From: an uncultured Flavobacteriales bacterium
GTDB lineage: Bacteria; Bacteroidota; Bacteroidia; Flavobacteriales_E; Vicingaceae
Direction of reading: 5' to 3'
Length of the DNA stretch: 64,000 bases
NCBI GenBank assembly: GCA_905479325.1
Contig: CAJQLW010000019.1
Span: 1-64,000 of the forward strand
Shown piece after piece: positions 1 to 64,000 of this stretch. The first letter of the stretch is position 1, and each line of letters begins with the position of its first letter. A program made the position numbers and the translations under genes. The notes below the pieces were generated by a model. It searched no databases and had not been told where the DNA came from. It worked only from the letters and a program-made list of their open reading frames with translations.

Positions 1-446
1 TTACGAAACTATTTATATAAAAACACATTTGACTGTATAAAAAAAATTATTTGATGAATCAAATTCATAAGGTATTCCTGTAACTGATGTTCCTGACTTT
101 AGGCTGTACTGTAAAACAAATTACCTTGATCGCTTGACATTTACAATATATAAAATATTAACAGCGTCATTTCCACATTCAATTTATTCATATATATTTT
201 TGATTACCAAAACAATAACAATTTCCAATATTGCCATCTCAACCAATCCCTACGCCGGACTCTCTTTTACCTTGACCACCACGGCAATTTGCCCCGCCTC
301 CAGCTTTGAAATAGCTAAGCGCGTTAGCCGATATATATAAGTTTTTTCTGCGTTTTGCCACCAACTCCCTTTTTTATATTGATAAAAAGCACTTGTTTAT
401 GCCGCCCTATGGAAAAATATCCTTGCAACTTAGTGCCAAAAAGTCA
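1..446. other. gene-free lead-in
   Basis: About 450 bases ahead of the first gene, mostly AT-rich. The only open frame here (134-340, plus strand) has no recognisable domain, a low-complexity Ile/Thr/Ser composition and no promoter, so I do not call it. A short palindrome (ATTTGAT-GA-ATCAAAT) lies near position 52-67. The right part carries the promoter described next. Confidence 0.5.
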
Positions 447-476
447 TTGAGTTTTATCCGCTTAAACCTACTTTTA
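447..476 (+). promoter_or_regulatory. Bacteroidota-type promoter of the aldehyde dehydrogenase gene
   Basis: TTG at 447-449 is followed after 19 bases by TACTTTTA (469-476), one mismatch from the Bacteroidota -7 consensus TAnnTTTG at the canonical spacing. Transcription would start around 483, about 13 bases before the ATG at 496. Confidence 0.55.
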
Positions 477-495
477 CGAGACAAAAAAAACACTC

Positions 496-2022
496 ATGAA
501 AATATTTTTAAAAAACTTAGGTTTAGACACAAACAACAACGGTACATCTACTGGTCAAAATTCATTTGAATCATCATCGTTTGACATTGCATCTCATTCT
601 CCTGTAGATGGAGAGTTGGTTGGAAATGTATCGTCTACCACACCAGAAGAATACGAAAAAGTAATCCAAATAGCGTTAGCTGCCCAAAAAGAGTGGAGAA
701 AAAAACCAGCTCCTTTGAGAGGTGAAATTGTACGTCAATTCGGGGAAAAACTAAGAGCTCAAAAAGAAGATTTGGGAATGCTGGTTTCTTACGAAATGGG
801 AAAATCTTACCAAGAAGGTTTGGGAGAAGTTCAAGAAATGATCGACATCTGTGATTTTGCTGTTGGTTTGTCTCGTCAGTTACACGGATTAACCATGCAC
901 TCAGAAAGACCAATGCACAGAATGTATGAGCAATACCATCCACTAGGTGTAGTTGGAATTATTTCTGCGTTTAACTTCCCCGTTGCTGTTTGGTGCTGGA
1001 ACACTGCTTTAGCTTGGGTTTGTGGAGACGTTTGTGTTTGGAAACCATCTGAAAAAACACCTCTTTGCGGAGTAGCTTGTCAGAATATTTTTGCTGAAGT
1101 TCTAAAAGAAAATGATTTACCAGAAGGCATTAGCTGTTTAATTAACGGCGATTACAAAATTGGCGAAATCATGACAGCAGATAAGCGAGTTCCTTTAATT
1201 TCTGCCACGGGTTCTATTCGAATGGGAAAAATTGTTGCCCAAGCAGTTGCTGCTCGTTTAGGAAAATCATTGTTAGAGTTAGGCGGAAACAATGCGGTAA
1301 TTCTAACCGAATCCACCGACTTAAAAATGTCGATTCCTGCGCTTGTTTTTGGAGCGGTTGGAACTTGCGGTCAACGTTGCACCTCAACTAGAAGGTTAAT
1401 CATTCATGATGCTATATACGATACCGTAAAAGACAATTTAGTTTCTGCTTATCAGCAAATTAGAATTGGTGATCCACTAGACGAAAACAACCACGTAGGC
1501 CCGTTAATTGACAAAGATTCAGCGCAAACTTATTTAGAAGCATTAGAAAAAGTAAAAGCTGCCGGCGGAAATATTTTAGTAGAAGGTGGAGTACTTGAAG
1601 GTGCAGGGTATGAGTCAGGGTGCTACGTAAAACCTGCGATTGCAGAAGTCCAAAATGAATGGGAAATTGTACAACATGAAACCTTTGCTCCTATTTTATA
1701 CCTAATGAAATACAGTGAGTTAGACGAAGCAATTGCGATGCAAAACGGAGTAGTTCAAGGTCTTTCTTCAGCAATGATGACTACAAACATGAGAGAAATG
1801 GAAACGTTCTTATCTGTTGAGGGTTCTGATTGTGGAATTGCCAACGTAAACATTGGTACTTCAGGTGCTGAAATTGGCGGTGCCTTTGGTGGCGAAAAAG
1901 AAACAGGTGGCGGACGCGAGTCAGGCTCTGATGCGTGGAAAGTGTACATGAGAAGACAAACCAACACCATTAACTACGGAACAAGTTTACCATTAGCTCA
2001 AGGAATTAAGTTTGAGTTGTAG
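496..2022 (+). CDS. amaB: NAD-dependent aldehyde dehydrogenase, ALDH7 type (alpha-aminoadipic semialdehyde dehydrogenase-like)
   Basis: Probably oxidises alpha-aminoadipic semialdehyde / piperideine-6-carboxylate to alpha-aminoadipate with NAD+ in lysine catabolism, in the cytoplasm. The 508-residue protein has the full ALDH fold: SAFNFPVAVW around 157-166 (catalytic Asn160), the ELGGNN motif with general base Glu261, and the nucleophile Cys295 in GTCGQRCTSTRR. The GNNA and GQRCTSTRR signatures are those of the ALDH7/antiquitin branch rather than of betaine or succinate-semialdehyde dehydrogenases. It is a single transcription unit with its own promoter; no other lysine-degradation gene is in view, so the substrate is inferred from family only. 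The start ATG at 496 follows the promoter at the expected distance. Confidence 0.85.
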   Translation: MKIFLKNLGLDTNNNGTSTGQNSFESSSFDIASHSPVDGELVGNVSSTTPEEYEKVIQIALAAQKEWRKKPAPLRGEIVRQFGEKLRAQKEDLGMLVSYEMGKSYQEGLGEVQEMIDICDFAVGLSRQLHGLTMHSERPMHRMYEQYHPLGVVGIISAFNFPVAVWCWNTALAWVCGDVCVWKPSEKTPLCGVACQNIFAEVLKENDLPEGISCLINGDYKIGEIMTADKRVPLISATGSIRMGKIVAQAVAARLGKSLLELGGNNAVILTESTDLKMSIPALVFGAVGTCGQRCTSTRRLIIHDAIYDTVKDNLVSAYQQIRIGDPLDENNHVGPLIDKDSAQTYLEALEKVKAAGGNILVEGGVLEGAGYESGCYVKPAIAEVQNEWEIVQHETFAPILYLMKYSELDEAIAMQNGVVQGLSSAMMTTNMREMETFLSVEGSDCGIANVNIGTSGAEIGGAFGGEKETGGGRESGSDAWKVYMRRQTNTINYGTSLPLAQGIKFEL

Positions 2023-2046
2023 TAGAATTGCGTTAAGCTAGTCTAT

Positions 2047-2262
2047 ACTTCGACTCCCCGCCGAAAAAGTCGGACAAGCTACTCATTATGAAAATTTTAA
2101 TTCTGATTAAGAATAAATAAAAAACCTCCAAGGTTTTGAAAACCTTGGTGGTTTTACTGTAAATCTCTTTACTCGAAAACGTAGTTCTGATTTCAGGAGA
2201 ATGTTTTTAAACCCCTTTGTCACACTTCGACTCCCCGCCGAAAATGTAGGGCAAGCTACTCA
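2047..2262. repeat. two copies of a 39-nt intergenic repeat
   Basis: Copies at 2047-2085 and 2224-2262 begin ACTTCGACTCCCCGCCGAAA and end CAAGCTACTCA, differing at about three positions. They are 177 bases apart in the aldehyde dehydrogenase/AraC gap. The second copy sits in the loop of a long hairpin. Related sequences recur near 4340-4478 and 42720-42800. Confidence 0.7.
2121..2155 (+). terminator. hairpin terminator downstream of aldehyde dehydrogenase
   Basis: Near-perfect inverted repeat: AAAACCTCCAAGGTTTT, one-base loop, AAAACCTTGGTGGTTTT. It ends in a short T run on the plus strand, about 100 bases after the aldehyde dehydrogenase stop. Confidence 0.65.
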
Positions 2263-2283
2263 GTGTGACAAAGGGGTTTTTTA
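2209..2283. terminator. long-stem bidirectional terminator between convergent genes
   Basis: AAACCCCTTTGTCACAC (about 2209-2225) pairs perfectly with GTGTGACAAAGGGGTTT (about 2263-2280), followed by a T run on the plus strand and preceded by an A-rich side for the minus strand. The loop is the second copy of the 39-nt repeat. It lies immediately after the AraC-type gene's stop on the minus strand. Confidence 0.65.
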
Positions 2284-2289
2284 TTGCGC

Positions 2290-3408
2290 TTAACTTCGAG
2301 AATGTCTTGCCTGTACAAACTCTTTCGGCGTTATGCCTTTGTGTTTTTTAAATGCACGATGAAAAGTAGCTTTTGAATTAAAACCAGAATCATAGGCTAA
2401 AGATAATAGCGTTAATTTGTCTTGCTCTCCATTTGCAATCTTCTGCTCAAAAGCCAGTACTCGTTTTTGGTTGATGTAGTCGTTAAAATTCACGCCAAAG
2501 TTCTCATTAATGTAATTCGACAACTCTCTTGCGTTTGCTCCTAAGTACCTGGCTAGTTCGTTCAAACTTAAATCAGATTGCAGGTACAACTGCTGCTCAT
2601 CTATTTTTTTGTTCCAATCTGTTTTTGAACTTCTTGCTTCTTTCGCAAATGGTTCCGTTTTTAAGGCTTCTGCTTTGTTCTGTAAGGAAAACGATATAGA
2701 TTGTGGTTGGGGTTGAGAATGTCCTTGTAAACCTACGTAAAAGGCCGTAACTACCAAAGGTAAATTCCACCACCAATCTTGGTAGAATGACAAGTCCACA
2801 AACTCATCTATTACAAACATCATTTCTCGGCAAATAATCCAAACCACCATGAAATACAAAAAGTTGCGAAACCACCTAAACGATATCGTTTCTGTATCAG
2901 AAAATTGCCCTTCGCTCCAAATACGGTAAGCTTTGTAAATTTTTATGCTTCCCCATAAGTAATAACTCAATGAAGTAATGCGAGCCAAGTAATGAACTAC
3001 TGAGAGGACCTCAATAATAGAAGATTGTTGATAGGTCTCAACAGCCTCTTCGCCGGCAGCAAAAATACTTGCATCCACCACAAAATAAACCAACCAAGGA
3101 AGCAGATGAAGCCAGTGTTTTTTTTCAAAATGAAACGTTCTGTTAGTTTGGCTTTTCAAGTAAAAATAAACGGCAGGCCCAAACAATAAATCAACTCCTC
3201 TTGGAAAGCCGTTTAGCTCTTCCCACAACACATTGATGCCCGCAAAACCGAAGGTATAATCTTGCAATTGAATGGCTATAAATAGCATTACCCAACCAAG
3301 AAGCCGATCAGATAAGCGTTCTTCTTGAAAAGAACGCCGCCAAAATAACAATGCCATTACAATAGAAAAGAAATATCCAAACTGTAAAGGGGTGGTGTAA
3401 ATTGTCAT
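2290..3408 (-). CDS. AraC-family transcriptional regulator with N-terminal membrane domain
   Basis: A 372-residue protein with about six to seven hydrophobic helices in residues 1-230 and a C-terminal AraC/XylS double helix-turn-helix (about 270-372): LSLNELARYLG as first recognition unit and LSLAYDSGFNSKATFHRAF as the second, ending GITPKEF. Membrane-anchored AraC regulators of this shape are common in Bacteroidota and are thought to sense an envelope signal and bind direct DNA repeats. The lipoprotein gene directly upstream in the same direction has three 21-bp direct repeats ahead of its promoter, a reasonable target. A terminator separates the two genes, so this gene is probably transcribed on its own. 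The signal sensed is unknown. Confidence 0.85.
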   Translation of the reverse strand: MTIYTTPLQFGYFFSIVMALLFWRRSFQEERLSDRLLGWVMLFIAIQLQDYTFGFAGINVLWEELNGFPRGVDLLFGPAVYFYLKSQTNRTFHFEKKHWLHLLPWLVYFVVDASIFAAGEEAVETYQQSSIIEVLSVVHYLARITSLSYYLWGSIKIYKAYRIWSEGQFSDTETISFRWFRNFLYFMVVWIICREMMFVIDEFVDLSFYQDWWWNLPLVVTAFYVGLQGHSQPQPQSISFSLQNKAEALKTEPFAKEARSSKTDWNKKIDEQQLYLQSDLSLNELARYLGANARELSNYINENFGVNFNDYINQKRVLAFEQKIANGEQDKLTLLSLAYDSGFNSKATFHRAFKKHKGITPKEFVQARHSRS

Positions 3409-3425
3409 GGTAAAATGCTCATTCT

Positions 3426-3475
3426 AAAAAGGCAATTTAGCGAAAATCTACTAGAGTACACTTTGCCAAATTGCC
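3426..3475 (-). terminator. rho-independent terminator after the 3498-4103 lipoprotein gene
   Basis: On the minus strand GGCAATTT (3475-3468) pairs with AAATTGCC (3438-3431) and is followed at once by five T residues. It sits between the lipoprotein stop and the AraC-type start, so it could also act as an operator for the regulator. Confidence 0.6.
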
Positions 3476-3497
3476 TGTTTGTTGAAATAATTGCTTG

Positions 3498-4103
3498 CTA
3501 TAACCCTAGCTCTTTTTTTCGTTGAGCCATCAGTTCCCCTACATTTAACAAGTCACCGTTTTGAATCTGTTCGTCTACCGTTAGTAAAACATACTTTTTC
3601 ACTCCAACGCGGAACAAAATCTCTTGTCCAATCTTTAAATCAACCACGCTTTTTGAAAGAGGTGAAAGGTTTGGATTCATCACATTTGGAATAATTAGTG
3701 GAATGCTTTTATCGCTTTTGTTTTGAAGGGTAAACGACCTATATTCTTTCTTAGTAGGGTTTTCTTTTCGTTTCATACCCTCTACATTCACTCGGAGTTT
3801 GATGGTTTTATTGCTGTTGTTGGCTAACACCAATTGGTTCTCTTGCTCCACTCTAATTTTCTCTATTGCCATGGAGGCTAGGCCAAAACTTCTCACCCAT
3901 TTTTCTTCTTTTTTAGAAACCACCTTAACATCTAGTGTGGTTAAAGAACGGTTTTGAAGTTCAGCCATAAACGTATCGTAATTGGGATAGTCTAATACCA
4001 ACTTCTCTTTGGCAGGAATTTGAACGCGCATTTGATAATTAGAACAAGCGCTGAATAATACGATAAAGGTGCATGTGCAGAAAATTGATTTTACTGTTTT
4101 CAT
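3498..4103 (-). CDS. putative lipoprotein of unknown function
   Basis: I start the protein at the ATG at 4103, giving about 201 residues beginning MKTVKSIFCTC; an in-frame start at 4139 would place 12 extra residues before the signal peptide and lies upstream of the mapped -7 element. The N-terminus has a hydrophobic stretch and a lipobox ending LFSAC, so export and lipidation are expected. The rest is soluble and mixed alpha/beta, with no family I recognise; the repeated phrases about fixed-charge strands suggest a beta-sandwich. Its promoter and three upstream iterons are unusually clear, so it is likely under tight control, plausibly by the neighbouring AraC-type regulator. Confidence 0.75.
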   Translation of the reverse strand: MKTVKSIFCTCTFIVLFSACSNYQMRVQIPAKEKLVLDYPNYDTFMAELQNRSLTTLDVKVVSKKEEKWVRSFGLASMAIEKIRVEQENQLVLANNSNKTIKLRVNVEGMKRKENPTKKEYRSFTLQNKSDKSIPLIIPNVMNPNLSPLSKSVVDLKIGQEILFRVGVKKYVLLTVDEQIQNGDLLNVGELMAQRKKELGL

Positions 4104-4127
4104 GTTTTTAAGTTTAATAATTTTCAG

Positions 4128-4156
4128 CAAAGATGCCACAGCTTGTCAGCTTGCAA
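4128..4156 (-). promoter_or_regulatory. promoter of the lipoprotein gene
   Basis: On the minus strand TTG (4156-4154), an 18-base spacer and CATCTTTG (4135-4128), one mismatch from TAnnTTTG. It lies about 25 bases before the ATG at 4103 and directly downstream of the iterons. Confidence 0.6.
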
Positions 4157-4160
4157 GTAT

Positions 4161-4223
4161 CAAAACACGATGTTGAGGTTTCAAATCACGCAGGTGAGGT
4201 ATTAAATCACGATTTGCAACATC
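4161..4223 (-). promoter_or_regulatory. three 21-bp iterons, probable activator binding sites
   Basis: Plus-strand CAAAACACG (4161), CAAATCACG (4182) and TAAATCACG (4203) recur at an exact 21-base period; read on the minus strand the unit is CGTGATTTGAAAC-like. Two helical turns per unit is the spacing of AraC-family and LytTR-family sites. The array ends five bases upstream of the -33 TTG, the position of an activator that contacts RNA polymerase. Confidence 0.6.
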
Positions 4224-4339
4224 TTCAAACAACTTATTCACCTGAAAAACAACGGCAAACAACCGAAACAGTTTTTTCACATTATTCACCCTGAAAGCCA
4301 CCAGAGAAAAGAATCAAAAGAGTATGTCATTTTGTAAAG

Positions 4340-4478
4340 CTAGTTTGTCACTCTGAATGTTCTTTCGAAAAACAAGAAAAAAGAACTAAACCAGTTTGTT
4401 GTGTTATACAACTAGTTTGTCACATTGAGCGTTCTTTGGAGCTTGCGGAAAAGAACTGGTCGAAATGTAGACAAACTA
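4340..4478. repeat. dispersed intergenic repeat, two direct units and one inverted unit
   Basis: A 26-nt unit starting CTAGTTTGTCAC occurs at 4340-4365 and 4412-4437 (22 of 26 identical, 72-base period), and an inverted form AATGTAGACAAACTA lies at 4464-4478, touching the trpG stop. Together they can fold into a stem. The inverted form recurs at about 42776-42788. The rest of the 4224-4475 gap shows no gene. Confidence 0.55.
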
Positions 4479-5054
4479 CCCATTCTCAACCAACCAATTC
4501 CCCAACATCTCCTTCCCCATTTCGGTCAAAACACTTTCCGGATGAAATTGCACCGCACAAATGGGCAGCGTATTATGCTGAATCGACATGATATTTCCCT
4601 CTTCATCGGTAGATGTAATGTTAAAATCTGTGTGCATGCTCTCTGGGTCGATGACCCAAGAATGGTAACGCCCTACTTTTATGCTTTTCGGAAGGTCTTT
4701 AAATAGCCCTTTTTCTCGTTCTATAATCTCAATGCTTCTTGCTTGTCCGTGCACGACTTTCGGAAGGTTATTCAACTTCATTCCAAAATGCTCGGCAATG
4801 GCTTGTTGGCCCAAGCAAACCCCTAAAATGGGAATTTTTGTAGCGTACCGTTCTAAAAACTCCATCAGCTTACCGGCTTGTTTCGGTAATCCAGGGCCTG
4901 GTGAAAGCACCACCAAATCGTAGTCTAACACGCCATTTAAATCGAGTTCGTCGTTGCGTTGCACCTCAACTCCACCTTGGTTCAATTCGTCCAAATAATG
5001 GTACAAATTAAAGGTGAAAGAATCGTAATTGTCGATGAGGAGAATTTGGGGCAT
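4476..5054 (-). CDS. trpG/pabA: anthranilate / 4-amino-4-deoxychorismate synthase glutamine amidotransferase subunit
   Basis: Class I glutamine amidotransferase of 192 residues that releases ammonia from glutamine for anthranilate (tryptophan) or aminodeoxychorismate (folate) synthesis by a partner subunit. Visible marks are NYDSFTFNLYHYL at the N-terminus, the oxyanion segment SPGPGLP (51-57), nucleophile Cys80 in GVCLGQQ and the His171/Glu173 pair in VQFHPES. No trpE or pabB partner is in the window; trpG and pabA cannot be told apart here. Its ATG overlaps the toxin stop codon (TAATG), so it is now translated behind the toxin-antitoxin pair, and its first 84 bases are duplicated at 5701-5784 upstream of that pair. 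Confidence 0.9.
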   Translation of the reverse strand: MPQILLIDNYDSFTFNLYHYLDELNQGGVEVQRNDELDLNGVLDYDLVVLSPGPGLPKQAGKLMEFLERYATKIPILGVCLGQQAIAEHFGMKLNNLPKVVHGQARSIEIIEREKGLFKDLPKSIKVGRYHSWVIDPESMHTDFNITSTDEEGNIMSIQHNTLPICAVQFHPESVLTEMGKEMLGNWLVENG

Positions 5055-5380
5055 TAACTTCTTTTTTTTAGCAATTCTACTAGCGTTGATGGTTTCTGTC
5101 TATTGTCCCAAAAAGCAACAATAATTATTGATGACTGCGCTTTTTTATAATAAATAGAATAATTTCCTAAAGCTGACTTTCGAATTTCAGAAATACTTGT
5201 TTTAAGGGCAGAAGCGGGGTATTTCGATAACTGTTTAGTTTTCTCTGAGACCTTGTCCAACAGCCGTTCGGAATATGTCGTTGTTGCATTTCGTTCTATC
5301 CAGAACTCTAAAATATGTTGCAACTGGCTCTTCGCCAAAAACGTCCATGTTACAGTTAAGCTTTTTTCGAGTTCAGCCAT
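5054..5380 (-). CDS. type II toxin of the RelE/ParE superfamily
   Basis: 108 residues with the RelE/ParE pattern: a helical hairpin (FLAKSQLQHILEFWIER, about 14-30), a basic middle and a C-terminal strand IIIVAFWDNRQKP. Members are either ribosome-dependent mRNases or gyrase poisons; which one cannot be read from sequence. The start overlaps the antitoxin gene by 25 bases and the stop overlaps the trpG start by one base. The pair is inserted exactly at the trpG start, see the remnant at 5674-5784. Confidence 0.8.
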   Translation of the reverse strand: MAELEKSLTVTWTFLAKSQLQHILEFWIERNATTTYSERLLDKVSEKTKQLSKYPASALKTSISEIRKSALGNYSIYYKKAQSSIIIVAFWDNRQKPSTLVELLKKRS

Positions 5381-5586
5381 TTCTTTGCATCATACATTAC
5401 TTTTTCTTCAGAAACAACGTTTCCCAATTTAATGTCCTCTTCTCCTGCTGAAATCATCTGCTTTTCTAGCTCAGTTAATTCCACTGTCTTTGTGTTTAAT
5501 ATTAATTCTATTGATTCCAAAACAGACTCATCCTCTATAGATCGAATCTTTTGAATGATATCAGATTTCAATTGGGTTAAGCTCAT
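5356..5586 (-). CDS. antitoxin partner of the RelE/ParE-type toxin
   Basis: 76 residues, acidic and helical, with an N-terminal segment (LTQLKSDIIQKIRSIED) typical of antitoxins paired with ParE/RelE toxins in Bacteroidota and a C-terminal tail ending in Lys/Trp residues that would wrap the toxin. It precedes and overlaps the toxin gene, the usual order. By family it should neutralise the toxin and repress the operon; no operator is evident by eye. Confidence 0.75.
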   Translation of the reverse strand: MSLTQLKSDIIQKIRSIEDESVLESIELILNTKTVELTELEKQMISAGEEDIKLGNVVSEEKVMYDAKKWLNSKKA

Positions 5587-5673
5587 GAGGTTTTGTTTTA
5601 TTTTAAAATTAGGCCTTTTTTAGGTGATAGAAATGTTTTACGGCATAGTATAAAAATTAGTCAAACCGTTTCA

Positions 5674-5784
5674 TCATTCAAGAAATCGCTGCATCTTTGT
5701 CCCGCCTTGGTTCAACTCGTCTAAATAATGGTATAAGTTGTAGGTGAATGAATCGTAATTGTCGATGAGGAGAATTTGGGGCAT
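5674..5784 (-). pseudogene. orphan 5' fragment of trpG/pabA
   Basis: A 36-codon open frame whose first 28 codons match the intact trpG at 4476-5054: 75 of 84 bases are the same, the first 35 are identical, and all differences but one (Phe15 to Tyr) are silent. After Gly28 the reading runs into unrelated sequence and a TGA. It sits nine bases behind the stop of the DUF1648-like gene, which looks like the ancestral operon position of trpG. The 645 bases between the two copies hold the toxin-antitoxin pair. The silent divergence implies that the copies came from different lineages or have diverged under selection. Confidence 0.75.
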
Positions 5785-5793
5785 TGATGGTAC

Positions 5794-6141
5794 TTATTTC
5801 TTTGCCAATTTAGCCCAATAAATTACAATAGCAACTCCTAAAACGCCCAATAACACAAACAACGGCCAAGGGTCTTGATCTTCCATTCCAACTAATGCAT
5901 TGTTCACCGATGTAATGGTTAAACTGAAAAAAATAGAACTCACCACCAAATTAACCACCCGAATAAACTGAGCTGAAAGCTTCCACTTCTCTTCTTTATT
6001 TTCTTCTATAAGGGTAGTGGGCATATTGTGCGCCTGCGGAAAAAGTGCCAGCACCACCAAGCCGGCATACAACACGGTTGCGATTCCTTGCACCAAAAAC
6101 AACTCGTTCTTGCTTCCAAAGCGGTCTGCCTCGCCCTGCAA
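5794..6141 (-). pseudogene. 5'-truncated DUF1648-like membrane protein gene
   Basis: The readable part (115 codons from a TTG) begins QGEADRFGSK, which is the middle of the DUF1648 signature normally written HFN-x-x-GEADRFGSK, and continues with three hydrophobic segments. In frame upstream of the TTG the codons still read WVHFNLQ, but no ATG occurs before a stop about 35 bases further on, and the expected first membrane helix is missing. I infer loss of the 5' end. The truncated start lies within about 100 bases of tRNA-Cys. A functional short protein starting at TTG or ATT is the alternative. Confidence 0.55.
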
Positions 6142-6245
6142 ATTAAAATGAACCCAAATATTAAATTTTACATATTCAAATATAATTTAAAATATTCTTT
6201 TTGGGTAAATGTGGTGTGTAATGTGGTGTAGTTCCTTAAACCAAA

Positions 6246-6282
6246 AAACCCTAAACAACTATAAATTAATTGTTTAGGGTTT
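6246..6282 (-). terminator. terminator downstream of tRNA-Cys
   Basis: AAACCCTAAACAA (6246-6258) and TTGTTTAGGGTTT (6270-6282) form a perfect 13-bp stem with an 11-base loop, directly 3' of the tRNA on the minus strand. The stem is AT-rich and symmetrical, so it could act in both directions. Confidence 0.7.
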
Positions 6283-6290
6283 AAATGATG

Positions 6291-6361
6291 AGGTCTCGAG
6301 CGGATTCGAACCGCTGTAGATGGTTTTGCAGACCACTGCCTAGCCACTCGGCCACGAGACC
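6291..6361 (-). tRNA. tRNA-Cys (anticodon GCA)
   Basis: Cloverleaf on the minus strand: acceptor GGTCTCG pairs with CGAGACC, the anticodon loop CTGCAAA carries GCA, the T arm reads GGTTCGAATCC and the discriminator is U, as expected for cysteine. CCA is not encoded. Length about 71 nt. Confidence 0.95.
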
Positions 6362-6419
6362 CTTTTTGTAAGGGACAACAAAATTAAACAATTTGAGTTG
6401 CTTAAACCTATTTTTTCCC

Positions 6420-6770
6420 CTATTCCTCTATAACAATGCTCACCTTTTCAATAGTAGGTTTTATGGGAGGGTTTAGCTTGCTTATTTTAAGCCGAATAAA
6501 CTGAATGCTGTCGAAGTTAGCGTATAAGGCATTTACAATTCTTTGCCCCACGTGTTCAATTAATTTTGAAGGAATCATCATCTCTTGTTCCACCATTCGG
6601 TACACTGCTGAATAATCAATGGTTCCTTCTAAAACATCGTTCTTTGCACTTTCGCTGAAGTCAGTTTCGAGCTCGATGTTTACCTCAAACTTACCACCAA
6701 CAATGGTTTCCTCTTCAAAAACCCCGTGATGCGCATGAAATATGGCATTTTCAATCAACACTTTATGCAT
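6420..6770 (-). CDS. folB: dihydroneopterin aldolase
   Basis: Cleaves 7,8-dihydroneopterin to 6-hydroxymethyl-7,8-dihydropterin and glycolaldehyde in folate synthesis; forms a cytoplasmic octamer. The 116 residues show the family marks HAHHGVFEEE near the N-terminus, the acidic middle strand FEVNIELETDF, LIEHVGQRIVNAL with the conserved Glu-His, and a final strand with the pterin-binding lysine-rich segment KISKLNPP. The ATG overlaps the gltX stop (TAATG), so the two genes are translationally coupled. Confidence 0.9.
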   Translation of the reverse strand: MHKVLIENAIFHAHHGVFEEETIVGGKFEVNIELETDFSESAKNDVLEGTIDYSAVYRMVEQEMMIPSKLIEHVGQRIVNALYANFDSIQFIRLKISKLNPPIKPTIEKVSIVIEE

Positions 6771-8308
6771 TAGCCCAGGGTTTTAATTCCAGCTACCATT
6801 CTACTAGTTGTTTCTTCCTTACCCAATAATTCTGCAATAGAAAACATAGATGGTCCCATTCCCATGCCGGTTACCAACAAACGAAACAAGGGCAATACCG
6901 CTCCAATTCCTTTTTCTTTTTGCTCTAAAAAGGCTTTAAATGTTGTCTCAATAGTTTCTGCCGTGTAATCTTCAATTTTTGTAAATTCACTCAACCATTC
7001 GGTCATTAATGCAGCACTATCTTCTTTCCACTTTTTGCGGGCAGTTTTTTCGTCAAACTCTATCGGTGCAGCAAAAAAGTAAGCTCCTTCAACAGGAATG
7101 TCTGCTAAAAATGTTGCTCTTTCTTTCATCATACCGCAAACACCTTCTAAAAATGCTTCGTCTGAATCAGCGACTTCTTTTAAATGGCTGTAATTTTGCT
7201 TCAATAATTTAGCTAAAGCGCCATCATCTTTTCCTCTTAAATACTGCTGATTAAACCACTTCGCTTTATCTGGGTCGTACTTCGAACCTGCCTTGCCCAC
7301 TCGCTCTAAAGAAAAGGCTTCAGCTAACTCACCCATACTAAAAAGCTCTTGGCTCGTACCCGGATTCCAACCTAAAAAGGCTAAAATGTTTACAAATGCT
7401 TCCGGGAAATACCCCTTTTCTCGGTAACCTGAAGAAATTTCACCTGAAGTAGGATCTTTCCACTCCATTGGGAAAACAGGAAACCCTAAACGATCTCCGT
7501 CTCTCTTACTGAGTTTTCCATTTCCATCGGGCTTTAACAGCAATGGCAAATGAGCAAACTGAGGCATGGTGTCTGTCCAACCAAACGCCTCGTACAAATA
7601 CATGTGCAACGGAGCAGACGGCAACCACTCTTCTCCTCGAATCACGTGAGAAATATTCATCAAATGATCGTCAACAATGTTGGCCAAATGATACGTTGGC
7701 ATTCCGTCAGATTTGTACAACACTTTATCGTCAAGGTTTGATGTGTGAACGGATACCCATCCTCTAATCAAATCTTTAAATTTAATCTCTTCGTTTCGTG
7801 GAATCTTTATTCTAATTACATATGGATCTCCATTTGCCATTCTTTTTTCCACCTCTTCGGCCGATAAAGAAATGGAGTTTTTCATGCGCATTCTTGAAAT
7901 GGCATTGTACTGTGGTGCAGCAACACCTGCCTTCTTTAAATCTTCTCGCATTTGATCCAACTCTTCTGGAGTATCAAAAGCATAATATGCCTTGTCGGCA
8001 TCCAACAATTGCTGAACGTATTTTTTGTAAAGCCCTGCTTCTTTCCTTTCAGATTGCTTGTATGGCCCAACATCTCCGCCAACCCCATAACCTTCGTTTG
8101 GCAAAAACCCACACCACTTTAACGATTCTTTAATGTACTCTTCAGCACCAGGAACAAATCGTGTTTGATCTGTATCTTCAATTCTCAACAAAAAATCGCC
8201 ACCGTGTTTTTTGGCAAAAAGGTAATTGTACAAAGCTGTTCTAACTCCACCCATGTGCAATGGGCCTGTTGGACTTGGCGCAAAGCGAACTCTTACTTTT
8301 CTCTCCAT
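6770..8308 (-). CDS. gltX: glutamyl-tRNA synthetase
   Basis: Class Ib synthetase charging tRNA-Glu. I start at the ATG at 8308 ([15 protein letters not shown]), giving 512 residues; a longer reading to 8401 adds 31 residues with no family support and overlaps the divergent gene. The HIGH-type motif is [11 protein letters not shown] (11-21), with Met in place of Ile, and the KMSKS-type motif is KLSKR (265-269). The anticodon-binding helical region follows. A gatA gene at 23517-24962 suggests that this enzyme may be non-discriminating and also mischarge tRNA-Gln, but the sequence alone does not settle this. Confidence 0.95.
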
Positions 8309-8333
8309 TTTTATGCTTTTAATTTTAAGGGGG

Positions 8334-8341
8334 CAAAGGTA
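8334..8341 (-). promoter_or_regulatory. -7 promoter element of gltX-folB
   Basis: TACCTTTG on the minus strand matches TAnnTTTG exactly and lies 25 bases before the gltX ATG. No TTG is found at the proper distance upstream, so the -33 element is weak or absent. It also supports the ATG at 8308 over the upstream start. Confidence 0.5.
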
Positions 8342-8379
8342 AAAAAGTAAACCGCCATATTGATTATGTTTGTGAGGAA

Positions 8380-9285
8380 ATGCGTCCACAACTGAAACCA
8401 CCCCAAAAGAAAGAAGAAATTAAAATTCTTCCACTCGCCTCAGGAATTGACTACGAATTACTTGACTGTGGTGGAAGGCGAAAATTAGAGCGCTTTGGAA
8501 AGCTAATCGTTGACCGCCCGGAGTCGGTTGCTGAAGGTCCAATTCGACTACCAAAAAGAGAATGGGAAAAGGCAGACTGGCATTTTTACGAAGAAAAAGG
8601 GAAAAAAGGCACTTGGACCAACAAAACCAATGCTCCTGAAAGTTGGGAAATAAAATACGAGTACTACGACGTAAAATTGCTTCTCAACTTGAAAATTACC
8701 ACCTTTAAACACCTTGGCGTATTTCAAGAACAAGCTGAGAATTGGAAGTTTATGCAAAGGGAGATAGCAAAACTAAAAGGCGAAGTAAAAGTGCTGAACT
8801 TGTTTGCTTACACCGGAGCTGCTAGCTTGGTTGCCGCGGCCTCTGGTGCCGATGTTACCAATGTAGATTCTGTAAAGCAGGTGCTTAATTGGGGCAAAGA
8901 AAATGCCGAAAAGAACAAGGTTGAAAACATTCGATGGATATTGGAAGACGCCAGAAAATTTGTAAAAAAAGCCATTCGCCGAGGCGACAAATACCAAGGC
9001 ATAATTATGGATCCGCCAGCTTTTGGATTGGGAGCTAAAAACGAACGGTGGAAACTAGAAAACGACTTGCAAGAATTGTTGCAAGATGTTGTGCAACTCA
9101 TTCATCCCAAACGACATTTTTTCATTCTCAATACCTACTCGCCTAAATTGCCCATGCAAAAATTAAAAAATATGCTGCGCAAAATTGACGGGTTTCCCGA
9201 CAAATACGACAGCACCATTTTAGGCCTAAAATCGAACAAAGGTCAGCAGATCGGACTTGGGAACTTAGTGCGTTTTTCGAAATAA
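8380..9285 (+). CDS. class I SAM-dependent methyltransferase, RlmI/RlmK-like
   Basis: 301 residues. The N-terminal half is a beta-rich substrate module; the C-terminal half is a Rossmann methyltransferase with SAM motif [12 protein letters not shown] (138-149), acidic loop NVDS (161-164) and the DPPAFG motif (211-216). The (D/N)PP motif is typical of base amino- or carbon-methyltransferases such as rRNA m5C enzymes of the RlmI family. The exact RNA target is not known. It is divergent from gltX, 71 bases away; a TATGTTTG element at 8365-8372 just ahead of the ATG suggests a near-leaderless transcript. Confidence 0.8.
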
Positions 9286-9358
9286 ACTTTTGCTTAACTT
9301 CATAAGTTGAATTTAACGTAAAACAGCCGTATCGTTTTACCTAGGTTTGTACTTGTAT

Positions 9359-12300
9359 ATGACAGAAAACAATTTCAATTTTTTACTTCAAAAACTGGAC
9401 GAATTTATTCGAAAGTTTTATGTAAATCAAATAATTAGAGGTGTTCTCTTGTTTTTGAGTTTGGCGTTTGCGCTGTTTATTACTTTGGTGGTGTTGGAGT
9501 ACTTTGGTGAATTCAACTCATCTGTAAGAACTGCGCTTTTTTTCGGTTTTGCCAGTTTAATGCTCGCCGTTTTTGGTTTTTTAATCGCTATTCCGCTTTT
9601 AAAAATTGCCTCTATTGGAAAAAGGATTAGTCGCCAGCAGGCTTCAAAAATTATTGGCTCACATTTTTCAGATGTCAGCGACAAATTAAGTAATGTTCTT
9701 CAACTTCAAAACCTTGCCGAAAACAACTCTTCTGACTTGTTAATCGCTAGCATCAATCAGAAAATTGCCCAACTAAAACCCGTTCCTTTTGCTGCAGCGG
9801 TTAATTTCAAAGAAAATAAAAAATACCTCAAATTTCTGATCATACCGCTTTTACTCATAATCGGGTTGGCCGCTTTTGAACCAAAGGTGATTAAAGATAG
9901 TACGCAACGAATTATTTCATACAACCAAGAGTTTGTGAAACAAGCGCCGTATGAAATCACAGTTGAAAATGACAATTTAAACGCCTTTAAAAACGAAGAC
10001 TTTAAGTTGAGAGTAAAGTTGACAGGCGAAGAAATTCCAAATCAATTAAGCGTTGTTTATCAAGAAAAGAGGTTTTTACTCAGCAAAAAAGACAAAAATA
10101 GCTTTGAGTACGAGTTTAAAAATTTACAATCGAACGTTGACTTTAGCCTTTTCGATGGAGAATTTGAATCACAGGTATATCAAATCAATACCCTTGCTAA
10201 ACCTCAATTGCTCGACTTTAAGGTTGCTTTTAAATACCCCAAATACTTAAACAAGCAAAACAAAGAACTTGAAAACACCGGCGACTTTACTGTTCCACAA
10301 GGAACCACAGTAAAATGGTTTTTTGCAACCGAAAACACAAATGAGGTTGTTTTTATTGCTGCTGATTCTGCCAGAACGCTTTTAAAAAGTTCGGCGGATG
10401 AATTTATTTATGAAAACAAGTTCATGCAAAGCAGCAACTACGGCTTGAGCATTGCCAACGAAAACCTACGATTTTTAGATACAATTTTTTACTCCCTTAC
10501 TATTGTTCCTGATGCTCGCCCTTGCATAGAGGTAGATACCAAAATAGATTCGCTTAATCAGCAAATACGCTACTTTAAAGGTTTGGTAAAAGACGACTAT
10601 GGTTTCAGCCGGCTTAGTTTTTACAGAAGGTTTGTTGGACAGAATGACTCAGTTGGAACATTTGAACAGCAAAACATTCCCATCAATTTAAACCTTCCTA
10701 CAACCGACTTTTATCATTCCTTGAATTTAGAAAATTTCGCTCTTTCGGCAGGAGATGAAATAGAGTATTATTTTGAAGTTTGGGACAATGATGGGGTGAA
10801 TGGCAGTAAGTCTGCACGAACACAAACCTTTAAATACAAAGCTCCTACAAAAGAAGAGTTGTCGAAAAAAAATAAAGAAACCGACGAGTTAGTTAAGAAG
10901 CAGTTAGAAGAAAACATCAAACTCACCAAAGAAATAAAACAAGACCTTGATGCGCTGAAGGAAAGATTGTTGAATAAAAAAGAACTTGGTTTTCAAGAAA
11001 AAAAGCAAATTCAAGCCCTGTTGGAAAAACAAAAAAAGGTGCAGCAGTCTATGCAAAATCTTCAGCAAAAAAACAAAGACAATAACCAACGCCTTGAGAA
11101 ATTTTCGAAGCAAGATGAAGCCCTTCTAGAAAAGCAAAAACAACTCCAAGAGATGTTTGAAAAAGTCATGACCGACGAGATGAAGGAAATGATGAAGCAA
11201 ATGGAGGAGATGATGGAAAAACTGAAAAAGGATGACCTCCAAAAATCGCTAGAACAAATGGAGCTCAGCAATGAAGAGTTAGAAAAGGAGTTAGACAGAA
11301 ACCTAGAGCTATTCAAGCAATTGGAAGTAGAAAAACAGTTGGCTGAAGCCAAAGAGAAACTAGATGAACTCCGCAAAGAACAAGATGATTTAAACAAGAA
11401 AACAGAGGACAAAAAAACCGATGCCGAAGAGAATAAAAAGAAACAAGATGAGCTAAATAAGAAAATGGAAGAGGTTTCGAAAGAGCTTGACGAGGTGCAG
11501 AAAAAGAACGAAGAGCTAGAGAAGCCAAACGATTTGGAAGACACTAAAGAGCTGGAAGAGGAAATAAAAGAAGACATGCAGGAAAGCTCTGATGAACTGA
11601 GCAAGAAAAACAAAAAGAAAGCTGGAGAAGAGCAAAAAGAAGCTGGAGAAAAAATGGACGAACTCTCTCAAAAACTTAGTGACATGCAACAGCAAATGGC
11701 TTCTGAAAATAATGCTGAAAACCTTGAAGACTTGCGCGCACTTCTGGAGAACATCATACAACTTTCGTTTGACCAAGAAGAGGTGATGGAGCAGCTGAAA
11801 AACATCAACAGAAACGATCCGCAATATGTAAGCTACACGCAGCAGCAAAAGAAACTAAAAGACGATTCGAAAATTGTAGAAGATTCTCTTTTCGCTTTAA
11901 GTAAGCGTATTCAATCCTTAGAAGGAGCTAGAACAATTAACCAAGAAATGACCGCTGTTAATTTTAACATGGATAAAGCAATAGAAGAATTGCAGGAGCG
12001 CAGAACACCGCAAGCAGGTAATAGACAACAATTATCTATGACTTCGCTGAATAACCTTGCTTTACTGCTAGATAATGCCGTGCAAAACATGCAGCAATCC
12101 ATGATGCAAGCTAGCGGTCAATGTAAAAAACCTGGAAACGGAAAACCAAAACCAGGACAAGGTTCGGCCAACATGAAATCGTTGCAACAGCAATTGAACA
12201 AACAAATGGAAGCGCTTAAAAAAGCAATGGAAGAAGGACAGAAGCCAGGACAGAGAAAAAAAGGTCAAAAACCTGGGCAAGGAAAACCTGGACAAGGGAA

Positions 12301-12733
12301 CGGTGGAATGAGCAAAGAGTTAGCACAAATGGCTGCTAAACAAGCAGCTATTCGAGAGGCTGTTGAGAAATTGCAAGAAGAAATAGGGGAATCAAATGGC
12401 CAAGGTGGTGGAAACATGAAAAAGATTGGCGACTTAATGGAAGAAACTGAAACTGATTTAGTTAACAAGCAAATTACCAATGAAACATTAATGCGTCAAC
12501 AAGAAATTTTAACTCGCTTGTTAGAATCTGAAAAGGCTGAAAGAGAGAGAGAAAAAGACGATAAAAGAGAAGCTACGGAGGCTACTGAGCAATTTTCTCG
12601 AAACCCAAATACGTTTTTCGAGTATAACAAACAGAAAGATCAAGAAATCGAATTGATGAGAACACTTCCTCCGGCATTTAATTCATATTACAAATTAAAG
12701 GTTTCGGAGTATTTTAACCAGATTGAGAAATGA
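9359..12733 (+). CDS. large membrane-anchored coiled-coil protein, DUF4175-like
   Basis: About 1124 residues from the ATG at 9359 (a TTG four codons earlier is less likely). Residues about 20-75 and 155-175 hold three hydrophobic helices; then come an extracytoplasmic-looking beta-rich stretch to about 500, a coiled coil of some 350 residues rich in Lys, Glu, Gln and Leu (about 500-860), and a low-complexity Lys-Pro-Gly-Gln region (about 920-985). This layout matches the DUF4175 family of Bacteroidota, whose function is not established. It overlaps the RsbW-like gene by four bases (ATGA) and heads an operon that continues to mnmG. A TAGGTTTG element at 9342-9349 may be its promoter. Confidence 0.75.
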   Translation: MTENNFNFLLQKLDEFIRKFYVNQIIRGVLLFLSLAFALFITLVVLEYFGEFNSSVRTALFFGFASLMLAVFGFLIAIPLLKIASIGKRISRQQASKIIGSHFSDVSDKLSNVLQLQNLAENNSSDLLIASINQKIAQLKPVPFAAAVNFKENKKYLKFLIIPLLLIIGLAAFEPKVIKDSTQRIISYNQEFVKQAPYEITVENDNLNAFKNEDFKLRVKLTGEEIPNQLSVVYQEKRFLLSKKDKNSFEYEFKNLQSNVDFSLFDGEFESQVYQINTLAKPQLLDFKVAFKYPKYLNKQNKELENTGDFTVPQGTTVKWFFATENTNEVVFIAADSARTLLKSSADEFIYENKFMQSSNYGLSIANENLRFLDTIFYSLTIVPDARPCIEVDTKIDSLNQQIRYFKGLVKDDYGFSRLSFYRRFVGQNDSVGTFEQQNIPINLNLPTTDFYHSLNLENFALSAGDEIEYYFEVWDNDGVNGSKSARTQTFKYKAPTKEELSKKNKETDELVKKQLEENIKLTKEIKQDLDALKERLLNKKELGFQEKKQIQALLEKQKKVQQSMQNLQQKNKDNNQRLEKFSKQDEALLEKQKQLQEMFEKVMTDEMKEMMKQMEEMMEKLKKDDLQKSLEQMELSNEELEKELDRNLELFKQLEVEKQLAEAKEKLDELRKEQDDLNKKTEDKKTDAEENKKKQDELNKKMEEVSKELDEVQKKNEELEKPNDLEDTKELEEEIKEDMQESSDELSKKNKKKAGEEQKEAGEKMDELSQKLSDMQQQMASENNAENLEDLRALLENIIQLSFDQEEVMEQLKNINRNDPQYVSYTQQQKKLKDDSKIVEDSLFALSKRIQSLEGARTINQEMTAVNFNMDKAIEELQERRTPQAGNRQQLSMTSLNNLALLLDNAVQNMQQSMMQASGQCKKPGNGKPKPGQGSANMKSLQQQLNKQMEALKKAMEEGQKPGQRKKGQKPGQGKPGQGNGGMSKELAQMAAKQAAIREAVEKLQEEIGESNGQGGGNMKKIGDLMEETETDLVNKQITNETLMRQQEILTRLLESEKAEREREKDDKREATEATEQFSRNPNTFFEYNKQKDQEIELMRTLPPAFNSYYKLKVSEYFNQIEK

Positions 12734-13140
12734 TGACAAGTTCTACAATAAAGCATTATAGTTTTGACTCTACAATCGACTCCTTAGCTAGGGTTGAGCA
12801 AATTGTTGAATCGATCAAAGAAGAGTTTGCCATTCCTGAAGAAATCTATGGTAACATTCTTGTTGCGACCTCTGAGGGCATGAATAACGCAATCAAACAT
12901 GGCAATCTTTTTGATTCCTCTAAAACGGTAGAGTTCTCTTTCGATGTGACCGAAAAAGAGTACATTTTTACCATTTCCGATAAAGGTGCCGGTTTCGATT
13001 ACAACAATGTACCTGACCCAACACATCCTGATAATATTGAAAAGGTAGATGGCCGAGGAATTTTTATCATGAAAAGTTTAACAGATGAAGTAGAGTTTGA
13101 GCGAGAAGGCGCAACTGTTATTTTAAAGTTTAATAAATGA
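12730..13140 (+). CDS. RsbW-like serine kinase / anti-sigma factor (GHKL ATPase)
   Basis: 136 residues forming a single HATPase_c domain: N box EGMNNAIKHGN (about 53-63), G1 box DKGAGFD (about 83-89) and G2-type GRGIFIMKSL (about 108-117). Stand-alone domains of this kind bind ATP and either phosphorylate an anti-anti-sigma protein or bind a sigma factor. No STAS antagonist or sigma gene is beside it. It overlaps both neighbours, the DUF4175-like gene by four bases and ybeY by four bases, so a shared role with the membrane protein is possible but unproven. Confidence 0.8.
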   Translation: MMTSSTIKHYSFDSTIDSLARVEQIVESIKEEFAIPEEIYGNILVATSEGMNNAIKHGNLFDSSKTVEFSFDVTEKEYIFTISDKGAGFDYNNVPDPTHPDNIEKVDGRGIFIMKSLTDEVEFEREGATVILKFNK

Positions 13141-13565
13141 TCACGGATTCTATTGGTTTTCATTTCGAAGACATGGATGCCATTTCTTTAAAAGAGCAAG
13201 CCATTGCCGCTTGGTTAACTGATGCAATTGTTTCAGAGAACAAGAAGCCAGGAACAATTAATTGTATCTTTTGCAGTGATGAATACTTGCTTAAGATGAA
13301 CCAAATTTACCTCGACCACGACACCTTTACAGACATAATTACTTTCAATTATGTAGAACACGAGGTCATTTCAGGAGATTTGTTTATAAGCTTAGAACGG
13401 GTAATGGAAAACGCAACCAACTTTGGTGTTGAATATTTGCACGAATTAAAACGAGTAATGATTCATGGAGTTTTGCACTTAATTGGCTACAACGACAAAA
13501 CTCCCCAAGAAGCTAAAGAAATCAGGGCTAAAGAGGATTTTTATCTAACTTTGCTCGCTGATTAA
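13137..13565 (+). CDS. ybeY: endoribonuclease YbeY
   Basis: Single-strand-specific metal-dependent RNase needed for 16S rRNA 3'-end maturation and ribosome quality control. 142 residues, usual length. The zinc motif reads [11 protein letters not shown] (110-120): the first two ligands are His110 and His114, while the third position, normally His, is Asp120. I believe that Asp is common in Bacteroidota YbeY, so the enzyme is probably active. It starts four bases inside the RsbW-like gene. Confidence 0.9.
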
Positions 13566-13581
13566 GAATATATTCACAGAA

Positions 13582-13597
13582 TGTTTCACGTGAAACG
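13582..13597. promoter_or_regulatory. parS-type ParB binding site, left of mnmG
   Basis: TGTTTCACGTGAAACG matches the consensus TGTTnCACGTGAAACA at all but the last base. It lies in the 50-base gap between ybeY and mnmG. Confidence 0.75.
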
Positions 13598-13615
13598 AAA
13601 TCTACAAAGACAAAT

Positions 13616-15478
13616 ATGTTAAAAGAATACGATGTTATAGTTGTAGGGGGAGGTCATGCAGGATGCGAAGCAACTGCAGCGGCAGCCAACCTAGGATCTT
13701 CTGTATTATTGATCACCATGAACATGTCTACCATTGCTCAAATGTCATGCAACCCTGCTATGGGAGGTGTCGCCAAAGGGCAAATCGTTAGAGAGATAGA
13801 CGCAATGGGAGGATATTCGGGTATTGTATCAGATAAAACTGCTGTGCAATTTAGAATGCTCAACCTATCGAAAGGGCCTGCGATGTGGAGCCCGAGAGTC
13901 CAGAGCGACCGTTGGCTGTTTGCACAAGAATGGAGACTGATGCTAGAACAAACACCGAACGTAGATTTTTGGCAAGACACGGTTGTCGGCATTAGCACAG
14001 AAAACGGCAAAGTAACCGGTGTAAGCACATCGCTAGGAATGGAAATAAAAGCCAAATCCGTTGTTTTAACGAACGGAACCTTTTTAAACGGTCTAATTCA
14101 TGTTGGACAGAAAAATTTTGGTGGAGGGCGCGCCGCAGAGCGAAATTCTACAGGAATAACCGAACAGTTAAAAGAATTAGGTTTTGACCATGGTCGAATG
14201 AAAACAGGAACACCTCCTAGAGTAGATGCTCGTTCGTTAGATTTTTCTAAAATGGAAGAACAAAGAGGTGACGAGTTTCCATCAAAATTTTCATTCACAT
14301 CAACAACCCCTTTAAAAAAGCAACTGAGCTGTCACATCACCTACACGAACCAACACGTCCACGACATCTTGGCTAGTGGGCTGGATCGCTCACCAATGTT
14401 TAGCGGAGCAATTGAAGGAACAGGACCAAGATACTGCCCGTCAATAGAAGATAAAATCGTTCGCTTTTCTGAACGAGATAGACACCAAATATTTGTTGAA
14501 CCTGAAGGTTGGAATACCGTTGAAATATATGTGAACGGGTTTAGCACATCATTACCAATGGATGTGCAGTTTAAAGCTATCAAAGAAATAAAAGGATTCG
14601 AAAACGTTAAGTTATTTCGACCAGGTTATGCAATAGAATACGATTATTTCCCGCCAACGCAATTGAAACATACGCTTGAAACAAAACTAATCGAGAACCT
14701 TTACTTTGCTGGGCAAATTAATGGAACAACAGGTTACGAAGAGGCTGGCGGACAAGGATTGATGGCCGGCATAAACGCGAGCCTTAAAGTTCATGAGAAA
14801 CAACCTTTAATCTTACGAAGAGATCAAGCGTATATGGGAGTTCTAATTGACGACCTGATTACAAAAGGCACAGAAGAACCCTACAGAATGTTTACTTCAA
14901 GAGCAGAATACAGAATTCTTTTACGGCAAGACAATGCTGACAGCAGACTTACCAAACTTTCCAATTCAATCGGACTTGCCTCCAACCAAAGACTAGAAGC
15001 ATTGGAAATAAAAGAGAGAGCAACGGAGCAAATCTTGAAACACCTCAATGAAACTTCAATTCGACCAGAAGACGTAAATGAATTCTTGAAAGAATCTGGA
15101 ACTTCTGAAATTAGCCAAAAAATGAAACTCTCCGCTATTGTTTCAAGACCGCAGGTGTCTCTGGATTCAATTATGAAAGGACTACCAAAAGAAAAAGCGA
15201 AACTCGAACAATTTGACCATCACAGCATAGAACAAGCAGAGATAAAAATCAAATACAACGGCTACATTGAAAGAGAAAGAGAAATGGCCGACAAGTTAAA
15301 TCGCTTAGAAGATGTAAGAATTAAAGATGATTTTGACTACCACAAACTGACATCAATATCAACTGAAGCAAGAGAAAAATTGTCGAAAATACGCCCGACA
15401 ACAATTGGCCAAGCATCAAGAATAAGCGGAGTGTCTCCATCAGACATCTCTGTTTTACTTATACATTTTGGAAGATAG
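13616..15478 (+). CDS. mnmG: tRNA uridine-5-carboxymethylaminomethyl(34) synthesis enzyme MnmG
   Basis: FAD-dependent partner of MnmE that adds the carboxymethylaminomethyl group to the wobble uridine of several tRNAs. 620 residues, the normal size. The FAD-binding motif [11 protein letters not shown] is at 9-19, followed by [13 protein letters not shown] (about 45-57), the [13 protein letters not shown] segment near residue 267 and the [16 protein letters not shown]-type segment near 365. mnmG often sits close to the replication origin, and here it is bracketed by two parS-type sites. The partner mnmE is not in the window. Confidence 0.97.
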
Positions 15479-15484
15479 AATTAA

Positions 15485-15500
15485 TGTTCCACGTGAAACA
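15485..15500. promoter_or_regulatory. parS-type ParB binding site, right of mnmG
   Basis: TGTTCCACGTGAAACA is a perfect match to TGTTnCACGTGAAACA. It lies between the mnmG stop (15478) and the methyltransferase ATG (15507), which argues for that ATG over an in-frame start at 15468. Confidence 0.85.
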
Positions 15501-15506
15501 CACACC

Positions 15507-16391
15507 ATGAAAACTTATACCAACTGCCCGATTTGTGAAGGGGGTAAATTCAGCAGCTACTTAACATGCAAAGACAATACAGGCAGCGATGAATCATTCA
15601 ACATTGTTAAATGCGCCAGTTGTAATTTCGCTTTTACAAATCCAATTCCTACAGAACAGGAGATAGGCAAATATTACGAATCAGATGAATACATTTCACA
15701 CAGCAACACTAATAAAGGCGTAGTTAATCTTCTTTACCAAAAAGTTAGAAACTACACCTTAGATAAGAAAGTATCTCTTCTGACTAACCTTAGTTCAGGA
15801 AAAAATTTATTAGATGTGGGATCTGGAACAGGTGAGTTCTTAGATCGGACGAAGCAGCACAACTTCATTGTTCAGGGAATAGAGCCGTCTGTAACAGCAC
15901 GACAACAAGCAATATCTAATTTCGGTTTAACCGTAAATGAAGAATCGTTTTTACCGAATTTAGCATCGGCGACTTTCGATTTTATTACAATGTGGCACGT
16001 GCTAGAACATGTGTACCATCTAAACGATAGAGTAGCAGAGTTAAAGCGGCTATTAAAAGACGACGGACATTTACTAATTGCAGTTCCCAACCTCAACTCT
16101 TATGATGCTAAAAGATATAAAGAACATTGGGCCGCTTACGACGTACCTCGACATCTTTACCACTTTTCCGAAAAAGACATCGACAAACTTGCAACCAAAC
16201 ACGGTTTACAAGTTACCCAAACATTGCCGATGAAATTCGACTCGTTTTATGTTAGTATGTTGAGCGAAAAATATAAAACAGGGAATACGAATTTAATCTC
16301 TGCTTTCCTGAACGGCTTATCTTCAAACTTAAAAGCCAAATCAGAAGGAGGATTTTCATCGCAGATATATATCCTAAAGAAGGCAAATTAA
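15507..16391 (+). CDS. class I SAM-dependent methyltransferase with N-terminal zinc finger
   Basis: 294 residues from the ATG at 15507. An N-terminal Cys4 cluster (CPIC near 6-9 and CASC near 34-37) precedes a UbiG-like methyltransferase domain with the SAM motif LLDVGSGTGEFLD and the post-motif WHVLEHV. Proteins of this plan usually modify sugars or small molecules in surface polysaccharide or cofactor pathways. The substrate here is unknown; the position behind mnmG suggests co-transcription rather than a shared pathway. Confidence 0.75.
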   Translation: MKTYTNCPICEGGKFSSYLTCKDNTGSDESFNIVKCASCNFAFTNPIPTEQEIGKYYESDEYISHSNTNKGVVNLLYQKVRNYTLDKKVSLLTNLSSGKNLLDVGSGTGEFLDRTKQHNFIVQGIEPSVTARQQAISNFGLTVNEESFLPNLASATFDFITMWHVLEHVYHLNDRVAELKRLLKDDGHLLIAVPNLNSYDAKRYKEHWAAYDVPRHLYHFSEKDIDKLATKHGLQVTQTLPMKFDSFYVSMLSEKYKTGNTNLISAFLNGLSSNLKAKSEGGFSSQIYILKKAN

Positions 16392-16503
16392 CTTATCTAC
16401 CAACCCAACGCAGGACAAAACGACCAAATAGTTTGGAGTTTTTATCAAGGGCGCTATAACGCATCAAAACGCTTCGCGTTAATTCCCGTTAATTCTGCTA
16501 CAT

Positions 16504-16536
16504 AAAAAAGCCACCTGACAAGTCAAGTGGCTTTTT
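16504..16536 (-). terminator. terminator downstream of tRNA-Arg
   Basis: AAAAAAGCCAC pairs with GTGGCTTTTT across a short loop. T runs occur on both strands, so it can stop the tRNA transcript and readthrough from the methyltransferase gene. Confidence 0.75.
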
Positions 16537-16537
16537 G

Positions 16538-16611
16538 TGATCCCGGCAGGATTCAAACCTGCAACCGTCAGAGCCGAAATCTGATATTCTATTCAGTTGA
16601 ACTACGGGACC
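16538..16611 (-). tRNA. tRNA-Arg (anticodon TCG)
   Basis: Minus-strand cloverleaf of about 74 nt: acceptor GGTCCCG / CGGGATC with one G-U pair, anticodon stem TCAGA/TCTGA around the loop TTTCGGC, which places TCG at 34-36. T arm GCAGGTTTGAATCCTGC. Discriminator A; CCA not encoded. Confidence 0.9.
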
Positions 16612-16685
16612 ATTTTTTGGTTTGCAAATATACACGTAATTCTATGCAATATTTTACGTCTATCTTTGTTTTCTATCTAATGATT

Positions 16686-19031
16686 ATGAAAAAATATTTA
16701 CTCATAGCCGCAGCTTTCGCTAGTACAATTAGCGCCACCGCACAATTAAAACCGATTGGCAGCTGGACAGACCACCTGCCGCTTCAAACCGGTACTTCAA
16801 TAGCATCAGACGGTACACTAATTTACGCGGGTACCGAAACGGGGATATTTACCTACAATACTGAAGACAATTCATTAGAAAGATATACCAAAGTAAATTT
16901 ATTAAACGACGTATCTACCTCTAAATTAGCATACTCAACACTAAACCAGACATTAATCATCGTGTATGATAACGCAAACATAGACCTCTTAAAAAATGGC
17001 CAAATTGTAAACATACCCTTCATTCAACTCAGCAACGAACTAAAAGACATCAATGAAATAAAAATAATTGGGAACCTTGCGTACCTCTCAATGGCTTACG
17101 GCATCACCGTGGTTAATTTAGAACGGCAAGAAATAGTTGACACTTACAAATTTGGTCCTTCTGGCACCGCAATCAATGTAAATTCTGTTGACCAATTGAA
17201 CAATACACTCTATGCAGCAACGAACAACGGGATTTTCTTCGCAGATATAACCTTGAACCTATTAGACTTTAATAATTGGTCTAAATTACCGGTAAAAACC
17301 AACTCAACCGTCTCGAGTGCCTGGGAGCAAAACAATGCAATCAACTTTGTTTTTAGAGAGTCAGGCGCTAAAGACAGTATACTATCTTTTAATGGTACAA
17401 CATTTACGGTTAGACAAGATATAGCTGAATTTGACTTTGCCAGCATCTCAGAAATCGAAAACGATCAGTATATACTAACAACCAACTCTAATACCTACAT
17501 ATTAAATAACGACGGAGGCATCAACCTAAACCTTAGTCGCAATGGGAGTGGCTCGTTGGGGTCCACGTCTGCCGGACAACGACTATTTGAAATAACTCGC
17601 TTTGCACCTTTGGTTGAAATTAATAGGAACGACGGATCAACTGTTGCCAACTATAAACCAAACGGCCCAATCACCGCAAGCGTTTTTGATATGGATGCAA
17701 AAGGAGGAAACCTTTGGGTTGTGAATGGCGCAATAGATGGAACATATAACAACCGTTTCGAACTGGCCCGAGTTTCAAAATTCGATGGGGCATCTTGGAC
17801 TAACTATAGACATGGAACAAACGATGGCTTAACGGATATTTTTGACCTTGTTTCTGTTAACATTAATCCTAACAAACCTTATCAAATTTATTTTGGCTCA
17901 TGGGGAAGGGGTTTAGTCGAGTTTAACAACAGACCTCCATTTCGAATTTATCAAGACACCAACACCTTGTATACCAACAGCTTTGGACAAATAACCTCTG
18001 CGATGAAAAGAAGGGAGGCCTGGAGACCGTCGCTTTGGGTCGGTTCTGGGGAAAGCGTTTTTGACTCCGATGGTAATTTATGGGTAACTAACACGTATCA
18101 GAAAAACGGTTTATATGTGAGGCTTGTGGATGGCAGTTGGTTCGGTTATGACTTCTCTGCATTATATTCATCCGAAGAGACTGCTATGTATGACATCGAA
18201 ATTGATGACAATGGATATAAATGGATTGCTATGCCTAAAGACAATGACATTATTGTTTACGACGACCGAGGAACCATAAAAGACATCTCAGATGATAGAT
18301 CAATTCGACTTACAAGAACAGAAGGTTTAGGAAGTATACCTGGGGCTCGTGGTATAAAGATTGAGAAAGACCAAGATGGACTAATTTGGATCGGAACTTC
18401 CGACGGAATTGCAGTGCATTATAACCCATCACAAGTGTTCAACGGAGATATAAATTTTGATCGAGTAATATTTTTTGATGGAGAGAACAATGAAATTGTA
18501 TTGCAAAATTCAATCGTTACAGAAATCGCGATAGACGGATTTAATAGAAAATGGATTGGCACGGAAAACTCTGGCGTTATATTGTTATCTGCTGACGGAA
18601 AAGAAACCATATTAGAATTCAACATAGATAATAGTCCACTATTATCAAACTCCATTAGCGCCATAACTATTGACGATGAAACCGGGGAAGTCTACATAGC
18701 AACAGCAAAAGGGTTGGTTTCTTACAGAGGAGAAGCTGTAACAGGCTCTGAGAATCTTTCAAACGTATCCATATACCCTAACCCTGTACGGCCTGAATAC
18801 AGTGGAAATATCGCCATCAGTGGTCTTTTAAATAATTCTACTGTCAAAATCACCGACATAAGCGGCACGTTAATTAATGAGATTAAATCTCAAGGCGGTC
18901 AAGTACTTTGGGATGGAAATAACTTTGCCGGCGTGAGAGCTTCAACCGGTGTTTATTTGGTTTTCATTAGTGGCGAAAATGACTCTCAAAAACTACAAAC
19001 TGAAGTTGGGAAGATAATGTTTATCAAATAA
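16686..19031 (+). CDS. porZ: type IX secretion protein PorZ-like, two beta-propellers with C-terminal sorting-type domain
   Basis: About 781 residues from the ATG at 16686; an ATG two codons earlier is equally possible, but the long in-frame extension to 16527 runs through tRNA-Arg and is not coding. Signal peptide MKKYLLIAAAFASTISATAQ. Repeated propeller blades of the regulator-propeller type follow (for example WIGTSDGIAVHYN and KWIGTENSGVILLS), then a C-terminal Ig-like sorting domain beginning about residue 690 (ISIYPNP-like VSIYPNPV). PorZ in Porphyromonas gingivalis is a surface component of the type IX secretion attachment complex. recO follows at once, a neighbour order I recall from other Bacteroidota. 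Confidence 0.75.
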   Translation: MKKYLLIAAAFASTISATAQLKPIGSWTDHLPLQTGTSIASDGTLIYAGTETGIFTYNTEDNSLERYTKVNLLNDVSTSKLAYSTLNQTLIIVYDNANIDLLKNGQIVNIPFIQLSNELKDINEIKIIGNLAYLSMAYGITVVNLERQEIVDTYKFGPSGTAINVNSVDQLNNTLYAATNNGIFFADITLNLLDFNNWSKLPVKTNSTVSSAWEQNNAINFVFRESGAKDSILSFNGTTFTVRQDIAEFDFASISEIENDQYILTTNSNTYILNNDGGINLNLSRNGSGSLGSTSAGQRLFEITRFAPLVEINRNDGSTVANYKPNGPITASVFDMDAKGGNLWVVNGAIDGTYNNRFELARVSKFDGASWTNYRHGTNDGLTDIFDLVSVNINPNKPYQIYFGSWGRGLVEFNNRPPFRIYQDTNTLYTNSFGQITSAMKRREAWRPSLWVGSGESVFDSDGNLWVTNTYQKNGLYVRLVDGSWFGYDFSALYSSEETAMYDIEIDDNGYKWIAMPKDNDIIVYDDRGTIKDISDDRSIRLTRTEGLGSIPGARGIKIEKDQDGLIWIGTSDGIAVHYNPSQVFNGDINFDRVIFFDGENNEIVLQNSIVTEIAIDGFNRKWIGTENSGVILLSADGKETILEFNIDNSPLLSNSISAITIDDETGEVYIATAKGLVSYRGEAVTGSENLSNVSIYPNPVRPEYSGNIAISGLLNNSTVKITDISGTLINEIKSQGGQVLWDGNNFAGVRASTGVYLVFISGENDSQKLQTEVGKIMFIK

Positions 19032-19032
19032 C

Positions 19033-19731
19033 ATGCTCACTACAAGTAAGGGGATCGTTCTTCAATCCATAAAATACGGCGAGAACTCTTTAATTAGCCA
19101 CGTGCTTTCAGAAGAGAAAGGACTCATTTCCTTAATCTCTAGCAACAGAAAAAGTAAGAAAAACAAGCAAGGTAATTTTTTTCAACCACTGTCTGCCATT
19201 CAGTTTGTATATTATGTATCATCGAAGTCAAACATTCACCGCGTTAAAGAGCTTAGCTACAACAATAAAATTGCTTTACCTTCTGATGATATTTCTATTA
19301 ACGCAATCCGTTTCTTCGTAGCAGAATTCCTATCTAAAGTAATAAAAGAAGAAGAGCAGAATTTTAGTTTATACCACTATATTGAAGCCAAAGTACAAGA
19401 GTTGAACTCTCAGAAATCAGCACCTCCCTACTTTCATATCTCATTTCTCATTGAACTCATGGATATCTTGGGAATTCAACCCAACTTAGAGGAGGATGCA
19501 CTGTATTTTGATTTAGAAGAAGGTGAGTGTTGTGCACAAAAACCTACTCATCCCAACTTTTATGATCAAAAAGAAATAGAACTTTACACCATTGGAGAGT
19601 TAAATCCATGGCAGCTCAAAAAAACCGAACGTAACAAACTGCTAAATATGGTTCTCAATTATTATAGCGTACAGCTTGGCGGATTACCAAACATAAAATC
19701 CAAAGCCGTGTTAGAAGTAATATTTGAATAA
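19033..19731 (+). CDS. recO: DNA repair protein RecO
   Basis: Mediator protein that loads RecA on SSB-coated DNA in the RecFOR pathway. 232 residues with an N-terminal OB fold (TTSKGIVLQSIKYGENSLISHVLSEEKG) and a helical C-terminal domain. The second, zinc-binding part seen in some RecO proteins is degenerate: two Cys are present in EGECCAQKP. It starts one base after the porZ stop. Confidence 0.9.
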   Translation: MLTTSKGIVLQSIKYGENSLISHVLSEEKGLISLISSNRKSKKNKQGNFFQPLSAIQFVYYVSSKSNIHRVKELSYNNKIALPSDDISINAIRFFVAEFLSKVIKEEEQNFSLYHYIEAKVQELNSQKSAPPYFHISFLIELMDILGIQPNLEEDALYFDLEEGECCAQKPTHPNFYDQKEIELYTIGELNPWQLKKTERNKLLNMVLNYYSVQLGGLPNIKSKAVLEVIFE

Positions 19732-19753
19732 CCTCAGTACGATACAACCAACC

Positions 19754-20958
19754 ATGACCAAAGAAAAAATACTGCTTTTAACCCTAGCAGTTATTCAATT
19801 TTCGCACATCACAGACTTTATGATATTGATGCCATTAGGCCCTCAATTAATGAAAGCGTTTGATATCTTACCCAGTCAATTTGCACTACTCGTTTCAACC
19901 TACACCTTTTCGGCTGGAACCTCGGGTTTTGTAGGAGCCTTTTTTATCGACAGGTTCGATCGTAAAAAGGCAATATTAACTATGGCTACAGGTTTTGCTA
20001 TAGGAACTTTCGCTTGTGGCTTCGCACAAAGTTATCACTGGTTACTTATTACAAGATCTATAACAGAATTGTTTGGAGGCGTTATGGGAGCCTTGATTCT
20101 TTCAATTGTTGGAGATGCAATTCCAAATGAGCGAAGAGCGACCGCTATGGGCATGGTTCTGGCTGCCTTTTCTGTTGCATCTGTTGTTGGTGTTCCTGCA
20201 TGCCTCTTTTTAGCCGATTTATCAGACTGGCATATGCCTTTTATTGTTCTGGGAGGAATTGCATTTTTAACACTTGTTCCTATGTCTGTTTACATACCGA
20301 ACATGACTGAGCACATTAGTAAAACAAATAAAAACCAACTCCTCTAGAGGTTATAAGAAATGTTACAACCAATAAAAATCAGCTTTTAGCGCTTGTTTTC
20401 GGAAGTGTGATTATGTTTAGTCATTTTTCTGTTGTTCCTTTTATTAGTCCGTACTTAACGACCAACGTTGGCTTTACAGATTCTCAAATAAAATACATTT
20501 ACCTTATTGGAGGAGCCTTAACCGTATTTTCTTCGCCATTTATTGGCAAAATGGCAGACAAATATGGGAGGTCTAAAGTTTTCACCTTCACTGTCATTAT
20601 TGCTTCTGTACCTGTTTTCTTTTTAACACAACTTGGTGAAACTCCTATTGGTTGTGTTCTGGTGGTAACTGCGCTATTTTTTGTTTTTGGCGCAGGCCGA
20701 ATGGTTCCTTCTACTGCCAAGGTTACCTCATCTGTAAAGCCACAAAACAGAGGTAGTTTTATGAGCTTTAACGCGGCTGTAAGGCAAATGACTAATGGAG
20801 TAGCGGCATTTCTTGCTGGACTAATAATTACAATTGGTGATGACGGTTTATATCACAACTATGCCCTTGTAGGTTACTTTGCAATAGCCATGGGCATTGT
20901 ATCCATTTTTATTAGTAGAAAAATTAAAGTAGCTGATGATGCGTCGTTTGTCAATTAA
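19754..20958 (+). pseudogene. MFS transporter gene split by a frameshift
   Basis: The reading from the ATG at 19754 gives six transmembrane helices and the motif FIDRFDRKKA between helices 2 and 3, then stops at TAG 20345-20347. The second half continues in another frame from about 20344 (LEVIRNVTTNKNQLLALVFG) through six more helices to 20958, including GKMADKYGRSKV. Removing a CT pair from CTCCTCTAGAGG near 20341-20350 would restore one frame of about 400 residues, normal for a DHA1-type drug or sugar efflux protein. The break is in the central cytoplasmic loop. It could be a real mutation, a sequencing error, or two half-proteins. Confidence 0.75.
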
Positions 20959-21961
20959 CTGTAACCGTTTTTAATATTGCTTCAAGCTCTCTCAAGTATT
21001 CTCTTTTATCAAATTTTGGTGCAAAAACAAAGGCATCTAACTCAATCACTCTATTGTTTTTTTCATCTACCATTGTATAGTGTAAAAATGGTCCGCCCAT
21101 AAAATCTTTCACCATATTCCACAAACCTCGATACTCAAGCGCATAAACCCCATTTAAATTAACTTCTTTCGTTATGGGTAGGTAATCTTGGTAAACGGCC
21201 ATAAAAGAGCTGTCTGGCGCTCCTTGAATCATTTCTTTGGCAAATTCGTTCCGCTTTTCAATCATCACTTCATTTGAAAAAACAGAATCGGAACTATATG
21301 GCCTCACGTAAAAAGATATACCTTGCATGATTTGGTGCTGACCTATAGATTTTTCCTTCTTCAACCAAAACCCATTTTCGTTTTTTGCCATTTGTAAAAA
21401 ACCTGGAGGAACAACAACATTGATATTATATTGCTCCTGAATAAAATCCATTATCTCTTTCTGTGGCTTCCCTTTGAATTGAGCCTTTAATCGTTTTAAC
21501 TCTCTCTCATTGTAATAATCTCTAATTGTCTGAACATTTTTTGACAATATTCGCGCTGCGTCAGTATCGCTAGCAGCCATAATTTGAATGAGCAGTTGAT
21601 CTTTTGCCCAAACATCTTCTTCAATGTTAAAGGCTGTTTTTTTTCCTTGACCAATGCTGAGTTTTAATATGTTTCTACTTCGCTTAAGAATTGATTGAAA
21701 TGCTTTAGGAGGCACAGTAGAAGCTCTAAAACGCCCCTCTGCCTGAGGCATGCCTACCATTGCCTCAGAAAAAATTTTGTCAAGAACTACGCCTGTTTGA
21801 TGCTTTTCATAAAAAGTATCTACAACAATTAAAACTTCTCCATATTTACCGGAACTACTTGGCAGAGAACTTTTATCACCACCATCTAGTGAAGCATTAT
21901 CGCATGCCCAAAAAAGGGGCAAAACAGCAAGACTAAAAATAATTTTAACTAGTTTATCCAA
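20951..21961 (-). CDS. DUF4837 family lipoprotein
   Basis: 336 residues starting at TTG 21961 (no ATG is available; the start overlaps the transglycosylase stop by eight bases). The lipobox PLFWAC ends at Cys20. The remainder resembles DUF4837, a Bacteroidota-only lipoprotein family usually beside a LysM transglycosylase, as here. Function unknown; the pairing suggests a role in envelope or peptidoglycan remodelling. It converges with the MFS gene and overlaps its end by eight bases. Confidence 0.75.
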   Translation of the reverse strand: MDKLVKIIFSLAVLPLFWACDNASLDGGDKSSLPSSSGKYGEVLIVVDTFYEKHQTGVVLDKIFSEAMVGMPQAEGRFRASTVPPKAFQSILKRSRNILKLSIGQGKKTAFNIEEDVWAKDQLLIQIMAASDTDAARILSKNVQTIRDYYNERELKRLKAQFKGKPQKEIMDFIQEQYNINVVVPPGFLQMAKNENGFWLKKEKSIGQHQIMQGISFYVRPYSSDSVFSNEVMIEKRNEFAKEMIQGAPDSSFMAVYQDYLPITKEVNLNGVYALEYRGLWNMVKDFMGGPFLHYTMVDEKNNRVIELDAFVFAPKFDKREYLRELEAILKTVTVN

Positions 21962-23429
21962 TGCTTTTTACTTTTACCTTCATACCAGGCTTCAGCCGTT
22001 TAAAATTAAGATCACTGTTGAGCCTTTTTAAATCATTCACGGTTGTTCCTTCATACTTTTTTGCAATATCCCATAAGGTATCTCCAGACTTAACTATGTG
22101 AACTTGATAATTTCCACTTTTAAGCGGTGCGGGAGCACTTTGAACTTGTGTTTTTACAGGAGCTGAACGACCATTAGTATAAATGGTTAGTTTGTCTCCT
22201 GGGTTTAATCTTGATGAACGTAAATTATTCCAAGCCATAAGTTGACGAACAGTAACGCCATGCTTTTCTGCAATATAACCTAAAAACTCTCCACTTCTTA
22301 CTCGGTGAACAATCATTTCTGGTTGATGCTCTATTTGTTTTTCTTTTCCAGCAATACTATCCGCGATTTCTTTTCTTCGTAGGTCAGCATATATTGTGTT
22401 TTCATTGGTTAAAAACAACCCAATTCTATCAGCAGGTAAACACAAAGTATGTGTTCTCTTTTCTGCTTTTGGAATATAATCTAACTTATACATCGGGTTA
22501 TAGAAAGCTATTTCCTCTTCTGAAAGTTTAAGATAATCTGCCAATTGCTTAAATGAAAACGATGAATTTGTTTCAATTGTGTCAACAGCCACATCAAAAA
22601 GCAGCGTGTTAAAAGCATATATGTCATGGTCGTTAGCATAACTCATCAAATAGTTTACTGCAATAAATGCCGGTACATATCCTCTTGTTTCTCTCGGTAA
22701 AAATTCCCGTATTTTCCAGTAGTCTTTATGTCCCCCTGAACGACGAATGGCCTTATTAACATTACCTGGACCACTGTTGTAGGCTGCCAAAACCAAGTTC
22801 CAATCTCCATACATCTTGTATAAATCTTTCATGTATCTAGCTGCTGCAACAGTCGCTTTATATGGGTCCATTCTGTCATCGACATAAGATGTTACTTGTA
22901 AACCATACATTTTACCCGTTGGGTACATGAACTGCCATAACCCTTGAGCTCCAACTCTAGATCTAGCTGAAGGATTTAGCGCAGACTCAACAACAGCTAA
23001 ATACTTTAATTCCAACGGAATCTCATACCTATCAAATACTTCCTCAATCATAGGAAAGTACAATGGAGCTAAACCTAAAACAGAGCTACTTAATCTTCTT
23101 CTTTTATTTACATATAAGTTAATAAAAGCCTTTGTGTATTGATTGTAATTTAAATCAAAAGGGGTTGCTTCGTCAAGTACTTTTAACCTCACAGCAAGAA
23201 GTGAGTCAGATAATTCTTGAAAACTACCTAAAAGCGTTGTGTCATCAGACCCTTCACAATATTTAAAACAATTATAGTATTTATCCATCATGAGACTGTC
23301 AATCATAGATAAAACAGCATCGTCGGGAGAGATATGAAATTCTATCGAATCTGTTTCTTTTGGAACATGAGTGTTCGCAAAAATGGAGAAGCTAAAAAAA
23401 AGTGCAATTAAAAAAAGTGGTCTGCGCAT
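21954..23429 (-). CDS. membrane-associated lytic transglycosylase with two LysM domains (MltD-like)
   Basis: Cleaves the glycan strands of peptidoglycan with anhydro-product formation. 491 residues: signal peptide (1-18, ending IFANT), helical region, SLT domain with catalytic Glu148 in VVESALNP, then GAQGLWQFM (160-168) and AAYNSGPGNV, and two C-terminal LysM modules (about 372-415 and 443-488), the second with HIVKSGDTLWDIAKKY. It forms an operon with the DUF4837 lipoprotein downstream. Confidence 0.92.
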   Translation of the reverse strand: MRRPLFLIALFFSFSIFANTHVPKETDSIEFHISPDDAVLSMIDSLMMDKYYNCFKYCEGSDDTTLLGSFQELSDSLLAVRLKVLDEATPFDLNYNQYTKAFINLYVNKRRRLSSSVLGLAPLYFPMIEEVFDRYEIPLELKYLAVVESALNPSARSRVGAQGLWQFMYPTGKMYGLQVTSYVDDRMDPYKATVAAARYMKDLYKMYGDWNLVLAAYNSGPGNVNKAIRRSGGHKDYWKIREFLPRETRGYVPAFIAVNYLMSYANDHDIYAFNTLLFDVAVDTIETNSSFSFKQLADYLKLSEEEIAFYNPMYKLDYIPKAEKRTHTLCLPADRIGLFLTNENTIYADLRRKEIADSIAGKEKQIEHQPEMIVHRVRSGEFLGYIAEKHGVTVRQLMAWNNLRSSRLNPGDKLTIYTNGRSAPVKTQVQSAPAPLKSGNYQVHIVKSGDTLWDIAKKYEGTTVNDLKRLNSDLNFKRLKPGMKVKVKSIG

Positions 23430-23516
23430 GAATTTCTTTTGTTAAAAACGCAAAAAAGTAAGGTTTCTTGCATTCTAACGAAATTCAACATTTACATCGT
23501 TCTGAATAATATATTT

Positions 23517-24962
23517 CTATTCACTTATTAACGAAAACTTGTTAACGAGTTGTTGTGATACAGTAAACAGTTTCTCCTCGTTAAAGGCTTTAGCCATCAA
23601 TTGAATACCAAAAGGCATTTTGTATTTATCTTGTCCTAAAGGCAAAGAAATAGCAGGTATTCCTGCAAGGTTGGCTTGTACTGTAAAAATGTCTTCCAAA
23701 TACATTTTTATTTGATCGTCTTTTTGAGCGTTTATTTCAAATGCAGTGTGCGGAGAAGTTGGAGAAATTATGAAATCATAATTATCAAAAACTTCATTCG
23801 TGCAGTCTCTTACCAACCGTCTTACTTTTTGTGCTTTTGTGTAATATGCATCGTAATATCCTGCACTTAAAACATAGGTACCTAGCATTATTCTGCGCTT
23901 TACTTCTCTTCCAAACCCTTCGCTTCTCGACTTCACGTAAGTTGATTCTAATTCAGTAGCATTAGGACTTCTATATCCAAAATGTATTCCATCATATCGA
24001 GCCAAGTTAGAGGAAGCTTCGGCAGTAGTGAGGACATAATATGTTGGTACAATTTGATCTAAATAATCAAATTTTACCTCATCTACTTGGTGCCCGTCTG
24101 CTTTTAATTTTTCAATTATCTCTATGGTTCTTTCTTTAACATCAGGGTCAATACCCTCATTATTTACATAACAATCGAAATATGCAATTTTTAATTTATC
24201 CCCTTTTGTATTGTTTAACGCTTTTGAATAAGATGGAACTTCTTTCTTACTTGCGGTGCTATCAAATTCATCTTTTCCCGCTATTATTTCAGAAATTAAT
24301 GCTGCATCGGCAACATTTGTTGTAAATGTCCCTATTTGATCAAATGAGGAGCCAAATGCAATTAACCCATGACGAGAAACTCTACCATAAGTTGGCTTAA
24401 AACCAACAGTACCGGTAAAAGAAGCCGGTTGACGGATAGACCCTCCTGTATCAGAACCTAGCGCAGCCATGCACAAACCTGCAGCAACAGAAGAAGCAGC
24501 ACCACCGCTTGAACCGCCAGCTACCTTGCTATTATCTAACGGATTTTTAACCACACCAAAATAAGATGTTTCATTGGAAGAGCCCATTGCAAACTCATCA
24601 CAGTTTGTTCTTCCAATAATTATAGCATCTTCTTTCAATAATCTTTCTACCACGGTAGAAGAATATAACGATTCAAAGCCTTCTAACATTTTTGAAGACG
24701 CTGAAAGCTGATGACCTTGATAGCAAATATTATCTTTTATTGAAATAATTAACCCTGCTAGTTGACCTGCTTTTCCAGCTTTTATTTTTGCGTCAATTTC
24801 TACTGCTTGCGCCCTAGCAGAAGTATCAAATGTTTCTATAAAAGCATTCAAGTGCTTTTCTTCTTCAATTCTTTGTAAGTAGTAATCAACTAGTTCTACA
24901 CAAGAAGTTGTAGAATTTTCTATTTCTTTCTGAACATTTTTCAGAGAGGTAAAGCCTTTCAA
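23517..24962 (-). CDS. gatA: glutamyl-tRNA(Gln) amidotransferase subunit A
   Basis: Amidase subunit that releases ammonia from glutamine so that GatB can convert Glu-tRNA(Gln) to Gln-tRNA(Gln). 481 residues starting at TTG 24962; no in-frame ATG is near. The Ser-cisSer-Lys triad is complete: Lys76 in SIKDN, Ser151 in GGSSGGAA and Ser175 in GGSIRQPA, with the same spacing as in characterised GatA. gatB and gatC are not in the window. tatA lies 13 bases upstream in the same direction. Confidence 0.92.
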   Translation of the reverse strand: MKGFTSLKNVQKEIENSTTSCVELVDYYLQRIEEEKHLNAFIETFDTSARAQAVEIDAKIKAGKAGQLAGLIISIKDNICYQGHQLSASSKMLEGFESLYSSTVVERLLKEDAIIIGRTNCDEFAMGSSNETSYFGVVKNPLDNSKVAGGSSGGAASSVAAGLCMAALGSDTGGSIRQPASFTGTVGFKPTYGRVSRHGLIAFGSSFDQIGTFTTNVADAALISEIIAGKDEFDSTASKKEVPSYSKALNNTKGDKLKIAYFDCYVNNEGIDPDVKERTIEIIEKLKADGHQVDEVKFDYLDQIVPTYYVLTTAEASSNLARYDGIHFGYRSPNATELESTYVKSRSEGFGREVKRRIMLGTYVLSAGYYDAYYTKAQKVRRLVRDCTNEVFDNYDFIISPTSPHTAFEINAQKDDQIKMYLEDIFTVQANLAGIPAISLPLGQDKYKMPFGIQLMAKAFNEEKLFTVSQQLVNKFSLISE

Positions 24963-24975
24963 TGGATCTTATTTT

Positions 24976-25167
24976 TTAGTTCGACTTTTTAGGAGTATTA
25001 TCTTTATCGTCCTCGTTGGTAGCATCTTTAAATTCTTTAATTCCTTTACCAACACCTTTCATTAATTCAGGAATTTTTTTCGCCCCAAACAATAAAATAA
25101 CGGCTACAAGAATAAGTACAATTTGCGTTGGACCAAAAGCTCCTGCCTCAAATACGGTAGTTTCCAT
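24976..25167 (-). CDS. tatA: twin-arginine translocase subunit TatA/TatE
   Basis: Pore-forming subunit of the Tat system that exports folded proteins. 63 residues from the ATG at 25167 (METTVFEAG); a TTG six codons earlier lies inside a TAACTTTG promoter-like element. One membrane helix (about 11-29), the hinge FGAKKIPEL and an amphipathic helix [14 protein letters not shown], then a charged tail. It is normal in length and motif. Confidence 0.9.
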
Positions 25168-25213
25168 AGTTAAATTTTGCTTCAAAGTTAATCAAATAAA
25201 AAGAGCATATATC

Positions 25214-25243
25214 TTGCCGAACCTTCTCAATTAAATACTTTTG
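25214..25243 (+). promoter_or_regulatory. consensus promoter of the FAD oxidoreductase gene
   Basis: TTG (25214-25216), a 19-base spacer and TACTTTTG (25236-25243) match the Bacteroidota consensus TTG-N19-TAnnTTTG exactly. The -7 element ends only four bases before the GTG start at 25248, which implies a leaderless or nearly leaderless mRNA. Confidence 0.7.
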
Positions 25244-25247
25244 AATT

Positions 25248-26303
25248 GTGAAGAATAAAGTAGATTATCTTATAGTTGGCCAAGGATTGGCAGGTACCTT
25301 TTTGGCCTTTCAACTAATGCAGCGTGGTAAAACAGTACTTATAGTTGATAAAGGGCTTACTTATTCCTCTTCTCGAGTGGCTGCGGGAGTAATTAACCCG
25401 ATAGTTTTGAGGCGATTTACCATTACTTGGAGGGCTAAAGAATTTTTAAGTTACAATCCAGATTTTTACCACGCTCTAGATCAATTTTTAGGGAAACAAT
25501 ATCATTTTGACATACCCTTAAAAAAGTTAATATCATCTCAAGATGAAATGGATTTTTGGGAACACCGGTATGCTAAAGATGGAGTAAGCGATTTTATACA
25601 CAGAGAGTTAACTGATGCAAGTGATGCAATACAGCCTGCAGAACCGTTGAAAATTGGCTTGGTGAAACAAGCATCGTGGTTAAACATAAGTGCCTTACTA
25701 TTTGATTTTAGAAAAAAAATGATTTCAACAAATTCTCTTTTAGAAGATATTTTTGATTTTTCTGAATTGAAGGAAAATTCTTACAAAAACTGTGAATTTA
25801 ACAATATAGTTTTCTGTGAAGGAGCTCAAGGAAAGTATAATCCGCTTTTTAAGGATTTGCCTTTTAGTTTAAATAAAGGTCAGTTAATTACAATTAAAAA
25901 TACAAGTTTACCTGCTGATAGCATCTTAAAAAAGAAAGTTTTTATTTTACCAACTGAAGAGAATTTATTTAAAATTGGTGCGACCTATTCATGGAAATGG
26001 GATACAAGCTCAGAGGAGGCTGCACATAAAATTGAAGCAGATAAAACTACGTTGTTAAAATCACATTTAGAAGATATGACTACGGCAGACTACGAATTAG
26101 TAAATGTTGAAACCGGCATAAGACCTTCAATAAAAGACAGACGACCGGTAATTGGACGACACTCTACAAGAAGAAACACTTTTATATTTAATGGTATGGG
26201 CACTCGTGGATGTTTTATGGCACCATTGCTTACTGAAGAATTCATAGAGCACATCGAGAACGATAAACCATTAGATTCTGAAGTAAACATTAATAGATTT
26301 TAG
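25248..26303 (+). CDS. FAD-dependent oxidoreductase of the DAO (glycine/D-amino acid oxidase) family
   Basis: 351 residues beginning at GTG 25248; the FAD-binding strand VDYLIVGQGLAGTFLAFQL starts at residue 5, so no later start is possible. The DAO plan is seen: Rossmann motif GQGLAG, SSSRVAAGVINPIVLRRF around 38-55, and the C-terminal FAD contact GIRPSIKDRRPVIGRH with NGMGTRGCFMAPLL. Substrate is unknown; the family oxidises amines and amino acids or demethylates. The gene abuts the LytTR regulator gene tail to tail with no spacer. Confidence 0.8.
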   Translation: MKNKVDYLIVGQGLAGTFLAFQLMQRGKTVLIVDKGLTYSSSRVAAGVINPIVLRRFTITWRAKEFLSYNPDFYHALDQFLGKQYHFDIPLKKLISSQDEMDFWEHRYAKDGVSDFIHRELTDASDAIQPAEPLKIGLVKQASWLNISALLFDFRKKMISTNSLLEDIFDFSELKENSYKNCEFNNIVFCEGAQGKYNPLFKDLPFSLNKGQLITIKNTSLPADSILKKKVFILPTEENLFKIGATYSWKWDTSSEEAAHKIEADKTTLLKSHLEDMTTADYELVNVETGIRPSIKDRRPVIGRHSTRRNTFIFNGMGTRGCFMAPLLTEEFIEHIENDKPLDSEVNINRF

Positions 26304-27050
26304 CTAAGCAAGATTTAAACGCTTAAACAAACTGTCTTTATAAGATCCACCAATAGGTATTTTCTTATCTGATTTTTCAATATTTACAATTGAACTATCT
26401 ATAGAGTTAATTTTATTTAAGTTGAGGATATAGGAACGATGAACTCTCATAAAAATATCTTCTGGGAGCTTTTTCTCAATATCTTTCATGGTAGAATGTA
26501 TGGTAAATCTTTCCTTATCCGTATGAATAATCACGTAATCCTTTAATGCTTCTACAAATAAAATATTTGAGTTTTGAACTTTTACTAATTTAGAATTGGA
26601 TTTGACGTAGATATAATCAGAGGAAATAGGAGAGTTTTTAAAACTCGAAGATTCTATTCCAGATAATTTTTCTTTCTCCTTTTTAAACTTATAAAGTGCC
26701 ATCTCTATTGACGTTCTCAAGTCAATTTCTTTAAATGGTTTAATGACATAACCATATGGCTCTGTAACTTTAGCGCGTTCTATCGTTTTTTCGTCTGCAT
26801 AAGCAGTTAAAAACACGACAGGTATATCATGCTTTTTTTTAATTTCAGCTGAAGCTTCAATTCCTGAAATGTTACCAGCCAGCATAATGTCCATTAAAAC
26901 TAAATCTGGTTTATTTTCTTTTAAAAAATGAAGAGCTTTTTCACCTTTTGAAAAAGTAGCTATTACTTCGTAGCCAATTTTTTCTAAGCAAACAGATATA
27001 TCTTTTGCTACTATAGCTTCATCTTCAACAATTAATATTTTAGTTTTCAT
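26304..27050 (-). CDS. LytTR-family response regulator, probably orphaned
   Basis: 248 residues: receiver domain (1-120) with acidic pocket VEDE (8-11), phospho-acceptor Asp54 in VLMDIM, Thr in FLTAYAD and Lys in VIKPF, then a LytTR DNA-binding domain (about 145-248, IYVKSNSKLVKV, VHRSYILNLNKI). Such regulators bind paired 9-bp repeats about 21 bp apart. The cognate kinase gene immediately upstream has collapsed to a 260-bp remnant whose end overlaps this start by 11 bases, so phosphate must come from another kinase or the protein acts unphosphorylated. Confidence 0.9.
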   Translation of the reverse strand: MKTKILIVEDEAIVAKDISVCLEKIGYEVIATFSKGEKALHFLKENKPDLVLMDIMLAGNISGIEASAEIKKKHDIPVVFLTAYADEKTIERAKVTEPYGYVIKPFKEIDLRTSIEMALYKFKKEKEKLSGIESSSFKNSPISSDYIYVKSNSKLVKVQNSNILFVEALKDYVIIHTDKERFTIHSTMKDIEKKLPEDIFMRVHRSYILNLNKINSIDSSIVNIEKSDKKIPIGGSYKDSLFKRLNLA

Positions 27051-27299
27051 ACTCCTGTTTTATATCAAAGCGAATTGTAAATTTAGTTCCATTTTCTCGG
27101 TCTAATGATAACTCTCCTAAATACCTAAAAATACAACAGAAGCAATTACACCATAAAATATATTAAATTCTAAATCAGTTATATTTTTTATGAACAGTGA
27201 AAAGAAAAAGCAAAAGAACGATGCAAAGATTATTTCCAATCGAATGAGATTGATAGGAATGCGAAAAAAATTTAAAATATTAGATAAGCTATTGCTCAT
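27040..27299 (-). pseudogene. sensor histidine kinase gene with most of its interior deleted
   Basis: From the ATG at 27299, 60 codons encode two hydrophobic segments and stop at TAG near 27117. In a different frame the next bases read LGELSLDRENGTKFTIRF and a 26-codon tail ending EYEN-TAA at 27040, which is the typical final strand of a kinase ATPase domain. N-terminal membrane start and C-terminal end are thus joined with a frame change and the dimerisation, His and N/G box regions are gone. The tail overlaps the LytTR regulator start, the normal coupling of such pairs. Confidence 0.7.
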
Positions 27300-27345
27300 C
27301 TAGTTAAATGTAGTTATTCAGTTATAATGTTTAAAGTTTATTGTT

Positions 27346-28872
27346 TTAGTTATCGTACTTTATTTTTTGACCATCAATTTTTACTTCTACATCATCTTTA
27401 TAGGTTATGGTGGTTGTTTCGTTTCCAAAAGAATCAAACCATCTCCATTTACCGTCTTTTAAACCGAAACTATAACTTTCTTCTTTAATTAAATAGCCTT
27501 TTTCATTGTAGTATTTATGCTTTCCCTCGGGAGCTCCGTCAACGTAACTACCTTCAAAAGAAACTTTACCCTCAGGAAATCGATGCTCCCAATATCCGTT
27601 TCTTTCACCGTATCTGTACTTTCCCTTTTCTTGATGATCATTTAATTCGTAAAACCATTCACCCTCTTTTAGTCCATCGAAATATTCTCCCTTCGTAATT
27701 ACTGAACCATCCTTATTATATTCCTCAAAATCGCCATCTTCTATACCTTTTCTAAACTCTTCTCTGCGAAGTAAATTTCCGTTATCGTAATACCAATTCC
27801 ATTCTCCTGTAAATTTTCCATTGGCGTCATAAGATCCCTTTTGCTCTATTTTTCCTGTTGTAAAATAGTATTCCCAATTACCATATTTTTTACCATTCTT
27901 ATATGCCCCTTTCGATTTAATTTTCCCGTTTAGGTAATACTCTTCCCATTCACCTTGATAAAAACCATTAGCATCAATTATACCCTTTCTAAGTAAATAT
28001 CCATTTTTATAAATTTCTGTAGCTGAGATAGTACCATCTGAATTATAACAAGTTGAAACACCATCTTTTTTTCCTGCTTTGTTATAAACAGAAGTTGATT
28101 TTGGAGTTCCATCAGAATAATAAGTTGTATTTACATCAAAATCAGCAATGTTATTTTCATCACTTTGTTCAACACCATTTAAATAAAGAGTAGCACTCTC
28201 TAACTTTCCTTGTCTATTGTATTGTTTAACATAACCGTTCAGCTGGTCGTCTTTGTATCTGCTTTCTGTTTTTACACGTTCGTTTTCGAAATACTCTTTC
28301 CAAACTCCTTGCTTCAAACCGTTTTTATCTGTTTTATTGATTTGCTCATTGCTCACAATAAAGTTTTTACTGTAGGTTATTATTGCAGTAATTCGCCCAT
28401 CTTTGGCATACTCATACCCCACACCTTCTCTTCTTCCATTTTCATAAGGTATAGTTTTTTTCACCAAGATTTCAGCACTGTCAGGATAAAATGTTTTCGT
28501 TACTCCACTGATTACATCGTCGTTAAAAACCTCTTCTTTTACAAGTAAACAATTCTCATCGAAATGTTGATAAACACCATTTTTTTTGTTTTCTAAATAA
28601 TTGATTTTGTATTGTATATTTCCATTTTCTTTATAAAATAACCAGGTACTATCAAGTAAAAAGTTCTTTCTATTTCCTTCACTTTTCCGAAGTCCGTTTG
28701 GATAATAAGTAATCCAGTACGCATCAGGTTTTCCATTTCGTAACGTTCCTTCACTTGAAATTTTTCCGTCTTCATAAAAATAGGCCTTGTAGCTTTCTTT
28801 TGAAGAATCTACAAATTGACCAACCGAAAAAAGTGGAATTATAAAAAATAAGAAAATCATACTTTTCAACAT
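27346..28872 (-). CDS. secreted MORN_2 / YwqK-type repeat protein
   Basis: 508 residues with a signal peptide (MLKSMIFLFFIIPLFSVGQ) and then at least 15 repeats of about 23 residues of the MORN_2 kind (pattern YY-x-NGK-x-x-x-G-x-y-x-x-GkkdG-x-W), for instance EYYLNGKIKSKGAYKNGKKYG. Annotation pipelines often call these YwqK antitoxins, but no toxin is adjacent, and I regard it as a surface or periplasmic repeat protein of unknown role. The repeats fill the chain up to the last 20 residues. It is transcribed in the same direction as the kinase remnant, 46 bases away. Confidence 0.8.
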   Translation of the reverse strand: MLKSMIFLFFIIPLFSVGQFVDSSKESYKAYFYEDGKISSEGTLRNGKPDAYWITYYPNGLRKSEGNRKNFLLDSTWLFYKENGNIQYKINYLENKKNGVYQHFDENCLLVKEEVFNDDVISGVTKTFYPDSAEILVKKTIPYENGRREGVGYEYAKDGRITAIITYSKNFIVSNEQINKTDKNGLKQGVWKEYFENERVKTESRYKDDQLNGYVKQYNRQGKLESATLYLNGVEQSDENNIADFDVNTTYYSDGTPKSTSVYNKAGKKDGVSTCYNSDGTISATEIYKNGYLLRKGIIDANGFYQGEWEEYYLNGKIKSKGAYKNGKKYGNWEYYFTTGKIEQKGSYDANGKFTGEWNWYYDNGNLLRREEFRKGIEDGDFEEYNKDGSVITKGEYFDGLKEGEWFYELNDHQEKGKYRYGERNGYWEHRFPEGKVSFEGSYVDGAPEGKHKYYNEKGYLIKEESYSFGLKDGKWRWFDSFGNETTTITYKDDVEVKIDGQKIKYDN

Positions 28873-29321
28873 GATATATATTTATAATAGATTTTATTTA
28901 AATTTTAAAAAAGAATCTACTAATACTATTAAGGTGTTAATACTGTTCAAACAAATTTCGGTATTTGATTGCTTTATTGACTTATTAATATAAAATAACA
29001 CTCTATTAACAAATAATACTGTTTTAAGTATTTGAAGAGGTGAATATTTTATGAGCTATTAACAATTTATTAATAACTATAAATGCTCATAACATTAAAG
29101 TAATACACTGTGAAAAAAGGTGCATACATTGTTGGTAAGTGGCTGGTAAAATAGTGCTAACTTTAAGTGCAATCTCGTTTATAAATGTGGTTGGAATTTT
29201 TTATGGATTACACAACTTTAGATGTGAGAAGTTATGAGTTTTGTTTGAAATTAATTAACAATAGATGTTAACAGGTTACTAACATTGAATAAACTTGCAG
29301 TATAATTATAGTTTAAACAAT
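28873..29321. other. 449-base AT-rich gap without a gene
   Basis: This divergent intergenic region has very low GC and stop codons in all frames. It should hold the promoters of the MORN protein gene (minus) and rpiB (plus), but I find no convincing TTG-N19-TAnnTTTG match. No repeat or RNA fold stands out by eye. Confidence 0.5.
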
Positions 29322-29753
29322 ATGAAAATAGCAATAGGTGGCGACCATGCAGGGTTTGAGTATAAAAATGCCATAAAAAATCACTTAGAAAACTTAGGAC
29401 ATGCAATTGAGGATTTCGGACCATTTTCCGATGAAAGTTGCGATTATCCGGATATCGCTCATCCATTAGCAGAATCTGTTGAAAATGGAAAAAATGTGCT
29501 TGGAGTTGCCATTTGTGGAAGTGGAAATGGAATAAACATGACTTTAAATAAGCATCAAGAAATACGATCTGCACTTTGTTGGGAAGTTGAATTAGCATTA
29601 CTTGCAAGGCAACATAACAACGCCAATGTTTTGGCGCTACCTTCTCGGTTTATTTCTTTAGAGTTGGCTAAAGAATGTGCAGAAGCCTTTGTAAATGAAA
29701 AATTTGAAGGAGGAAGACACGAAAGAAGAGTAAATAAAATAAAACTGAAATAA
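29322..29753 (+). CDS. rpiB: ribose-5-phosphate isomerase B
   Basis: Interconverts ribulose 5-phosphate and ribose 5-phosphate in the pentose phosphate pathway. 143 residues from the ATG at 29322 (a TTG nine codons earlier precedes the strand without family support). Marks: GGDHAGFEYK (6-15), catalytic base Cys65 in AICGSGNGINM, and RQHNNANVLALPSR with His98. The family also holds allose and galactose isomerases, but the GSGNGI loop fits RpiB. The M28 peptidase starts three bases after its stop. Confidence 0.92.
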   Translation: MKIAIGGDHAGFEYKNAIKNHLENLGHAIEDFGPFSDESCDYPDIAHPLAESVENGKNVLGVAICGSGNGINMTLNKHQEIRSALCWEVELALLARQHNNANVLALPSRFISLELAKECAEAFVNEKFEGGRHERRVNKIKLK

Positions 29754-29756
29754 AGA

Positions 29757-31259
29757 ATGAAAAGAATATTTACAACGCTTTTTTTGGCTGCAACTTGTTT
29801 TGCAAGTACAGCACAAGAATTTGATGAGAACGCAGCAAAATATGCAAAAAGTATTACAGCCGGAGAGTTAAAAGAGCATTTATACATCATTGCTTCTGAT
29901 GAATTTGAGGGGAGAGAAACTGGGAAGAAAGGTCAGAAAATGGCCATGGAATACTTAATCAAAAACTTTAAGTCTTTTGGAATAAAACCAATTGACAAGT
30001 ATGAGTTTACTCAACCTTTTGATTTAATTGAGCAAACCACTACTAACATAAGTTTAACTGTAGGGAACGAAACGTATACTGTTTTAAAAGATTTCTCTAT
30101 ATCTCCTTCTATTATTCAAAAGCAAAAAATAGAAAATGATATTATAGTTATAGGTTATGGTATTGAAGAAGGTAAATACAATAATTATAAAGACTTAGAT
30201 GTTAAAGGAAAAGCTGTTTTTATAATGGATGGCTTACCAAAGAAAACAGAACTTGAAAAAGAGTGGAGCTTAAAAGAAAAAATAGATTTGGCTAAAGAAA
30301 AAGGAGCAGTTTTAATAGTATACAATAGTCCTAAGCTAAAAGATAATTTGGTAAAATATGAGCACTATTATAGCAAGCCCAAACTAGTATTGAAACAGGA
30401 CTTAAAGGCAGATGAAACAATTATTATTGCGGCAACATCAAAACTTACTGAGCAAATGCTTACTCAAGCAGGAATGAAATGGAAGAGGGTAGAAAAGAAA
30501 GGGATGAATGAGAATAACCTAGAAAAGTTAAGTTTTAAATTAGACATAGATAAACCTACTCAATATTTAAAAAGTGAAAACGTATTGGCGTTTATTCCTG
30601 GTACTGAAAAACCGGAAGAAGTAGTTGTTTTAACAGCTCATTATGATCACATAGGTGTAGAAGGAGATAAAGTGTTTAATGGAGCAGATGATGATGGAAC
30701 AGGAACTGTTACGATGCTAGAAATTGCGCAAGCATTTCAGCAAGCAGTTGCAGACAGTATGGGTCCAAAAAGAAGTATTCTAATAATGCCTGTTTCTGGC
30801 GAAGAGAAAGGTTTGTTAGGGTCTAAATATTATAGCAACAATCCTATTTTTCCGTTGGAAAATACTGTGGCTAACCTAAATGTAGATATGATTGGTAGAT
30901 ATGATGAAAACCATGAAGAGGGAGATAATTATGTATATTTAATAGGATCAGATAAGTTGAGTTCAGAGTTACACGAGGTAAGTGAAAAGGTAAATGACTT
31001 ATACAGTAAGATTGAATTAGACTATACATTCAACGATGAGAATGATCCAAACCGTTTTTACTACAGATCAGATCACTACAATTTTGCAAAGAACAATGTA
31101 CCGGTAATTTTTTATTTTAGTGGAGTACATGAAGACTACCACAAAGAAACCGATACGGTAGAGAAGATTGATTACGAAAAAACAGAAAGAATTGCTCGAC
31201 TAGTTTTTCTTACTGCTTGGGAATTAGCAAATAGAGAAGAAAAAATAAAACTAGATTAA
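29757..31259 (+). CDS. secreted M28-family zinc aminopeptidase with PA domain
   Basis: 500 residues: signal peptide (1-19, CFASTAQ), a protease-associated insert (about 95-240) and the M28 catalytic domain (about 270-500). Two zinc ions would be bound by His in TAHYDHIG, the bridging Asp in NGADDDGTG, Glu in SGEEKGLLGS, Asp in NVDMIGR and His in SGVHEDYH, all present. By family it trims N-terminal residues from peptides in the periplasm or outside the cell. It is cotranscribed with rpiB and followed by a terminator. Confidence 0.9.
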   Translation: MKRIFTTLFLAATCFASTAQEFDENAAKYAKSITAGELKEHLYIIASDEFEGRETGKKGQKMAMEYLIKNFKSFGIKPIDKYEFTQPFDLIEQTTTNISLTVGNETYTVLKDFSISPSIIQKQKIENDIIVIGYGIEEGKYNNYKDLDVKGKAVFIMDGLPKKTELEKEWSLKEKIDLAKEKGAVLIVYNSPKLKDNLVKYEHYYSKPKLVLKQDLKADETIIIAATSKLTEQMLTQAGMKWKRVEKKGMNENNLEKLSFKLDIDKPTQYLKSENVLAFIPGTEKPEEVVVLTAHYDHIGVEGDKVFNGADDDGTGTVTMLEIAQAFQQAVADSMGPKRSILIMPVSGEEKGLLGSKYYSNNPIFPLENTVANLNVDMIGRYDENHEEGDNYVYLIGSDKLSSELHEVSEKVNDLYSKIELDYTFNDENDPNRFYYRSDHYNFAKNNVPVIFYFSGVHEDYHKETDTVEKIDYEKTERIARLVFLTAWELANREEKIKLD

Positions 31260-31263
31260 AACT

Positions 31264-31291
31264 AAAAGGCCTCAAAGTTGAGGCCTTTTTT
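31264..31291 (+). terminator. rho-independent terminator after the M28 peptidase gene
   Basis: AAAAGGCCTC, six-base loop, GAGGCCTTTTTT. It lies between two convergent genes and has A and T runs on both sides, so it can work in both directions. Confidence 0.85.
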
Positions 31292-31844
31292 ATTGATACA
31301 TATCTGGTGTAACTTCTATTTCCAATAGAAAAACTCCATTTCTGTCACGGTAGTTATAGGAAATATTCGTTTTATTTTCTCTAAAAAAAACTAAGTCGGG
31401 GTTGGTTTTTACGTTGTTCACAATGCCAGGAAGTAATTCGTTTTTAATTGCCTCTAACTCCATTTGAATGTATTCCTTGGCCAAACTAACAAGTGTATAA
31501 TTGTATTGAAAAGTATTGTCAGGGAGAGCAACAGCATTGTCTAGTCGAGTTTCATTGTCTACCATCATAGGGCAGTTTTCTTTTAACTCACTTGCGGCAA
31601 CTACCAAAGCTTTGTTTAGACTAGCAGATAAGAAACGTTGGGTGGTAAAAAATGCAGCTAATAAAACTACTATGCCTAAAAGAAAAGGATACACTTTTTT
31701 AAAGGTTAGCCCAGAGCTACTGCTGCTGCTTTTTGTCGCAGCTTTTTGTTGTACTACTTTGTTTAACTCTTGACTGCATTGAGAGCAATATTTTAAACGA
31801 CTTGAATTTTCGGCGCCACAATTTTGGCAAGTTATTTTACTCAT
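31290..31844 (-). CDS. zinc-ribbon membrane protein of unknown function
   Basis: 184 residues. The N-terminus is a zinc ribbon with CQNC (6-9) and CSQC (20-23), followed by a Ser-rich linker, one transmembrane helix (about 53-71) and a soluble domain of about 110 residues that would be outside the cytoplasm. The zinc ribbon on the cytoplasmic side suggests a sensing or assembly role, as in other double-zinc-ribbon membrane proteins, but I know no close family. It leads into two tiny membrane proteins upstream in the same direction. Confidence 0.65.
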   Translation of the reverse strand: MSKITCQNCGAENSSRLKYCSQCSQELNKVVQQKAATKSSSSSSGLTFKKVYPFLLGIVVLLAAFFTTQRFLSASLNKALVVAASELKENCPMMVDNETRLDNAVALPDNTFQYNYTLVSLAKEYIQMELEAIKNELLPGIVNNVKTNPDLVFFRENKTNISYNYRDRNGVFLLEIEVTPDMYQ

Positions 31845-31855
31845 AGTTAATCTAC

Positions 31856-32053
31856 TTATTTTTCACTGTTCTTCTTCTTCTTCTTCTTTTTGTCTTGATA
31901 GTAGTCTATGGCACCCATAGATGCTCCAAAGAAAACGAAGTGAAAAAGAAATTTATATGGATTGAAAATACCATCGCTAAAGTATTCAAATGCAGCCATA
32001 CCTGCTGCAAAAATAGACCCTCTTATTAAACCATGTTTTAAATAACGATTCAT
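31856..32053 (-). CDS. small membrane protein (65 residues), paralogue of the next gene
   Basis: Two membrane helices around the motif YFSDGIFNPYKFLFHFVFFG and a Lys-rich C-terminal tail (DKKKKKKKNSEK). The 57-residue product of the neighbouring gene has the same plan, with YYDGERFNLFRFILNFVVLGG at the same place. The start ATG is at 32053, eight bases after that neighbour's stop. Function unknown. Confidence 0.6.
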   Translation of the reverse strand: MNRYLKHGLIRGSIFAAGMAAFEYFSDGIFNPYKFLFHFVFFGASMGAIDYYQDKKKKKKKNSEK

Positions 32054-32060
32054 AAGTTGC

Positions 32061-32234
32061 TTAATGTTTTTTTAGTTGCCAATACTCAAAAACAAACCAA
32101 GAGCCTCCGAGCACAACAAAGTTTAAAATAAATCGGAATAGGTTAAAACGTTCTCCATCATAGTAATCCCAGCCCGCCAACGCTAATGCATAAAATAGTC
32201 CCATAACTATAGATGCTTTAATGTGGAATTTCAT
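32061..32234 (-). CDS. small membrane protein (57 residues), paralogue of 31856-32053
   Basis: An ATG at 32234 and TAA at 32061-32063 enclose 57 codons (MKFHIKASIVMGLFYALALA...). It is hydrophobic with two predicted helices. Side by side with the 65-residue protein it shares an aromatic D-x-F-N-x-x-x-F core and the ending of helix 2 in an acidic aromatic pair (EYW versus DYY). Short spacing points to an operon of two paralogues plus the zinc-ribbon protein. Function unknown. Confidence 0.6.
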   Translation of the reverse strand: MKFHIKASIVMGLFYALALAGWDYYDGERFNLFRFILNFVVLGGSWFVFEYWQLKKH

Positions 32235-32272
32235 GCAAATCAGTTTTTGAATGTGAAAATAATGAAGAATTA

Positions 32273-32815
32273 TTAGGGAATAGAAGAAAGTCCATAAAAC
32301 ATGAAATTTTTTTCATACTTAATGAATTGAAAAATATGGTTTTGTCCCTCATGTCCTTCAGCCCATTCGTTGGTTTTGAACTTAGCTATACAGAGTTCAT
32401 ATAGAATTAGATCATCACCGTAACCGATAGGAAGGTTTTCTGACTTATAATTTAAGATTTTCCGTTTATATAAAGAAAAGTTATTGTTTTTTAATTCTTC
32501 CCACAGTTTGGCAGCCAATATCTCAGATAAGTAGCTGGAAATAAAACGATCAACAGGGATAGCATAACCATTAATACTTGAAGGGGGTGTTGAAGTAAAG
32601 CAAAGGTCACAGTTAATCTTTTTACAAGAAAGCTGCTTAATTAACAAACTATCTTTAAGTTCAAAAGATTCTTCAAATGTCTCTAAAAAAGCAACGAAAG
32701 AAGAAGAGTCTTGCCGATTTAAATGCTCAAATAGAGGGCCTTTGTTTTTTTGACTAAATAGAGTTGGGATCAGAATTAGACAAAAAATGATAAAGAATAC
32801 ATTCTGCTTATTCAC
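32273..32815 (-). CDS. exported protein of unknown function
   Basis: 180 residues starting at GTG 32815, overlapping the stop of the TlpA-like gene by eight bases. The signal peptide (about 1-21, ending PTLFSQ) is clear. The mature part has one CKKINCDLC cluster of three Cys near 65-72 that may form a disulfide or bind a metal, and is otherwise unlike any family I recognise. The overlap with a thiol-disulfide protein gene makes a redox link to those cysteines conceivable. Confidence 0.6.
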   Translation of the reverse strand: MNKQNVFFIIFCLILIPTLFSQKNKGPLFEHLNRQDSSSFVAFLETFEESFELKDSLLIKQLSCKKINCDLCFTSTPPSSINGYAIPVDRFISSYLSEILAAKLWEELKNNNFSLYKRKILNYKSENLPIGYGDDLILYELCIAKFKTNEWAEGHEGQNHIFQFIKYEKNFMFYGLSSIP

Positions 32816-34055
32816 TCAACATTTCTTTAACCAGCCCTTCCGTTTCTTTTACAAAATCAGTATAAAATTTACCCGTGCATGGTCCATAAAAACCAGTGTG
32901 AATTCTTCTAACTTTTTTGTTTTTATCAATAAAAATAGCCGTTGGGTAGCTCATAATATGATTGAGCATTGGTAGCTTTTCTGCTGCCTTATCTTCTCTT
33001 GTTGCTCCGCCCAATAAAAAGGTATAATTAGCACCGGTTTTTTCTTTCAGTTTTGCCAGGTTTTCAAAAGCTTTTTCTTCCGTTCTAGTTCGTTCAAATG
33101 CAAGTGCAATTACCTCTAAACCTTCTTTATTATATTTGTCATAAAGTGCTGAAAGGTATCTTGTTTCGTCTAAACAGTTCGGACACCAAGAGCCCATAAT
33201 TTGAACAATTATCGCTTTGTTTTCAAACCGATAATCGGCTAGTGAAACAGAATCTCCATTCGCATTCGGAAAACGAAACTCCAAACCTGTGTATCCTTCT
33301 TTTATAAACGTTAATTCATTAGGATTACGAAGCTCAACCGAGTCGTTTTTTTGCGCTATCCAGCTTTCTTTCCAATGTGTTCCTGAGTAAAAAACACCTA
33401 CTAAACCGCTGTCTGTTTGTTCCGCTTCAAACAAAAATGCATGCGACCCGTCGAACGTTGAAAGCAGCAGTTTTTTCCCGCTTACATTTCCTGCTAAATG
33501 ACGGTAATCTCCAGTTTCGGTCGCAAAAGTTCCTGTAACAGAATTGCCCTCTTGTTCAAACAGCCCAATCGCATTACTTTGGTTTTCGCTATTAGGGCTA
33601 AAAGTAACCTTATAGTTACCTCCGAAGTCTTCAGAAAAAGAGCTTTTAATGTTTGAAAAACGACTGCTTTTTCCCCACTTGGCAGCAACAGGAATACTGT
33701 AATCTGCACTTTGGTAATAATTGATCCAAACACCACTTAACGTGGAGTCAGACTCAATTTTAAGGTTAAAAACCGATTCAAAAATTGGAAGCTGCACAAA
33801 AAGAGAGTCATTTATCTGCTCTATTTCTGTTACTTCAATAACTTCTTCCGCATTGAAAATTTGCATTTTAAAAGAACCATTTTCTTCTTTTAAATCGAAT
33901 TGAAAGGGAAGAGTTTTACCATCTACTAAACTCATTTCCATTTTCCACAACCCTTCTTTTAAAACGTTTTTTGCCGGTACATCAGGTTTACTTGAACCGC
34001 TGCAGGCTCCAATAAATAGCGCTAAACCAATACTACTTAAAAAGTTCCATTTCAT
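32808..34055 (-). CDS. lipoprotein with C-terminal TlpA-like thioredoxin domain
   Basis: 415 residues. Lipobox IGAC ends at Cys18, so the protein is anchored in the envelope. Residues about 30-235 form two beta-rich repeats of a kind found ahead of thioredoxin domains in Bacteroidota (DUF4369-like), and residues about 260-410 are a TlpA/ResA thioredoxin fold with the active site WCPNC (290-294). It should reduce or exchange disulfides in exported proteins, for example during cytochrome maturation. The start codon is the ATG at 34055. Confidence 0.85.
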   Translation of the reverse strand: MKWNFLSSIGLALFIGACSGSSKPDVPAKNVLKEGLWKMEMSLVDGKTLPFQFDLKEENGSFKMQIFNAEEVIEVTEIEQINDSLFVQLPIFESVFNLKIESDSTLSGVWINYYQSADYSIPVAAKWGKSSRFSNIKSSFSEDFGGNYKVTFSPNSENQSNAIGLFEQEGNSVTGTFATETGDYRHLAGNVSGKKLLLSTFDGSHAFLFEAEQTDSGLVGVFYSGTHWKESWIAQKNDSVELRNPNELTFIKEGYTGLEFRFPNANGDSVSLADYRFENKAIIVQIMGSWCPNCLDETRYLSALYDKYNKEGLEVIALAFERTRTEEKAFENLAKLKEKTGANYTFLLGGATREDKAAEKLPMLNHIMSYPTAIFIDKNKKVRRIHTGFYGPCTGKFYTDFVKETEGLVKEMLSE

Positions 34056-34092
34056 TTTGAACTGCTTTTAAAACAAGCTTTTGAGCTTCAAC

Positions 34093-34746
34093 TTACTTGC
34101 TTAGTTCCTCCTTGGTTTTCTTGTTATCATCAATAAACTTCGATTTTTCTTTGATTTTAGCTTCTGCCTCTTTTATTTCCTTTTTAGCATTTTCTATATT
34201 TTCTTTGGCGTCTTGTATTTCTTTTGTCGCCTTTTCATGGTCTTTTTCAGCGCCTTCTAAATCTTTAACCAAATCTTCTACAAGCTTGTTTTGCTCCTTT
34301 AAGTAATCCTCTGTCGCTTCTTTCGACATTTCGTTGGCAAAGTTTCTTACAATACTTTTAGCTGCCGTGTAGCCTGCAAGGTCAGATTCAGCACTCATTG
34401 ATATGCCATTTTTTATAAAAATTACAACCAATTCGTGTTCTTGCTCGGTTGATTTTCTTACTTCAGCAACAACCTCTATAGGGTTAGAATCTATGGATTC
34501 GATTTTTACTCCTGTAGCAGTAAGAGTCGACTTTTTTATCTTTACATCGCCGTCAAAGTCTTTCATTTTCGACTACCACTCATTAATAATATCCTTTTCA
34601 GAGGCCCTGTTTATTTTAGTGCTCAATGCATTTCCGCTTTCCTCGCCAACAGTGGCGGTTTTGTTCACTACTGAGGTTGCTTCTTGAGCTATCGTTGGTA
34701 AGCTAATTGCTAAAAATCCGCTTACTATAATGTGTTTTATATTCAT
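34093..34746 (-). pseudogene. exported coiled-coil protein gene interrupted by an in-frame TAG
   Basis: From the ATG at 34746 the frame encodes a signal peptide (MNIKHIIVSGFLAISLPTIAQ) and 57 codons up to INEW, then TAG at 34573-34575, and goes on in the same frame as SKMKDFDGDVKIKKSTLTATG to the stop at 34093. The second part has about 80 residues of Lys/Glu-rich coiled coil (LVKDLEGAEKDHEKATKEI). One base change would restore a 217-residue secreted protein. The ATG overlaps the DUF502 stop (ATGA). The part after the TAG could be translated from the ATG at 34566 but without a signal peptide. Confidence 0.75.
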
Positions 34747-35354
34747 AATTTTTCGTTTTGTTCTGTTTCGTTTTCTGTTGATTCTACATTGGTTACCCCT
34801 CCGGAGACGATGAATTTCATAACGTCTGAGGAGGAAGCTTGAATGGTACTTATGTTCTTTTTTGGTACAATTAATACTTGCCCGTTTATGCCAAAAGAAA
34901 ATGGAAAGTAGACAGCCACTTTGTCGGCACTAATTCCCAACTCACTTAGGTCTTCTTTGGTAATAAACCCCACCCTCTCAAAATCAATTCCTTCACCCAT
35001 TTTTACCAAAACAGGCGTTTTGAATTGCTTTTTCTTTCCCACGAATGCACTCATCAAGTCTTTCATTGAAGAGTACACTAATTTTATCAGGGGCGTTTTT
35101 TCCATCGCCCGATCTAGTGGCCTAAGGTAAGAAACAAAAAAGTGAGACCCTAAAAAACCAATTAATGTAACACCAACCAAAATTGCTACTAATCCTAAAC
35201 CAGGAATATCTAAATTGATGATTCCGTCTATTTTAACAACTAACCAAACAATTAAATAAATGGTTACACCAACTGGAACTACGTAAAATAAACCTTGTAA
35301 AAAGTACTTTATCAGGGTTTTAAAAAACCGTTTGTCGTTACTAATTTCTTCCAT
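34743..35354 (-). CDS. DUF502 family membrane protein
   Basis: 203 residues with two to three transmembrane helices (about 16-38, 52-75) and the family segment RAMEKTPLIKLVYSSMKDLMSAF, then a soluble region with VLVKMGEGIDFERVGFITKEDL and VAVYFPFSFGINGQVLIVP. DUF502 is widespread in bacteria and in plants (COV1-like); its molecular function is not established. The stop overlaps the ATG of the downstream secreted protein gene. Confidence 0.85.
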   Translation of the reverse strand: MEEISNDKRFFKTLIKYFLQGLFYVVPVGVTIYLIVWLVVKIDGIINLDIPGLGLVAILVGVTLIGFLGSHFFVSYLRPLDRAMEKTPLIKLVYSSMKDLMSAFVGKKKQFKTPVLVKMGEGIDFERVGFITKEDLSELGISADKVAVYFPFSFGINGQVLIVPKKNISTIQASSSDVMKFIVSGGVTNVESTENETEQNEKL

Positions 35355-35402
35355 TATTATTGCTATTCTACCAAGTTAGGCAAATCTATTCGATTGGTGT
35401 TT

Positions 35403-35756
35403 TTATAGTTGTGCTAAGGCCTCTTTTTCCTTTTTTGTGAGCTTACTTACAATTAAGTTGTAACTATCATCAATTAGTTCTTGTAATAATAATCGGTTAA
35501 CATCTGACTCAAGTAGAACCGTATTCCAATGTTTTTTACTCATGTGGTAACCCTCTAGAATCCCCATATACTCTTCTCTTAACTCAATGGCTCTTTCAGG
35601 GTCGCATTTTAAGTTTACACTGTCAGAAATTTCAACATTTACCAAGGCAAACATTTTATTCATTACCTTAAATACAAGCACTTTATCGTCAAATGGAAAG
35701 CTTTCTGTTACTCCTTTTTTCTGAATACAGTAATCTCGTAACTCTTCAATGTTCAT
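35403..35756 (-). CDS. MmcQ/YjbR family DNA-binding-like protein
   Basis: 117 residues from the ATG at 35756; the two extra residues from a TTG at 35762 are unlikely. The fold shows the CyaY-like YjbR plan: ELRDYCIQKKGVTESFPFDD at the N-terminus, KMFALVNV, SVNLKCDPERAIELRE, and HMSKKHWNTVLL near residue 75. Members bind DNA weakly in vitro and their role is unclear. It starts three bases downstream of the TonB-dependent receptor stop, so it shares a transcript. Confidence 0.85.
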   Translation of the reverse strand: MNIEELRDYCIQKKGVTESFPFDDKVLVFKVMNKMFALVNVEISDSVNLKCDPERAIELREEYMGILEGYHMSKKHWNTVLLESDVNRLLLQELIDDSYNLIVSKLTKKEKEALAQL

Positions 35757-35758
35757 GG

Positions 35759-38158
35759 TCAAAATTTTGCAATAATTGATCCTGTTATATTTCTCCCAGC
35801 TCCGCTTATTCCCGAACTGTAAGGGCGGTACAATTGATCCGTAATATTTTCTATCCCAAGGTTAACACTAACTGCTTTATTTAACTGATACTGTGCGTTC
35901 ACATTTAAAGTATACCAAGCAGGAGAGTAGGGTAAGCCATTTTCATCTGCAGCGTATAAATAGGCTTTTTCTTGTTCGCCAACGTTTAAGTCTTCGTATT
36001 GCAATTCATGATTGTAAATAAAAGAAGCCATCAGCGTCAGTTTTTCTCTTTTATAACTTATTCGCGAAACAGAAAATAGCGGAGCAACGTGGCGAGAAGG
36101 ACTTGTACTTCCATCTTCCATTTCTTCTGTTCCTTTTTGAAAATTCAACTTGTTCTCTAATTTTATTTGCTTGCTCATTCTAATTTCAATGCCTGCTTGA
36201 ATTCCATACACTTCAGCAAAAGTTGCGTTTTGAATAGACTGAACTCGTTTTAACCCTCCATCAAAAAATAAGCTATCGCTGCCGTTTAAAGTTGTATTTC
36301 TTCTTACTAAGGCGTTATTTAAATAAGTGTAAAAACCAGTTAAATCAAACTCTAATATGTTTGAAAACGTCTTTGAAATTGAAACTTCTGCATTGTACGC
36401 ATATTCAGCCGTTAAGTCGTCGTTGGGAACAACAACAGCAAAGTCTTCAGAGTCAAATATTTTTCCCATATCGTCAACATTTGGTGCTCGAAAGCCGGTA
36501 GACAAGTTGGCGCTAACTACCCAAGATTCTACGGGTCTGTACAACAAACCTAAGCTTCCATTCAATGCTACTTTGTTCAAGTTTATTTGACTGAAAGGCA
36601 GTTGTATAAAGTTTTGATTAAAGTCGGCAATAATGGCAAACTGGCTCAATCTTACTCCCGCTTCCAAACTAAGCTTCTCATTGAGCTGAATTTTGTCGGT
36701 GAAATAAAGGGCATTCGACAACCAGATTGCATCCGGATAACGACTTTGAATTTCTTGTTCTTGAAGGCTAATAATATCCGTTGAGAAACCTTCTGAAAAA
36801 ACTTGATTAACCACACTTTCAAAGCCATAAAACAATTCGTGACCGCTGCCAAGTTTCTTTGTGAAGTCTAAATTCGCAGAATATGCATATACTTTTTCCG
36901 TTCGCACCCTCCTGGTAGAGCTGTTTAAATTACGGTCTATTCTGCTTTCTTCAAATTGCTGATAAGCAAGATTCAATTTTGCTTTATCAAAGAGTTTTGA
37001 TTTTTTATTCCACAATGCCTCTACGTGGTGCATTTGCCATTTTTGTGGCCCGTAATTCCATTCTGCAAAACGAAAAGTCCCATTCCTTTTTTGAGTAAGC
37101 CGATCGTATCGACCATACTCTGAAGTTTCAGAAAAGTGAAAACCGTAATTGAAGGTCCAATTTTTATTGGGTTGAAAAAGTACTTTTTGCATAAAATTTA
37201 CTTGGTCAAATCCGCTAGGGCGCTGAATGAGGTTATCGCCATTTTTCGCAATAAAGTCTTGCCCATTTTGAGTAACAACCAAAGAGTCTCTCAAGTAATC
37301 GTTTGGGCCATTTTTACCCATTCGCAAATCGTTGTAGTTGTTGCGCGTAAAGCTGCTCAGTAGTCCCCATTTTTTTCCAGCAACAGACAAGTCGAGGTGA
37401 AAACTTTGTTCTTCGTTAGCCGTAGCTCCCCTCATGGTTGCAGAACCTGTAAAAAGTATAGTACTGTCTGTGCTTAGCGTCGGGTTTTTAGTAGAAAAGC
37501 TCATTACACCACCTATGGCATCACTACCATAAATAATCGCTCCGGGCCCAAAAAGAACTTCTACGTTTTCCATGGCGAAAGCATCAAGCGAGATTACATT
37601 TTGTAGGTTGCCACTTCTAAAAATAGCGTTGTTCATGCGAACACCATCAACTGCATACAACAAGCGGTTGGTAGAAAAACCGCGAATCACTGGGCTTCCT
37701 CCTCCTTGCTGACTTTTTTGAATGTAAACATCACCCGAGGTAGATAATAAATCGGCCGAGGTTTGAGGATTTAACAGCTGGAAGTCCTTTTCTGAAATGG
37801 TACAAATTTTTTGAGGAACATCTCGTCGTTGTTGTTTCCATCTGGTTGCAGAAACGACAACTTCTCCTATGTCAAAATACGATTGATTCAATAAAACTTG
37901 GGTGAAGCTTTGTTGCAACGGCAGCTTCATTTTTTTTTGCTGGTAGCCAATAATCTGAAACAATATAAATTCGTCGTTCACAAAGCTTGAAATGTTAGCA
38001 ATTCCTCTGTCGTTTGTGGTAACCGATTGCTGACTAGGATAACCAACTACGCTAACAAAGGGAATAGCTTTCTTTGTTTCCGTATCGAGCACCTCAACTT
38101 TTTGAGCTTGAACAGATAGCAAACAAAAAGCAAAGAAAAGAGAGAGAAAAAAACGCAT
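35759..38158 (-). CDS. TonB-dependent outer-membrane receptor
   Basis: 799 residues from the ATG at 38158, which begins the signal peptide MRFFLSLFFAFCLLSVQAQ; the frame stays open upstream for 42 codons but crosses the serine hydrolase stop. A carboxypeptidase-regulatory-like domain (about 20-105) precedes the plug (VVSATRWKQQRRDVPQKI, then GGGSPVIRGFSTNRLLYAVD and GSDAIGGVMSF) and a 22-strand barrel ending in GRNITGSIIAKF. The plug resembles haem/haemoglobin or vitamin B12 type receptors more than SusC, and no SusD is adjacent. The ligand is not predictable here. Confidence 0.9.
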   Translation of the reverse strand: MRFFLSLFFAFCLLSVQAQKVEVLDTETKKAIPFVSVVGYPSQQSVTTNDRGIANISSFVNDEFILFQIIGYQQKKMKLPLQQSFTQVLLNQSYFDIGEVVVSATRWKQQRRDVPQKICTISEKDFQLLNPQTSADLLSTSGDVYIQKSQQGGGSPVIRGFSTNRLLYAVDGVRMNNAIFRSGNLQNVISLDAFAMENVEVLFGPGAIIYGSDAIGGVMSFSTKNPTLSTDSTILFTGSATMRGATANEEQSFHLDLSVAGKKWGLLSSFTRNNYNDLRMGKNGPNDYLRDSLVVTQNGQDFIAKNGDNLIQRPSGFDQVNFMQKVLFQPNKNWTFNYGFHFSETSEYGRYDRLTQKRNGTFRFAEWNYGPQKWQMHHVEALWNKKSKLFDKAKLNLAYQQFEESRIDRNLNSSTRRVRTEKVYAYSANLDFTKKLGSGHELFYGFESVVNQVFSEGFSTDIISLQEQEIQSRYPDAIWLSNALYFTDKIQLNEKLSLEAGVRLSQFAIIADFNQNFIQLPFSQINLNKVALNGSLGLLYRPVESWVVSANLSTGFRAPNVDDMGKIFDSEDFAVVVPNDDLTAEYAYNAEVSISKTFSNILEFDLTGFYTYLNNALVRRNTTLNGSDSLFFDGGLKRVQSIQNATFAEVYGIQAGIEIRMSKQIKLENKLNFQKGTEEMEDGSTSPSRHVAPLFSVSRISYKREKLTLMASFIYNHELQYEDLNVGEQEKAYLYAADENGLPYSPAWYTLNVNAQYQLNKAVSVNLGIENITDQLYRPYSSGISGAGRNITGSIIAKF

Positions 38159-38255
38159 TAAAATAGGATTGTTTCGAGAATGCGAACTTATCAAAAATTG
38201 TTCCATGTACTGAAATAAAGCAGACACTTTTGAATCGGGTTTCAACTCAAAAAAT

Positions 38256-39413
38256 TTAGTTTGTTTCTTTGATGCGCTCAACAACTTCTAAATAGTCGAA
38301 AAGGTCACTTGGCACAACAGCTCCTCTCGCAGGGTCTCGTTTTTTTCCAAGCCTAACAAAAATGAGGTTCCATTTCGGAACACTTACAATGTACTGTCCT
38401 AAAATTCCTCTGGCGTAATGAAAAGAAACACCTTTGTATTCACCTAACCACCATTGATAACCGTAATGAGTTACTTGATTACCCAATTCGTCAGGTAAGT
38501 TCACAGGAGAAATGGAAGCTAAAAAGTAGTTAAGATCAATCAATTCTGTATTGTTCCAACCACCGCTATCTAACATAAGTTGCCCAATTCGTGCGTAGTC
38601 TTTTGCATTGCTGTAAAAGCAACAATAAGAACGTTCTCGGCCGTTTTCATGATCAATGGTCCATAAGGCATCGTTCGCTGCACCAATGGGTTGCCAAAAA
38701 TTTTGGGCAAAGTAATCAGAAAGTGTTTGCCCAGTAACTTTTTCTAAAATAAACGAAAGCAGTAAAGTATTTCCGCCTTGATATTTCCATTCGGTTCCTG
38801 CAGGCTTTACTTGTTTTTTGGAAAGTGTCAACTCATATATATTAGTTCCATAATACGCTTTTGCCATAAACCCAAAAGGGTCTCCGTAGCTTTCGCCGAA
38901 CTCAATTCCGCTGCTCATTTGCAGTAAGTCTTTAATTCGCAAATCACTTCCGTTATATTCTGGCAAAAAGTCGCTTACTAGCTGATTGGTAGATTTTATT
39001 TTTCCTTCTTTTATTGCCGCACCAATGCACAAGCTGGTAAAACTTTTTGCCACTGAAAAACTATTGGTTAGACTTTGGTCAGAGTAACCGTCCCAGTATT
39101 TTTCAAAAACTATTTCTTTGTTTTGAATTACCACAAAGGCGCTACTTTCCCATTTTTTAAATAAAGCTTCTTCGCTTTGGCTGAGTTGGTAAGAATTATA
39201 GTTTTTTGAAATTGCCCATTTTTGAGCTTGTTTCGCAGCGACAGTTCGGTTTATAAATTTTGTATAATCGTCAATTGTTGGGCCAGTTTTTCCCACCAAA
39301 TAAGTGCTTTTTACAGCTTTCAAAAGATGTTTATTGCCGGTTAAGTATAAGCTAATAATTGCAACACCAAGCAAAGTCAATAAGAACAGAAATAATTTGC
39401 GAATCATTTTCAT
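38256..39413 (-). CDS. serine hydrolase of the class C beta-lactamase family
   Basis: 385 residues with an N-terminal membrane anchor (about 5-25) and a beta-lactamase/transpeptidase-like domain. The SxxK motif is SVAK (120-123) and the YxN-type motif is YSN in CCFYSNAKDYARIG. Members are esterases, D-aminopeptidases or other hydrolases of the envelope, seldom true beta-lactamases. The two adjacent Cys before YSN are unusual. The gene precedes the TonB-dependent receptor by about 100 bases. Confidence 0.85.
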   Translation of the reverse strand: MKMIRKLFLFLLTLLGVAIISLYLTGNKHLLKAVKSTYLVGKTGPTIDDYTKFINRTVAAKQAQKWAISKNYNSYQLSQSEEALFKKWESSAFVVIQNKEIVFEKYWDGYSDQSLTNSFSVAKSFTSLCIGAAIKEGKIKSTNQLVSDFLPEYNGSDLRIKDLLQMSSGIEFGESYGDPFGFMAKAYYGTNIYELTLSKKQVKPAGTEWKYQGGNTLLLSFILEKVTGQTLSDYFAQNFWQPIGAANDALWTIDHENGRERSYCCFYSNAKDYARIGQLMLDSGGWNNTELIDLNYFLASISPVNLPDELGNQVTHYGYQWWLGEYKGVSFHYARGILGQYIVSVPKWNLIFVRLGKKRDPARGAVVPSDLFDYLEVVERIKETN

Positions 39414-39540
39414 GAGACTAAAGATAGTTAAAGCATCTGAAAATAGTCATTCGCGCAATAAGGCCAGGTTCTATATTCTCCGTTTAAAGACGTAAATTTG
39501 CCCCGTTACTAAATCAAAAGATTAATACTGCAACCTTTTT

Positions 39541-39954
39541 ATGGCAAAATTAACTTTAGAGGTAGAAGAAGATTACGATTTCGAATTAGTTGGAATTTGC
39601 AGCCACGTGAAAGATTACCGATTGAGTTGGGAAATAAATAAGGCCTTAGAGTTTGACTTAGAGAAGGATGACAACTACGAAATTAATGTGAAAGGCGATA
39701 GGCAAAGCTATTCTTTCTTTAGTTTTATCGACGATGAAAATTTGGTGGAGTTTTATTTGATTAACAATCGATGTTCGAATGGAATTTTAATTCCTGAAGA
39801 AAAAAAGTCAGACTATTTTTTGATGATTCGAGGAGTTTTGAGAGGAGGACACAAGGAAGAGTTAATCGAGAAGATCAGTAACATAAAAAATGTATTGACA
39901 ACCTACGAAATAGAGGTTGATCAACTAAAATCTAAAAGCAATTTATTGTTTTAA
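39541..39954 (+). CDS. IPExxxVDY family protein
   Basis: 137 residues with no known fold name, belonging to a Bacteroidota family named after a motif near residue 80; here the motif reads IPEEKKSDY, with Ser in place of Val. The neighbour is pyk, nine bases downstream, an association I recall as conserved. This suggests a link to glycolysis, but no function is known. A TAAATTTG element at 39493-39500 is a likely -7 promoter. Confidence 0.8.
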   Translation: MAKLTLEVEEDYDFELVGICSHVKDYRLSWEINKALEFDLEKDDNYEINVKGDRQSYSFFSFIDDENLVEFYLINNRCSNGILIPEEKKSDYFLMIRGVLRGGHKEELIEKISNIKNVLTTYEIEVDQLKSKSNLLF

Positions 39955-39963
39955 AAAAGAAAA

Positions 39964-41388
39964 ATGAAAACAACAAAGAAAACTAAAATAGTTGCCACCG
40001 TAGGTCCCGCAACTTCTTCGAAAGAAATGCTAAAAGCAATTATAGCAGAAGGGGTTAACGTAATTCGAATTAACTTTTCTCATGGCGAGCACAGCGACCA
40101 CGTTGAGGTAATTAAAAGAGTAAGAGAAATAAATAAAGAGCAACAAATTCACACGGCTCTACTAGGTGATTTACAAGGACCTAAAATTAGAGTAGGTAAA
40201 ATTAAAGAGGGAACAGAGGTTAAAGCCGGTGATATTATTGAATTCACTAACGAGGAAATAGAAGGTGACGGTACAAGGGCTTATATTAGTTATAAAACCT
40301 TCCCAAAAGATGTTCAGAAAGGCGAGAAAATTTTAATTAATGACGGTAAGTTAGCCCTAGAAATTATTGACACCGACCGAAAAACAACGGTAAAGGCAAA
40401 GTTTTTAAACGGTGGAAAATTTTCTTCTAACAAGGGAGTTAATCTTCCAAACACAAAAATTTCTATGCCAAGTTTAACGCCAAAAGACAAAGAAGATTTG
40501 GCTTTTGCCTTGGAGCATAACATGGAGTGGATTGGCCTTTCTTTTGTGCGCTCTGCTAGAGACATTATTGAGTTGAAACACTTAATAAAGAAAGAAAATA
40601 ATCTTGCTAGAGTAATTGCAAAAATTGAAAAACCGGAGGCGTTAGAAGATATAGATGATATTATTGAGAAGACCGATGCCATTATGGTGGCGCGTGGAGA
40701 TTTAGGTGTTGAGGTTCCGATGGAGCAAGTTCCATTAATTCAGAAAGAGTTGGTGAAAAAGTGCCTAAGAGCAGCAAAACCGGTCATCATTGCAACACAG
40801 ATGATGGAAAGTATGATTGAAAGTATTTCTCCTACAAGGGCAGAGGTAAACGATGTTGCAAATGCCGTATTAGATGGTGCCGATGCGGTGATGTTAAGTG
40901 CAGAAACGTCTGTTGGTGCTTATCCGGTTGAGGTGATTAAAGCCATGACAAAAATTGTGGAGCAAATTGAGCAATCAGAGTTGATTTACCATCACGAATT
41001 TCCACCAGAATTGAATGAGGAGCGTTTTATTTCTGATTCAATTTGTTATAACGCGTGCCGTTTGTCTCAACGAACAAACTCTAACGCGATTGTAACCATG
41101 ACACACTCAGGTTATACAGCTGCAAAAATCTCAAGCTTCCGCCCAAAGGCAGGCATATTTGCCTTTACAGGAAACCATAGCTTGTTGAACAAGTTGAGTT
41201 TAGTTTGGGGTGTTCAAGGGTTTTATTACGACAAGTTTGTGAGCACAGATCATACTATTGCAGACATTAAGTATTTGTTAAAAAAGGCGGGTCATGTTGT
41301 AGAAAAAGACCTAATTATTAACATTGCCAGTATGCCAATAAATGAAAAAGGGCAGTCGAACATGGTAAAATTGAGTTACGTAGAATAA
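39964..41388 (+). CDS. pyk: pyruvate kinase
   Basis: Converts phosphoenolpyruvate and ADP to pyruvate and ATP, last step of glycolysis. 474 residues, typical. Visible: KIVATVGPATSS near the N-terminus, RINFSHG (about 35-41), LLGDLQGPKIRVG, the catalytic Lys/Glu segment AKIEKPEALEDID and the ARGDLGVEVP loop, then MMESMIESISPTRAEVNDVANAV. A C-terminal regulatory domain (about 350-474) is present. It is the second gene of a two-gene unit with the IPExxxVDY gene. Confidence 0.97.
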   Translation: MKTTKKTKIVATVGPATSSKEMLKAIIAEGVNVIRINFSHGEHSDHVEVIKRVREINKEQQIHTALLGDLQGPKIRVGKIKEGTEVKAGDIIEFTNEEIEGDGTRAYISYKTFPKDVQKGEKILINDGKLALEIIDTDRKTTVKAKFLNGGKFSSNKGVNLPNTKISMPSLTPKDKEDLAFALEHNMEWIGLSFVRSARDIIELKHLIKKENNLARVIAKIEKPEALEDIDDIIEKTDAIMVARGDLGVEVPMEQVPLIQKELVKKCLRAAKPVIIATQMMESMIESISPTRAEVNDVANAVLDGADAVMLSAETSVGAYPVEVIKAMTKIVEQIEQSELIYHHEFPPELNEERFISDSICYNACRLSQRTNSNAIVTMTHSGYTAAKISSFRPKAGIFAFTGNHSLLNKLSLVWGVQGFYYDKFVSTDHTIADIKYLLKKAGHVVEKDLIINIASMPINEKGQSNMVKLSYVE

Positions 41389-41394
41389 TGAGCG

Positions 41395-41466
41395 TAAAGC
41401 TTAAAGCTTAAAGCCGAAAGCATATAGCCGAAAGCATGAAGCGAAAAGCATAAAGCCGAAAGCGAG
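41395..41466. repeat. degenerate short tandem repeat after pyk
   Basis: About eight imperfect copies of an AAAGC-centred unit (TAAAGCTTAAAGC, CCGAAAGCAT, AAGCGAAAAGCAT, AAAGCCGAAAGC). The period varies between 7 and 14 bases, unlike a CRISPR array. It occupies most of the pyk / M42 peptidase gap. Confidence 0.65.
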
Positions 41467-41516
41467 CCTTTTAACAGAATTGTAAAAAACAAAGAAGAAA
41501 CAGAAACTACACCCCC

Positions 41517-42566
41517 ATGACAATCAATATTCCCCTACTGAAAGACATTTGTGAAATAGCCGGAGCACCCGGTTTTGAACAACGAATAAGAGAGTATGTA
41601 ATTCAAGAAGTTACACCATTGGTTGACGAGGTAAAAGTTAACAACATGGGGAATGTGTATGCGATTAAAAAAGGAAAAGAGAACAAGAGAGTGATGATTG
41701 GTGCCCACATGGATGAGATTGGTTTTATCGTTACTCACATTGACGATAACGGTTTTGTGCGGTTTCACACGTTAGGCGGATTTGATCCAAAAACGTTGAC
41801 CTCGCAAAGAGTTATTGTTCACGGAAAAAAAGACCTAATAGGGGTGATGGGAGCAAAACCAATTCACGTTATGTCGCCAGAAGAGCGAAACCAACCTGCC
41901 AAAACCAAGGAGTATTTTATTGACTTGGGAATGAAAAAAGATGAGGTGGAGAAGTTCGTTGAAGTGGGAAACCCAATCACCCGCAGAAGTGAGTTGTTGG
42001 AAATGGGCGACTGTATCAACTGTAAGTCAATCGACAACCGAATTTCGGTATACATTTTAATTGAAACGTTGAGGTTGTTGAAAGACAAAGAGGTGCCATA
42101 TGATGTGTATGGTGTTTTTACCGTGCAAGAAGAAGTTGGACTTAGAGGAGCAAACGTTTCCGCTATGGATATTCAGCCTGACTTTGGATTTGGGTTAGAT
42201 ACAACTATAGCATACGATTTACCGGGAGCTGCAGCACATGAAAAAATTACATCTTTAGGCGAAGGAACAGCAATTAAAATAATGGACTCTCAAACCATTT
42301 GCGATTACAGAATGGTTTCTTTTATGAAGAAGGTGGCTAATGAAAATAAGGTTAAATGGCAACCAGAAATTCTTCCTGCGGGTGGAACAGATACAGCTGG
42401 AATTCAACGAATGAGCGATGGCGGATCTATTTCAGGAGCAGTTTCTATTCCAACCAGGCATTTGCACCAAAGCATTGAAATGGCGCACAAAGAAGACATT
42501 TTAGCTTCTATAGACTTGTTAGAAAAGTGCTTGCTGAGTCTAGATAAAGGCGATTGGAGTTTTTAA
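41517..42566 (+). CDS. M42-family metallo-aminopeptidase
   Basis: 349 residues, cytoplasmic, probably a tetrahedral dodecamer by family. Two metals would be bound by His in GAHMDEIGF, Asp in CKSIDNRIS, Glu in VQEEVGLRG, Asp in GLDTT and His in RHLHQS, all present; Glu-Glu in QEEVG provides the general base. It degrades peptides from the N-terminus. It is followed by a repeat-rich gap and then by the convergent pheS. Confidence 0.9.
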   Translation: MTINIPLLKDICEIAGAPGFEQRIREYVIQEVTPLVDEVKVNNMGNVYAIKKGKENKRVMIGAHMDEIGFIVTHIDDNGFVRFHTLGGFDPKTLTSQRVIVHGKKDLIGVMGAKPIHVMSPEERNQPAKTKEYFIDLGMKKDEVEKFVEVGNPITRRSELLEMGDCINCKSIDNRISVYILIETLRLLKDKEVPYDVYGVFTVQEEVGLRGANVSAMDIQPDFGFGLDTTIAYDLPGAAAHEKITSLGEGTAIKIMDSQTICDYRMVSFMKKVANENKVKWQPEILPAGGTDTAGIQRMSDGGSISGAVSIPTRHLHQSIEMAHKEDILASIDLLEKCLLSLDKGDWSF

Positions 42567-42571
42567 GAAAG

Positions 42572-42800
42572 AAGTACTTATTTAGAAGTACTTAGAGTTG
42601 GAAAGTTTGGAATACTTGAAGTTATGGAGTACTTAAAGTTGGGATTACTTAAAGTTAGGAAGTTGGGAGTGAAAAGTCGCTAGAGTTTGGTTTCGAATAC
42701 TTTATAGTCACATCAAGAGCCGACAAAAGGAGGTGGACTTCGACTCCGAAAGCTATCGGAGCTCGGCCCGACAGAAATGTAGACAAACAGCTCAGCTGGT
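42572..42800. repeat. tandem and dispersed repeats between the M42 peptidase and pheS
   Basis: From 42572 to 42668 a unit close to TACTTAAAGTTGGGA recurs about six times with 14-17 base spacing. From about 42717 to 42800 follows a sequence of the dispersed family seen at 2047-2262 and 4340-4478 (CTTCGACTCC, a hairpin CTCCGA-AAGCTA-TCGGAG, then AATGTAGACAAAC). No gene is seen. Confidence 0.6.
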
Positions 42801-42861
42801 AAAGAACATCCAAATAGCTTAGTTTAATCCCAAAAGTTAAAAGAAGTCGCTTTCGTAATTG

Positions 42862-43887
42862 TTACAACGCTGCCTTAAACTGATCTAAAAACCCCTTGTC
42901 ATTTTCTGAATAGAGTCGTAAATCGTTTACATTGTACTTTAATTGTGCAATACGTTCTACACCCATTCCAAAGGCAAAACCAGAATATACTTTTGAGTCA
43001 ATTCCGCAGTTCTCCAATACATTTGGATCAACCATTCCACAACCTAAAATTTCGAGGTAACCTGTATATTTACAAACATTACAACCTTTTCCTGAACAAA
43101 TGGTACACGATACATCCATTTCAGCACTTGGCTCTGTAAAAGGAAAATAAGAGGGACGTAACCTAATTTTTGTTTCCTTGCCAAACATTTCTTGAGCAAA
43201 ATACAATAAGGTTTGTCTAAGATCTGCAAAAGAAACGTTTTTGTCAATGTACAACCCTTCTACTTGATGGAAAAAACAATGGGCTCTTGCCGAAATTGCT
43301 TCGTTTCGGTAAACTCTACCAGGAGAAATTGTTCTAATGGGCGGTGTTGAGTTTTCCATTACCCGAACTTGCACAGAACTGGTATGAGTTCTCAGCGCAA
43401 TGTCAGGATCTTTTTCAACGAAAAAAGTATCCTGCATGTCTCTTGCTGGATGCTCTGGGGGAAAGTTTAGAGCCGAAAAGTTATGCCAATCGTCTTCAAT
43501 TTCTGGGCCTTCAGAAACCTGAAAACCGATTCTATTGAAGATCTCAATAATTTCATTTTTAATAATTGAAATTGGGTGTCGAGAACCAATTTCGTTCAAA
43601 GTAGTAGGCCTTGTAAAATCAAAGCTAGAGGTAACTTCTTTTGCTGCAGAGCCAGCCAAATCAGCTTTTAGCTCATCTACTTTTTGTTGAGCTTGATCTT
43701 TAAGCTGGTTCAAAACAGCGCCAAATTCTTTCTTTTCTTCAGCAGCAACATTTCTGAACTCTGCAAACAGTTTTTTTATTTCTCCTTTGCTGCCCAGTAA
43801 CTTAATTCTGAACGCTTCAACTTCTTCTAAGCTTTTTGCTTTGAATTCTTTTGTTTCCTGTAATAGTTCTTTTGCTCTACTTAACAT
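42862..43887 (-). CDS. pheS: phenylalanyl-tRNA synthetase alpha subunit
   Basis: Class II catalytic subunit that charges tRNA-Phe with PheT (not in the window). 341 residues: N-terminal coiled coil (1-90), motif 2 around PGRVYRNEAISARAHCFFHQVEG, and motif 3 GFAFGMGVERIAQLKY near the C-terminus. A Cys-rich turn (CTICSGKGCNVCKYTGY) precedes motif 3; it looks like a small metal site that I recall from other Bacteroidota PheS. The ATG overlaps the peptidyl-prolyl isomerase stop (TAATG). Confidence 0.95.
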   Translation of the reverse strand: MLSRAKELLQETKEFKAKSLEEVEAFRIKLLGSKGEIKKLFAEFRNVAAEEKKEFGAVLNQLKDQAQQKVDELKADLAGSAAKEVTSSFDFTRPTTLNEIGSRHPISIIKNEIIEIFNRIGFQVSEGPEIEDDWHNFSALNFPPEHPARDMQDTFFVEKDPDIALRTHTSSVQVRVMENSTPPIRTISPGRVYRNEAISARAHCFFHQVEGLYIDKNVSFADLRQTLLYFAQEMFGKETKIRLRPSYFPFTEPSAEMDVSCTICSGKGCNVCKYTGYLEILGCGMVDPNVLENCGIDSKVYSGFAFGMGVERIAQLKYNVNDLRLYSENDKGFLDQFKAAL

Positions 43888-44537
43888 TATCGAATCTCCT
43901 TTATATTTAAAATATAGACATCTTTCAACGGTCGGTTAGCGCCATTCACAGGAGCATTACAAACCTTTTCCACAACATCTAAGCCTCTCATTACTTCACC
44001 AAAAACAGTGTACAAACCATCTAAATGAGGCGCACCTCCCAGCGTTTCGTAAGCAATAAGTTCTTTTTCAGAATATTTTTTTCCTCTGGTTTCTTCAAAC
44101 CTTGGCATGTATTTTCTTGGATACTTTCTACCTGTTACAATGTAAAACTGAGAACCATTACTAGCCTTTTTTGGATTAATGTTATCTGGGTTTCTTGCTG
44201 CAGCTAACGCTCCTTTTTTATGAATGTATTGCGGAGCTATTTCAGCGTCTAAACTGTAACCCGGACCACCTGTTCCGAGTTTTTTATAACGAGAAGCATT
44301 TTTAGAGTTTGGGTCACCTCCTTGCATCATAAAGTCTTTTATAACTCTATGAAACAGCAAACTATCGTAAAAACCTTCTTCAATTAATTTTAAAAAATTT
44401 GCTTTGTGAATTGGCGTATCGTCGAACAGTTTTATAATAATTTCACCGGCGCTCGTTTCCATAGAAACTAACATTTGACTGTAGCTCGAAAAAGTAAATA
44501 AAAGGGAAAAAAGAAGGCTTAAAATTAGCTTATTCAA
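43887..44537 (-). CDS. exported cyclophilin-type peptidyl-prolyl cis-trans isomerase
   Basis: 216 residues starting at TTG 44537; the signal peptide (LILSLLFSLLFTFSSYSQ) requires this start because the next ATG is after it. The cyclophilin core has the catalytic Arg and neighbours in FHRVIKDFMMQGGDP and QFYIVTGRKYPRKY, with LDGLYTVFGEVMRGLDVVEKV near the end. It should assist folding of exported proteins. It sits immediately upstream of pheS. Confidence 0.9.
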   Translation of the reverse strand: MNKLILSLLFSLLFTFSSYSQMLVSMETSAGEIIIKLFDDTPIHKANFLKLIEEGFYDSLLFHRVIKDFMMQGGDPNSKNASRYKKLGTGGPGYSLDAEIAPQYIHKKGALAAARNPDNINPKKASNGSQFYIVTGRKYPRKYMPRFEETRGKKYSEKELIAYETLGGAPHLDGLYTVFGEVMRGLDVVEKVCNAPVNGANRPLKDVYILNIKEIR

Positions 44538-44585
44538 AATTGTATTAAATTTGTACTAGAAGTTTTTAGATATTTCGACAAAAGT

Positions 44586-44960
44586 ATGAAAAAATTATAC
44601 CCAACTTTCCTTGTTCTTATTGCTATAGGATTCTCATTTTCATGTGAAAAAGAAATTTCTCCAGACTTAGAAGTTACCGTTGTTGATTTCAATAACAATC
44701 CAATACCTAGAGCTTGGGTAAAAACGTCAGCTCAAGGAGCGCTTTATGGTATTCTTGAGGCAGATGTTATTGACTCAGCGCAAACCGATAATTTTGGTAA
44801 AGCTTACTTTTCTTACGAAAACACTCGCTTAATAGACTTAGCTCTTTATGCCGGACCAAACGATACTATAATTATTGATTCAGCTAGTGTATTGTTAGAG
44901 GTGAAACGAAAAGCTCCAAGAAGTGGGAACACCACTGAAAAGAAACTCGTTTTTAAATAG
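44586..44960 (+). CDS. small lipoprotein of unknown function
   Basis: 124 residues with a signal peptide and lipobox FSFSC (Cys20). The remainder is one compact beta-sandwich-like domain (LEVTVVDFNNNPIPRAWVKT, resembling a transthyretin/carboxypeptidase-regulatory-like fold). A TAAATTTG element at 44546-44553 is a likely -7 promoter. It overlaps the convergent gene 44953-45306 by eight bases. Confidence 0.7.
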   Translation: MKKLYPTFLVLIAIGFSFSCEKEISPDLEVTVVDFNNNPIPRAWVKTSAQGALYGILEADVIDSAQTDNFGKAYFSYENTRLIDLALYAGPNDTIIIDSASVLLEVKRKAPRSGNTTEKKLVFK

Positions 44961-45306
44961 CCTGCTCCATAAAGGGAGAGTTTTTGAAATACTCTAATAT
45001 CCCTTCTTTTAAGAGTTGTTCCTGCTCATCATTTGTTAGTCTTGGCAGCTCTTTTACCATTTTCCAGTGTGGCCAAGCATCTTTATCTCGGCCTTCAAAT
45101 TCGTAAAACCCAAATGGCTCTAAAATAGCACAAACCGCAACGTGAATTACCTCTAGTTTTTGGTCTTTGGTAAACTTATCAATAACTTGTCCCAGTTCTT
45201 GCATACCAATTACAAATAGAATTGATTCTACGTCTAAATCATCTTTAAATCGCTTGTTGATTTTTTTTGCAAGCTCATCCCACTTTTTTTGAAACTCAAT
45301 TTCCAT
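44953..45306 (-). CDS. conserved hypothetical cytoplasmic protein
   Basis: 117 residues from the ATG at 45306; three extra residues from a TTG at 45315 are unlikely. Acidic and helical, with FVIGMQELG, FGFYEFEGRDKDAWPHW and LPRLTNDEQEQLLKEGILEYF. I recall similar proteins in other Bacteroidota but no assigned function. It is flanked by divergent cvpA-like and convergent lipoprotein genes. Confidence 0.65.
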   Translation of the reverse strand: MEIEFQKKWDELAKKINKRFKDDLDVESILFVIGMQELGQVIDKFTKDQKLEVIHVAVCAILEPFGFYEFEGRDKDAWPHWKMVKELPRLTNDEQEQLLKEGILEYFKNSPFMEQAI

Positions 45307-45345
45307 ACAAAGCAAAATTAGTTATAGTTTAGCACCCAGAAACAC

Positions 45346-45903
45346 ATGAGCCAGATAGATATTATATTGATTATTCCTTTGCTTTGGGGAGCTGTAATGG
45401 GCTTTAAAAAAGGCTTGGTTTTAGAACTAGCTTCTTTAGTTGGTTTAATTTTAGGAATATACGGAGCCATTAAGTTTTCAGACTATACCGCAGAAAAGCT
45501 GGTTGAGTTTGTCGATATCACACAGCAATGGTTGGGTTTAATTAGTTTCTTGGTCACTTTTGTAGGGATTGTGTTAGGCGTTTTTTTAGCCGCCAGAGTG
45601 TTGAACAAGGCACTAAAGTTGGTTGCCTTGGGAACGGTAAACAGAGTTTTAGGTCTGGTTTTTGGAACTTTAAAATTTGCCCTAATTATTAGCACAGCCC
45701 TCTATTTTTTCGAGAACATTAACCGAAAGTTTGAGTTTGTAGAAAATGATTTCACCCATGATTCATTGCTTTATGAACCGATAAAGCTAGCAACCGATCC
45801 GTTTAAGGAATTGCTTGAGGACTTTGAAATTAGCAAAGTTCAGGAAAAAGCCAACGACCTTAAGAATACAGTGGAGGAAAAAGCGGAAGAGTTAATGAAC
45901 TAA
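45346..45903 (+). CDS. CvpA family membrane protein
   Basis: 185 residues with four transmembrane helices (about 5-22, 27-45, 60-82, 98-120) and a charged helical tail. CvpA-family proteins are linked to colicin V export and envelope stress in enterobacteria; the role in Bacteroidota is not known. ATG at 45346. A duplicated repeat region follows it. Confidence 0.85.
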   Translation: MSQIDIILIIPLLWGAVMGFKKGLVLELASLVGLILGIYGAIKFSDYTAEKLVEFVDITQQWLGLISFLVTFVGIVLGVFLAARVLNKALKLVALGTVNRVLGLVFGTLKFALIISTALYFFENINRKFEFVENDFTHDSLLYEPIKLATDPFKELLEDFEISKVQEKANDLKNTVEEKAEELMN

Positions 45904-45919
45904 AACTCGGAGAATTTTA

Positions 45920-46128
45920 GGATAAAAGTTTAAAGGCCAAAGAGTTATAATTAGCGCATCTTTGCGTTTTCATCTTTTATCCTTCATCTCAATTAATAAT
46001 TAGGCTGTGGTGCAAACTAAACTAGTGGGATGAAAGTTGAAAGACAAAAGGTCAAAAAGTTATCATGTAGAATATACTAGTCTTTTATCCTTCATCTCAA
46101 TTAAAAATTAGTTTGCTCTGCAAACTAA
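45920..46128. repeat. tandem duplication of about 100 bp after the cvpA-like gene
   Basis: A 48-base segment beginning TCTTTTATCCTTCATCTCAA is found at 45973-46020 and 46081-46128, differing in the inner seven bases. The preceding 50 bases are also related (GATAAAAGTTTAAAGG versus GATGAAAGTTGAAAGA). GGATAAAAG at 45920 is the inverse of CTTTTATCC in both copies. The second copy contributes to the pgk terminator stem. Confidence 0.7.
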
Positions 46129-46135
46129 TTTTTAA
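46101..46135 (-). terminator. hairpin at the pgk stop codon
   Basis: TTAAAAATTAGTTTG (46101-46115) pairs with CAAACTAATTTTTAA (46121-46135). The stem includes the last codons and stop of pgk on the minus strand and can also stop plus-strand readthrough from the cvpA-like gene. Confidence 0.7.
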
Positions 46136-47312
46136 TTGCCTTAATCCCCGGTAGTTCTTTCCCTTCTAAATACTCTAGTAAAGCCCCGCCGCCGGTTGAG
46201 ATATAGCTTACTTTATCTTCAAAGTGAAACTTGTTTATAGCAGCAGCAGAGTCACCTCCTCCAATAAGAGAGTAAGCGCCATTTTCTGTTGCATCTGCAA
46301 TGGCTTGTGCTACAGATTTAGTTCCATTTTCAAAATTGCTCATTTCAAAAACACCCATTGGACCATTCCACATAATGGTTTTTGACTTTTTAATGATGTT
46401 TGAAAAGTCTTCAATAGCCTTAGGCCCGATATCTAACCCCATCCAGCCTTTTTCTATCGAGGTGTTGTCGCTTGCGCCAATTTCAGCATCATTGCTAAAT
46501 GCGGCGGAAACAACAGAGTCTTCTGGTAAGCACAGGTTCACATTTTTTTCTTTTGCCAAATCTAAAATGGTCCGAGCTAAGTTTAATTTATCTTCTTCTA
46601 CCAAAGATGAACCAACCTCGCCGCCTAAGGCTTTGAAAAAGGTATAGCTCATTCCACCACCAATAATCAAATTATCTACTTTGTCGAGTAGCTTTTCAAT
46701 CAATAAAATTTTGTCTGAAATCTTTGCTCCGCCCATTATTGCTGTGAAAGGTCTTTCTCCACCTTCCACTACTTTTTGAGCTGCCGCCAACTCGTTTTCT
46801 ATTACGTAACCAAACATTTTATCATCGAAATAAGACGCTACAATTGCAGTTGATGCATGCGCTCTGTGCGCCGTTCCAAAAGCATCGTTAATGTATACGT
46901 CTCCTAAATCTGCTAATCTTTTTGCAAAAGCAGCATCTCCTGCAGTTTCTTCATTGTAAAATCGAAGGTTTTCTAACAGTAAAACTTCTCCACTCTTTAA
47001 ACCATTTGCCGCATTTTCTGCAACACTGCCAATACAGTCTTCTGCGAATTTTACAGAAACACCTAAATTTTCGCTTACGGCTGAAACAATATGTTTTAAA
47101 GAAAACTTATCCTGTTTTTCGCCTTTTGGCCGGCCTAAGTGCGACATTAAAATTACAGACCCACCACTCGCTAGTACTTTTTTTATAGTTGGCACAGCAG
47201 CAGTAATTCTTGTTGCGTCAGTTACTTCAAAATTAGCGTTTAGAGGCACATTAAAGTCTACTCTAATTAGGGCTTTTTTATTTTGAAAATCAAATGTTTC
47301 TATGCTTTTCAT
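46125..47312 (-). CDS. pgk: phosphoglycerate kinase
   Basis: Transfers the 1-phosphate of 1,3-bisphosphoglycerate to ADP in glycolysis. 395 residues, normal. Seen are RVDFNVPL (about 17-24), [10 protein letters not shown] with the substrate-binding His-Leu-Gly-Arg, the hinge [15 protein letters not shown], and the nucleotide segment [17 protein letters not shown] followed by GGGDSAAAI. Its own -7 element (TAAATTTG, 47351-47344) lies in the divergent gap shared with holB. Confidence 0.97.
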
Positions 47313-47343
47313 GTTGTGGGGTTATGCAAAAATTAATGGAGTG

Positions 47344-47351
47344 CAAATTTA
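47344..47351 (-). promoter_or_regulatory. -7 promoter element of pgk
   Basis: Minus-strand TAAATTTG fits TAnnTTTG; 31 bases upstream of the pgk ATG. No matching TTG is found at 17-20 bases. Confidence 0.4.
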
Positions 47352-47394
47352 ATATTTCTTTAGAGAAATGATTTTTACTAAACAAAAGAAGATT

Positions 47395-47402
47395 TACCTT
47401 TG
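47395..47402 (+). promoter_or_regulatory. -7 promoter element of holB
   Basis: TACCTTTG fits TAnnTTTG and ends four bases before the holB ATG at 47407, which would make the mRNA leaderless. The same element, TACCTTTG, is used by gltX. Confidence 0.4.
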
Positions 47403-47406
47403 AGCC

Positions 47407-48561
47407 ATGCGTTTTAAAGATATTGTAGGGCAGCAGAACTTGAAAAATAGGCTTATTCAAACCGTAAACGAGGGGAGAATTTCACATGCTCAGTTATTTG
47501 TTGGTAAAAGCGGTTTTGGGTCGTTGCCATTGGCAATTGCCTATGCTCAATTTATTGCTTGTGAAAACAAAGTAGACAATGACTCTTGCGGAACTTGCTC
47601 TTCGTGTATAAAATTTAACAAGTTAGCTCACCCAGATCTTCATTTCTCTTTTCCGGTGAGCACAACAGAATCAGTAAAATCCAAACCTGTTAGCGATAAT
47701 TTTATACGGGAGTGGAGGGAGTTAAACCTCGAAAAGCCCTATTTTGATTTAGAAGAATGGCACAGAGCAATTGGAATTGGGCAGAAACAAAGTTTAATCA
47801 ACGTTACCGAGAGTCAGGAGATTATCAAAAAACTAAATCTAAAAGCGTTTGAGTCTGAATTTAAATTTTTGCTCATTTGGAAAGCTGAGTTATTGAACCC
47901 ACAAGCATCAAATAAATTATTAAAACTTATTGAAGAGCCGGTTGGTAAAACCATCATTATTCTTGTTGCAGAAGATGAAGAAGCCTTGCTAAAAACAATC
48001 ACTTCTAGAACTCAAATGATACGAGTTCCTCCAATTGAAGTAAATGAATTGGCAAGTTATCTAATTGAAAAAGAAAAAATAGACTCGGCCAAAGCGCAGC
48101 AAATAGCAGCGCTTTCTGATGGCGATTTATTGGTAGCTGAAGAAAAACTTCACCTCTCTGAAGATGCAGAAATGTATTTTCAACTTTTTGTAACGTGGAT
48201 GAGAGCGTGCTATGAGGCAAACATAGAAAAAATGCATGCTTGGGTGGAACAGGTTAGCGATCGAAAGTTTGGAAGAGAAAAACAAAAACAGTTTTTGGAA
48301 TATGCTCTGGAAGTAATGCGAGAAGGTATGATTCGAAATTATGCGGGAGGTTCTTTGCAGCGCTTCGATGGACCGGAAGGAAATTTCTTAAAAAAGTTTG
48401 CTCCATTTGTACATGAAAACAATATATTTGGAATTATGGAGATTCTAAATGATGCTCATTTTCATGTTTCTAGAAATGCATATGCAAAAATATTATTTAT
48501 GGATATGTCGATGAAATTTGCCAACTTGCTTCGAGTCAAAAAACGTACATTTGTGAGTTAA
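47407..48561 (+). CDS. holB: DNA polymerase III clamp-loader subunit delta'
   Basis: 384 residues of AAA+ type. The Walker A equivalent GKSGFGSLPLA lacks the lysine, as expected of the non-ATPase delta' subunit. The zinc module CGTCSSC (about 59-65, with a Cys52 before it) is complete in the delta' manner, and the SRC-like segment is TSRTQMIRVPP. Length is slightly greater than in E. coli. It heads the run holB, PSP1-like, gldH, PBP1A, a gene order I recall from other Bacteroidota. Confidence 0.85.
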   Translation: MRFKDIVGQQNLKNRLIQTVNEGRISHAQLFVGKSGFGSLPLAIAYAQFIACENKVDNDSCGTCSSCIKFNKLAHPDLHFSFPVSTTESVKSKPVSDNFIREWRELNLEKPYFDLEEWHRAIGIGQKQSLINVTESQEIIKKLNLKAFESEFKFLLIWKAELLNPQASNKLLKLIEEPVGKTIIILVAEDEEALLKTITSRTQMIRVPPIEVNELASYLIEKEKIDSAKAQQIAALSDGDLLVAEEKLHLSEDAEMYFQLFVTWMRACYEANIEKMHAWVEQVSDRKFGREKQKQFLEYALEVMREGMIRNYAGGSLQRFDGPEGNFLKKFAPFVHENNIFGIMEILNDAHFHVSRNAYAKILFMDMSMKFANLLRVKKRTFVS

Positions 48562-48625
48562 GGGTTTTACCCAATTTGTTGAACGATACTAGCGCTTTGG
48601 CGCTATTTGAATATAGATATATACT

Positions 48626-49951
48626 ATGGGCTGTGCTACTTGCTCAAACAAGATAGATGGCGTCCCTAATGGCTGTAAATCCAACGGAAGTTGCGGCAAT
48701 GGCGGATGCTCCAAATTAACCACCTTTAATTGGCTTGCCAATATGGCTTTACCTGCCAACACAGAACCTTTTAACTGTGTTGAGGTGAGGTTTAAAAATG
48801 GTAGAAAGGAATTTTTTATCAACGAAGACAAATTGAGCCTTTACGAAGGTGATATTGTTAAAGTTCAAGTTACAACTGGCTATGACGTTGGAGTTGTTTG
48901 CCTTACTGGAGAATTGGTAAGGCTGCAAATGCAGAAGAAAAACATTTTTCTCCAGAAAGCAGATTTGAATAAAATTCACCGAAAGGCGAACGACAATGAT
49001 GTTGACAAGTGGCTAGAAGGCAGAGCAAAAGAGACCGAAGCAATGCTTGCGGCAAGAGCCATTGCCAATGAGTTGAGTTTGAGAATGAAAATTTCCGATG
49101 TAGAATATCAAGGAGATTTATCAAAAGCGGTTTTTTATTACACAGCAGATGAGAGGGTTGATTTTAGAGTATTGATTCGAAAGTTGGCAGAAAATTTCAA
49201 GGTAAGAATCGAAATGAAGCAAATTGGAATGCGTCAAGAAGCAGGAAGATTGGGCGGAATTGGATCTTGTGGTCGTGAGTTGTGTTGTTCTACTTGGTTA
49301 ACTGACTTTAGGTCTGTTTCTACTTCGGCAGCGCGTTATCAACAACTTTCATTAAACCCAACCAAATTAGCAGGGCAATGCGGAAAGCTCAAGTGCTGCC
49401 TGAACTATGAGCTTGATGTGTATGTAGATGAATTGAAGAATTTTCCTGATACCAAATTGAAGTTGAAGACGAGAAAAGGAAATGCATTTTTTCAAAAGAT
49501 GGATATTTTCGCCAATAAAATGTGGTATTCCTACCAAGACGAACCGTATGAATTTATAGAAATGACGGTGGATCGAGTGAAAGAAGTTATTGCTCTGAAC
49601 AAGAAGGATGAAAAAGTTGACAGTTTAAAAGATTTTAGCACCGTTGTGGTTGAGGTTAAGCAAGATTATGAAAACGTTGTTGGACAGGACGACTTAACTC
49701 GTTTCGACAGCCAACTCAAACAAAAGAAACGCAGGCCAAAGAAAAAATCAGGAAATAAACCCGCTCAGGCAAGCGCACAGCAGGGAGCAAAGCCACAGCG
49801 AAGCGGGAATAAAAATCAAGCTCAGAACAAGGCAAAAAGTAGCCCAGAAGGGAATAAAGAAGCAACAGGGAAAAAGAAGCCATTTAAAAAACGAAGACCA
49901 AACAACCGAAAAAAGCCTAATAGCGATGGGCCAAATAAGCCTAGTGAATAA
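48626..49951 (+). CDS. PSP1 / RicT-like regulatory iron-sulfur complex subunit
   Basis: 441 residues. A Cys-rich N-terminus (MGCATCSNKIDGVPNGC) is followed by the PSP1 core (about 45-280) with GIGSCGRELCCSTWL and GQCGKLKCCLNYE. In Bacillus the homologue RicT (YaaT) forms an Fe-S complex that affects mRNA processing and development. The last 110 residues are a Lys/Arg/Pro/Asn-rich disordered tail with many KKR patches, probably an RNA-binding extension. The stop overlaps the gldH start (TAATG). Confidence 0.85.
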   Translation: MGCATCSNKIDGVPNGCKSNGSCGNGGCSKLTTFNWLANMALPANTEPFNCVEVRFKNGRKEFFINEDKLSLYEGDIVKVQVTTGYDVGVVCLTGELVRLQMQKKNIFLQKADLNKIHRKANDNDVDKWLEGRAKETEAMLAARAIANELSLRMKISDVEYQGDLSKAVFYYTADERVDFRVLIRKLAENFKVRIEMKQIGMRQEAGRLGGIGSCGRELCCSTWLTDFRSVSTSAARYQQLSLNPTKLAGQCGKLKCCLNYELDVYVDELKNFPDTKLKLKTRKGNAFFQKMDIFANKMWYSYQDEPYEFIEMTVDRVKEVIALNKKDEKVDSLKDFSTVVVEVKQDYENVVGQDDLTRFDSQLKQKKRRPKKKSGNKPAQASAQQGAKPQRSGNKNQAQNKAKSSPEGNKEATGKKKPFKKRRPNNRKKPNSDGPNKPSE

Positions 49952-50421
49952 TGCGAATTACCTCAGTTGCACTTCTTTTTTCTTTATTAGTTACGTTGGT
50001 ATCGTGTGATCGCTCGGTTGTTTTTGAGGAAAACCTGAGAATAAAAAATGCTACTTGGGATCGCAATGAAAAGGCATTTTTTGAGTTTGAAATAAATGAT
50101 AGTTCAGCGATCTATGATCTTTACCTTAATTTTAGACACGGTGGAGATTATCCTTATCAGAACATTTATTTGTTCATTGAAAGCAGAAGTCCTTCTGGAC
50201 AAATTGCCAAGGATACCGCCCAGATGATTTTAGCAGATAACAAAGGGCGATGGATGGGCAAAGGAATAGGAGATATATTTGATTATCAATTCCGGTTTAA
50301 GCGAGGGCCATTGTTTCCGGAAAAGGGAAGGTATTATTTTGAAATTGAGCAAGCCATGCGAGAAGAATCATTGGACAATGTTACTGACATTGGAATAGCT
50401 ATTAAAAAAGTAAAAGAATAA
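49951..50421 (+). CDS. gldH: gliding motility lipoprotein GldH
   Basis: 156 residues with a signal peptide and lipobox LVSC (Cys19), then the GldH core RIKNATWDRNEKAFFEFEIND and LNFRHGGDYPYQNIYLFIES. GldH is one of the lipoproteins needed for gliding and chitin use in Flavobacterium johnsoniae and is functionally linked to the type IX secretion system. Together with the porZ-like gene it argues for gliding or at least type IX secretion in this organism. Three bases separate it from PBP1A. Confidence 0.88.
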   Translation: MRITSVALLFSLLVTLVSCDRSVVFEENLRIKNATWDRNEKAFFEFEINDSSAIYDLYLNFRHGGDYPYQNIYLFIESRSPSGQIAKDTAQMILADNKGRWMGKGIGDIFDYQFRFKRGPLFPEKGRYYFEIEQAMREESLDNVTDIGIAIKKVKE

Positions 50422-50424
50422 GCT

Positions 50425-52860
50425 TTGGGAAAAGAAAAACGAAGTTATGCGAAGTTAGCAGGCCTATTTTGGTTGTGTGTTATTGTTCCTGCGTTGTTGT
50501 TTGTGCTACTCATGTTTTCTGCAGCAAATGCTTGGTTTGGGTTCGATGAACTGCCAAAGGTAGATGATTTAGTAAATCCCAAAAGCAACTTGGCAACAGA
50601 GGTTTACACCGCAGATGGCAAAGTTTTGGGTAAGTATTTTTATCAGAACCGAGTGAATGTAGATTACGATGAAATTTCTCCTTACATGATTGATGCTCTT
50701 GTTTCAACAGAAGACGAGCGCTATTACAGTCACTCAGGGATTGATTTAGAAGGATTGGCACGAGCTATTTTTTACCTAGGTAAAAAAGGTGGGGCAAGTA
50801 CCATTACACAGCAATTGGCAAAGATGCTTTTTTCAGGAGTTCCTTCTTCGGCTTTTGGCAGATTACAGCAAAAAGTTCAAGAGTGGATTATTTCTGCTCA
50901 GCTAGAGCGATTGTACACTAAGGATGAAATTATAGCGATGTACCTTAATCGGTATGACTTTGTGAATAACGCAGTAGGGATTAAATCTGCCGCCCAGGTA
51001 TATTTTGGAACAACAGCCGATAGCTTAAAAGTGGAAGAGTCGGCCATGTTGGTGGGAATGCTTAAAAATTCCTCTTTATTTAATCCCCTTAGAAGGCCTG
51101 ATACAGTTAAGCATCGAAGAAACGTAGTGTTGGGACAAATGCTGAAGAATGAGAAACTATCAAAAATTGAGTTTGATAGTTTGAGACAGCTACCGTTAAC
51201 TATAAATTACTCTAAAGTTGACCACAAAGACGGCATTGCGCCTTATTTTAGAGAGGTTTTACGAGCGGAGTTAAAAAACATTTTTAACGAAAAAGATAAA
51301 GATGGGCTTCTTGTTTTAAGAAAGCCGAATGGAGAAGCGTATGATTTATACAGTGATGGGTTAAAAATTTACACCACACTGAATTATAAAATGCAAGAAT
51401 ATGCTGAATTTGCTGTGGCAGAGCACCTGAGGTATCAATTGCAAGACCAGTTTTTTAAAACACTCGCCAAGAAAAAGAACAATCCTTTTAGTTCAGATTT
51501 AAAACAATCTGAGATAGATAGAATTATGAATTCTGCGATTAAAAGAAGCGAACGGTTTTTAATTATGAGCGGAATGCAATGTTCAAATTGCGGTAGAAGA
51601 GGAAAAATTTTAACGGAAGAGGAAATTGATGGCGAGCTAATGACTGTTTGCACGGCCAGCGATTGCGGACATCAAACAAAACGATACACGGAAAAGGAAA
51701 TCATGAATTCTTTCGACAAGCCTGTCCCGATGAAGGTTTTTTCTTGGAAAGGAGACATAGATACCGTTTTGAGCCCAAGGGATTCTATTCGTTATTACAA
51801 GAGCTTTTTGCAAGCAGGGTTGATGAGCATGGAACCTCAGTCTGGTTATATACGAACTTGGGTAGGAGGAATTGATTATGACAACTTCGCATATGACCAT
51901 GTTCGTCAAGGGAAACGACAAGTAGGATCTACGTTTAAGCCCCTTATTTATTTAACAGCTATCGAGGCTGGTTTTTCTCCTTGTTATGAAGTTCCCAATG
52001 TACCTTATACCATACCAAAAGGCATGTATGGGCAGTTAAAAGATTGGACACCCGAAAACTCTGATGGAGAATATGGGTACAAAGTGAGTTTGAAATACGG
52101 TTTAGCAAACTCTATGAACACAATTACTGCTTGGGTAATGAAGCAGTTTGGACCAGAGGTGGTAGTTAAAATGGCCAGAGAGATTGGAATTACAACTCCT
52201 TTAGATCCCGTTCCATCACTTGCCCTTGGTGTGGCAGATGTTTCTGTTTATGAAATGGTTGGTGCATTTGGAACCTTTGCGAATAAAGGAGTGTATACTA
52301 AGCCTCAATTTTTGGCAAGAATTGAAAATAAAGAAGGTGAAATTATAGCAGAGTACATTCCTGAATCGCGAGAAGTATTGAGCGAAGAGAATGCTTATGT
52401 TATGTTAGACCTGTTAAAAGGAGTAACGTCCTCGAATTACAATAAAGATTTGAAGAAAAGTACCGGAGGAACAGGTATAAGATTGAGAGGAGCAAAGAGT
52501 AAAGACAGGCCTTATGTAGGAATTCCTTACCCTATTGCTGGCAAAACAGGTACTACCCAAAATAACTCAGATGGTTGGTTTATTGGAATTACACCTGATT
52601 TAGTAACAGGCGTTTGGGTTGGTGCAGAAGATCGTTCGGTTCGGTTTGATGCTACTTATTACGGCCAAGGAGCGAACACGGCCTTACCTATGTGGGGATA
52701 TTTTATGAATAAAGTGTATGCAGATAGCACGTTACAAATATCAAAAGGAGATTTTGAGAAACCAGAAAACCCTTTATCTATAGAGCTAGACTGCGAAAAA
52801 TATGCGTCACCAGCAGACTTCGGAACAGGTTCTGGAGGTGGTGTTAATTTTGATCAATAA
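50425..52860 (+). CDS. class A penicillin-binding protein (PBP1A-like) with a Cys4 insert
   Basis: Bifunctional peptidoglycan synthase of 811 residues starting at TTG 50425; no ATG occurs before the membrane helix (13-35). The GT51 domain holds STEDERYYSHSG with catalytic Glu96 and STITQQLAKML. The transpeptidase domain holds the SxxK motif STFKP (Ser502-Lys505), SMN and KTGT. Between the two (386-414) lies CSNC-x19-CTASDC, four cysteines spaced like a zinc ribbon, which I do not know from standard PBP1A. It starts three bases after gldH. Confidence 0.92.
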   Translation: MGKEKRSYAKLAGLFWLCVIVPALLFVLLMFSAANAWFGFDELPKVDDLVNPKSNLATEVYTADGKVLGKYFYQNRVNVDYDEISPYMIDALVSTEDERYYSHSGIDLEGLARAIFYLGKKGGASTITQQLAKMLFSGVPSSAFGRLQQKVQEWIISAQLERLYTKDEIIAMYLNRYDFVNNAVGIKSAAQVYFGTTADSLKVEESAMLVGMLKNSSLFNPLRRPDTVKHRRNVVLGQMLKNEKLSKIEFDSLRQLPLTINYSKVDHKDGIAPYFREVLRAELKNIFNEKDKDGLLVLRKPNGEAYDLYSDGLKIYTTLNYKMQEYAEFAVAEHLRYQLQDQFFKTLAKKKNNPFSSDLKQSEIDRIMNSAIKRSERFLIMSGMQCSNCGRRGKILTEEEIDGELMTVCTASDCGHQTKRYTEKEIMNSFDKPVPMKVFSWKGDIDTVLSPRDSIRYYKSFLQAGLMSMEPQSGYIRTWVGGIDYDNFAYDHVRQGKRQVGSTFKPLIYLTAIEAGFSPCYEVPNVPYTIPKGMYGQLKDWTPENSDGEYGYKVSLKYGLANSMNTITAWVMKQFGPEVVVKMAREIGITTPLDPVPSLALGVADVSVYEMVGAFGTFANKGVYTKPQFLARIENKEGEIIAEYIPESREVLSEENAYVMLDLLKGVTSSNYNKDLKKSTGGTGIRLRGAKSKDRPYVGIPYPIAGKTGTTQNNSDGWFIGITPDLVTGVWVGAEDRSVRFDATYYGQGANTALPMWGYFMNKVYADSTLQISKGDFEKPENPLSIELDCEKYASPADFGTGSGGGVNFDQ

Positions 52861-52872
52861 GTTGAACGAAGT

Positions 52873-53568
52873 ATGAAGAAAGTTGTAAAAAATGCAGAAG
52901 AAGCAATTCAAGGAATTGAGAGTGGAATGACCTTAATGTTAGGAGGTTTTGGCTTGTGTGGAATCCCTGAAAAATGCATTGAAGCCTTATCAAAAAAGCC
53001 TGAAGTAATAAATCTAACCTGTATCTCAAACAATGCAGGGGTAGATGACTTTGGGTTGGGATTGTTGCTAAAAAATCATCAAATTAAAAAAATGATTTCT
53101 TCTTATGTTGGCGAAAACGCAGAGTTTGAGCGACAAATGTTGAGCGGTGAATTGGAGGTAGAACTAACGCCCCAAGGAACATTAGCGGAGAAGTGCAGAG
53201 CGGGTGGAGCTGGAATTCCAGCTTTTTTCACTCCCGCAGGTTACGGAACAGAAATAGCAGAAGGGAAAGAGACAAGAGAGTACAATGGTAAAATGTACAT
53301 TTTAGAGGAAAGTTTGGTATCTGATTATTCTATTGTTAAGGCTTGGAAAGGAGATACAAAAGGTAACTTAGTTTTCAAAGCTACGGCTAGAAACTTTAAC
53401 CCAGTTATGGCCATGGCCGGCACAATAACCATTGCTGAAGTTGAGCATTTAGTTGAGCCTGGCGAGTTAGATCCAAATGAAATTCATACGCCTGGAATAT
53501 TTGTTCACCGAATATTTGAAGGAAAGGATTATGAGAAGAGGATAGAGCAGAGAACGATTAAAACATAA
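52873..53568 (+). CDS. scoA: 3-oxoacid CoA-transferase subunit A
   Basis: Alpha subunit of a class I CoA transferase (succinyl-CoA:3-ketoacid CoA-transferase type), exchanging CoA between succinate and acetoacetate. 231 residues with the family segment [18 protein letters not shown] (about 19-36) and [22 protein letters not shown] (about 115-136). The B subunit is 417 bases downstream, separated by a frameshifted four-helix-bundle gene, which is abnormal because these two are usually adjacent. Confidence 0.92.
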
Positions 53569-53602
53569 ATTATTTAATGTAGCAATTTATTAATGTAACA
53601 AT

Positions 53603-53979
53603 ATGAAAGAGGATGTAATTGTTAACAAAACCTTCGCGTTTTCAATAAACATAATAGCATTCTCTGAAGAGTTAGAAGCTAAGAGAAAATATATAATCGC
53701 CAGACAATTGTTAAAATCAGGCACGTCAATTGGAGCGAACATTCACGAAGCTAAAACAGCGAAAGTAAAGCTGACTTCATTCATAAAGTTAAAATTGCGG
53801 CGAAAGAGGTCGAAGAAACAAAATATTGGTTAATTCTCTGCAAGCAAGCCGAGTCTTTTCCTTTTGATCAAAATTTGGAAAACCAGATAAACGAAATAGG
53901 ATTAATTATTTACAAAATATTGTCAAGTTCTAATAAGAAGTCATTTTTAGATTTTTATATTAGTAAATTAAATAATTGA
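53603..53979 (+). pseudogene. four-helix-bundle (23S rRNA IVP family) gene with a 1-nt deletion
   Basis: From the ATG at 53603 the frame reads MKEDVIVNKTFAFSINIIAF and QLLKSGTSIGANIHEAKTAK, the signature of the S23/IVP four-helix family, then loses register. One more A in the GCGAAAGTAAAGC run (about 53759-53771) would restore KSKADFIHKVKIAAKEVEETKYW and give a normal 125-residue protein ending at TGA 53977-53979. The gene sits inside the scoA-scoB operon. Function of the family is unknown; copies occur within rRNA genes and scattered in Bacteroidota genomes. Confidence 0.8.
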
Positions 53980-53985
53980 AATTAT

Positions 53986-54639
53986 ATGCTTACTAAAGAA
54001 GATATTGCTAAACGAATTGCACAGGAATTACAAGATGGCTGGTACGTGAATTTAGGAATTGGAATTCCAACATTGGTTGCGAATTACATTCCCGAAGGAA
54101 TTGATGTTACGCTTCAGTCTGAAAATGGCTTATTAGGAATGGGTCCTTTCCCAACAGCGGAAAACATTGATGCTGACTTAATTAATGCCGGTAAGCAGAC
54201 GATAACAACTATGCCGGGTTCTGTTTTTTTCGACTCTTCAGATAGTTTTGCAATGATTAGAGCAGGCAAAGTACAGTTGACTGTTTTGGGAGCCATGGAA
54301 GTAGATCAAAATGGAGACATTGCCAATTGGAAAATACCCGGAAAAATGGTGAAAGGAATGGGCGGAGCGATGGATTTAGTGGCCTCTGCAGAAAACATCA
54401 TTGTTGCAATGATGCACACCAATAAAGCAGGAGAAAGTAAAATTTTAAAGAAATGTTCACTACCGCTAACAGGAGTAAATTGTGTGACCAAGGTAGTTAC
54501 AAATTTGGCTGTTTTGGAGGTTAAAGATGGAGCATTTCATCTGTTAGAAAGAGCTCCGGGAGTATCTGTTGACGAAATACAAAAAGCAACAGAGGGGGAT
54601 TTAATTATTACAGGAGATGTTCCTGAAATGAAGCTTTAA
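53986..54639 (+). CDS. scoB: 3-oxoacid CoA-transferase subunit B
   Basis: Beta subunit, 217 residues, carrying the catalytic Glu46 in the SENG motif (LQSENGLLGMGP), the residue that forms the glutamyl-CoA thioester. VNLGIGIPTLVANYIP and GGAMDLVASAENIIVAMMH are typical. It should pair with scoA to use ketone bodies or acetoacetate. The glycosyltransferase starts at the very next base after its stop. Confidence 0.93.
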   Translation: MLTKEDIAKRIAQELQDGWYVNLGIGIPTLVANYIPEGIDVTLQSENGLLGMGPFPTAENIDADLINAGKQTITTMPGSVFFDSSDSFAMIRAGKVQLTVLGAMEVDQNGDIANWKIPGKMVKGMGGAMDLVASAENIIVAMMHTNKAGESKILKKCSLPLTGVNCVTKVVTNLAVLEVKDGAFHLLERAPGVSVDEIQKATEGDLIITGDVPEMKL

Positions 54640-55353
54640 ATGAAATTATCCATCCTCATCCCTGCGTACAACGAAGAGCGCACCATTCACCTTATTTTAG
54701 ATAAGGTTAGAGATGTTCAGTTGATAAATAATATTGAAAAAGAAATCATTATTGTGAACGACTGTTCTTCCGATGGAACGGTTCAAGCAATTGAGAAGTA
54801 TTCAGCAGCTAATCCATCTATGGGTATTCAATTGTATAGTCAACCAAAAAACCAAGGAAAAGGGGCGGCTATTCACAAGGCTATTGAATTAGCAACAGGA
54901 GAATACTTAATAGTTCAAGATGCTGATTTAGAGTACGACCCAAGAGAGTACAATGATTTGCTGAAACCAATTGTAGAAGGCTTTGCAGACATCGTTTATG
55001 GCTCAAGGTTTTTGGGTGGGAATCCTCACCGAATTCTTTTCTTTTGGCATTCAATTGGGAATAAGTTCTTGACCTTTCTATCGAATATGTTCACCAACTT
55101 GAATTTAACAGATATGGAAACCTGTTACAAGTTGATGGACAGCAAAATTGCAAAAAGCTTGAAATTGCAAGAAAATAGATTTGGCTTTGAACCTGAGTTA
55201 ACTGCTAAGTTGTCAAGGGTAAATAAAATAAGAATATATGAGGTAGGGATTTCCTACTACGGAAGAACCTATGAGGAAGGGAAAAAAATTGGTTGGAAAG
55301 ATGGCGTAAGAGCCATTTATTGTATTGTGAAATACGGGTTGTTTAAGGCATGA
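54640..55353 (+). CDS. family 2 glycosyltransferase, dolichyl-phosphate-mannose synthase-like
   Basis: 237 residues with a GT-A fold: [13 protein letters not shown] (4-16), VNDCSSDGT (about 39-47), [19 protein letters not shown] and the metal-binding motif DADLEYDP (about 94-101), then GSRFLGG. No C-terminal membrane helices, so it is peripheral. Homologues charge a polyprenyl phosphate with a sugar such as mannose or glucose. The acceptor is inferred. It follows scoB without a gap, perhaps only by chance of operon structure. Confidence 0.85.
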
Positions 55354-55421
55354 TTAAGAAGAACCTTTCATTACCTCTAATCTCTTTATCTATAGCATTT
55401 TTCCATTCAGCTATACTTCTT

Positions 55422-56048
55422 TTAGTAGATGTGTACTTCTCCTGTATTGATGTCGTACATACCGCCTAAAATTTGAATTTCACCAGCATCCTCCATTTCT
55501 TTCAGGACTTGACTTTGCGCTCTGATATTGTCGATGGTCATTTTGACATTTACTTCTGCCACATCGTTTACAAAATCAATATTGGAAGAATTTCTCATGC
55601 TCTCGTTTGCAGGTTCTTTTACTGCATCAACTGCTGGCTCAATTTTATTGATCAGCGCAGTGAGGTTTCCAAGACGGGCGTGGTCACATGCACCTTTTAC
55701 AGCACCACAAGCGGTATGTCCTAGGACAAGTACCAATTTGGTTCCTGCGAGCTTACAAGCAAATTCCATACTTCCCAAAATATCTTCATTAACAAAATTT
55801 CCTGCGATTCTAACGCTGAAGATATCTCCTATACCTTGATCAAAAATGAGCTCTGAAGAGACTCGTGAATCGATACAACTCAGTACTGTTGCAAAAGGAA
55901 ATTGTCCCGTACTGGTTTCACTTACTTGCTGCATAAGATCTCTACTCAACTGCTTTTTTTGTACAAAGCGTTGATTTCCGTCTTTCAATTCTTGCAATGC
56001 TGATGCAGCCGTCATTAGGTCTTGACTTTCTTTTGTTTGTGCTTTCAT
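55422..56048 (-). CDS. beta-class carbonic anhydrase
   Basis: Zinc enzyme interconverting CO2 and bicarbonate. 208 residues with the ligands Cys58, His111 and Cys114 (SCIDSR and GHTACGA) and the Asp60-Arg62 dyad. Length and motifs are those of the bacterial beta class. It is the last gene of the TetR / small protein / SulP / carbonic anhydrase run, 87 bases behind the SulP transporter, which implies joint handling of bicarbonate. Confidence 0.95.
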   Translation of the reverse strand: MKAQTKESQDLMTAASALQELKDGNQRFVQKKQLSRDLMQQVSETSTGQFPFATVLSCIDSRVSSELIFDQGIGDIFSVRIAGNFVNEDILGSMEFACKLAGTKLVLVLGHTACGAVKGACDHARLGNLTALINKIEPAVDAVKEPANESMRNSSNIDFVNDVAEVNVKMTIDNIRAQSQVLKEMEDAGEIQILGGMYDINTGEVHIY

Positions 56049-56135
56049 AATTATTTAGATTTAAGGAAACTCCAACTAGATGTTTCGTAGTTATTTAATT
56101 TATGATTTTAATTTTTATCATTTAAACTTTATAGA

Positions 56136-57728
56136 TTAGGCGCTTTTTGGAATTTGATTAAAAAAGTCAACAAAGCTTTCTGGATTATCAACGGTCCCCC
56201 TTTCAGAGTGGATTTTAATACTGATATTTCGCTGACGAGCCTTTATGGCGAAGTCCTCTAATATTTCAATTATATCATAATCCAGGAAACGGGTTTCTTT
56301 TACATCCAACTCTAAAAGTGTCCCTTCTGGAAGGGCATCTAACTCTTTTAGGATGGCTCCTTTATTAATGAAAGTAACTTCCTCAGCCAAAGTCATCTTA
56401 ATTCGATGCTTTCCGTTGCTCTTATCCTCTATATGTAAGAAGTGGGAATTTTGAAAACTCTTGATCAAGATGACAACAATTCCAACTGCTAATCCCAATC
56501 CGATACCTACCAATAAGTCTGTAAAAACAATCCCCAAAATCGTAACTATAAATGGTGTAAATTGTTCCCACCCCAATTGGAACATGGTTTTAAATAGGGC
56601 TGGCTTAGCCAGATTGTACCCAACAATAAGCAATATCGCTGCAAGTACAGAAAGAGGTATTTTATTCAGTAAAGTTGGTATTAACAATACGGAAATTAAC
56701 AAGAAAAAACCGTGCACTATGGCTGAAAGTTTTGATTTCCCACCAGACTGAATATTGGCAGAACTTCTGACAATAACTTGAGTTACGGGTAGGCCTCCAA
56801 TCATACCTGAAAGAAAGTTCCCAGCACCTTGAGCGATCAGCTCTCTGTTCGTAGGAGTCACGCGTTTATCAGGATCTAATTTGTCCGTAGCTTCTACACA
56901 AAGTAAGGTTTCTAAACTGGCAACCAAAGCAATTGTAAATGCAGTTACCCAAATGTCAGGATTTGAAATCTGATCAAAGTTGGGAAAACTGAATTGACCC
57001 AGGAAGGAGCTAAAATCACTTGGAACAGGAACGGAAACCAATTGCTCCGCTTTAATTTGCCAGAACGCACTACCTTCGGTAAACACAGCGTAAATAATTC
57101 CTACCACCACAGCGACTAATGGACCTTGAATCAATTGAAAAATCTTTCCTTTTTTACTGAGTACTTTAGACCACAACAACAAGATTCCCAAGCTAGCCGC
57201 AGCAATTAGTGTAGCTCCTGGGCTGATGTAATTGATTAAGTTAAAAATTCCCGTAAATGAATTTTCGCCATCAGACTGTAAAAATGAAAAGTCTGCCTCT
57301 GGACTGTCGTATCCAAAAAAGTAAGGAATTTGTTTCAATATAATAATGATTCCAATCCCTGTCAGCATTCCTTTAATTACAGAAGAAGGAAAATAATATC
57401 CAATGATTCCTGCTCGGAGTATTCCAAAAATAAATTGAATGATTCCTCCTAACACAACTGCTAAAAGAAAATTTTCAAAACCTCCTAAACTTCCGATCGC
57501 CGTAAGTACAATTGCTGCTAGTCCAGCAGCAGGTCCACTGACCCCTACATGCGATCCACTAAGACTACCAACTACTATCCCTCCAATAATTCCAGCTATT
57601 AAACCAGAAAACAGAGGTGCCCCACTAGCAAGTGCAATACCTAAACACAGCGGTAGGGCAACAAAGAAAACCACAATACTTGCAGGTAAATCGTGTTTTA
57701 AGTTTGATAATAAATTTGAATTTTTCAT
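56136..57728 (-). CDS. SulP-family anion transporter with STAS domain
   Basis: 530 residues: about 11-14 transmembrane helices (to residue 425), the SulP signature GSLSGSHVGVSGPAAGLAAIV (around 54-74, shown here in part) and a C-terminal STAS domain (about 435-525). SulP members carry sulfate, bicarbonate or other anions; coupling to a carbonic anhydrase gene is the pattern of bicarbonate transporters such as BicA. Direct proof of substrate is absent. A palindromic operator lies 13 bases upstream of the ATG. Confidence 0.88.
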   Translation of the reverse strand: MKNSNLLSNLKHDLPASIVVFFVALPLCLGIALASGAPLFSGLIAGIIGGIVVGSLSGSHVGVSGPAAGLAAIVLTAIGSLGGFENFLLAVVLGGIIQFIFGILRAGIIGYYFPSSVIKGMLTGIGIIIILKQIPYFFGYDSPEADFSFLQSDGENSFTGIFNLINYISPGATLIAAASLGILLLWSKVLSKKGKIFQLIQGPLVAVVVGIIYAVFTEGSAFWQIKAEQLVSVPVPSDFSSFLGQFSFPNFDQISNPDIWVTAFTIALVASLETLLCVEATDKLDPDKRVTPTNRELIAQGAGNFLSGMIGGLPVTQVIVRSSANIQSGGKSKLSAIVHGFFLLISVLLIPTLLNKIPLSVLAAILLIVGYNLAKPALFKTMFQLGWEQFTPFIVTILGIVFTDLLVGIGLGLAVGIVVILIKSFQNSHFLHIEDKSNGKHRIKMTLAEEVTFINKGAILKELDALPEGTLLELDVKETRFLDYDIIEILEDFAIKARQRNISIKIHSERGTVDNPESFVDFFNQIPKSA

Positions 57729-57740
57729 ATAATTTTTTTG

Positions 57741-57758
57741 ACGACCATAATCGGTCGT
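57741..57758. promoter_or_regulatory. palindromic operator upstream of the SulP gene
   Basis: ACGACC-ATAATC-GGTCGT is an inverted repeat with perfect 6-base arms and a 6-base spacer. It is in the size range of TetR-family operators and lies between the TetR-containing pair and the SulP/carbonic anhydrase genes. Confidence 0.6.
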
Positions 57759-57810
57759 TCTGTTTGTTTATTTTAATATAGTGTGAGTAATACTTAAGGA
57801 AAGTGATTCC

Positions 57811-58149
57811 TTATGAAAGGGTAATATGTGATTCAGGAGGAGGTATATGAATCTCGATAATTGAATTGCTGTAAAAATCTAAAGCCGCATGCAATAAACT
57901 GAACTTTTCTGACAATAGCTTTATGTTTTCAGCCAAAAACTGATGCTGAATTTTAATATCGTCAACTTCTCTCTTATCCTCTTTTTCTTCCTCGCTGTCT
58001 TCTTGAAAATAAATATTGACTAATTCGTATGAATTTTCATTTAATAAGGATAAAGACTCTAGAGTAGTTAAAAGTGTAAGCGATGACAACACCCCAATCA
58101 CAAAAAGGTACTTCATTACATCAGCCGATAAAATTCTTTGAAGTCTCAT
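57811..58149 (-). CDS. small membrane protein of the SulP/carbonic anhydrase module
   Basis: 112 residues. One membrane helix (about 12-31, MKYLFVIGVLSSLTLLTTLE), an acidic stretch YFQEDSEEEKEDKREVDD and a helical C-terminus ending in IEIHIPPPESHITLS. The start ATG overlaps the TetR stop (ATGA), so the two are coupled. I know no family for it. The Pro/His/Ser tail might bind metal. Confidence 0.65.
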   Translation of the reverse strand: MRLQRILSADVMKYLFVIGVLSSLTLLTTLESLSLLNENSYELVNIYFQEDSEEEKEDKREVDDIKIQHQFLAENIKLLSEKFSLLHAALDFYSNSIIEIHIPPPESHITLS

Positions 58150-58817
58150 CTTTTTAAAGTGTCCGTGACTAGTTTTTTATAAAATTCAACTATGTTATTC
58201 TTTCCTTCCTCGCAGTCTGTTAAAGCGGGTAAATGCTTTGAAAAATAGCGTTGATGATGAGCTCCTTCTATAATGGTAGAAATCAGCATATGAGGGTATT
58301 TGAAGTTGGGATTTACCCCTAATACAAATTCAGTCACTCGATCTACTACACGTGTGTAGGTCTTGTAAAATCCTTTTTCATTTTCTTTTTCAACCTCTTT
58401 TGTATGATACGCTTTAGAAGATTCGGCTATGATAATTTTATTTAGTGTAACCTCATTGATAAAAGTAAAATTATTGTCCTCTTTGACCTCTTCTGTAAGG
58501 AGTTGTATGGCTTTTTCAAGCTTTTCTTCTTCACTTTCGATATTGGTCGTTGCAAAGACCAATTTGTATTCAATCCAACTCCAATACCAATTGACCAGGT
58601 AAACTAGAAAGGAGTGTTTGCTTTCAAAATATCTGTAAATGGAACTTTCATTAGAGTTAATTCTACTGCCTAACTTTTTAAAAGTAAAGGCTTCATAACC
58701 CAACTCGTGTATCATCTCAATGCCGTATTCCACTATTCTTCTTCCCAAGTCTGAAGACTCGGGATCCTTACAAAAAAGACATGAATCGGTTGTTATATGA
58801 ATTTGTAATTCTTCCAT
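58146..58817 (-). CDS. TetR/AcrR-family transcriptional regulator
   Basis: 223 residues with an N-terminal TetR helix-turn-helix (about 24-72: RRIVEYGIEMIHELGYEAFTFKKLG, then NSNESSIYRYFESKHSFL) and a helical ligand-binding domain. Upstream of the domain lie Cys13 and Cys16 (CLFC). It is the first gene of the module and probably represses it through the palindrome at 57741-57758. The inducer is unknown; low CO2 or a metabolite is plausible. Confidence 0.88.
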   Translation of the reverse strand: MEELQIHITTDSCLFCKDPESSDLGRRIVEYGIEMIHELGYEAFTFKKLGSRINSNESSIYRYFESKHSFLVYLVNWYWSWIEYKLVFATTNIESEEEKLEKAIQLLTEEVKEDNNFTFINEVTLNKIIIAESSKAYHTKEVEKENEKGFYKTYTRVVDRVTEFVLGVNPNFKYPHMLISTIIEGAHHQRYFSKHLPALTDCEEGKNNIVEFYKKLVTDTLKR

Positions 58818-58895
58818 TGAGGATGCAAATATAATAGTATTACTATTAAAAACGTGAATTTCTCTTAATTTTTTTATAACAAGCTGAAAATGGGT

Positions 58896-59690
58896 TTATT
58901 CCATTTGAGTTTTAGTGCCCTCCATCAAAACAGATCGGGTTTTAAAATGGTTATCTATCTTTTGGAGTAGCATTAATTCTGAGGTAAATTGCCAATCAAA
59001 GTTAACCGATTGGTTTGCTGGATGTCTATGATGATCTTGATCGAGTATATAACCTTCAGGTTTGTTCAATATACGTGTTTGACTGTAGACTTCTTCAAAC
59101 TTTGCTCTAACTTGATTAAACTCTGCTTTCATCTCGTTCAATGTTTCCAGGGCATCTGCTTCTTGAGTATCAGTTTGAGCAATATCAAAAGTATTTAAGG
59201 TTTCCATCAATCAGAAATTGTAATCCACTAGATTTCCCACTTGATTGTACACTTTCAAATTGTAGTCCGCTTTGGTTCCCTCAGTTTGAATTTGCTGTAA
59301 AGTGTTTTGAACTTTTTCTACTATTTTCCGTTGAGCTTCTAATTTGGCAAGACGTTCAGCGTATTTTTCTGACCATGCGCCTTTATTGTCAAAATCCGGT
59401 AGATCAATTATATGTTCTTCAATTGGATTTTCCCGCTGGTTTAACGAGTTTCTGTGGATGCCCTCTTCTACTAAAAGATTGGTCCAAACACCTACAGGTT
59501 TGTCAAGTGCATCGATAAAGGCATAATCTTCCGATTGAAAACGAGGGCGAAACTTACGGTGTCGATAGGCTTTTTTAAACTCCTCTTTGGAGCGTTTTAA
59601 TCCACCCCAACTAAATTCTGCAAAGGCATTAATTCCCCTTTTGTACAACTCAAAATGAGGGGAATCGTCGTCCCAAAGGGTAAGCAGCAA
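58896..59690 (-). pseudogene. 3' remnant of a glycoside hydrolase-like gene with an in-frame TGA
   Basis: One frame runs without an ATG from about 59815 to 58896, broken by TGA at 59211-59213. Codons from 59690 read LLTLWDDDSPHFELYKRG and SWGGLKRSKEEFKKAYRH; after the TGA, METLNTFDIAQ through TRILNKPEGYILDQDHH and NFDWQF. Both parts look like the C-terminal region of a beta-hexosaminidase-type (GH20-like) enzyme, so a large 5' part is missing and a single stop divides the rest. The identity is from memory and tentative; the decay itself is seen directly. Confidence 0.55.
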
Positions 59691-59819
59691 GCTATTCAGA
59701 GAGGAATTTAGCTTGAAGAAAACATTATAGAAAATGCTATTTGGTTGGAGACTCAGAACAAGGAGGGGAGAGACGTTAAATAGTGCTTTTTTATTAACAG
59801 TTGTCCTAATTTTACTTTA

Positions 59820-60364
59820 ACTTTTCAGTTTAATATGTTGGGGTTGTTATTGGAGAGTGTCTTGAATTTTTCAGAAGGGGCCATGTAATTTTAGGTGGAG
59901 GAATGAACGATTATTTATATTTACCACCGAAAATGAAAAATTTTAATCTAATATTTTTTAGGTTAAATACTAGTGTATATTGACACTTGAGCGGCAGATG
60001 TTGATGAAAGTAATTGGTGTGGTTTTGAGATGAAGCTTTGTTATTTTATTACTACAGGTAAGAAGTTCAGTTTTGTCCACATGCAGAGTTACTAAGTCCT
60101 TGCAATATAATAGAGTTAAATAGGTTCTTTTTTACTAGAAATTGATATAAAAAGAGAGCTATTATTTTTAACTTGAAGAAGTTCTTCATTAAGTTTCGAT
60201 TAAATTATGTAGCTAATAAATTAAGGATGAAGGAATCATTACATTTGCTGCTTTTATATTTTGATAAGCACATTTTATATGCCTGTTTTTAACGAGTTTG
60301 TGTTTTTTAAGAAGCATAATGTTGAAGCAAATTAAAAAAGCAAAAGGGTGGAAATTAATCAGGA
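59820..60364. other. 545-base AT-rich gap without a gene
   Basis: Stops in all frames and no homology that I recognise. A short open frame from an ATG at 60319 overlaps the GT-C-like gene out of frame and is not credible. It could be what remains around the deleted glycosidase and must also hold the promoter of the gene at 60365, which I could not locate. Confidence 0.5.
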
Positions 60365-61774
60365 ATGGACATGAAAATAAATCGAGATTACCTCATAAAT
60401 ACAGTACTTTTATTCATATCGGTATTTGTATTGATAATTCCTGCACTTAAAAACGGGTATCCTATACTTTTTTCTGACTCTGGAACTTACCTTTCTTCCG
60501 GTCATTCCGGATATGTTCCGGTGGACCGGCCTATTTTATATGGAATTTTTGTTAGGCACATTAGCCTATCTTGGAGTGTTTGGCTGGTAGTAATTATGCA
60601 ATCTATTCTGTTTAACTATTGTTTATTCTTGATATCCAAGTTTATTATTAAAGCAAAGAACCCAGTAAGAGTTCAAGCAGTTATGTCAGTAGCTTTAGCT
60701 TTGGGCACAGGAATAGGGTATTACAGCAGCTTGGTAATTGCGGACATATTTGCATCTATTTCTGTGTTAACTATGTTCTTTTTACTTACAATTGACAAGA
60801 AAGAGAAGTTTCACATTGCGGCACTATCGATCTTGTTAATTTTGTCAATAGGCGTTCATTTATCTCACATTCCACTAATTGCCGGAATATCCGTACTTGT
60901 GGGGGCATACTTGTTCTTTGTAAAAAAAGAGGCTTTCAAACGTTATTTTAAAAGAGTTGTATACGTGGCAGGGTTGTCTGTTGCTACTCTGTTATTACTT
61001 GCAACAATAAACTACAGCTATGATGTTGGCTTTAAAGTTTCAAGGACAAACAATATAATACTCGCCACTAGATATATAGAAAGTGGTATTGCTAACCGGT
61101 ATTTAAAACAACATTGTGAAGATCCAGACTTTAATCCACCCTACGCCAACTTATGTAACTATACAGATAAATTTGGGCAATGGTATGCTGCAGGCAATTA
61201 TTTGTACGAAGATAATAGCCCGTTATATGATGGCCCCTGTATTGAGAAAGGTTGGACGAATTGTTGGATTGAAAAAAACGAGGCTTATGGTCAGCTAGTA
61301 AAGGATATTTTGTCGGAAAAAGAGTTTAGAAATGATTTTTTTGCATTGGCAGTCACTGGAACGCTGAAGCAATTTTTTACTTTCGATCAAACGCATTTAA
61401 TCCCTTTGAAATTAGAACATGTAATAAAGAAGTACTACGTAGACGATCTTTACCAATATCAAAACTCAACTCAATATAAAGAGACTTTGCGGTTTGAGTT
61501 TTCTAGTATAGTTGAGGTTTTTGTATTTAACATTTCATTAGTTCTTTTAATTACTATCTTTTTTAAATACTGGGGACGTTTGAACACTACGGAGAAACTC
61601 TTTATTTTGAGCATATTCATGTGTTTAATTGTCAATTCGTTTACTACAGCTACCTTGTCAAATGTAATTCCACGATACCAAGGAAGAGTATCGTTTTTGC
61701 TTCCTTTAGCAGTTATGACTGTCATATTTAGATTTTTAAAACAGAAAAAGCATACAATTAAAATAGAACCTTAA
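60365..61774 (+). CDS. polytopic membrane protein, probable GT-C glycosyltransferase
   Basis: 469 residues with about ten transmembrane helices. The first extracytoplasmic loop has the motif FSDSGTYLSSG (around 36-46), an Asp-containing signature like that of GT-C enzymes that use polyprenyl-phosphate sugars. A long loop between helices (about 230-340) has six Cys, likely disulfides. ATG at 60365; an ATG two codons later is also possible. With the next two genes it forms a set for glycan or lipid-linked sugar work. Specific substrate unknown. Confidence 0.6.
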   Translation: MDMKINRDYLINTVLLFISVFVLIIPALKNGYPILFSDSGTYLSSGHSGYVPVDRPILYGIFVRHISLSWSVWLVVIMQSILFNYCLFLISKFIIKAKNPVRVQAVMSVALALGTGIGYYSSLVIADIFASISVLTMFFLLTIDKKEKFHIAALSILLILSIGVHLSHIPLIAGISVLVGAYLFFVKKEAFKRYFKRVVYVAGLSVATLLLLATINYSYDVGFKVSRTNNIILATRYIESGIANRYLKQHCEDPDFNPPYANLCNYTDKFGQWYAAGNYLYEDNSPLYDGPCIEKGWTNCWIEKNEAYGQLVKDILSEKEFRNDFFALAVTGTLKQFFTFDQTHLIPLKLEHVIKKYYVDDLYQYQNSTQYKETLRFEFSSIVEVFVFNISLVLLITIFFKYWGRLNTTEKLFILSIFMCLIVNSFTTATLSNVIPRYQGRVSFLLPLAVMTVIFRFLKQKKHTIKIEP

Positions 61775-61892
61775 TGGTATTCATCAAACGTCAATTTAAC
61801 TAAAGATGGGGTTTTAGTTAAAAAAAGTGATAGTAAGTTCAAAAGAATCAAACATCAGTATTGGAAAAACCGGAGTGAAAAAGTATAGTTAA

Positions 61893-63278
61893 ATGGGAAA
61901 AAAGTTTATAAATATTAAGTTATCATTCCTTGCTATTGTGGTTTGCTTTCTAGTAGCATTGACCGTGCACTTTGATCATAAAGTGTGGAGAAATTCAAAC
62001 GCTGTAATTGCAAACGAAGCAATGTCATATTATACATATCTGCCCGCATTTTTTATTTTTCAAGATGCATCTCTCCATTATGTAAGCACTACGAGTAACC
62101 AAGTACGAGATAAGATTTACTATGATAAAACTCCAGAAGGGAAAAGAGTAATAAAAAAGACAATGGGTGTTGCATATCTATACTTCCCATTTTTTATTGT
62201 AGCCAATCAATTTACTCCGTTATTGGGTTATACCCAAAATGGATATACCAAACTTTATGAAGAGGCCTTAGTGCTATCCTCTCTCTTTTATTATTTATTA
62301 GGCTTATATTTTTTACTCAAAATCGTGAGAAAATATGCCTCTGATCTCGCTAGTTTCTGGACTGTTTTAATAATTGGTTTAGGGACAAATATTCTTAATT
62401 ATGTAACGAACGAACCTTTGATGTCTCATGTTTATAGCTTTTGTACAATAACGCTATTTATATTTTACACGATAAAGTGGAGTGATAGCAAAAAAGAGAA
62501 ACACCTGTCAATGTTACTTTTTTTGTTAGGAATCAATGTGTTGATAAATCCTGTAAACCTGTTTTTGATTCTATTTCCGGTAGCCTTAGGGGCTGAAAGC
62601 TGGCGAGCAATTATAAATAAAGTGAAAGACTTGGTTTTACCGTTAAAGAAATTACCTTTCAGGTTCTTTTATTTTATCCTACCCATTTTACCGCAGCTTC
62701 TTTATTGGAAGTACAATACTGGGGAATGGTTTTATTTTGAACTTCCTGCAGGAGAATCCTATTTTTTCAGTCAGCCTAAAATTTTAGAAGGCTTGTTTGC
62801 CTTTAGAAAAGGCTGGCTTGTTTATACTCCCTTAATGAGTTTGTTTTTTATTGGATTATTATTCAATTTCAAAAAATTCCATAAGGACAAGGCTGTAATT
62901 ACCGTTTTTTCTGCGACTATCCTTTTCATCACATATTCTTGTTGGTGTTGGTGGTATGGAGGCTCTTTTAGCGCTAGAGCGTTAATTGATTATTACGCAA
63001 TTTTTGCTATTCCTATTGCTATTGTACTACATCAGGTTTTCGTAACGAAAAAAGCATACTTAAAGGTAATTATTCCCATTGTGATTTCAGGTTTTATTTA
63101 TTTGAATCAAGTTCAGTTATTTCAATACAGAAGTGGCCTTTTGCATTGGGATAGCATGACCAAAGAAGCTTATTGGGAAATGTTTTTAAAGACCGACCCA
63201 GATCAAGAAACTAAGAAAAGATACTTAGGCTTTCTGGAAAGACCAAATTACAAGTTGGCGAAACAGGGAGATCGTTAG
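61893..63278 (+). CDS. polytopic membrane protein, probable GT-C glycosyltransferase (GT39/GT87-like)
   Basis: 461 residues with about ten to twelve transmembrane helices. The N-terminal loop SNAVIANEAMSYYTYLPAFF (about 34-53) resembles the acidic first-loop motif of GT-C enzymes, although here the acidic residue is Glu. A cytoplasmic or periplasmic segment near 300-310 has KGWLVYTPLM, a phrase common in Bacteroidota GT-C proteins. Function inferred from topology only. It follows the previous gene by 118 bases. Confidence 0.6.
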   Translation: MGKKFINIKLSFLAIVVCFLVALTVHFDHKVWRNSNAVIANEAMSYYTYLPAFFIFQDASLHYVSTTSNQVRDKIYYDKTPEGKRVIKKTMGVAYLYFPFFIVANQFTPLLGYTQNGYTKLYEEALVLSSLFYYLLGLYFLLKIVRKYASDLASFWTVLIIGLGTNILNYVTNEPLMSHVYSFCTITLFIFYTIKWSDSKKEKHLSMLLFLLGINVLINPVNLFLILFPVALGAESWRAIINKVKDLVLPLKKLPFRFFYFILPILPQLLYWKYNTGEWFYFELPAGESYFFSQPKILEGLFAFRKGWLVYTPLMSLFFIGLLFNFKKFHKDKAVITVFSATILFITYSCWCWWYGGSFSARALIDYYAIFAIPIAIVLHQVFVTKKAYLKVIIPIVISGFIYLNQVQLFQYRSGLLHWDSMTKEAYWEMFLKTDPDQETKKRYLGFLERPNYKLAKQGDR

Positions 63279-63371
63279 GTTTTATTTGAATGTAATGCAG
63301 GTGGGAAATAACCACAAACTCCAACTCTAATATTGATACTATAAAGTTGTTATTTAGTGTATTTTTATTTT

Positions 63372-64000
63372 ATGAGAGGTTTAATCATAATCCCTTGCTA
63401 TAATGAAGAAATGCGCCTTCAACAAGAGCGTTTTAAACTGTTTTTTGAGAAAAATACACTCCTTCATTTTCTTTTTGTAAACGATGGTAGCACTGATAAT
63501 ACCTTAGATGTTTTACGCCAAATGCATCAAGCTTTTCCGCAGCAAGTTACTGTCTTAGACGTAAAGCAAAACGGAGGGAAAGCAGAAGCGATTCGACAAG
63601 GAATGCTTGCTTCATTTGATTTGAACTACGACTACTTTGCTTATTTTGATGCGGACTTAGCAACTCCATTAGAAGAGATACCAAGACTGCTGAGTTATGC
63701 CCAGAAAGAGCCCCAACCTTATTTGATTATGGGGAGCCGAATAAAGCTTTTGGGGTCTACAGATATTCAACGCAAGTTAAGCCGGCACTACATAGGAAGA
63801 ATCTTTGCAACAATTGTTAGTAATATGTTGTCCTTGCCAATTTACGATACTCAGTGCGGGGCAAAATTGCTAAGAAAAGAGGTTGTACCAATGCTGTTTG
63901 ACCAACCTTTTTTGTCAAAGTGGTTATTTGATGTAGAGTTGTTTTTTCGATTGAAGAAACACTTTAATGACTCCGCTTCAAGAATTATTGAAGTACCTCT
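63372..64000 (+). CDS. family 2 glycosyltransferase, cut by the window end
   Basis: An ATG at 63372 starts a frame that is still open at the last base (about 209 codons): MRGLIIIPCYNEEMRL, FVNDGSTDNTL, NGGKAEAIRQGM, DADLATPLEEI (metal site) and YDTQCGAKL. These are the marks of dolichyl-phosphate glucosyltransferase (ALG5)-like GT2 enzymes that load sugar on a polyprenyl phosphate, which the two preceding GT-C-like proteins could use as donor. The C-terminus is outside the window. Confidence 0.85.
   Translation, partial: MRGLIIIPCYNEEMRLQQERFKLFFEKNTLLHFLFVNDGSTDNTLDVLRQMHQAFPQQVTVLDVKQNGGKAEAIRQGMLASFDLNYDYFAYFDADLATPLEEIPRLLSYAQKEPQPYLIMGSRIKLLGSTDIQRKLSRHYIGRIFATIVSNMLSLPIYDTQCGAKLLRKEVVPMLFDQPFLSKWLFDVELFFRLKKHFNDSASRIIEVP

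What the first reader, a model, noticed from the sequence alone, without database searches (positions are those of the whole stretch)
4970..5785. Toxin-antitoxin cassette inserted at the trpG start and flanked by a diverged copy of the trpG 5' end
The first 84 bases of trpG (4971-5054) are repeated at 5701-5784 with 75 identical; eight of nine changes are silent, and both copies begin at the ATG. Between them lies a 645-bp segment with antitoxin and toxin genes whose last stop overlaps the trpG start (TAATG). The outer copy is in the ancestral operon position and is truncated after 28 codons. The simplest model is a mobile TA cassette that brought its own trpG 5' end from another strain, so the gene was rebuilt on insertion and now depends on the TA transcript. 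That would be a target-restoring, recombinase-free way of moving, and the essential-type neighbour would help maintain it.
Basis: partly seen in the sequence, partly recalled or inferred. Interest (0 to 1): 0.75.

Follow-up and report, generated by a model that had tools for sequence, protein, structure and literature searches.

The report
Toxin-antitoxin genes wedged into trpG start
A toxin-antitoxin gene pair sits exactly at the start of a tryptophan (or folate) synthesis gene, and the leftover start of the gene's older version still lies beyond it; the scar most likely records DNA from a related bacterium being pasted in with one matching end and one non-matching end, and a different genus carries a similar scar with another inserted gene at the same spot.

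Summary
In detail: 75 of 84 bases of the trpG 5' end recur upstream, with a ParE-type toxin-antitoxin pair between the copies and the toxin stop overlapping the trpG start. Two corrections: clear homology runs 33 codons, not 28, and traces may reach codon 56; the upstream DUF1648 gene is itself a 5'-truncated remnant. Congener G003 has DUF1648 directly abutting trpG, with no TA and no stub. No full trpG paralogue start occurs in the family. A second genus (G010) shows the same layout with unrelated cargo: a DUF1801 gene between a 19-codon trpG stub and intact trpG. G012 has another, degenerate TA before trpG without a stub. Differences between stub and intact copy are mostly silent, so the copies probably diverged as working alleles before being joined. 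Best explanation: homology-facilitated illegitimate recombination. Incoming [cargo-trpG 5' part] recombined homologously within trpG and joined illegitimately in the recipient's trpG, leaving its start as a stub. It is a known kind of recombination product in a neat new setting.

The parts
4476..5054 (-). intact trpG/pabA (glutamine amidotransferase subunit of anthranilate or aminodeoxychorismate synthase), 192 aa
   Evidence: PF00117 3.5e-49; TIGR00566 trpG_papA 187.7 bits over cut-off 121; best relatives 78/76/73% in congeners
4957..5055 (-). inner copy of the repeated trpG 5' end (part of the intact gene)
   Evidence: the repeat finder D1
5054..5380 (-). ParE/RelE-type toxin, 108 aa; stop codon overlaps the trpG ATG (TAATG)
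   Evidence: PF05016 ParE_toxin 29.5 bits over cut-off 23; 47-51% to toxins in G013
5356..5586 (-). antitoxin, 76 aa, overlapping the toxin start by 25 nt; no Pfam or NCBIfam family, identified by position and resemblance to the partner ORFs of sister TA loci
5614..5685 (-). probable decayed continuation of the outer trpG copy (codons ~34-56, with indels), between the stub and the antitoxin start
   Evidence: anchored alignment to 41 trpG genes, P=0.001 vs shuffles; post hoc, unanchored test P=0.22
5686..5785 (-). outer copy (stub): trpG codons 1-33 plus one base before the ATG, then frame lost
5794..6153 (-). 3' remnant of a DUF1648 membrane-protein gene (aa ~45-165 of the G003 homologue), ancestral upstream neighbour of trpG in this genus
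   Evidence: 52% to the full-length G003 gene, which has PF07853 47.5 bits
6290..6361 (-). tRNA-Cys(GCA), conserved left border of the variable interval
6420..6770 (-). folB, conserved neighbour of tRNA-Cys in relatives
   Evidence: PF02152 5.7e-29

Best explanation
A fossil of homology-facilitated illegitimate recombination. DNA from a related bacterium, carrying [antitoxin-toxin-trpG 5' part], entered the cell. Inside trpG it recombined homologously with the resident gene, which rebuilt a complete trpG whose start is the donor's allele. At the other end it was joined without homology inside the resident trpG, leaving the resident's first 33 or more codons, still attached to the DUF1648 remnant, as a dead stub that then began to decay. 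Shown: the architecture, the TA-free and stub-free congener state, the recurrence with other cargo in another genus, and the silent-biased divergence. Inferred: the route (transformation or other), the direction (donor versus resident), the crossover point, and that trpG is now translated in coupling with the toxin gene.
For: Congener G003: DUF1648 abuts trpG with no TA and no stub. G010, another genus: trpG stub (27 nt + 19 codons, 87%) - DUF1801 gene - intact trpG. G012: degenerate TA directly before trpG with no stub, i.e. a donor-like state. None of the other family genomes and none of 80 named loci shows a stub; in the class sample none was seen adjacent to trpG, but that table was truncated. 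A mirror-image case in G012: 3' end of a nitrilase gene copied behind a two-gene insert, 93%, 6 of 7 changed codons silent. Silent bias against a model of neutral stub plus constrained gene: P=0.0075 (G000, 33 codons), 0.012 (G010), 0.011 (G012 nitrilase). At the 9 differing sites, four of five congeners are closer to the stub (23 matches vs 8; G004 goes the other way). comEC and dprA are present in G000, G010 and G012 (also present in non-competent species). HFIR with one homologous and one illegitimate end is documented (PMC3240628) and has been invoked for T6SS immunity arrays (PMC5361080).
Against: No donor genome with this TA next to trpG was found. Junction microhomology cannot be examined without the donor. 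The crossover inside trpG leaves no clear mosaic signal. If the stub really extends to codon 56 in decayed form, it is odd that codons 1-28 kept almost only silent changes. Stub lengths are short, so each silent-bias test is modest. The genome is a fragmented assembly.
Confidence: 0.62

Rival explanations
1. Tandem or xenologous duplication of the whole trpG gene, followed by decay of the outer copy and an independent TA insertion that removed its 3' part.
For: Possible decayed homology of the outer copy up to about codon 56; divergence accrued under protein-level constraint.
Against: No family genome has two adjacent trpG genes; it needs three events; the toxin stop abuts the inner ATG with no leftover of the outer 3' end; the same layout with other cargo occurs in G010.
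Confidence: 0.17
2. Insertion with long target duplication, as proposed for restriction-modification genes: the TA entered with a ~100-bp copy of the target, and the copies diverged in place.
For: Repeat length and single-copy empty site fit; TAs elsewhere in G012 are flanked by long direct repeats.
Against: An unconstrained stub should collect mostly amino-acid changes; the observed silent excess is unlikely in three cases.
Confidence: 0.1
3. A site-specific mobile cassette with an attachment site in the trpG 5' end, moved by a recombinase supplied in trans.
For: Two genera hit at the same gene start, and the target gene is restored.
Against: No recombinase in the interval; the G000 copies share a 36-nt identical block but the G010 copies share only ~14 nt, and stub ends differ (codon 33 or more vs codon 19); cargo types are unrelated; no TA homologue in viral contigs.
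Confidence: 0.06
4. Assembly chimera or strain mixture in a metagenome-derived genome.
For: Assembly of 96 contigs, 92% complete.
Against: The locus lies inside a 101.6-kb contig, the copies share no long identical stretch, both ends join expected neighbours, and an independent genome shows the same design.
Confidence: 0.03

Closest known systems
Homology-facilitated illegitimate recombination (Streptococcus pneumoniae, Acinetobacter baylyi, Pseudomonas stutzeri; rare in E. coli, PMC3240628)
   Same: One homologous end, one non-homologous joint, foreign DNA inserted together with loss of some resident sequence, no recombinase
   Different: Here it is inferred from a natural fossil in uncultured Bacteroidota; the homologous anchor is a housekeeping gene and the resident gene start remains as a stub
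T6SS effector-immunity displacement and orphan immunity arrays (PMC5361080); Rhs orphan tips
   Same: An incoming module recombines at a conserved anchor and pushes the resident piece aside as a remnant; toxin plus antidote cargo
   Different: The remnant here is the start of a metabolic gene, not an immunity gene or toxin tip; no evident benefit of keeping it
Minimal mobile elements of Neisseria (term found in the literature; concept recalled)
   Same: Variable gene content between conserved neighbours (tRNA-Cys and trpG), exchangeable by homologous recombination without mobility genes
   Different: Shown here between species and genera, not strains; stubs show illegitimate joints rather than clean exchange
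Insertion with long target duplication of restriction-modification genes (Nobusato/Kobayashi, recalled; cited in papers)
   Same: Gene pair flanked by ~100-bp direct repeats of host sequence
   Different: Copies here are diverged in a silent-biased way, so they were probably not made by copying the target at insertion

Membership tests
Homology-facilitated illegitimate recombination product | One end joined within homologous sequence | tested here: met
   Intact trpG is complete and its 5' end is a silent-diverged allele of the stub
Homology-facilitated illegitimate recombination product | Other end a non-homologous joint, often with 3-10 bp microhomology | tested here: inconclusive
   The joint lies between the trpG stub and the antitoxin 5' region, but no donor is known and the edge is decayed
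Homology-facilitated illegitimate recombination product | Coupled loss of resident sequence | tested here: met
   The remainder of the stub gene is absent between stub and TA
Homology-facilitated illegitimate recombination product | RecA dependence during DNA uptake | not testable with these tools
   Needs a cultured strain
Minimal mobile element | Different genes between the same conserved flanks in different genomes | tested here: met
   tRNA-Cys to trpG distance 38-58 nt in 5 genomes, 328-1621 nt with differing contents in 8
Minimal mobile element | Exchange among strains of one species by homologous recombination in the flanks | not testable with these tools
   One genome per species held
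Insertion with long target duplication | Flanking copies identical at insertion, so later divergence is not protein-constrained | tested here: not met
   Silent excess P=0.0075 to 0.012 in each of three cases
Insertion with long target duplication | Single-copy empty site in a relative | tested here: met
   G003
ParE-type (RelE/ParE superfamily) type II toxin-antitoxin system | Toxin matches the ParE_toxin family | tested here: met
   PF05016 29.5 bits, cut-off 23
ParE-type (RelE/ParE superfamily) type II toxin-antitoxin system | Small upstream antitoxin gene in the same operon | tested here: met
   Overlapping 76-aa ORF, no family match; sister loci have the same two-ORF layout
ParE-type (RelE/ParE superfamily) type II toxin-antitoxin system | Toxicity and neutralisation | not testable with these tools
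   Needs expression assay

The most novel reading that the evidence does not exclude
The trpG start (tRNA-Cys to trpG interval) is a recurrent docking site in this family, where small gene cassettes are exchanged between species as [cargo + trpG 5' end] units, each time re-wiring trpG expression to the newcomer; with a TA as cargo, trpG output would come under toxin-antitoxin autoregulation.
Probability: 0.15. Interest if true: 0.7.

Novelty: new member of a known kind. Interest (0 to 1): 0.42.

Why it matters
Single small genes and TA pairs move between bacteria without visible mobility genes, and how they do so is mostly inferred. A silently diverged stub of the neighbouring gene is a readable scar: it marks which side recombined homologously and which side was joined illegitimately, and argues that the joined alleles came from two lineages. 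Two independent scars at the same gene start with different cargo, and a mirror-image one at a gene end, suggest the scar can be searched for genome-wide to measure this route in uncultured bacteria.

Tried and rejected
Full trpG paralogue upstream: none in the family. Second 5' hits in the class sample: on other contigs or far apart, not stubs beside trpG. TA-specific mobility: in G012 and G010 several TAs are flanked by long repeats, but those repeats are non-coding, and some resemble a cassette array, so they are a separate matter. Unanchored local alignment of the stub extension gave P=0.22; only the anchored test gave P=0.001. Sliding identity along inner trpG gave no clear crossover point. 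Downstream neighbour of the G012 nitrilase was not conserved in relatives, so its stub's ancestral position could not be confirmed. Toxin homologues in viral contigs: none; plasmids: one weak match. PADLOC: none. The hotspot claim is weak: with roughly one stub per thousand genes, one further hit at trpG among 45 genomes has a chance of about 5% (my estimate).

Full report
WHAT IS THERE. On the minus strand the order is gltX, folB, tRNA-Cys, DUF1648 remnant, trpG stub, antitoxin, toxin, trpG. The stub matches the start of trpG at 75 of 84 bases, 85% over 99 bases. It is the only direct repeat of its kind in the window. The toxin carries a ParE_toxin domain (29.5 bits against a cut-off of 23). 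The antitoxin has no named family, but the same two-ORF layout recurs in sister loci. The toxin stop and the trpG start share TAATG.

CORRECTIONS TO THE OBSERVATION. The outer copy does not end at codon 28. Codons 29-33 align but include three replacements. The next bases begin, after seven inserted bases, with AATGATGAA, the usual N-D-E codons of trpG, and a TCACC falls close to where the S-P codons of the SPGP motif are expected. An anchored alignment to trpG of 41 genomes beats shuffles (P=0.001). This is a post hoc test, and an unanchored one is not significant (P=0.22). The outer copy may therefore be a decaying remnant of a longer piece. The DUF1648 gene upstream is also truncated: only residues 45-165 of the 165-aa G003 gene remain. 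In G001 and G002 its homologue is likewise reduced to a 3' part, with other break points.

THE ANCESTRAL STATE. In congener G003 a full DUF1648 gene abuts trpG with no TA and no stub. In five other genomes of the family trpG lies 38-58 bases behind tRNA-Cys. In eight, including this one, the gap is 328-1621 bases and holds different things: DUF1648 parts, TAs, a DUF1801 gene, or non-coding repeats.

RECURRENCE. Searching the trpG start in the family found a second start copy in only two genomes, G000 and G010. In G010, 27 bases before trpG and its first 19 codons (87% identical) stand before a DUF1801 gene (PF08818, 37.3 bits), which is followed by intact trpG. G012 has a TA of the same broad family directly before trpG, apparently frame-shifted in the toxin, and no stub. 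That toxin is 35% identical to the window's, while G013's toxins, elsewhere in that genome, are 47-51%, so the two trpG-adjacent TAs are probably independent arrivals. In the class sample no stub adjacent to trpG was seen, but the match table was cut and only genomes with two hits were re-examined. A scan of 1564 genes in about 2 Mb of G000, G010 and G012 found one more clean gene-end copy: in G012 the last 33 codons of a nitrilase recur behind an insert of two genes with secretion-tail domains.

TEST OF HOW THE COPIES DIVERGED. If the stub arose by copying the target at insertion, it would have been free of protein constraint since then, and most differences should change amino acids. I simulated this with a constrained intact gene and a neutral stub. 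Observed silent codons: 9 of 13 in G000 (7 of 8 in the first 28 codons), 6 of 8 in G010, 6 of 7 in the G012 nitrilase. The simulation gives P=0.0075 (0.0015 for the 28-codon stretch), 0.012 and 0.011. The copies therefore probably diverged mostly while both were working genes, that is, in different lineages or as full paralogues. No paralogue was found in any relative.

WHICH COPY IS NATIVE. At the nine differing sites, G003, G001, G002 and G005 match the stub more often than the inner copy (23 to 8 in sum), while G004, G012 and G006 favour the inner copy. Together with the stub's attachment to DUF1648 this suggests that the stub is the resident allele and the inner 5' end the newcomer. The evidence is weak, and no crossover point is visible inside trpG.

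MECHANISM. The simplest single event is homology-facilitated illegitimate recombination: incoming [TA - trpG 5' part] recombines homologously within trpG and is joined without homology inside the resident gene's start. It needs no recombinase, restores the gene, leaves the resident start as a stub, and works for any cargo lying before trpG in the donor. The reaction is described in three naturally competent species and rarely in E. coli (PMC3240628), has been proposed for many small variable segments (PMC2884548) and for displaced immunity genes in Vibrio T6SS clusters (PMC5361080). comEC and dprA are present here, but such genes also occur in non-competent species. The donor, the junction microhomology and RecA dependence could not be tested.

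Right: an insertion that brought its own trpG start, target restoration without a recombinase, and the outer copy in the ancestral position. Over-read: a TA that moves as a dedicated cassette, and maintenance by the essential neighbour. G010 shows that the cargo need not be a TA.

VERDICT. A well-preserved recombination scar: a new member of a known kind, made more interesting by its recurrence at one gene in two genera and by the silent-divergence test, which can be applied genome-wide.

Noticed in passing
L135:64-2567 (G012) and L212:279-1356 (G010): HigBA-like TA pairs in two genera are flanked by imperfect direct repeats of one family (59 nt, 97% identical between genera, containing TTTACCATTCAAGGCACACACA), spaced about 1 kb: possibly a cassette array.
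   Followed up: partly
L151:12503-13549, L152:16244-17275, L153:10539-12050, L137:13750-16476 (G012): ParE-type TA loci or remnants lie between long direct repeats (68 nt 91%, 127 nt 100% at a contig end, ~150 nt 88%, 132 nt 85%), unlike most other loci of the genome.
   Followed up: partly
L032:671-1513 (G013): TA genes lie between repeats ending in GTGTTAGGC that look like integron attC sites.
   Followed up: no
window 5794-6153; L045, L046: DUF1648 beside trpG is 5'-truncated at different points in three congeners, as if only its 3' end (next to trpG) is kept.
   Followed up: partly
L147:8863-12306 (G012): Mirror-image scar: intact nitrilase gene, two inserted genes with Por secretion tails, then a silent-diverged copy of the nitrilase's last 33 codons.
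   Followed up: partly
L144:7635-8128 (G012): A small ORF resembling a GIY-YIG nuclease (by eye, no family search run) sits between two copies of what looks like a tRNA 3' end plus its terminator, with a second copy of the ORF start.
   Followed up: no
window 4300-4440: Two 69-nt imperfect tandem copies (74%) behind trpG containing CTAGTTTGTCAC.
   Followed up: no
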